Shown: in pieces, positions 1 to 22,534 of the stretch
Layout of the letters: each line of letters opens with the position of its first letter
Position numbering within the stretch: position 1 is the first letter of the stretch
Source of the DNA: a virus
Length of the DNA stretch: 22,534 nucleotides
Virus record (IMG/VR): IMGVR_UViG_3300045918_000094
Span: 1 to 22,534 of that record
Strand: one strand, 5' to 3'
Made by a program: the position numbers and the translations under genes
The notes under the pieces: generated by a model
The model's input: only the letters and a program-made list of their open reading frames with translations
Databases searched by the model: none
Told to the model about the DNA's origin: nothing

Positions 1-17
1 TATAAAGGAGAATGAAG

Positions 18-185
18 ATGATGAGCGTTTTTAATGTGTTTAAAGATAAAAAGCGAATTGATACAGTTTTCTTTGCAAAGTCAATTTCCACCGAAGAGGT
101 AAAGAAATCTCTGATAAATCATGACGGGTATGACCCAACCATTACAGTTCGGAAGCAATATTTCAAAGTGAAGATTGACAAATAA
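18..185 (+). CDS. Small hypothetical early protein (55 aa)
   Basis: Short ORF behind a strong AAGGAG site (5-10), 7 nt before the ATG at 18; a second ATG at 21 is also usable. The product is basic with a lysine-rich C-terminus and has no motif I recognise. Its last codons overlap the -35 hexamer of the next gene's promoter (175-180), the arrangement seen through the whole early region. Its own promoter lies before the window. The coding call rests on ribosome site, spacing and context; function is unknown. Confidence 0.7.
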   Translation: MMSVFNVFKDKKRIDTVFFAKSISTEEVKKSLINHDGYDPTITVRKQYFKVKIDK

Positions 186-202
186 AGAATTCTCTGTATA
201 AT
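175..202 (+). promoter_or_regulatory. Sigma70-type early promoter P1
   Basis: TTGACA (175-180), 16-bp spacer, TATAAT (197-202), with the -35 inside the end of the upstream gene. It drives the gene at 235. Confidence 0.85.
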
Positions 203-234
203 AGAATCATCAAATCACAACAAGGAGTAATAAA

Positions 235-579
235 ATGAATCATTTATCAGATTTTACATATATCAACAAAGCTATTAACGGTTGGAGAGCTGATACCAAG
301 TTTGTAATCGGTAATAAGCAAATTGCGCTGGTTACATCTAAGCGTAGTAACGGAAAGCTTATGTCTAACCTATCAGTGGGCGCCGTTGAAAATGGCTTTG
401 TTTCTTATATGATGTATCAAGATTTTAATAAGATGATTGCAGAAAATGATAAACGTTGCACTGAAAAGAATATCATCGAACTTCATTTGAACGCCGTAGC
501 TAATATCAATCGCTACTTGGATTTAATTTCGCAACAATATTGTATTACAATAGATGGAAAGTTCTATAATAACGCTTGA
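235..579 (+). CDS. Hypothetical early protein (114 aa)
   Basis: Cassette gene with its own promoter (175-202) and an AAGGAG site just before the ATG. The soluble 114-aa product has no signal peptide, membrane segment or catalytic motif that I recognise. Its stop codon (577-579) lies inside the TTGACA of the next promoter. By position it is probably a host-takeover early gene, but that is inference from context only. Confidence 0.75.
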   Translation: MNHLSDFTYINKAINGWRADTKFVIGNKQIALVTSKRSNGKLMSNLSVGAVENGFVSYMMYQDFNKMIAENDKRCTEKNIIELHLNAVANINRYLDLISQQYCITIDGKFYNNA

Positions 580-603
580 CATTAAATGTCAGTATGTTAT
601 TAT
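576..603 (+). promoter_or_regulatory. Early promoter P2
   Basis: TTGACA (576-581), 16-bp spacer, TATTAT (598-603) preceded by TGT (extended -10). It overlaps the stop of the upstream gene. The leader to the ATG at 681 is longer (about 70 nt) than in the other cassettes. Confidence 0.8.
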
Positions 604-680
604 GAATTCGTAGGTTAGAAACAAGAAGCAAGAAACACAAAGTGAGTAACATTTATATAATTGACACAAGGAGAACTAAA

Positions 681-1211
681 ATGAGCAAAAAAATCACAAA
701 GTCTGAAGTTATCAACACACTTATCGAACTGGGTCCAGATGCAGACTTTAAGGCGATGTTGAAGGCTGAATTCGATCTGGATACACCTGACAATGCGCCA
801 CGCTATCAGGCCGAATATTTGTACAAGTATGCGCTGTTTGCTCGTGCTGAACGTATGCCAGAACCTTCGATTATCGAATACGCTACAACCAAGGTTCTTG
901 AATTTGTTGCAAAGTGCCCATGGGTTACAGCTACAGGCGCAAAGGTTGTCAAGGCTAAGAAGGAACATGTAGCTAAGGAACCTACAGCCAAGAAGGAAAA
1001 GGTTACAGACCTACCTGATGGTACAATTGTATGGAACGAATCGCGTCAGATTTTTTTCTTGATTGTTGGTGGTGAGATTCTTTCACGAGGTAAGACTGTT
1101 GAAAAGGTCAAGGCTATCGCTGAACGCAAGCATGGTTACACCGCATTCATTGAACCAAAGCTGACACCAACCGAGATTGTATGCAATCCGAGTGAACCAG
1201 TAGCAGTGTAA
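681..1211 (+). CDS. Hypothetical protein with a basic linker and a C-terminal domain shared with the AAA+ ATPase
   Basis: 176-aa protein. The start at 681 is set by the AAGGAG at 669-674; an in-frame upstream ATG at 642 has no ribosome site. Residues 1-80 look helical, 85-108 form a lysine/alanine-rich basic linker, and 113-155 form a small domain with the motif RGKTVEKVK near residue 136. The N-terminus of the ATPase encoded at 2797-3714 carries RGKSVERVK in the same setting, so the two genes share a module and may bind the same partner. The gene uses many AAG codons, and a hairpin terminator follows it. The basic linker suggests nucleic-acid binding, but this is inference. Confidence 0.8.
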   Translation: MSKKITKSEVINTLIELGPDADFKAMLKAEFDLDTPDNAPRYQAEYLYKYALFARAERMPEPSIIEYATTKVLEFVAKCPWVTATGAKVVKAKKEHVAKEPTAKKEKVTDLPDGTIVWNESRQIFFLIVGGEILSRGKTVEKVKAIAERKHGYTAFIEPKLTPTEIVCNPSEPVAV

Positions 1212-1219
1212 TTGAATGC

Positions 1220-1241
1220 GAAGGCCTCCTAGGAGGCCTTC
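1220..1241 (+). terminator. Perfect 22-bp palindrome, likely hairpin terminator
   Basis: GAAGGCCTCCT followed directly by its exact complement AGGAGGCCTTC, just after the stop at 1211. The GC-rich stem is strong, but only a poor T-run follows (CTTGT), so termination may be partial and the next gene may be read through. The CCTCCT arm could also pair with the AAGGAGG ribosome site of the next gene. Confidence 0.65.
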
Positions 1242-1268
1242 TTGTAAGTGTATGATAAGGAGGAAAGC

Positions 1269-1562
1269 ATGAGTAAAATATTAGCTAAAAATATATCAGA
1301 TCAAATTCGTGCTGGTATTACCGATGACGGTACAACAGGTAACCTTGCAATGCTATGCTGGGGAGCAAGACAGTTTACTGATATTGGCGACGGGTTAGCA
1401 TTCCGCGTATCAGGTTCAAAGTTTAAAGGTATCATTGAAATAAAGCTAAACGGCTTAGATTTATATGATATTCGCTTTTTAAAATCACATGTGGAAAAGG
1501 TAAGAATTAATAACGTATTCTGTAGTGAATTGGCAAACTCAATCGACCGAATCGTAGAATAG
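1269..1562 (+). CDS. Hypothetical early protein (97 aa)
   Basis: The ATG at 1269 follows an AAGGAGG site at 1258-1264; the earlier in-frame ATG at 1248 lies upstream of that site and is unlikely to be used. No promoter sits directly in front, so the gene probably depends on read-through of the hairpin at 1220-1241. The product is soluble with alternating hydrophobic strands (residues 45-70). I recognise no family. The next promoter begins 3 nt after its stop. Confidence 0.75.
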   Translation: MSKILAKNISDQIRAGITDDGTTGNLAMLCWGARQFTDIGDGLAFRVSGSKFKGIIEIKLNGLDLYDIRFLKSHVEKVRINNVFCSELANSIDRIVE

Positions 1563-1565
1563 AAT

Positions 1566-1594
1566 TTGACATTAAATCTCCTTAATGATATTAT
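1566..1594 (+). promoter_or_regulatory. Early promoter P3 (curlin gene)
   Basis: TTGACA (1566-1571), 17-bp spacer, TATTAT (1589-1594). Unusually, the spacer holds one arm of a perfect inverted repeat whose other arm is the ribosome site of the gene (see 1577-1625). Confidence 0.75.
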
Positions 1595-1625
1595 TAATCA
1601 TAAAATAAATAATACATTAAGGAGA
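1577..1625 (+). promoter_or_regulatory. Ribosome-site-sequestering inverted repeat spanning the promoter
   Basis: TCTCCTTAATG (1577-1587) and CATTAAGGAGA (1615-1625) are perfect 11-bp complements separated by a 27-nt AT-rich loop. The right arm contains the Shine-Dalgarno AAGGAG; the left arm lies between -35 and -10. A transcript arriving from upstream would carry both arms and hide the ribosome site. A transcript starting at P3 (about 1600) would lack the left arm and be open. Confidence 0.6.
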
Positions 1626-1630
1626 GAATA

Positions 1631-2023
1631 ATGAAAAATACCACAGCAGGCCTAATACTCTTATCAATGTTATCAACCGCGTCAGGAGCGGACTTAGCAC
1701 TCGTACCAGAATTCGGAGCTAATATAACTCAAACTGAAGCATTCATAATACAAAGCGGTAAATCTAATCTGGCATTAATTGACCAGACAAATTCAACCAT
1801 ATCCTACGCGGAAATTCAACAAACAGGTCAAACAGACTCCGCTAATATACTAGATACAGGTTCGCATAATCAATCCCGTATAATCCAAACTGGTAATAAT
1901 GATATTGCTGTTATTCAGACCGCTGGTTCTAATAATATGGCAGATATATCACAATTACACAATCAATCCGCTGCTTATATCGTTCAATCCGGTTCAAATA
2001 ACACCGCCACTATTAGACAATAG
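1631..2023 (+). CDS. Secreted curlin-repeat protein (CsgA/CsgB-like amyloid subunit)
   Basis: 130-aa protein with a Sec signal peptide (K2, hydrophobic core 6-14, cleavage near 17-20), a short mature leader (LVPEFGAN), and four to five repeats of about 22 residues from 42 to 130. Half-repeats follow the curlin pattern Gly-x-Asn-x-Ala-x-Ile-x-Gln, for example GNNDIAVIQ, GSNNMADISQ and GSNNTATIRQ. Curlin repeats of this type stack as a beta-solenoid in the extracellular curli fibres of E. coli (CsgA major subunit, CsgB nucleator, about 150 aa). The length and charged or imperfect repeats are closer to CsgB. No csgC/E/F/G genes lie nearby, so export through the outer membrane would need host machinery. 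It has its own early promoter and a sequestered ribosome site, and sits among host-takeover cassettes. Family assignment is strong; the role is unknown (biofilm, seeding or blocking host curli, superinfection exclusion). Confidence 0.88.
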   Translation: MKNTTAGLILLSMLSTASGADLALVPEFGANITQTEAFIIQSGKSNLALIDQTNSTISYAEIQQTGQTDSANILDTGSHNQSRIIQTGNNDIAVIQTAGSNNMADISQLHNQSAAYIVQSGSNNTATIRQ

Positions 2024-2032
2024 TCTTATCAC

Positions 2033-2060
2033 TTGCATTTTAATTACCTTCTGTTACAAT
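2033..2060 (+). promoter_or_regulatory. Early promoter P4
   Basis: TTGCAT (2033-2038), 16-bp spacer, TACAAT (2055-2060) with TGT before it. The spacer is complementary to the ribosome site of the gene it serves. Confidence 0.75.
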
Positions 2061-2086
2061 AGAATCATTCAAACAGGAGGTAATTA
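2041..2086 (+). promoter_or_regulatory. Second ribosome-site-sequestering inverted repeat spanning a promoter
   Basis: TAATTACCTTCTG (2041-2053) pairs with CAGGAGGTAATTA (2074-2086) over 13 positions, with one U-G wobble. The right arm holds the AGGAGG ribosome site and the first base of the ATG; the left arm lies between -35 and -10. The geometry matches the curlin gene but the stem sequence is unrelated, which argues for function rather than simple duplication. Confidence 0.6.
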
Positions 2087-2352
2087 TGAAATGTCCATTA
2101 GTATCAATCAATAATATTGAAATAAAATTCGAAGCCAATATCGGCAGTGATTGCATTGAAGTAGAATGCAAAGGTGTTTATACCTTGCGTGAACCTGGTT
2201 ATTCCCTTTTACTCGATTTTACACTTGAAGAAGTTAATCTACCATCAGGGGATGACTTGTTTGATATTCTGAATAAGGAAACTTTAGGTTATCTCCACAA
2301 TCAAGGCATTCTTGCCGCAGAAGTAGACCTTCTTGAAATAGATGAAGATTGA
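2086..2352 (+). CDS. Hypothetical acidic early protein (88 aa)
   Basis: The ATG follows an AGGAGG site at 2075-2080. The product is strongly acidic, especially the last 15 residues, with one cysteine at position 3 and two more at about 23 and 28. No domain is recognised. Acidic small early phage proteins are often DNA mimics or inhibitors of host enzymes, but nothing here proves that. Its translation is probably controlled by the inverted repeat at 2041-2086. The stop overlaps the next promoter's -35. Confidence 0.75.
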   Translation: MKCPLVSINNIEIKFEANIGSDCIEVECKGVYTLREPGYSLLLDFTLEEVNLPSGDDLFDILNKETLGYLHNQGILAAEVDLLEIDED

Positions 2353-2376
2353 CATTAAATCCAAGTATGTTAGAAT
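2349..2376 (+). promoter_or_regulatory. Early promoter P5
   Basis: TTGACA (2349-2354), 16-bp spacer, TAGAAT (2371-2376) with extended -10 TGT. The -35 overlaps the upstream TGA. Confidence 0.85.
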
Positions 2377-2409
2377 GTAATCATCAATCAAACAACAAGG
2401 AAGAATAAA

Positions 2410-2586
2410 ATGAATATCGAGGAAATAAAAGCTGCACTGGCTTCCGGTAAACAAGTTCAAGAACATCCTGGGTACTTTATTGTACAATCTAATCACACAG
2501 GTGATTTATATCTCCAATTCAAGAATAATGGATATACCGTCGGTATTGAAAATGCTGACTTATCAATTTGTCACATAGAAGATTGA
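2410..2586 (+). CDS. Small hypothetical early protein (58 aa)
   Basis: ORF in a complete cassette: promoter P5, C/A-rich leader, AAGGAAG ribosome site and ATG at 2410. The product has a helical N-terminus followed by short alternating strands (GYFIVQ, LYLQF). No family is recognised. The stop codon lies inside the TTGACA of the next promoter. Confidence comes from the cassette structure. Confidence 0.72.
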   Translation: MNIEEIKAALASGKQVQEHPGYFIVQSNHTGDLYLQFKNNGYTVGIENADLSICHIED

Positions 2587-2610
2587 CAATATATCGCAGC
2601 ATGTTAGAAT
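2583..2610 (+). promoter_or_regulatory. Early promoter P6
   Basis: TTGACA (2583-2588), 16-bp spacer, TAGAAT (2605-2610) with extended -10 TGT. It overlaps the upstream stop. Confidence 0.85.
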
Positions 2611-2643
2611 GTAATCACTGAAACACAACACAGGAGAATCAAA

Positions 2644-2724
2644 ATGAGTAAAACAATTCAATCAGTAAGTATCATGGTAGTAGGTCTTATGACTGAATTC
2701 TTAATTCTGGTTGCAAATACTTAA
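2644..2724 (+). CDS. Tiny membrane peptide (26 aa)
   Basis: 26-codon ORF with a full promoter (P6), leader and AGGAGAA ribosome site, so it is likely translated despite its size. After six polar residues the peptide is one hydrophobic helix (SIMVVGLMTEFLILVA), probably inserted in the inner membrane. A dedicated promoter for such a small peptide suggests a real role, perhaps modulating a membrane enzyme. No homologue is recognised. Confidence 0.6.
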   Translation: MSKTIQSVSIMVVGLMTEFLILVANT

Positions 2725-2732
2725 AGTAAGAA

Positions 2733-2760
2733 TTGACATTCAATGGCAGCATGTTACAAT
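2733..2760 (+). promoter_or_regulatory. Early promoter P7
   Basis: TTGACA (2733-2738), 16-bp spacer, TACAAT (2755-2760) with extended -10 TGT. Confidence 0.87.
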
Positions 2761-2796
2761 GAATCATCAATTAAACAACACAACAAGGAGCAGAAA

Positions 2797-3714
2797 ATGA
2801 TTAAATTTAACACAAGCACGAATAACTGGGAAGCTAAACGTAACGGTAAAGGTGCTGTTATCGTAAGAGGAAAATCAGTTGAACGCGTAAAGGAATTGCT
2901 TATGGTTAAACATGCGATTGATGGTAATACTTTCACAGTCGTATCGCATACAGATGCCCCAGCTGTTACCTTACAAAGTACTAATACCGTTTCAATGGCA
3001 ATCAAAAAATCAGAATTCAGTGTATCCGAACGATTCAGATTTATCGCAGAATTCACTAAATTGTGCGCTAAAGGTACAATCCCATCAATGGTTATCACAG
3101 GCTCGGGTGGACTCGGTAAAACTCATACAGTTCTAAATACACTGAAAGATATTGGATTGACCGAAGATACAATCGGTTCAGTAGATGGGGATTTTGTATT
3201 CTGTAAGGGTTATTCAACTGCCCGCAACCTGTACACAACACTATTTCATAATAATGGTAAAGTAATCATTTTTGATGACTGTGATAGCGCATTCAAAGAC
3301 CCTAATTCATCTAATATCCTTAAAGGTGCACTTGATAGCATGGAACGCCGAATCGTATCATGGGGCGCCGAATCAAAAGATGATTCTGTGCCCTCAAGAT
3401 TCGAATTCATCGGAAAGGTTATTTTTATCAGTAACCTCGAAATGTACAAGTTCCCTCAGGCATTGCTGTCACGCTCAATGCTAGTTGATTTAACACTCAA
3501 TCCCGAAGAAAAGCTTGAACGCATTGAACAAATTTTCACCGAAGAGTCAGAATATGAGGCGGATGATAAGGCCGAAGTGATGGAATTTATTAAGAAAAAT
3601 GCCGCAAAGTTCAAAGACCTCAATGTCCGCAGCGCGTTCAATGCGCTAAAGATGAAAGTTGCATTAGGCGAAGGATGGGAAAGAATGGCATTGTATAGCG
3701 CAACAATCAACTAA
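2797..3714 (+). CDS. AAA+ family ATPase
   Basis: 305-aa protein starting at the ATG at 2797 behind AAGGAG; an in-frame upstream ATG at 2743 lies inside the promoter. Residues 8-46 form a small module with RGKSVERVK (24-32), also found in the product of 681-1211. The AAA+ core follows: Walker A GSGGLGKT (102-109), Walker B KVIIFDD (155-161), a sensor-1 asparagine (ISN, about 213), a probable arginine finger (SRS, about 226) and a sensor-2-like arginine in NVRSAFNA (about 278). The family couples ATP hydrolysis to remodelling of protein or DNA; the substrate is unknown. It stands alone as one cassette and is followed by a hairpin. It could be a small replication or clamp-loader-like factor or a modulator of a host process. 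Confidence 0.85.
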   Translation: MIKFNTSTNNWEAKRNGKGAVIVRGKSVERVKELLMVKHAIDGNTFTVVSHTDAPAVTLQSTNTVSMAIKKSEFSVSERFRFIAEFTKLCAKGTIPSMVITGSGGLGKTHTVLNTLKDIGLTEDTIGSVDGDFVFCKGYSTARNLYTTLFHNNGKVIIFDDCDSAFKDPNSSNILKGALDSMERRIVSWGAESKDDSVPSRFEFIGKVIFISNLEMYKFPQALLSRSMLVDLTLNPEEKLERIEQIFTEESEYEADDKAEVMEFIKKNAAKFKDLNVRSAFNALKMKVALGEGWERMALYSATIN

Positions 3715-3723
3715 TAACAACGG

Positions 3724-3750
3724 GCAAGCGGATTTAATCAGTCCGCTTGC
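3724..3750 (+). terminator. Hairpin terminator overlapping the next promoter
   Basis: GCAAGCGGA (3724-3732) and TCCGCTTGC (3742-3750) form a perfect 9-bp stem with a 9-nt loop, right after the ATPase gene. The 3' arm contains most of the -35 hexamer TTGCAA of the next promoter. No strong T-run follows. Confidence 0.65.
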
Positions 3751-3767
3751 AATTTAATGCTGATATG
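3733..3767 (+). repeat. 35-bp direct repeat, copy 1 (hairpin arm plus promoter)
   Basis: 35 bases identical to 5124-5158. The repeat carries the loop and right arm of the hairpin and the -35 region of promoter P8. In copy 2 the left arm has lost complementarity. Confidence 0.85.
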
Positions 3768-3774
3768 ACATAAT
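3747..3774 (+). promoter_or_regulatory. Early promoter P8
   Basis: TTGCAA (3747-3752), 16-bp spacer, CATAAT (3769-3774) with TGA before it. The -35 is inside the terminator stem. Confidence 0.75.
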
Positions 3775-3802
3775 GAATCATCAAACAACAAAGAGGTGTG
3801 AG

Positions 3803-3967
3803 ATGTCAAAAATCCAATTTAATCAGTTAGCAATCGGCGTTACATTCTATATGAATGGGAATTACTATATAAAACGGTCTAAACGAACCGCCCATTCTTT
3901 TCAACACTGTAAAACTTTCTACTTCAAACAAAAAGATATGGTAGATAATAAAGATTATTACCGCTAA
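3803..3967 (+). CDS. Small hypothetical early protein (54 aa)
   Basis: The start at 3803 is chosen for the AGAGGTGTGAG purine-rich site directly in front; an earlier in-frame ATG at 3773 lies in the promoter. The product is basic and rich in aromatic residues (Tyr, Phe, His), with KRSKRT near the middle, suggesting a nucleic-acid- or membrane-surface-binding peptide. No family is recognised. Confidence 0.65.
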   Translation: MSKIQFNQLAIGVTFYMNGNYYIKRSKRTAHSFQHCKTFYFKQKDMVDNKDYYR

Positions 3968-3974
3968 TATAAAA

Positions 3975-4002
3975 TTGACATTCAATAGCATTCTGTTAAT
4001 AT
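3975..4002 (+). promoter_or_regulatory. Early promoter P9
   Basis: TTGACA (3975-3980), 16-bp spacer, TAATAT (3997-4002) with extended -10 TGT. With its leader (to about 4037) it is almost identical to P10 and close to P11. Confidence 0.83.
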
Positions 4003-4037
4003 CAATACATCAAACAACACATCAAAGGAAGAACGAA

Positions 4038-4364
4038 ATGGCTAAGACACCTAAATCTGTTAAAGAACTCCTGAAGCTCCACGAGGTATCAATTAATTGG
4101 TTTTCCGATATAGTACACTTATTCGAGACCTCACCCGATAATCTCCAACCATGGATCAAGGCAAAGGGTAAAGAACATTACGAAAGTATGGCTGAAGGTC
4201 AGAATGCTATGATGGAAACTATACTATTCGTTCATAAGTGCTACGCCGGATTCATGTACCAATCCCTCCCAAAGTTCCAATACGGCGCAATAGCCAGATA
4301 TTCCGTAGACCCAAAGTCCCCAGAATTCAAAGAATGGCGTAGATCGTACTACACGAAAAATTGA
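4038..4364 (+). CDS. Hypothetical early protein (108 aa)
   Basis: The ATG at 4038 sits behind AAAGGAAG in a complete cassette. The product is mostly helical with many aromatic residues and a basic C-terminus. No membrane segment, catalytic motif or known domain is evident. The final stop overlaps the TTGACA of P10. Function unknown. Confidence 0.75.
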   Translation: MAKTPKSVKELLKLHEVSINWFSDIVHLFETSPDNLQPWIKAKGKEHYESMAEGQNAMMETILFVHKCYAGFMYQSLPKFQYGAIARYSVDPKSPEFKEWRRSYYTKN

Positions 4365-4388
4365 CATTCAATAGCATTCTGTTATCAT
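4361..4388 (+). promoter_or_regulatory. Early promoter P10
   Basis: TTGACA (4361-4366), 16-bp spacer, TATCAT (4383-4388) with extended -10 TGT. Near-identical to P9 through the ribosome site. Confidence 0.83.
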
Positions 4389-4423
4389 TAATACATCAAA
4401 CAACACATCAAAGGAAGAATAAA

Positions 4424-4600
4424 ATGAAAAACCAAATCACCACAGCTCAACTCAAAGAATTAGCTAAACAAGATGGTTACACTGGTTACACTGGTTACAC
4501 TGGTTACACTAAGCAATCCCGCAAAACTGCTATCAAACAATCCGACCTCAATAAACAAAAAGCTCGACACAATAAACAATTACTCCGCGATACTTTTTGA
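4424..4600 (+). CDS. Small basic protein with tandem Gly-Tyr-Thr repeats (58 aa)
   Basis: Cassette gene with AAAGGAAG and ATG at 4424. The N-terminus (about 17 residues) looks helical, then four Gly-Tyr-Thr triplets occur (about residues 18-29), then a very basic Lys/Gln/Arg-rich tail. The triplets come from four exact copies of a 9-bp unit (4475-4510), a slippage-prone tract, so copy number may vary between relatives. No family is recognised; the composition suggests nucleic-acid binding. Confidence 0.68.
   Translation: MKNQITTAQLKELAKQDGYTGYTGYTGYTKQSRKTAIKQSDLNKQKARHNKQLLRDTF
4475..4510 (+). repeat. Four exact tandem copies of a 9-bp unit
   Basis: GGTTACACT repeated four times inside the 58-aa gene. 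The unit is the complement of GTGTAACC, a motif that also occurs singly in intergenic DNA near 5975, 7233, 7328 and 7555. Confidence 0.95.
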
Positions 4601-4624
4601 CATTCAATAGCATTCTGTTAGAAT
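4597..4624 (+). promoter_or_regulatory. Early promoter P11
   Basis: TTGACA (4597-4602), 16-bp spacer, TAGAAT (4619-4624) with extended -10 TGT. It overlaps the upstream stop. Confidence 0.85.
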
Positions 4625-4657
4625 GTAATCAATGAAACACATCAAAGGAAGAATCAA

Positions 4658-5089
4658 ATGAAACACCTAATATACAGACTCGAAACCCCAACCCATGAAG
4701 GTATGTATGTTTCAGGTAAATGGAATTATGCAACTAAACAATCATCCTTCTCCAATAGTAGACACCCTTCGCCTTACGATGATACAGACCTTCGTAATGC
4801 ACTCCGCTCAAACTTAATAAATGATCCACATTTCGGATTCTCGTCATTAAAACAATTTAAACAATGGGTACATAAAGCCCAATGGCGCAGAGGTCTAAAC
4901 AATGTAGGTGTACAATTGTCAGTTTATCAAGTAGATTATAAACATCTCAAAAAAGGTAAATATCAAGCTATTTTCGACATAAGTAAGGCTAATATCGTTA
5001 AAGTATTAAGACCAGATTTTTTAGATTGCACTCAAGTAAAAACAAAGAAACAACAATCTACCAGAAAAGTAATCAAACTAGCAATATAA
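4658..5089 (+). CDS. Conserved-looking phage hypothetical protein (143 aa)
   Basis: The ATG at 4658 follows AAAGGAAG. The middle of the protein has the pattern SRHPSPYDD ... FGFSSLKQFKQWV ... GVQLSVYQV ... GKYQAIFD. I recall this pattern from many small phage proteins of unknown function that begin with a 'YR.E' strand and contain an HPxPxxD loop. No catalytic site is known for them. The C-terminal 20 residues are basic. Function unknown; the family recollection is from memory. Confidence 0.75.
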   Translation: MKHLIYRLETPTHEGMYVSGKWNYATKQSSFSNSRHPSPYDDTDLRNALRSNLINDPHFGFSSLKQFKQWVHKAQWRRGLNNVGVQLSVYQVDYKHLKKGKYQAIFDISKANIVKVLRPDFLDCTQVKTKKQQSTRKVIKLAI

Positions 5090-5123
5090 TGCTAATAACC
5101 AGATGTATGAGTAATCCAGCTGC

Positions 5124-5158
5124 TTTAATCAGTCCGCTTGCAATTTAATGCTGATATG
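5124..5158 (+). repeat. 35-bp direct repeat, copy 2 (degenerate terminator plus promoter)
   Basis: Exact copy of 3733-3767. Here the preceding bases (CCAGCTGC) no longer pair with TCCGCTTGC, so the promoter half is kept and the hairpin half is broken. Confidence 0.85.
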
Positions 5159-5168
5159 TTAATATAAT
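5138..5168 (+). promoter_or_regulatory. Early promoter P12
   Basis: TTGCAA (5138-5143), followed by TAATAT after 16 bp (5160-5165) or TATAAT after 19 bp (5163-5168). Confidence 0.7.
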
Positions 5169-5202
5169 ACATCAAATAAACAAACAGATAGAGGCAAATG
5201 AA

Positions 5203-5631
5203 ATGAATAACGCTAATAATCTTCAAGTAGTAGGTCAGGAAGCGGTAAACGCCTGGCACAATATTATGCCAAACTCTAGTATATCGCACAATATCCTATC
5301 CCTGGGCAATACAGAAACATTATACATCCGATTATATCTTGGTGCAGATAAGAGTGAATTTCCTAATGGTTATGCTGAAAACGATCCATTAGTATATACG
5401 ATACAAGTGGATAAGAATCTGACATATACAGAATCGGCTTCTAGTTTGTATATAAAGCCGCCTATTGGGTCTAATCTAGTATATGGTCGGGTTAATATGA
5501 GACGTAAGACTATAAAGGATATATCTCCGTCCAAGTTTGAGAAGCGTTTTAATGAGATAAAATTGTTTATAATTGATAACAGAGCTAATTTAACTCGATT
5601 ATCATTCAATATTGATGAAAAGTTAATTTAG
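5203..5631 (+). CDS. Hypothetical early protein (142 aa)
   Basis: The start at 5203 follows a weak AGAGG site; an ATG at 5198 in another frame stops at once. The product is soluble, beta-rich in the first 100 residues and helical near the end. It has no motif I recognise. The stop is followed by a short GGGT/ACCC inverted repeat near 5638-5652 and then promoter P13. Confidence 0.72.
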   Translation: MNNANNLQVVGQEAVNAWHNIMPNSSISHNILSLGNTETLYIRLYLGADKSEFPNGYAENDPLVYTIQVDKNLTYTESASSLYIKPPIGSNLVYGRVNMRRKTIKDISPSKFEKRFNEIKLFIIDNRANLTRLSFNIDEKLI

Positions 5632-5661
5632 TCGGGTCGGGTATTACCACCCAATATCTAA

Positions 5662-5689
5662 TTGACAATTAATGCTGATATGATATGAT
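5662..5689 (+). promoter_or_regulatory. Early promoter P13
   Basis: TTGACA (5662-5667), 16-bp spacer, TATGAT (5684-5689) with TGA before it. Confidence 0.8.
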
Positions 5690-5731
5690 TACTACATCAA
5701 ATGACACATTAAACAACAGATAGGAATTGAG

Positions 5732-5890
5732 ATGAAATCTATATTAGTAATATGTTTAATAATTGGAACTGCCTTTTATATTGACCCATCCTCATTAAAA
5801 CCATGGGTATCGGTAGTGTCTAATGTAGCTAAGATGGCTACGCAATCCATAAAGGATATTGGATTATCAGCTGAGGACTTTACCTCATGA
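5732..5890 (+). CDS. Small membrane-anchored or secreted protein (52 aa)
   Basis: ORF behind promoter P13 and an AGGAATTGAG site. The N-terminus (K2, then about 13 hydrophobic residues) looks like a signal anchor or signal peptide. The remaining 35 residues are amphipathic with an acidic end. The stop overlaps the start of the next tiny membrane gene (ATGA), so the two are translationally coupled. The paired layout recalls two-component membrane systems such as spanins, but there is no lipobox cysteine in the right position and I do not claim that. Confidence 0.65.
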   Translation: MKSILVICLIIGTAFYIDPSSLKPWVSVVSNVAKMATQSIKDIGLSAEDFTS

Positions 5891-5967
5891 AAAATAATAT
5901 GTGGTGTATTGTAGGTACTGTGATATTTTCTATCATTATTGCCTGGATGATGGTACAAAGTATCTAG
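5887..5967 (+). CDS. Tiny membrane peptide (26 aa), coupled to the preceding gene
   Basis: Overlaps the previous stop by ATGA and encodes one hydrophobic helix (about residues 5-22) with short polar ends. There is no separate promoter. Coupling and the hydrophobic helix suggest a partner of the 52-aa protein in the inner membrane; function unknown. Confidence 0.55.
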   Translation: MKNNMWCIVGTVIFSIIIAWMMVQSI

Positions 5968-5985
5968 GGTAGCAGTGTAACCACA

Positions 5986-6013
5986 TTGACATTCAATGTC
6001 ATTATGTCATAAT
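5986..6013 (+). promoter_or_regulatory. Early promoter P14
   Basis: TTGACA (5986-5991), 16-bp spacer, CATAAT (6008-6013) with extended -10 TGT. GTGTAACCA lies just upstream (5975-5983). Confidence 0.85.
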
Positions 6014-6049
6014 GAATTCATCAATTAAACACATCAAAGGAAGAATAAA

Positions 6050-6442
6050 ATGCTTAAATTTAAAGAATTACAAGCAATGTATCGTAAGATGTCTCCTGCC
6101 GAGATTGAAGCCTACGGCACAATCAAGTTTGATGGGGATTTAACTGATCAATCGTGGAGAGAAAATGTACCATCATTCGTCTCGAATAGAGATAGAGATG
6201 GTAACATTGATACAATTTATGCTGATGGACAAGGTCGCGCTGGTATGATGAATCCAGTAACGCGATTCGCACATGCTTTACCACATTCTCATGGTAATAT
6301 CTACGCGCATCAAATAACCCGTAATGACATTATCTTATTACACATTCAAGGTGGTAGTAGTAAAATAGCAGAACATTTCAACCATCATCATATCGGTGGA
6401 TCCGGCTGGTATGTCTCAGATTCTCATGGTAATAAAATTTAA
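6050..6442 (+). CDS. Hypothetical early protein, histidine-rich (130 aa)
   Basis: The ATG at 6050 follows AAAGGAAG in a complete cassette. The C-terminal half is rich in His and Gly (HALPHSHGNIYAHQ; HFNHHHIGG), which could bind a metal. The N-terminal half is helical then acidic. No family is recognised. The histidine clusters are the only visible functional hint. Confidence 0.74.
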   Translation: MLKFKELQAMYRKMSPAEIEAYGTIKFDGDLTDQSWRENVPSFVSNRDRDGNIDTIYADGQGRAGMMNPVTRFAHALPHSHGNIYAHQITRNDIILLHIQGGSSKIAEHFNHHHIGGSGWYVSDSHGNKI

Positions 6443-6470
6443 TTGCAATTTAATGCTTATATGATAATAT
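6443..6470 (+). promoter_or_regulatory. Early promoter P15
   Basis: TTGCAA (6443-6448), 16-bp spacer, TAATAT (6465-6470) with TGA before it. Confidence 0.75.
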
Positions 6471-6504
6471 GAATCATCAATTAAACAACTCAAGGAAGAA
6501 TAAA

Positions 6505-6732
6505 ATGCAAATTAAGAAAGTTACACAAGATGTTCTCAATACAATGCAACCAGATGATAAACCATTCGTTTGTATCATGGAAGCGATAGAAGCTGAAGGC
6601 TGCTTCAATGTAGAATTCTATGCAACTGAATCAGAAGCATTCGCCAAGTGGCCTTTAGATGATGATTACTTTGATGGTGCGCTGTATTGCGGTGTATCAG
6701 TTGACTTCGAATTGTATTGCGGTGAGCACTAA
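6505..6732 (+). CDS. Small acidic early protein (75 aa)
   Basis: Start at 6505 behind AAGGAAG. The product is strongly acidic with four cysteines (about positions 23, 33, 62 and 72), the last two in similar local settings (LYCGVS, LYCGEH). Acid content and early position would fit an inhibitor or DNA mimic, but this is inference. No family is recognised. Confidence 0.72.
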   Translation: MQIKKVTQDVLNTMQPDDKPFVCIMEAIEAEGCFNVEFYATESEAFAKWPLDDDYFDGALYCGVSVDFELYCGEH

Positions 6733-6744
6733 GTTGATACCAAT

Positions 6745-6772
6745 TTGACATTATATGCTGTTGTGATACAAT
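6745..6772 (+). promoter_or_regulatory. Early promoter P16
   Basis: TTGACA (6745-6750), 16-bp spacer, TACAAT (6767-6772) with TGA before it. It is the last of the dense early promoter series. Confidence 0.83.
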
Positions 6773-6803
6773 GATTCATCAATTAAATAACTCCGAGAAT
6801 AAA

Positions 6804-7025
6804 ATGATTAAATTTATTACAATGCTGTTCAAGTCACCAGTCAAAGTTAGGCATGTTACACATCATAATGTCTTATTAGATGATGTAATCGTTTATACTT
6901 CTCATTGCTATCATGATTGTATGAACTGGGCTCATGATAATTTCAAACCGTCTTATAATGAGGTCGTTAAAAATGTACATATATTGTCCGGGTCACAAAA
7001 GATCAGATACGGCGGGAACTGGTAA
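6804..7025 (+). CDS. Small hypothetical early protein (73 aa)
   Basis: Start at 6804 after a weaker site (CCGAGAATAAA) in an otherwise normal cassette. The product is basic with a histidine/cysteine cluster (SHCYHDC, about residues 33-39) that might bind metal. No family is recognised. It is the last gene of the cassette series. Confidence 0.7.
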   Translation: MIKFITMLFKSPVKVRHVTHHNVLLDDVIVYTSHCYHDCMNWAHDNFKPSYNEVVKNVHILSGSQKIRYGGNW

Positions 7026-7083
7026 TAATTGAATAACAGTGGGAGATGCGTATCTCATATATCATGCGTATCTCTCCCAGATA

Positions 7084-7102
7084 TTGGATTTTGGAGCCAT
7101 CA
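7084..7102 (+). repeat. 19-bp direct repeat, copy 1
   Basis: TTGGATTTTGGAGCCATCA, exact match to 7143-7161, with starts 59 bp apart. Confidence 0.95.
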
Positions 7103-7142
7103 AATGCGTCTACCCCGCCTCATAAGATTCTCTAACCCGCTT

Positions 7143-7161
7143 TTGGATTTTGGAGCCATCA
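7143..7161 (+). repeat. 19-bp direct repeat, copy 2
   Basis: Exact copy of 7084-7102. Confidence 0.95.
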
Positions 7162-7379
7162 TAGTCGATAAGTCAGCAACAATACCCATTTTCAGCGGTT
7201 TTTAAAAATAAAAAAAAAAATACCATACTGTCTGGTTACACAACGCCACATTACACAAAAAAAAATAAAAAAAAATACTAGCTATCATCCCATGAGCCTT
7301 CAATACGAATTTTAGCGCAGTGGTGTGGTGTAACCGTAGCTCCTTTGATGTATCACATTATAGCATTAAAGGTAGTGTA

Positions 7380-7505
7380 ATGCAAATTTATGGATGTGTA
7401 GGAAGGATGGATGTAGTTGATGTAAATACATTTGACAAGAAATTATTGGATGTGTATAATACATTTAAAGAATATGGCGATGAGCCTGAATATGTTTTTA
7501 TATAA
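7380..7505 (+). CDS. Small hypothetical protein (41 aa)
   Basis: The ATG at 7380 with AAAGG about 8 nt upstream is preferred over a GTG at 7320 that has no ribosome site. The product is acidic with the pattern VDVNTFDKKLLDVYNTF. No family is recognised. It is followed by about 100 bp of AT-rich DNA with a candidate promoter. Confidence 0.5.
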   Translation: MQIYGCVGRMDVVDVNTFDKKLLDVYNTFKEYGDEPEYVFI

Positions 7506-7554
7506 ATTTATGTTTGTTTATATATAAACTATAGTTTATCCACAGTGAACAATG

Positions 7555-7578
7555 GTGTAACCATATATGTTGTATAAT
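7555..7578 (+). promoter_or_regulatory. Candidate non-early promoter (-10 plus GTGTAACCA box)
   Basis: A perfect TATAAT (7573-7578) with no TTGACA-like -35. GTGTAACCA (7555-7563) lies 9 bp upstream. A -10 without a -35 but with an upstream box recalls T4 middle promoters, which use an activator (MotA). This comparison is only an inference. Confidence 0.4.
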
Positions 7579-7604
7579 ACGTTATTATATAGAAAGGGTT
7601 TAAT

Positions 7605-7931
7605 ATGAGTGGATTAAGATGTGACAATCAGATACCGAGTCAAGAATTAATTGAATTGGATATATGTATAGAGAACACTAAGAAATTATTAGCTTCATAT
7701 ATTAGTGAGCGGTATAAGTGGATTTCTGAAAAGAACTTTATTACATTTCCATGTTGTAATATGACGTATCCTATAGGTGATATTACATTTATAGAGGTAT
7801 ATTATTACGACTATGATACATGGTTACTGGACAAATTCAATGCAAAGTGTGAGTGTGTATGTTGTGGAACTGTACATTATTTAGCTGATAGTGTATTGAA
7901 ATTGAAGTATGAATTTAAGGAACGGGTGTGA
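7605..7931 (+). CDS. Hypothetical protein with a cysteine-pair zinc-binding pattern (108 aa)
   Basis: Start at 7605 behind GAAAGGG. The product has a helical N-terminus, then Cys-Cys at 50-51 and a second cluster CECVCC at 82-87 followed by GTVHYL. This is the spacing of a zinc ribbon or treble-clef knuckle. No specific family is recognised. It begins the long chain of closely spaced genes without early promoters. Confidence 0.7.
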   Translation: MSGLRCDNQIPSQELIELDICIENTKKLLASYISERYKWISEKNFITFPCCNMTYPIGDITFIEVYYYDYDTWLLDKFNAKCECVCCGTVHYLADSVLKLKYEFKERV

Positions 7932-8044
7932 GGGATTATCCAGTTATAAGGGTATATACGACACCTGATGTTAGAGATATAAGTATAAGGGATATTGTAT
8001 GTTCTACTGTATCTATATCGGAGTACATTAAAAAGGAGAATAAA

Positions 8045-8269
8045 ATGGATATATTTGACGCGCACCGAGAATGTTTACGTCAATGTATTAAGGAAGGTTA
8101 TTATACTAATTTACTTCATTCGGTTATGATGGATACTGTTATTAATACAGCTGATGATATTAAATCATATTGGAGTGATTTTTGGTATGAGTTACCGGAT
8201 TCGCCTTCTATCCATCGTGAGCCGTTCTATTTAATTTGTGACATTTGTGAAGGAGTATTTGATGAGTAA
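8045..8269 (+). CDS. Hypothetical protein (74 aa)
   Basis: The start at 8045 is chosen for the strong AAGGAG at 8034-8039. The frame is open back to a GTG at 7928 that overlaps the previous stop and has a weak AAGGA, so a 113-aa form is possible. The product is acidic with several Cys and Trp residues. The stop overlaps the next gene's start. Function unknown. Confidence 0.65.
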   Translation: MDIFDAHRECLRQCIKEGYYTNLLHSVMMDTVINTADDIKSYWSDFWYELPDSPSIHREPFYLICDICEGVFDE

Positions 8270-8513
8270 GTATGAAGAATTGGTTATTAATTTTGAAACA
8301 TTTAAAGTATTTGATTGTCAAAAAATGCCAAAGGATGAAAGAATAAGTTTCTTTAATTATTATGATAATGGTAATAATGGTAATGATGTTTATGTAATAT
8401 ATTACAATGAGGAAGGTGTATTTTCTGAAGGAGATGCGTTATTTGTGAAATGGTTATTCGAAAATGGTATGACTTCGGATGATGAAGTGGTATTGATTAA
8501 GCATTGGTGGTAA
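8262..8513 (+). CDS. Hypothetical acidic protein (83 aa)
   Basis: The start at 8262 sits 6 nt after AAGGAG; a frame extension to 8238 lies upstream of that site. It overlaps the preceding gene by 8 nt. The product is acidic with a GNNGNDVYVIYY strand and an aromatic end (KHWW). No family is recognised. Confidence 0.68.
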   Translation: MSKYEELVINFETFKVFDCQKMPKDERISFFNYYDNGNNGNDVYVIYYNEEGVFSEGDALFVKWLFENGMTSDDEVVLIKHWW

Positions 8514-8538
8514 TATCTACTAAAATGGAATGGAATAA

Positions 8539-8784
8539 ATGAATAGAATTATTTTATACCGCACCTGCGAGTTTGAATCGGATGAACTTACTATGTGTAG
8601 GTTATTTTTGAAAATTAATAATATACGATTTGAAGAAGATATTAATCTTAGACTATGTATGATATTATCTAAAGGTAAAGTAAATCCTTCATGCGGATTT
8701 GTTATTGACATATTTGATTCTTATGTGTATAATTTCAATAGATTGTTTATATTAATTGAGAGAAGGGGATTATTGTTATGTTGA
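8539..8784 (+). CDS. Hypothetical protein (81 aa)
   Basis: Start at 8539 after GGAATAA. The product has mixed charge with several cysteines and a hydrophobic second half, no clear membrane helix and no recognised family. It overlaps the next gene by 7 nt. Confidence 0.62.
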   Translation: MNRIILYRTCEFESDELTMCRLFLKINNIRFEEDINLRLCMILSKGKVNPSCGFVIDIFDSYVYNFNRLFILIERRGLLLC

Positions 8785-8945
8785 ATAATATGAGTGTTGA
8801 GGTTAAAGCCTTACTGTTTACTATTAGTATTTTAGGTATATTCGCAATATTTATGGCAGTTTTTATGTGGCAACCTTTTCTTATAAGTGTTATTATAAGT
8901 GTTATATCTCTTGTAGGTTTCGTTTATATATTCAACCATGCTTAA
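8778..8945 (+). CDS. Small membrane protein (55 aa), two helices
   Basis: ORF with a GGGGA site 8 nt before the ATG and an overlap with the upstream gene. Residues 10-31 and 34-52 form two hydrophobic helices separated by a tryptophan-glutamine-proline turn, so it is an inner-membrane hairpin protein. No catalytic residues. It is one of several small membrane proteins in this operon; function unknown. Confidence 0.62.
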   Translation: MLNNMSVEVKALLFTISILGIFAIFMAVFMWQPFLISVIISVISLVGFVYIFNHA

Positions 8946-8966
8946 CTGTTATACGAATAATTAACA

Positions 8967-9074
8967 ATGGATTATGTTAAATGTGGAAGTTGTGGTTGGT
9001 GGGGACATTACATGCATTTAAAATTTGGATATTGTCCTAAATGTGGTTCTGGTGATATTAGAGGAGTAGATTAA
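8967..9074 (+). CDS. Miniature zinc-ribbon protein (35 aa)
   Basis: 35-codon ORF whose product is essentially one zinc ribbon: CGSC (6-9) and CPKC (23-26) with aromatic residues between. Its TAA overlaps the next ATG (TAATG), supporting real translation. No ribosome site is obvious, so coupling or a weak start is likely. Such mini-ribbons often bind RNA, DNA or a protein partner; the role is unknown. Confidence 0.6.
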   Translation: MDYVKCGSCGWWGHYMHLKFGYCPKCGSGDIRGVD

Positions 9075-9265
9075 TGGAATATTATATTTTAATTGGAGTT
9101 TTTGCATATATACAAGCTATATTAACAACTCGGTGGATGAATTTAACAGAGTTTGAACGACCTTTTGCATTTTTCATATCATGTATATTGTTCACGCCTA
9201 TTGTCACTATAGGATGGATTTTTGGTGGAATTTATACATTTACAAAGTGGTTGATTAAAGTATGA
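9074..9265 (+). CDS. Small membrane protein (63 aa), two helices
   Basis: The start overlaps the upstream stop (TAATG) and the end overlaps the downstream start (ATGA). Two hydrophobic helices (about 4-20 and 31-53) are joined by a polar loop, with a basic C-terminus predicted to face the cytoplasm. There is a GAGGAG site in front. Position directly before the phosphatase gene suggests co-translation but no functional link is proven. Confidence 0.65.
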   Translation: MEYYILIGVFAYIQAILTTRWMNLTEFERPFAFFISCILFTPIVTIGWIFGGIYTFTKWLIKV

Positions 9266-9675
9266 AGATTGAAAATATTGCAGCTATAGATTTTCAGAAT
9301 GGTTATCACAAATTGCATGGAAAGAATACAATTGCAATACAGATATGTGACCCTTGTGGTTGGGTGCCAAAAGCTAGACATGAATTCTTTGCAACATACC
9401 AATTTGAATTTCTTGATATATCTGCATCCGATCTATCTGAATTTGGTGAGTTTGGCATAACAGACGATCAAGCTAAACATATTGCTGACATATTGATTGA
9501 TGCAAAAGATAAGTCATTTGATGTGACGGTGCATTGTACTGCCGGTATTTGTAGAAGTGGAGCGGTGGTTGAAGTTGCAACTATGCTTGGGTTTATTCCT
9601 GTACACAATAATAGAACGCCTAATACGCTTGTCAAACGAAAACTGATGAAGGAATTAGGATTAACATACGAATAG
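9262..9675 (+). CDS. Cysteine-dependent protein phosphatase (PTP/dual-specificity type)
   Basis: 137-aa protein with the phosphatase signature HCxxGxxRS (residues 91-99: HCTAGICRS), where Cys92 would be the nucleophile and Arg98 would bind phosphate. An acidic loop at about 53-62 may supply the general acid. The length fits a minimal dual-specificity phosphatase, a family that removes phosphate from Tyr, Ser/Thr or small substrates through a phosphocysteine intermediate. It overlaps the upstream membrane gene by ATGA. Small phosphatases of this sort occur in several large myoviruses, with unknown targets. Family assignment is strong; substrate is open. Confidence 0.85.
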   Translation: MKIENIAAIDFQNGYHKLHGKNTIAIQICDPCGWVPKARHEFFATYQFEFLDISASDLSEFGEFGITDDQAKHIADILIDAKDKSFDVTVHCTAGICRSGAVVEVATMLGFIPVHNNRTPNTLVKRKLMKELGLTYE

Positions 9676-9684
9676 GAGTATAAT

Positions 9685-10014
9685 ATGGGATGTAATATAT
9701 TAGCAAGAAGATGTTATACAAATTCAGCAATGCCATTAGATATAAATCCTAATCCATCTAGATTTAATATTCAATACACTGAAGAATTTGGTAATAATCT
9801 AGTTGCGATTATTAAATATTATGGTTGTACTAATTATGAAGGTGATAAGATTCTAGTATTTAAGAATATGTCTGATAAGACACTTAGGAGTATGAAATCA
9901 TTAGATCCGCATTTTTCAGAAGATATAGGGTCGCCGTTTGCCAGATTTCAGCCGACAGTAGAAGGATTTGAAGCTGCTCAAAAATTAGCAGAATTGCTTT
10001 GTGAAATTAATTAA
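9685..10014 (+). CDS. Hypothetical protein (109 aa)
   Basis: Start at 9685 with AGGAG 8 nt upstream. The N-terminus (MGCNILARRC) contains two cysteines but no signal peptide. The C-terminal 25 residues form an amphipathic helix. No family is recognised. The next gene follows with its own AAAGGAG site. Confidence 0.7.
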   Translation: MGCNILARRCYTNSAMPLDINPNPSRFNIQYTEEFGNNLVAIIKYYGCTNYEGDKILVFKNMSDKTLRSMKSLDPHFSEDIGSPFARFQPTVEGFEAAQKLAELLCEIN

Positions 10015-10027
10015 AGGAGTATTAAAA

Positions 10028-10168
10028 ATGGAAAACACATTAGAAGTATTAAAAGAACGTCGGAATGAATTGGAAGTATTGATATTAAGTACAGAGAGAA
10101 CTCTTATTGAGTTTGAATTGGAATTGCATAATATCAATGAAGATATAAAAGGTATAGAGAATGCTTGA
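10028..10168 (+). CDS. Small coiled-coil protein (46 aa)
   Basis: ORF behind an AAAGGAG site. Nearly the whole product is one charged helix with heptad-like Leu/Ile spacing, so it is probably a coiled coil that dimerises or binds a partner. It overlaps the next gene by 8 nt. No homologue is recognised. Confidence 0.65.
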   Translation: MENTLEVLKERRNELEVLILSTERTLIEFELELHNINEDIKGIENA

Positions 10169-10421
10169 TTTAGCATCTATGCTTATTGCATTTGGTTTAG
10201 CTTCGCTTGGTATTGCGGCCGCATTACATTTCATCGCATTGAAATACGATGATGTAGAATCTATACCTAACGATGATTTGGTATTTAGATTGCGGAAACG
10301 TGCAGAGATTCGTAGACAGATTCAGTCTCGTAAGAGTGTACAAGAAGGTAAACCCGACCGAATTGCAGATTTGTTAGAAGAAGCTGCTGATAGGATTGAG
10401 ATACTAGAGGAACTGATATGA
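10161..10421 (+). CDS. Membrane-anchored coiled-coil protein (86 aa)
   Basis: An N-terminal hydrophobic helix (about 3-27), then a basic stretch (RLRKRAEIRRQ) and a C-terminal helix with the pattern RIADLLEEAADRIEILEEL. It would be an N-terminal membrane anchor with a cytoplasmic coiled coil. It overlaps the preceding coiled-coil gene and the following ORF (ATGA), suggesting a small complex. The C-terminal helix pattern is common in phage proteins and carries little functional information. Confidence 0.7.
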   Translation: MLDLASMLIAFGLASLGIAAALHFIALKYDDVESIPNDDLVFRLRKRAEIRRQIQSRKSVQEGKPDRIADLLEEAADRIEILEELI

Positions 10422-10573
10422 ATGAACTTAATCCGCTATATAAACAATTTCATCAATATTTAATTGACAATTATAGAGAATCAGAATATACTGAAATCAT
10501 GAATCATTATATTCAGTCTGGGGAATATCCTGAGCATTTCTATGATTATATAAAAGAGGAGAGTTTATGTTGA
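10418..10573 (+). CDS. Small hypothetical protein (51 aa)
   Basis: The ATG at 10418 overlaps the previous stop (ATGA) with AGAGG upstream. The product is rich in Tyr, Glu and His and mostly helical. The end overlaps the next gene by 7 nt, and the overlaps on both sides support translation. No family is recognised. Confidence 0.6.
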   Translation: MNELNPLYKQFHQYLIDNYRESEYTEIMNHYIQSGEYPEHFYDYIKEESLC

Positions 10574-10830
10574 ATTATAATTTTGATACAGATGTATCTA
10601 GTGCTAATTACGAAATTAAGATTGACACTGAAGCAGAGTATGGGTATTTTGAACATAATACCCATGGTGATGAAATCGCTGGCGGTTTATGGTTTGAAGG
10701 TTTAGAATTAATTGATTATGATGGTGTATTTGAGCTTCCATATGAAGTAATCGAATCACTTAAACTACATGATATTGATGTTACATATGTTGAAGATTCA
10801 TTTGATGTTATACAAAGGAGTGCGCTATAA
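10567..10830 (+). CDS. Conserved-looking phage hypothetical protein (87 aa)
   Basis: Start at 10567 after AGAGGAGAG. The product is acidic, with the pattern EYGYFEHN ... GDEIAGGLWFEG ... LIDYDGVFELP. I associate this with a family of unknown function found in phages and plasmids (from memory). No catalytic residues are known. The TAA overlaps the next ATG. Confidence 0.74.
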   Translation: MLNYNFDTDVSSANYEIKIDTEAEYGYFEHNTHGDEIAGGLWFEGLELIDYDGVFELPYEVIESLKLHDIDVTYVEDSFDVIQRSAL

Positions 10831-11168
10831 TGAATGTACCTGATAAGTGGGTTGTATTAGAATTCAATAGCAATGGTAAAAAACTTTATAAAGTATTTGC
10901 TGGATGGTATGGTGGATATTTAGGAAGTGATTCATGGAAGTTGAATTCCGGTATTGTATCAACTAGTAAACCCGATGAAATGTATATATTCGCCGGATAT
11001 AGTGGATCTGAATATCATTGTCATGAGCATTGTTATGGTATGAGTATGTATATGTTAAGTATTCTTTCATCATTTCAAGAGCAAGTTAATTCAGCTGAAG
11101 GTGTTACGTTGAAAGTGTTATCTAAAGATGAATTACCTGAACTGATAGGAGAAATGTATGAAGATTAA
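10830..11168 (+). CDS. Conserved-looking phage hypothetical protein (112 aa)
   Basis: Start at 10830 coupled to the previous stop (TAATG), with AAAGGAG inside the upstream gene. Residues 18-41 read YKVFAGWYGGYLGSDSWKLN and onward, a pattern I recall from phage hypothetical proteins. A His/Cys cluster follows (YHCHEHCYG, about 61-70). No function is known. It overlaps the Prs-like gene by 11 nt. Confidence 0.74.
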   Translation: MNVPDKWVVLEFNSNGKKLYKVFAGWYGGYLGSDSWKLNSGIVSTSKPDEMYIFAGYSGSEYHCHEHCYGMSMYMLSILSSFQEQVNSAEGVTLKVLSKDELPELIGEMYED

Positions 11169-12024
11169 GATATTTAATTTGGATGATAATTCAACTGAAG
11201 TGAAATACGATCTTGGCATTTTCTCTGGTGGAGAAATTCGTGTTAGGATTGGTACCGCTAAAGTTTTGATTAATGTAAGAATTGAAGCATATATTTTCAA
11301 TTCAGATGATGTAATGACTCTTATTATGTTGGTTGATGCCTTGCGTCAAATTAACACAACTGATATTAGATTGACTATACCATATCTCCCTTATGCTAGA
11401 CAAGACCGAGTATGTAATCCGGGTGAAGCATTTAGTTCAAAAGTATTTGCTGATATTATTAACTCTCTTAATTTTGAATCAGTAGTTGTATGGGATCCTC
11501 ACTCTGAAAATGCAATTCGTGATATTAAGAGATGTTTGATTGTACCTCAATATGAGTTAATGCGTAAACATGTAGATTTAATGAATTGGTTGAAATTGGA
11601 ACCGGTTTATCTTATTGCACCAGATAAGGGTTCTATCCATAAAACTGATAATATTGCAACCGTATTTTCAAAGTATGTTAAAAGTGTATTGTATGCGGAT
11701 AAGGTACGAGAATTGTCTACTGGTAAGATAATTAGAACCGAAATTAAAGGAAATATTCCTGAAGATTTTTCGTCTAGTAGAGTATTAATTTGTGACGATA
11801 TTTGTGACGGAGGAAGAACTTTCATTGAATTAGCTAAGATTATACCGGAATGTAAAGAAAAGTCATTGTATGTTACTCATGGTATTTTTAGTCAAGGTAA
11901 AGAAGTTTTAAGAAAACCGGGAACCCCAGAAGAAGAATATAAACTTAAACGAAATGATTTAAAGGTTAATACCGGATTATTTGATAATGTATGGTGCTCT
12001 GTTGACTTTAAGGAGATTCGATGA
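11158..12024 (+). CDS. prs: Ribose-phosphate pyrophosphokinase-like enzyme (Prs fold; candidate ADPR pyrophosphokinase)
   Basis: 288-aa Prs homologue, shorter than cellular enzymes (about 315 aa). Visible features are the ATP-binding YARQDR loop (about 79-84), DPHSE (113-117) in place of the usual DLHAE, and the PRPP-type phosphoribosyl loop LICDDICDGGRTF (about 209-222). Classical Prs makes PRPP from ribose-5-phosphate and ATP. In the phage NAD+ reconstitution pathway NARP1, a Prs homologue (Adps) instead pyrophosphorylates ADP-ribose, and a NAMPT homologue (Namat) then joins nicotinamide to give NAD+. A NAMPT-like gene lies one gene downstream (12630-14120) and no NMN adenylyltransferase is visible, so NARP1 is plausible. 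Ordinary PRPP supply is the alternative. It overlaps the genes on both sides. Confidence 0.87.
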   Translation: MKIKIFNLDDNSTEVKYDLGIFSGGEIRVRIGTAKVLINVRIEAYIFNSDDVMTLIMLVDALRQINTTDIRLTIPYLPYARQDRVCNPGEAFSSKVFADIINSLNFESVVVWDPHSENAIRDIKRCLIVPQYELMRKHVDLMNWLKLEPVYLIAPDKGSIHKTDNIATVFSKYVKSVLYADKVRELSTGKIIRTEIKGNIPEDFSSSRVLICDDICDGGRTFIELAKIIPECKEKSLYVTHGIFSQGKEVLRKPGTPEEEYKLKRNDLKVNTGLFDNVWCSVDFKEIR

Positions 12025-12554
12025 TTAGTTTTAAAGAGTTTATCAATGAAGTATTTGATAATCCTTGGGACAAAGAGCATGATGAACATATGACAAATGA
12101 GATGCAACATTTCTTATCGAATCATAAAGAACCGCATGAGAGTTTTAATAATGTTAAAGCTCACAAACTAGAAGGTGATAATGGTCATTTAATTTCATAT
12201 ACTAGAAATGGGGTGTTAGAAGTACATCATTTAGATAAAGATCAAAATTCTGGAGAAATCCAAAATGGAAATAAACCAAATCCTAGATTTTATTCTACTA
12301 TGATAGAACATCTTAAAACTCATGGTTTAGATAAAGGTCGACCTGTTAAAGTAGTTTCAACTAAAGATTCTGTTTTAAGTAAACATTACAAAAACATAAT
12401 TCCAAAAATAACTAAACGGGAAGGATATGAAATAGAACATGGAGAAGATTCTAGTTTAGGTAATAAAGTTGATACCATTACAATTCACCCTAAAGGTTAT
12501 AATAAAAAATTTGACGGATTAAAAGAACAATTAAAGAACATATTTGACATTTAA
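12021..12554 (+). CDS. Candidate internal head protein with a T4-type capsid-targeting sequence
   Basis: 177-aa protein starting at 12021, overlapping the Prs-like stop (ATGA). Its first ten residues, MISFKEFINE, match in length and pattern the T4 internal-protein targeting peptide MKTYQEFIAE. They end in Ile-x-Glu, the cleavage motif of the T4 gp21 prohead protease. By analogy it may be packed into the prohead, trimmed and ejected with the DNA. The rest is hydrophilic, His/Lys/Asn-rich with no membrane segment; the stretch near 90-145 loosely recalls an acetyltransferase layout but I do not claim it. Context between NAD-related genes suggests a host-takeover or anti-defence effector. Confidence 0.7.
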   Translation: MISFKEFINEVFDNPWDKEHDEHMTNEMQHFLSNHKEPHESFNNVKAHKLEGDNGHLISYTRNGVLEVHHLDKDQNSGEIQNGNKPNPRFYSTMIEHLKTHGLDKGRPVKVVSTKDSVLSKHYKNIIPKITKREGYEIEHGEDSSLGNKVDTITIHPKGYNKKFDGLKEQLKNIFDI

Positions 12555-12572
12555 TATATCTTGCTGTATAAT
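12544..12572 (+). promoter_or_regulatory. Sigma70 promoter for the NAMPT-like gene
   Basis: TTGACA (12544-12549), 17-bp spacer, TATAAT (12567-12572). It overlaps the upstream stop. A small hairpin ATGGC/GCCAT (about 12578-12596) lies in the leader. Confidence 0.85.
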
Positions 12573-12629
12573 TAATACATGGCAACAACGCAGCCATTAC
12601 AAATTCATTCATTAATTAAGGAGAGTAAA

Positions 12630-14120
12630 ATGAGTATCGACCAATCGTATTCGTCTGTTTTAACTGCTATAGATTTCTACAAAGCCGGACATCGTCAACA
12701 ATACCCAGAAGGTACAACGGAAGTATATTCTAATTTCACACCTCGTAGTGTTAAGCACTTGAATGTTGAACTTAGTTTGTATGATGGTAAGATTGTATTT
12801 TTCGGACTACAAGCATTTATCAAGTCATTTTTGATTGAGGGATTTAATCAAACATTTTTCAATCGTTCACTTGCTCATGTATTAACGAAATATAAGCGCC
12901 GGATGGATACCTCACTATTCACTGATTTTGATGTAAGTCATATTGAAGCCTTACATAAGCTTGGATATTTGCCTATCAAGATTAAAGCCTTACCTGAAGG
13001 TTCTAAGGTTAAACCGGGTGTACCTGTATTCACTATTGTTAATACTTTACCTGAATTTTTCTGGTTGACTAATTATCTGGAAACTGCTATCAGTGCAGAA
13101 ATTTGGAAGAAGATGGTTAATGCAACAGTTGCATCTCATTATCGTGGTATTTTTGAGAAATATGCAGATTTGACCGGTTCACCAAAAGATTTCATCTGGT
13201 GGCAAGGGCATGACTTCTCAATGCGTGGTATGTCCGGTGTAGCAGATGCCGCAATGAATGGAATGGCGCACTTGACTTCATTCTATGGTACAGATGTAGT
13301 ATGTGCCATTGATTCAATGGAATATTTCTACAATGCAGATACTGATAAAGAAATTATTGGTGGAAGTGTACCGGCAACTGAGCATAGCGTTATGTGTATG
13401 GGTGGAAATTTGGATGAACGTGCAACATATGAACGTCTTATCACTAAAGTATATCCTGCGGGCATCGTAAGTATTGTATCAGATACCTGGGATTTTTGGA
13501 ATGCTATTGATGTTATTGCTCCTTCATTGAAGAAGGAAATCATGGCACGAGATGGCAAAGTTGTATTCCGTCCGGATTCAGGTGACCCAGTTAAAATTAT
13601 TTGTGGTGATCTTGATGCAGTTGAAGGTTCTAATGAATGGCTTGGGGCAGTTCGTATTCTTGATAAACACTTCGGACATACTTTGACAGAAAAAGGTTTC
13701 AAGGTTCTTGATTCCCATGTTGGGTTGATTTATGGTGATAGTATTACTCCAAAACGCGCAAATCAAATCTTGAAGAATTTGATGGAAATGGGATATGCTT
13801 CATGTAATTGTGTATTTGGTATTGGATCTTATACATACAATTACAGTACTCGTGATTCTATTGGTGGTGCAATGAAGTCTACATCTGGTATTGTTAATGG
13901 AGTTCGCCGAGAAATTTTCAAAGATCCTAAGACCGATTCTGGTCTGAAGAAGTCGGCTAAAGGGTTGCTGCGAGTTACGTTGGTTGAAGATGAATATGTT
14001 CTTTTAGATCAACAAACAGAAGAACAAGAAAATTCGGGTGAATTGTTGATTGTATTTGAAGATGGAACATTGTACAATGAAACATCTTGTGCGGAAATTC
14101 GTTCAAGACTCGTTAAGTAG
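12630..14120 (+). CDS. nadV: Nicotinamide phosphoribosyltransferase-like enzyme (NAMPT/NadV family)
   Basis: 496-aa enzyme. The start at 12630 follows AAGGAG by 6 nt; an in-frame ATG at 12579 has no ribosome site. Family landmarks are the N-terminal DFYKAGHRQQYPEG, the active-site histidine in PATEHS (His252; His247 in human NAMPT), FRPDSGDP (Arg314 and Asp316; human Arg311/Asp313), GIGSYTYN and the KDPKTDSGLKKSAKG loop. NAMPT condenses nicotinamide with PRPP to NMN. In NARP1 a homologue (Namat) uses ADPR-pyrophosphate and makes NAD+ directly. It has its own early-type promoter, so it can be expressed independently of the Prs-like gene. A hairpin follows. Confidence 0.93.
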   Translation: MSIDQSYSSVLTAIDFYKAGHRQQYPEGTTEVYSNFTPRSVKHLNVELSLYDGKIVFFGLQAFIKSFLIEGFNQTFFNRSLAHVLTKYKRRMDTSLFTDFDVSHIEALHKLGYLPIKIKALPEGSKVKPGVPVFTIVNTLPEFFWLTNYLETAISAEIWKKMVNATVASHYRGIFEKYADLTGSPKDFIWWQGHDFSMRGMSGVADAAMNGMAHLTSFYGTDVVCAIDSMEYFYNADTDKEIIGGSVPATEHSVMCMGGNLDERATYERLITKVYPAGIVSIVSDTWDFWNAIDVIAPSLKKEIMARDGKVVFRPDSGDPVKIICGDLDAVEGSNEWLGAVRILDKHFGHTLTEKGFKVLDSHVGLIYGDSITPKRANQILKNLMEMGYASCNCVFGIGSYTYNYSTRDSIGGAMKSTSGIVNGVRREIFKDPKTDSGLKKSAKGLLRVTLVEDEYVLLDQQTEEQENSGELLIVFEDGTLYNETSCAEIRSRLVK

Positions 14121-14130
14121 TTGAATAATT

Positions 14131-14154
14131 GGATGGTATTTAATCGTACCATCC
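14131..14154 (+). terminator. Hairpin after the NAMPT-like gene
   Basis: GGATGGTA (14131-14138) and TACCATCC (14147-14154) form a perfect 8-bp stem with an 8-nt loop, 10 nt after the stop. There is no strong T-run (GATGATTTAATT), so termination may be partial. Confidence 0.6.
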
Positions 14155-14182
14155 GATGATTTAATTGATATGGAGATATATT

Positions 14183-14677
14183 ATGCAAGAAATTTATGCA
14201 ACATTTATTAAGAGCAGTGAGTATCAAGATCATCTTCCATTTCCGGTATATAAAGATGTTAGATATGGATTTTTGGGATTAAACGATTTTAGTTCAAAAG
14301 GTAAACGCACAAAGATTGAAAAACTTGATGAACTGTGGAAGTGCGGTAAACGAGAAAACTCAACAGGTCAATTATGTGACGGTTTATGGAATGGTTCAAA
14401 ATATGATTTAGTTCCAGTTGACCAACGATATTTACCTATTACATTTCCAAATGAACCTCAATATGGGTTTAAAATTATAACATATGATACTCGTAGATCA
14501 ACTGGAAATAAGGTATGGATTATCGAAGATCCTAGAGATTTTAGAATTGAAATTTCAACTGACAGATTTAATGAAATACTTCAATCTTGTCAGATAGATC
14601 AAGGTCGTATTATGAATAAAATGTATTATGACTTCGGTAAAGCGGGTGTAGGTAAAGCTATGTTGATGAAAGCTTGA
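14183..14677 (+). CDS. Hypothetical protein (164 aa)
   Basis: The start at 14183 follows TGGAGA by 6 nt; the frame is open back to a TTG at 14165. The product is soluble and basic, with alternating strands in the first half and helices in the second, ending in a Gly/Lys/Met-rich tail. No motif is recognised. The stop overlaps the -35 of the RNA ligase promoter. Confidence 0.72.
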   Translation: MQEIYATFIKSSEYQDHLPFPVYKDVRYGFLGLNDFSSKGKRTKIEKLDELWKCGKRENSTGQLCDGLWNGSKYDLVPVDQRYLPITFPNEPQYGFKIITYDTRRSTGNKVWIIEDPRDFRIEISTDRFNEILQSCQIDQGRIMNKMYYDFGKAGVGKAMLMKA

Positions 14678-14701
14678 CATTTAATTAGAATCATGTATAA
14701 T
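14674..14701 (+). promoter_or_regulatory. Sigma70 promoter for the RNA ligase operon
   Basis: TTGACA (14674-14679), 16-bp spacer, TATAAT (14696-14701). The -35 overlaps the upstream stop. Confidence 0.85.
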
Positions 14702-14735
14702 GATTGTATGTTAAATTTATTATGAAAGGGAGAAT

Positions 14736-15833
14736 ATGAGCAGAATGATAAAGTGGCCAAGTATTGAGCAGTTCAAATCTGTTGTGAAGAATGTACAACA
14801 TAGAGCAATTTTTGTTGGTTTGGATGATATAGGTGATGTGATTGTAGACCGTACTCGTAAAGCACCTAAGCTTAAATTTGAAGGTACTGTAAAACTACAT
14901 GGGACAAATGCTGCTGTGAGTATTTCACCATCTACCGAATTGTGGTGTCAATCGCGTGAGAATATTATCACACCTGAAAAGGATAATGCAGGATTTGCAA
15001 TGTTTGTTCATGGGGTTCAAGATATTTTTCAGAATATTGCAACAGACGTTGTATCGAAGTTGGATGATAGTGAATTCACCTCAGTTAGAGATGTTGCAAT
15101 TTACGGCGAATGGTGTGGTGGTAATATACAAAAAGGTGTTGCTATTTCACAATTACCTAAGATGTTTGTTATATTTGGAATTGCATTAGTTGATGATGAA
15201 GGTATTAAAACGTATATTACTAAAGATGATGTTAAGAAGGTTACCAACAAATATTCTGACATTTATAAAGTATCAGTAGATCAAATAACAAGTAGTGGAC
15301 ATAACGGTATTTACTGCATCTATGATTTCCAGACATTTGAAGTAGAAATTGATTTTGAAAATCCGCATGAAATTCAAAATGAATTGGTTAAACTTACCGA
15401 TTTTGTAGAAGAACAATGTCCAGTTGGATTTGCATTTAATGTAAATGGAATTGGGGAAGGAATTGTCTGGCGCTGCATTGAGGAAGGATATGAAGATTCT
15501 GGTTATTGGTTTAAAGTTAAAGGTGAAAAGCATTCAAACTCTAAAGTTAAGACTACAGCAACGGTTGATGTAGAGCGTATTAACAATATCAAAGAATTGG
15601 CAGAACGTCTTGCTAATAATGGTAGACTTGAACAAATGACTCAATCTGTATTTGATACATTGAATGGCGGTGAAGTTGATATTAAACGTACTGGCGATTT
15701 TATTAAAGCCGTAATGTCAGATGTTGCGAAAGAAGATTTGGATATTGTTGCTGAATCTGGATTTAATATGAAAGAAGTAAGCGGGCCTATTGCAAAAATT
15801 TGCAGGGATTTTATTATGAAAGTGGAGGTTTAA
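14736..15833 (+). CDS. rnlB: RNA ligase 2 (Rnl2 family)
   Basis: 365-aa nucleotidyltransferase with the ligase motifs in order: motif I KLHGTN (53-58, Lys53 the AMP-acceptor), motif III IYGEWCGG (about 125-132), motif IV GIVWRC and motif V YWFKVKGEKH, followed by a helical C-terminal domain. T4 Rnl2 is 334 aa and seals nicks in double-stranded RNA through a lysyl-AMP intermediate; Asn in motif I and Arg/Lys in motif V fit this family. The likely role is repair of RNA broken by host defences, but no anticodon nuclease or kinase is seen here. Start at 14736 behind AAAGGGAG. It heads an operon that runs into gp33 and gp59. Confidence 0.92.
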   Translation: MSRMIKWPSIEQFKSVVKNVQHRAIFVGLDDIGDVIVDRTRKAPKLKFEGTVKLHGTNAAVSISPSTELWCQSRENIITPEKDNAGFAMFVHGVQDIFQNIATDVVSKLDDSEFTSVRDVAIYGEWCGGNIQKGVAISQLPKMFVIFGIALVDDEGIKTYITKDDVKKVTNKYSDIYKVSVDQITSSGHNGIYCIYDFQTFEVEIDFENPHEIQNELVKLTDFVEEQCPVGFAFNVNGIGEGIVWRCIEEGYEDSGYWFKVKGEKHSNSKVKTTATVDVERINNIKELAERLANNGRLEQMTQSVFDTLNGGEVDIKRTGDFIKAVMSDVAKEDLDIVAESGFNMKEVSGPIAKICRDFIMKVEV

Positions 15834-15836
15834 ACT

Positions 15837-16031
15837 ATGGCGAATTATAAGTTCAATGTATATCAATCAATTTATGACCAAGATATTACCGTATATGGTT
15901 TAACCGAAGGTGGTATCGAAAAGACTACAGATGGTGTTAAATTTATTGAAGTGACACCTGACTTTGAACGAGTATCATTTGTTCGTGCTGATAGTCTTAA
16001 AGTAATCGGAACCACAGTTAAACAATACTAA
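15837..16031 (+). CDS. Small hypothetical protein (64 aa)
   Basis: Start at 15837, 3 nt after the ligase stop, with GGAGG inside the ligase end. The product is predicted all-beta and slightly acidic. No family is recognised. It is probably co-transcribed with the ligase. Confidence 0.68.
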   Translation: MANYKFNVYQSIYDQDITVYGLTEGGIEKTTDGVKFIEVTPDFERVSFVRADSLKVIGTTVKQY

Positions 16032-16042
16032 GGAGATAAAAA

Positions 16043-16429
16043 ATGGAAGATAAGAAAGTTGAAGTAAAGCGTTATATTCGTAGTTATAATTTTGATTACT
16101 CCGATACATTTTACGGTGAACCGGGTGAAGTATCAAACTTTGGTGGTGTTACTGTATTATGTGAAATTGATTACACTACAAATACATTGATTGTATATCC
16201 TTCAATTTGTTCTAGTAATGATAACTTTAGCCGTGAAATTGGAACGAATGTTGCTATCATGCACAAGCAAGAAGGTATTGGCTTTACACTTCCATATGAT
16301 AAAGCATATTCAATTGAAACTAATATTTCAACTGCATTTTATTCAGATGATGGTGTAACTTGGTTGTCAGTAGAATCTGAAGCTAAACTTAAACGACCAT
16401 TGCAGGACTTTTTTGATGGACAATATTGA
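16043..16429 (+). CDS. Hypothetical protein (128 aa)
   Basis: Start at 16043 behind AAGGAGA. The product is largely beta-predicted and acidic, with a KRPLQDFFDGQY tail. No family is recognised. It overlaps the gp33-like gene by 14 nt, so it belongs to the same operon. Confidence 0.72.
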   Translation: MEDKKVEVKRYIRSYNFDYSDTFYGEPGEVSNFGGVTVLCEIDYTTNTLIVYPSICSSNDNFSREIGTNVAIMHKQEGIGFTLPYDKAYSIETNISTAFYSDDGVTWLSVESEAKLKRPLQDFFDGQY

Positions 16430-16673
16430 ACAAATAAAAGAAGAATTAGAATCTAAATTCTTGAATTCTGAAAAGTTCTATAGAGCTGTTAATAATTTGG
16501 TATGGCAAGATGATATTGATTACATAGACGCAATCATGATTATATGTGATGAGAAGGATATTGACCCTGAAGATCTTATAAAGCGTAAATTGATTGCTCC
16601 TATCCTTAAATCAAGATTACAAGATGAATGTATTGAAAAGGGTATTCTGAAAAAAGAAGCAACATTGTTCTAA
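16416..16673 (+). CDS. 33: gp33-like late-transcription coactivator
   Basis: 85-aa protein starting at the ATG at 16416 (AGGA 8 nt upstream; a TTG at 16413 is less likely). The core pattern WQDDIDYIDAIMIICDEKDI ... IDPEDLIKRKLI ... CIEKGIL follows the C-terminal part of T4 gp33, and the gene sits directly before gp59 as in T4. T4 gp33 binds RNA polymerase beta-flap and, through a hydrophobic C-terminus (LDFLL), the gp45 sliding clamp, linking late transcription to replication. Here the C-terminus is ATLF, also hydrophobic. T4 gp33 is 112 aa; this one lacks the N-terminal tail. Identification rests on pattern plus synteny. Confidence 0.75.
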   Translation: MDNIEQIKEELESKFLNSEKFYRAVNNLVWQDDIDYIDAIMIICDEKDIDPEDLIKRKLIAPILKSRLQDECIEKGILKKEATLF

Positions 16674-16674
16674 T

Positions 16675-17250
16675 ATGATTTCAGCATATGGTGTCTTTAA
16701 AATATATCATCCGGTTAATTTACATTTTACATCGAATTATGATATTTTTAAATATAACAGTAAAATAAAGAGCATAAATAGAGACATATTTGAAGAGAGA
16801 AATGATAAATTATTATTTGAAATTCTCTCTTCAAAGCTTGATAATGCAGAAGAAACTCTTAAATTTTGCGTGTTTAATTCATTGCGAAATTCTTTATGGT
16901 TATATGATGCATTTGAAATATCAAAGGAATGTTACTTAAACGGTAATAAATTTTATTCAAATTTTAAACGGAATATAAAACAAGATTATGATGTTATTGA
17001 GTCAATCAAGCGGAGTAAACAGATACAATTCTCCGAAATTTCAAACCCAACTAGAAGTGGAAACAAACCGCCTATTGTGCAATTACTTCTTAAAAATAAC
17101 ATTAGCATTGAGTGTTGTTGCCTGCTTAATAGCAAGCTTAACTTCACTGATACATGGGAATCTTGTCTGGATCCTTTAGTACAGGATTACAAAACAAAGA
17201 TTTGCAAATATACTAATTTTGTGTTAAAATTTAATAGAACAAATGGATAA
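16675..17250 (+). CDS. 59: gp59-like helicase loader
   Basis: 191-aa, basic, all-helical protein (T4 gp59: 217 aa). The N-terminal part carries YGVFKIYHPVNLHF then YDIFKYNSKIK and ERNDKLLFEIL, the same order as in T4 gp59. gp59 loads the gp41 helicase onto gp32-coated forked DNA and coordinates recombination-dependent replication. It follows gp33 with 1 nt between and precedes gp32 with one small ORF between. The Shine-Dalgarno is weak, so expression may be coupled to gp33. Identification rests on pattern and synteny. Confidence 0.8.
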   Translation: MISAYGVFKIYHPVNLHFTSNYDIFKYNSKIKSINRDIFEERNDKLLFEILSSKLDNAEETLKFCVFNSLRNSLWLYDAFEISKECYLNGNKFYSNFKRNIKQDYDVIESIKRSKQIQFSEISNPTRSGNKPPIVQLLLKNNISIECCCLLNSKLNFTDTWESCLDPLVQDYKTKICKYTNFVLKFNRTNG

Positions 17251-17401
17251 GAAACGACATTCAGTAAAATACAATGAGCAAGAAGATTTAGGCTCTAATA
17301 AATACAAGAAACAAAGACTTAGTGAAATTGATGAAGAATTAGAGTTTGATTCTGATGAAGATTTAGAATTATACTTAGAAATTCAACGATTCATTAAATG
17401 A
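17243..17401 (+). CDS. Small charged protein between gp59 and gp32 (52 aa)
   Basis: ORF overlapping the gp59-like end by 8 nt. The N-terminal half is basic (KKRH, KYKKQR) and the C-terminal half strongly acidic (ELEFDSDEDLELYLE). It has no counterpart I know in the T4 59-32 interval. The acidic tail resembles the C-terminal tails used by gp32 partners, so a role in the replisome is conceivable but not shown. Confidence 0.55.
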   Translation: MDKKRHSVKYNEQEDLGSNKYKKQRLSEIDEELEFDSDEDLELYLEIQRFIK

Positions 17402-17505
17402 TGAATTTGAGACGCTACATCTCAATATATAATATGATTATGTGATTCCAGTAGAAATAGGCGATTAGTCGAGATGACACAAGCCACAATAATAGGAAAA
17501 TTAAT
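17402..17505 (+). promoter_or_regulatory. gp32 leader with candidate promoter and structured RNA
   Basis: TATAAT at 17428-17433 with TTGAGA at 17407-17412 (15-bp spacing) could be a sigma70 promoter. The same TTGAGA pairs with TCTCAA (17420-17425) as a 6-bp inverted repeat. Further downstream, TGTG near 17440 and CACA/CACAA near 17478-17490, plus GTC/GAC pairs, could make small stems. The ribosome site (TAGGAAAATTAAT) is A-rich and unstructured. T4 gp32 represses its own mRNA by binding a leader pseudoknot and the A-rich region; similar control is plausible here. Confidence 0.45.
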
Positions 17506-18405
17506 ATGTCAAATGCAATGAGTGCTTTAATGGCGGCAGTTTCAAAAGCTAAACAATCTGGTGGTTCTGAACGTGAAGAGGATGTATTTTACTACCCTGA
17601 ACGTGATGCAGCTGGTAACGGTAGCGCAATTCTTAGGTTCTTACCTGCAACCACAAATGCAGAAGCACCTTTCGTAAAAGTGTATTCTCACGGATTTCAA
17701 GGACCAACTAAGAAATGGTTTATTGATAATTGCCCAACAACATTGGGTGATGATTGTCCGGTATGTGCAGCAAATAGCGAATTATATGCTAAAATGTCTA
17801 AAGAAGATGCCCGTAAGCATGGTCTAAACCGTAAGGTTTCTTTTATCGCTCGTGTACTTGTTATCGAAGATAAGAAAACACCAAGCAATGAAGGTAAGGT
17901 ATTTTTGTATAAGTTTGGTCAAAAAATCTTTAACAAGATTGTTGATGCACTTGAACCAACAGACGAAGATGATGTTAAGTTGAATGTATTCGGAGTTGAT
18001 GGTGATACAAATCCTTGGACAAATTTCAAGCTAAAGATTCGTGTTGTTGAAAAGCAAGTGAATTATGATAAGTCAGAATTCGAGAAGGAAGGTGATGATG
18101 TTGACGTTGACTTCAGAGCACAATTCAATGAAGTCAACAATATCATGAAATTCATAGATCCATCTAAGTTCAAAGATGCTGAAGCGCTTCAAAAGCGTTT
18201 AGATTTTGTATTGGGCAACACTACTAGAACTGCAACCAGTTCGCCTAAGAAAGAATCAAACGTGGTTGATGATGAAGATGACGGCGGATTTGAGCAAGTC
18301 AAAGAAAAGAAATCTGAACCTAAACGTACTGAAGTAAAGAAATCGTCCTCTAATGATGACGAGGACGATATTTTGGCTATGATGGCTGCACTAGCAGAAG
18401 ATTAA
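17506..18405 (+). CDS. 32: gp32 single-stranded DNA-binding protein
   Basis: 299 aa, as in T4 (301 aa). An N-terminal basic segment for cooperativity (residues 1-20) is followed by the OB-fold core with the signature AGNGSAILRFLP (36-47). A zinc site is made by His62, Cys76, Cys84 and Cys87 (T4: His64, Cys77, Cys87, Cys90), and EGKVFLYKFGQKIFNKI matches the T4 core. The end is an acidic tail (DDEDDILAMMAALAED) that binds replication partners. It coats ssDNA in replication, recombination and repair. The TAA overlaps the stop of the converging tail gene by 2 nt. Confidence 0.97.
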   Translation: MSNAMSALMAAVSKAKQSGGSEREEDVFYYPERDAAGNGSAILRFLPATTNAEAPFVKVYSHGFQGPTKKWFIDNCPTTLGDDCPVCAANSELYAKMSKEDARKHGLNRKVSFIARVLVIEDKKTPSNEGKVFLYKFGQKIFNKIVDALEPTDEDDVKLNVFGVDGDTNPWTNFKLKIRVVEKQVNYDKSEFEKEGDDVDVDFRAQFNEVNNIMKFIDPSKFKDAEALQKRLDFVLGNTTRTATSSPKKESNVVDDEDDGGFEQVKEKKSEPKRTEVKKSSSNDDEDDILAMMAALAED

Positions 18406-20237
18406 AAGAATTTGGTAACCCTTGATTTTAGATAAAGTGATAAACTATTATCAGGATTTCTAGGGTTATCTCTTCCACTTTTAGTATTACTAGGTGGAGC
18501 AATAACATTATTTGGTGAATTATTTACTACATTTGATATTGCTCCAGCCATTCCTGTATTTTTCTTTGATTCTTTTACAGTTTCAACTTCAGCAGTTTTA
18601 GCATCTAGTTTCGGTGCTACATCTTTCTTAGTAGTTTCCACATTCTTTATACTATCAGCTTTTCTTTTCTTTATTTCTTCAATTGATGTTGTTCCAGCTT
18701 GTGATGCACCTTCAAGCGGATCTCCAGCAACAAATTCAATACCCTTCTCAATCAGGTCAGATGCGCCTACACCATTTAGTTTATTTCCTACATATCTACC
18801 AGAATTCATAGCCCACGCAAAAGGGTTTATTTTGTTCATACCTTCTGGAACAATATCACCAACTTTCTCGACATGTTTACCATCAACTTCCGCTGATACA
18901 CCATCGAACACTGCTTTTGTTGCTGCTATTGCCATTAATACAGGGCCTGCTACACTAGCTAATTTTCCTAATATACCACCAAGAGTTGTACCCAATGTGG
19001 CTATAGCTGTAGAGATAATTCCACTACCAGAATCATTTGAATTGATTGCTTCAACTTGAGATTCAGCCGATCTTTCAATTGCAGCTTGTACATTTTTAAT
19101 AGATTCAATTTGTCTTTCAGATTTATCTAATTGTTTCTCTTGATATTCTGTAGCATTTTCATATGATGTTTCTTTTGCCGCAGCATCATATGATTCACTA
19201 TTAGCTGAACCTAAATGATTTGCGGTTGGGTCATTCTTAATGTTATCAATTGAATTTTGTAAGTCTTGTATATTATCAGGTGTTGCATTTGCTGTATTTG
19301 AAGCTTCTTGTGATGCTTTAGCTGTATTATGTTCTACGGCTGAGGTTTCTTGTGATGATTTAGTTGTATTATGTTCTACTGATACAGTTTCTATGTTTTC
19401 TTCTTTTGGTGAACTCTTGAATAATGAACTCGGAAATGTTGGTAATTTATTTAAACCTTTATTAGCCATTCCAAACAACTGTGAAGGTATTCTGAACGCA
19501 TCATACATTGCTTTCTCACCAGAAGTCATACTGTCTAATATTTTATCAGATTCTTCTTTGAGGCGTTTATCGCCACCCATTTGTTCTTTTTTTAATTTAT
19601 TGTGTTCTGCAATTAACGTCAATTCTTCGGTAGACAATCCACCGCGTTTTTTCATGCGCTTAATATCAGCTTCTAATTCTTGACGATACATTCTATTATC
19701 ATTGAATAAGTCTCTATCAATGGTTCTAGTTTCATTACCCTTTTCGGTTGACGCCGTATTAGGATTAAATTCACCTCTTGATGATGTAAAGAATCTACTT
19801 AAACCTTTCTTTGTAGGTTTATTATACGCAGTATTTTCTACATCCAATTGCGCGGTAGCAAATTTTCTAACACCTTTAAGAATATGTGATGCTACATTCT
19901 TTGCAGCATCTGCTCGTAATTCACCACCTACATTGACTTGATTCAAATCCTCAAGCATTTTTATAACAGATGCGTCTTTATTAACACTTTCATCTAAATG
20001 TTTTACATAATCATTTACGATTTTTCTAAGTTCATCTGGGCTGTGTGTTGCAGTTAAAATTAACTCTTCATATTCTTTTTTATATTCTGATGATGGTGGA
20101 AATTTACCAGAAGCTAATAACGCTTTGTGTCGTCTATCAACATTTGAGTTAGCGATAAATTTACAAGCACTTTTAATAAGTGCCAATTCTTTATCTTCTA
20201 GTTCTTTTTGTTTTTTAATTTTATCAACTAAACTCAT
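18402..20237 (-). CDS. Candidate tail tape-measure / baseplate hub protein (611 aa)
   Basis: 611-aa, mostly helical protein with Lys/Glu-rich coils in residues 1-250, a low-complexity Ser/Thr/Asn region (285-350) with a 14-residue tandem repeat (VEHNTxKxSQExS), coiled coil (360-395) and a Gly/Ala/Ile-rich hydrophobic segment (407-440). The tail is Asn/Pro-rich. Long helices plus a central hydrophobic stretch are typical of tape-measure proteins, and the gene lies directly after the gp26-like frameshift pair, where the tape measure lies in many phages. T4 gp29 (tape measure/hub) is 590 aa. I cannot show homology to gp29; a virion structural protein of other role or a gp51-like factor is possible. 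Confidence 0.55.
   Translation of the reverse strand: MSLVDKIKKQKELEDKELALIKSACKFIANSNVDRRHKALLASGKFPPSSEYKKEYEELILTATHSPDELRKIVNDYVKHLDESVNKDASVIKMLEDLNQVNVGGELRADAAKNVASHILKGVRKFATAQLDVENTAYNKPTKKGLSRFFTSSRGEFNPNTASTEKGNETRTIDRDLFNDNRMYRQELEADIKRMKKRGGLSTEELTLIAEHNKLKKEQMGGDKRLKEESDKILDSMTSGEKAMYDAFRIPSQLFGMANKGLNKLPTFPSSLFKSSPKEENIETVSVEHNTTKSSQETSAVEHNTAKASQEASNTANATPDNIQDLQNSIDNIKNDPTANHLGSANSESYDAAAKETSYENATEYQEKQLDKSERQIESIKNVQAAIERSAESQVEAINSNDSGSGIISTAIATLGTTLGGILGKLASVAGPVLMAIAATKAVFDGVSAEVDGKHVEKVGDIVPEGMNKINPFAWAMNSGRYVGNKLNGVGASDLIEKGIEFVAGDPLEGASQAGTTSIEEIKKRKADSIKNVETTKKDVAPKLDAKTAEVETVKESKKNTGMAGAISNVVNNSPNNVIAPPSNTKSGRDNPRNPDNSLSLYLKSRVTKFF
19307..19390 (-). repeat. Two tandem 42-bp units in the 611-aa gene
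   Basis: Units 19307-19348 and 19349-19390 differ at a minority of positions and encode the 14-residue repeat VEHNTxKxSQExS. In-frame period, probably a slippage or unequal-exchange product. Confidence 0.85.
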
Positions 20238-20401
20238 TGGTCTGTTTCCTTAGCTAGTTCCATTTCAAGTAGACTTATATAAATCGACCTTTCCCACGGA
20301 ATCATATTTTCAAGTTCTTCTAATCTAAATTGATGCTTATAAGTTAAATGAAAATTTGTTTTATAGTAATCCGCAAGCCCCTCTTCCGAGAGGCCTAATC
20401 G
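20234..20401 (-). CDS. Frameshift extension of the gp26-like protein (55 aa, -1 frame)
   Basis: This open frame has no ribosome site or early ATG. Its first ATG is codon 33, and it is open from the slippery site at the end of the gp26-like gene to a TGA that overlaps the next ATG. The peptide reads RLGLSEEGLADYYKTNFHL and so on, with a PWERSIYISLL core followed by an acidic helix. I recall similar PWER-type helices at the ends of T4-like and other tail-assembly proteins. It is best explained as the C-terminal part of a -1 frameshift product (229 + 55 = 284 aa), like lambda G-T. It would otherwise be an unexplained 157-nt gap in a gapless operon. Confidence 0.72.
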   Translation of the reverse strand, partial: RLGLSEEGLADYYKTNFHLTYKHQFRLEELENMIPWERSIYISLLEMELAKETDQ

Positions 20402-20412
20402 AAAAAATTTTC
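20380..20412 (-). promoter_or_regulatory. Programmed -1 ribosomal frameshift signal
   Basis: Two overlapping slippery heptamers lie three codons before the gp26-like stop: A AAT TTT (20410-20404) and T TTT TTC (20407-20401). Seven bases later a CCTCT-CGGA-AGAGG hairpin begins (20393-20380). Heptamer form, phase, spacer and stem all fit the canonical design. Confidence 0.7.
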
Positions 20413-21087
20413 AATACCCTCAACGTGAATATCATTCTCAACACCACATTTACATGTGTAATTAATATCTAACACAATCAATGGGAAATTCTCAAAAAAT
20501 GGTTTAAATTTAGCTAATTGCATATTGGTCAACGATTCAACAAATTCAATTCTTTCTTCCATTGAATAATCACTTGCGGATTTAACAGTTTCTCCTTCAA
20601 TGATTGTATCAAGCGCCATTGCAATTGCTTCAATTCCATTCTCAGAATCTAATGCAATTGATTCTTTTATTGTTGGATATTTTAATGTAACCCATACATC
20701 ATCTAAAATTTGAATAGGTTTTTGTTTGTAATCCAAATTGGTAACTTTGATATTTTCAAAATTCATTGTCATTGGAGTCTTATGACCACATTCTTTACAG
20801 ATTGCACGAATGTCTACACCTTCGCCTTTTGACTTATTTCTCATATGAATGAATAAAAATTCTGCATCAATTTTATTCAAGTCATTAACTGAATACTTAT
20901 TAAATGTACAGTTTACAATTATTTGATTAATAGAGTCAATAATCGCATCTTTATTATTATCTTCTTGAGCTAAAAGAAGAATTTTCTCTTCTTTTACGGT
21001 GAAAGGTCTAAACTCTACTTTAACATTTTTAATTGGAAAAGTGATTGTGTATTTTGGTAAACGTGTATTAATATCTAAAATAGCCAT
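20395..21087 (-). CDS. 26: gp26-like baseplate hub / tail-assembly protein
   Basis: 230-aa protein matching the T4 gp26 family (T4 baseplate protein, about 208 aa). It has an N-terminal strand region (FPIKNVKVEFRPFTVKEEK), a central CKEC knuckle (97-100), a second CKC (212-214) and an aromatic acidic end (ENFFD). The Cys pairs could bind zinc. T4 gp26 is needed for hub assembly. The gene is followed by a -1 frameshift site and a short extension, then a candidate tape measure, the layout of tail-assembly chaperones in other phages. ATG with ATAAGGA upstream. Confidence 0.8.
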   Translation of the reverse strand: MAILDINTRLPKYTITFPIKNVKVEFRPFTVKEEKILLLAQEDNNKDAIIDSINQIIVNCTFNKYSVNDLNKIDAEFLFIHMRNKSKGEGVDIRAICKECGHKTPMTMNFENIKVTNLDYKQKPIQILDDVWVTLKYPTIKESIALDSENGIEAIAMALDTIIEGETVKSASDYSMEERIEFVESLTNMQLAKFKPFFENFPLIVLDINYTCKCGVENDIHVEGIENFFD

Positions 21088-21096
21088 AATAAATCC

Positions 21097-21894
21097 TTAT
21101 AATTTAGTCGGTCCTGAAAACCAGTCCGGTACATTTGTTATTGTGTTCTTTGTCATATTTAACATACTTATATCAGTAGAAAACGGTCCTATTTGTAATT
21201 TATTAGGATTTCCTTTGCTGACATATGGTAATGCTTTTGCTCTATCATTTCTTACATCTGCAACAAAAACCTTTTCATATACAACTTCAACTGTTATATC
21301 AGATACTTCCTGTGCATCTGAACCATAATTAACATTCTGTACAGTTTTAATCATTGAGTTTTCTAATGTATATGTAAACTGTGGCACGAAATTTTCATCT
21401 GTTACATTTATAACCATGTTGAATTGATATTTAGTTTTATATTCTGGTGAATATGAGTCTGGACTAAACGTTGCTTGTTTTCTTGCGTCCATAAAATATT
21501 GTTCAATTGAATGTAGAATATCAATATTGAATGCTAGGAATACAGGATCTTGCTCAATTTCAATTGCTATTTCATATGGAATTCCATATATTTTACCAGT
21601 TTGAGTTTTTGCTCTCCAACCAGGTAATGACACTTTCTTACAGTTAAACATTAATTGGTTTACAATATTTTGTTCAGGTAGAATTATATATACTTGGTAG
21701 TAATACCCTTTTGATATTCTGAAACCATCTGCCTGTAATTGTGCAGTAAATGCAGATAAAGAAAATCTATCTTTTGGAGCAGCTTCACCTGCTTTACTTT
21801 TACCTTTTCCTAATGAAAGTAAACTACCTACCAATCCAACTCTAGGGTCAGATGCAAGTAAATTTACTTTAGTAAGTGCGTTTTGAATATCCAT
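21097..21894 (-). CDS. Tail-tube-fold baseplate protein (gp48/gp54-like tube initiator)
   Basis: 265 aa. The pattern FNCKKVSLPGWRAKTQTG ... YGIPYEIAIEIEQDP ... AFNIDILHSIEQYFMDAR ... YQFNMVINVTDEN ... YTLENSMIKTVQNVNYG ... EVSDITVEVVYEKV follows the tail-tube fold shared by T4 gp19, gp48 and gp54. In T4, gp48 and gp54 sit on the hub and start tube polymerisation. The length (gp19 163, gp54 320, gp48 364 aa) favours an initiator over the main tube protein, and the Gly/Ala/Lys-rich N-terminus fits. The exact counterpart is uncertain. The start overlaps the upstream stop (TAATG). Confidence 0.7.
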   Translation of the reverse strand: MDIQNALTKVNLLASDPRVGLVGSLLSLGKGKSKAGEAAPKDRFSLSAFTAQLQADGFRISKGYYYQVYIILPEQNIVNQLMFNCKKVSLPGWRAKTQTGKIYGIPYEIAIEIEQDPVFLAFNIDILHSIEQYFMDARKQATFSPDSYSPEYKTKYQFNMVINVTDENFVPQFTYTLENSMIKTVQNVNYGSDAQEVSDITVEVVYEKVFVADVRNDRAKALPYVSKGNPNKLQIGPFSTDISMLNMTKNTITNVPDWFSGPTKL

Positions 21895-22472
21895 TACTTA
21901 TTTCTCCAATTTGTCCAAACAGTTTCATTAGACGCTTTTTTAAATCTTTCTAATGGCAACCATACTGCATATTCCCATTCTTTAGGTGGTATGATTATAA
22001 ACCTACTTTTTACATGACTAAACAAATATTGCTTAACACATGGGGACACTTCAGGAAATGCTGATACGTTTTTTAATAAACTCCATGTTACTCGCATTTT
22101 TGCATTAGGTCCTAAAGTGTCATCTGTTATATATGATTTAAGTTTATTTAACAATTGCCCACGAATTTTAGGCGGTATATAGTGCAAATTCAATCCAGTG
22201 AAATGTGTAGCAGATGCCGCAAATGGTAATACTAATGGAAATGTATCATAATATGGAAGGTCAGCTTTTGTCTTAGGATCATACATGTACTGTATAAGTT
22301 GACCCGGTTGAATTCCTGACTTTTGATTTTTAAGATTTTCTCCTAAAAATTTCATTGGACCTATACCGGATGCAGCTGCAATATTTCTTACATTGGTTTG
22401 ATACCAAGCCCAACTCTTAATGGCTTTAGTTTTATCGTTTTCTTCTGCAAATGTTTTTAGATTAAAACTCAT
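21894..22472 (-). CDS. Unrecognised probable virion protein (192 aa)
   Basis: 192-aa soluble protein with the pattern IQPGQLIQYMYDPKTKADLPYYDTFPLVLPF, split here at residues 73-85 and 86 onward, then GLNLHYIPPKIRGQLLNKL. I recall this combination from structural genes of T4-like phages without a firm name. It could be a baseplate or neck component. It overlaps genes on both sides (ATGA and TAATG), so it is part of the late tail operon. Not gp53 by sequence pattern. Confidence 0.6.
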   Translation of the reverse strand: MSFNLKTFAEENDKTKAIKSWAWYQTNVRNIAAASGIGPMKFLGENLKNQKSGIQPGQLIQYMYDPKTKADLPYYDTFPLVLPFAASATHFTGLNLHYIPPKIRGQLLNKLKSYITDDTLGPNAKMRVTWSLLKNVSAFPEVSPCVKQYLFSHVKSRFIIIPPKEWEYAVWLPLERFKKASNETVWTNWRNK

Positions 22473-22534
22473 TTTCCACTCGTATCCAACGGTTCATGAT
22501 ATTCACCGTCTAATTTTATTGTTTTAGGTAAATA
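22469..22534 (-). CDS. C-terminal end of an upstream late gene (partial)
   Basis: An open frame enters from the window edge and ends with LPKTIKLDGEYHEPLDTSG then Lys and TGA; the TGA overlaps the next ATG (ATGA). The fragment is too short to identify. The overlap pattern shows it belongs to the same operon. Confidence 0.65.
   Translation of the reverse strand, partial: YLPKTIKLDGEYHEPLDTSGK

Follow-up and report, generated by a model that had tools for sequence, protein, structure and literature searches.

The T4-like phage represented by this stretch of DNA encodes an orphan, putatively secreted curlin-repeat protein (P0001) of the functional amyloid kind, with a predicted RNA lock at its start site. 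Given that phage curlins as such are already known, what is new here is the stand-alone, CsgB-like form. Our preferred reading, to which we assign a probability of about 40%, is that P0001 is a stand-alone secreted minor-type curlin, exported by curli machinery encoded away from its gene, that would seed or cap curli on infected cells. The coordinates of the relevant features within the window, i.e. the whole stretch of 22,534 nucleotides that was analysed and which is one entire virus record, are given in Table 1.

Table 1. Features at and around the curlin gene, in window coordinates.
Feature	Position	Strand	Details
Own sigma-70-type extended -10 promoter	1566..1594	+	TTGACA-17-TATTAT; early-array member
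Shine-Dalgarno-sequestering hairpin (predicted)	1577..1625	+	Arms 1577-1587 and 1615-1625
AATAAATA, possible T4-type late promoter box	1604..1611	+	Inside hairpin loop; weak
Curlin-repeat protein (P0001), CsgB-like minor-curlin type	1631..2023	+	130 aa
Signal-peptide-like N-terminus	1631..1687	+	Residues 1-19; read by eye, compared with bacterial curlins
Curlin repeats, ~4.5	1733..2020	+	Residues 35-130; from autocorrelation, half-repeat lay-out and strand spacing in the model
Second hairpin of like design (predicted)	2041..2086	+	Precedes gene 2086-2352; Shine-Dalgarno pairing probability 0.99, z -4.6

P0001 is a curlin. Its reading frame is intact, and the product matches the Pfam curlin repeat (Curlin_rpt, PF07012) in four stretches with an E-value of 1.7e-12 and a score of 47.5 bits, above the curated cut-off of 20.7 bits for this family, while its best solved relative by sequence is likewise a curlin-repeat protein (PDB 8c50, 8.6e-17). 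An assignment of the repeats to tail fibers was ruled out by these same matches in Pfam and the PDB. Autocorrelation at 11, 22, 33, and 44 residues revealed a 22-residue period (z 5.8 against shuffles) with a half-period of 11 (z 5.3), and the half-repeat lay-out comprises about nine and a half units of ~11 residues each, canonical-looking throughout. At the N-terminus, a plausible cleavage site between ASG and ADL, identified by eye, would yield a mature protein starting with xDL. A preliminary description of this DNA, made from the sequence alone, had proposed a curlin with a signal peptide and four to five repeats of about 22 residues: the HMMER comparison to Pfam that it suggested bears out the family, the repeat number and period agree, and the N-terminus does resemble a signal peptide.

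That description also called for a structure prediction to look for a beta-solenoid. An AlphaFold2 model computed from P0001 aligned to CsgB proteins of bacteria (mean pLDDT 75, about 90 across the last repeats) displays regularly spaced beta-strands, ~11 residues apart, and its best structural match, first by a clear margin, is the E. coli CsgA fibril 8enq (Z 16.3 in VIA-align 2, with 108 aligned residues and an rmsd of 8.2, which indicates a loose long-range geometry). Foldseek alone returned no significant match for the model, which leans on the CsgB alignment given that single-sequence prediction fails. The model thus points to a solenoid-like fold closest to the CsgA fibril, as anticipated, albeit one dependent on the alignment.

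Among short curlins, the minor (CsgB-like) type appears to fit P0001 best, ahead of CsgA. The NCBIfam CsgB model scored 52.1 bits against 35.7 bits for the CsgA model, both below their cut-offs (165 bits for the CsgB equivalog NF007506), and phmmer scores reached about 28-50 bits with bacterial minor curlins versus 15-19 bits with enterobacterial CsgA. Long multi-repeat curlins outscored the minor curlins, which we attribute to the many repeats that they contain. In genomes, the hit with the highest score was a minor curlin (genome G368, locus L131; 43% identity over residues 40-130) that adjoins a second, longer curlin, its other neighbors having been read by eye, and E. coli CsgB displayed 42% identity over residues 60-130. 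The signal-peptide-like N-terminus, the probable xDL mature start, the 22-residue curlin repeats, and a similar length are all features that P0001 shares with bacterial minor curlins. Unlike bacterial CsgB, however, it is encoded by a phage, stands alone, does not reach the CsgB equivalog cut-off, and, when aligned with enterobacterial CsgB, stops short of the basic fifth repeat; when the alignment is widened to further minor curlins of bacteria, its repeat register is ambiguous.

The window includes genes for a T4-type gp32 (single-strand binding protein), baseplate, and tail-tube, along with a dual-specificity/tyrosine phosphatase-like protein at 9262-9675 (Pfam DSPc, 4.8e-5, below cut-off). 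A second contig, L005, derives from the same virus (6703-base overlap with 2 mismatches) and extends the window by 5.8 kb that encode baseplate and tail proteins; the curlin gene lies outside of L005. The 22.5 kb contig, or 28.4 kb with L005, thus covers only part of a T4-like genome. The first 7 kb of the window are occupied by arrayed small genes, the majority of which follow a near-identical extended -10 promoter cassette, and about 16 such sigma-70 cassettes, most ahead of one small gene, were identified between 175 and 6772 with the layout TTGACATT-AAT...ATGTTA-AAT followed by AATCATCAA. Because the curlin gene is one member of this array, we consider it truly phage-borne. Contamination or a chimeric assembly was ruled out, as promoter cassettes of the array continue on either side of the gene and the AAA protein at 2797-3714 belongs to a phage family (phrog_1250). 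Two further repeats were observed in the window, namely a 9-base unit (TGGTTACAC) present four times in tandem at 4474-4509, which encodes GYT repeats within a small early ORF, and a 26-base direct repeat (ATTGGATTTTGGAGCCATCA type) at 7077-7161, with copies 59 bases apart, in a stretch that lacks clear genes and precedes poly-A-rich DNA.

Searches for relatives of the curlin gene yielded no close homologue among annotated phages (tblastn), no further copy in viral contigs by peptide-pattern or exact-DNA searches, and no close homologue in genome contigs searched with P0001 as a single protein; no sister phage carrying the gene was found, and it is known from one contig only. Such a restricted distribution is compatible with a recently captured host gene that has no function in the phage, but the intact frame, the phage-like promoter cassette, the dedicated hairpin, and a third-position GC of 0.275, matching that of neighboring phage genes, make this highly improbable. 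PADLOC identified no defense genes among the neighbors of the curlin gene, and the window includes no tRNA or Rfam match, so that tRNA and Rfam provide no hint of the host.

The promoter of the curlin gene (TTGACA at 1566 and TATTAT at 1589, an 11/12 match) should start transcription at about position 1601. The hairpin ahead of the gene has arms forming a perfect 11-bp inverted repeat, and the computed fold buries the Shine-Dalgarno sequence (dG -21.2, z -7.9 versus shuffles). Since the 5′ arm falls within the spacer of the promoter that belongs to the gene itself, RNA initiated there would be open for translation, and only RNA reading through from upstream would be locked. The same holds for the gene at 2086-2352, whose hairpin also has its 5′ arm in the spacer of its own promoter. 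Among 30 starts surveyed in the window, these two were the only ones to combine a Shine-Dalgarno pairing probability of 0.99 with a fold far more stable than in shuffles (z -6.2 for the curlin gene and -4.6 for the other). The two genes may therefore be a co-regulated pair; the second matches none of the families in PHROGs or PADLOC.

A similar lock logic is found in phage T4, where soc, e, and homing endonucleases are late genes carried on early transcripts (PMC2988022). Like its counterparts at T4 soc, e, and I-TevI, the hairpin of the curlin gene would hide the Shine-Dalgarno sequence on read-through RNA, while the proximal start omits the 5′ arm, so that a stable Shine-Dalgarno-covering hairpin is missing from the proximal transcript, as judged from computed folds and a predicted start. 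The curlin gene differs from the locked T4 genes, however, in that its clearly recognizable proximal promoter belongs to the early sigma-70 type, and the late box is weak. This box, AATAAATA, is located within the loop of the hairpin, but its core motif, ATAAATA, also occurs in 20% of shuffles of this AT-rich loop, and the gene may be expressed early, late, or at both times. Separately, divergent late genes at 7560-7609 of L005 bear back-to-back GATAAATA boxes, likely the late-promoter consensus of this phage. It is thus conceivable, though doubtful, that the curlin gene is expressed late or at two times, with the hairpin silencing the gene on early read-through transcripts, and a late promoter that lies within the hairpin releasing the curlin, which would then act at release or on progeny. 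The T4 precedents, the position of AATAAATA, and the GATAAATA boxes of the phage's late genes argue in this direction, whereas the frequency of the motif in shuffles, the strong early-type promoter directly over the 5′ arm, and the absence of a late box at the equally locked gene 2086-2352 argue against it. This alternative concerns timing, and is compatible with the seeding or capping role that we favor. Overall, the gene's own promoter and translational lock, both put forward in the preliminary description, are borne out by the repeated cassettes and by the computed fold, respectively; its label of an early gene is likely from the promoter, although T4 hairpin locks of this kind sit on late genes carried on early transcripts and a late-type box lies in the loop.

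The preliminary description further considered a phage-encoded curlin unexpected, which does not hold in general, as curli (type VIII secretion) operons have already been published for pelagiphages. Specifically, curli secretion genes have been described in pelagimyophages, in pelagipodophages, and in the OM43 phage Melnitz, while curlins are also present in the podophages and in re-examined myophages (PMC7029224, PMC9004378, PMC9599517). Phages of the HTVC008M (myophage) and HTVC023P (podophage) types and Melnitz, some of them T4-like, thus resemble the phage studied here in encoding curli genes, including curlin-repeat proteins in many of them. In these pelagiphages, however, long and divergent curlins are found alongside CsgG and CsgF (often with FecR and a cyclase), whereas the present phage has a single short, canonical curlin provided with a promoter and a lock of its own.

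We also recovered curli operons in T4-like viral contigs related to this phage by gp32, from marine and river phages. Curlin matches, in ORFs longer than 200 aa, were detected in 5 of 17 and 6 of 50 gp32-related viral records, and relatives with 41-43% gp32 identity carry CsgG. None of 50 viral records related by nicotinamide phosphoribosyltransferase included a curlin. The gene for this enzyme follows a phosphoribosylpyrophosphate synthetase-like gene in the window (11158-14120), forming a phage NAD salvage pair, and its product is 79% identical to that of another viral contig (L030), the other genes of which look different. In the gp32-related phages, curlins adjoin CsgG and CsgF, mostly exceed 200 aa in length, and reach no more than about 17-21 bits with the Pfam repeat; P0001 did not match the curlin ORFs of L008, L009, L011, L013, or L014 at an E-value of 1e-3, and its gene has neighbors other than CsgG, CsgF, and FecR. 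Given that pelagiphage-type curlins are longer, score weakly, and are not detected with P0001, the latter is most simply explained by a separate acquisition, which we regard as most likely, although fast divergence of both from one ancestor is possible.

These relatives also bear on how P0001 might be exported. As the preliminary description had noted for the vicinity of the gene, neither CsgG nor CsgF had a match in the window or in the overlapping L005 (28.4 kb, part of the phage genome). The partial coverage of a T4-like genome and the CsgG genes of gp32 relatives both weigh against our preferred reading, and a phage-encoded CsgG elsewhere in the genome is possible. The phage could accordingly own a full or partial curli secretion operon, of the kind found in pelagiphages, in the unsequenced part of its genome, with the curlin gene being a detached minor subunit. 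We see this as rather unlikely: full systems have been reported for pelagiphages of the Myoviridae and Podoviridae (PMC9599517) and T4-like gp32 relatives from marine and river phages do carry curlin ORFs with CsgG, yet the curlins of these relatives are of the longer, weakly scoring, CsgG/CsgF-adjoining kind, none was retrieved with P0001, and the curlin gene of the window sits alone among early genes.

Under the seeding or capping reading, transcription of the P0001 gene would begin at its own promoter within the early region, with the hairpin preventing translation from RNA reading in from upstream. Sec would then take the protein into the periplasm, and a CsgG-type pore not encoded nearby, most likely that of the host, would export it via the N-terminal DL-type signal. 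Outside of the cell, P0001 would fold on contact with host curlins, and either seed fibers lacking attachment to the outer membrane or cap existing ones. E. coli CsgB without its fifth repeat nucleates CsgA in vitro, yet is not membrane-bound (PMC4551309). Of the roles offered in the preliminary description, which included seeding or poisoning of host curli and exclusion of other phages, all may be conceivable; the lack of a CsgB-type fifth repeat in P0001 speaks for a nucleator or capper that is unanchored rather than held at the cell surface, and suggests that this orphan minor curlin may act on curli supplied by others.

For the phage, the benefit would lie in an altered curli coat around the infected cell or nearby cells, such that progeny are retained, neighboring cells gathered, or rival phages hindered. 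Curli layers have been shown to bind and hold phage T7 (PMC8346279), so that changing curli could hold progeny close to new hosts or impede rivals. The same trapping of phages, together with the protection of cells by curli (PMC8346279), could instead favor a protein that poisons host curli, by capping growing fibers or jamming CsgG, and strips away the phage-trapping matrix. The short length of P0001 and its lack of a CsgB-type anchor repeat would suit such a poison, which we nevertheless consider unlikely, as half-repeats that look canonical throughout are expected to template growth, with no sign of a blocked end.

Phage curli operons have previously been interpreted as equipping hosts devoid of curli with an entirely new secretion system. 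In the specific form in which a lytic phage uses one soluble, unanchored nucleator, passed through the host curli pore, to redirect host amyloid around infected cells by templating rather than through a fiber system of its own, our preferred reading is rather unlikely. A lone minor curlin would nonetheless represent a cheap hijack of host amyloid through seeding, and, if true, would link phage infection to the control of the biofilm matrix. P0001 thus provides a small protein with which to ask whether phages manipulate curli.
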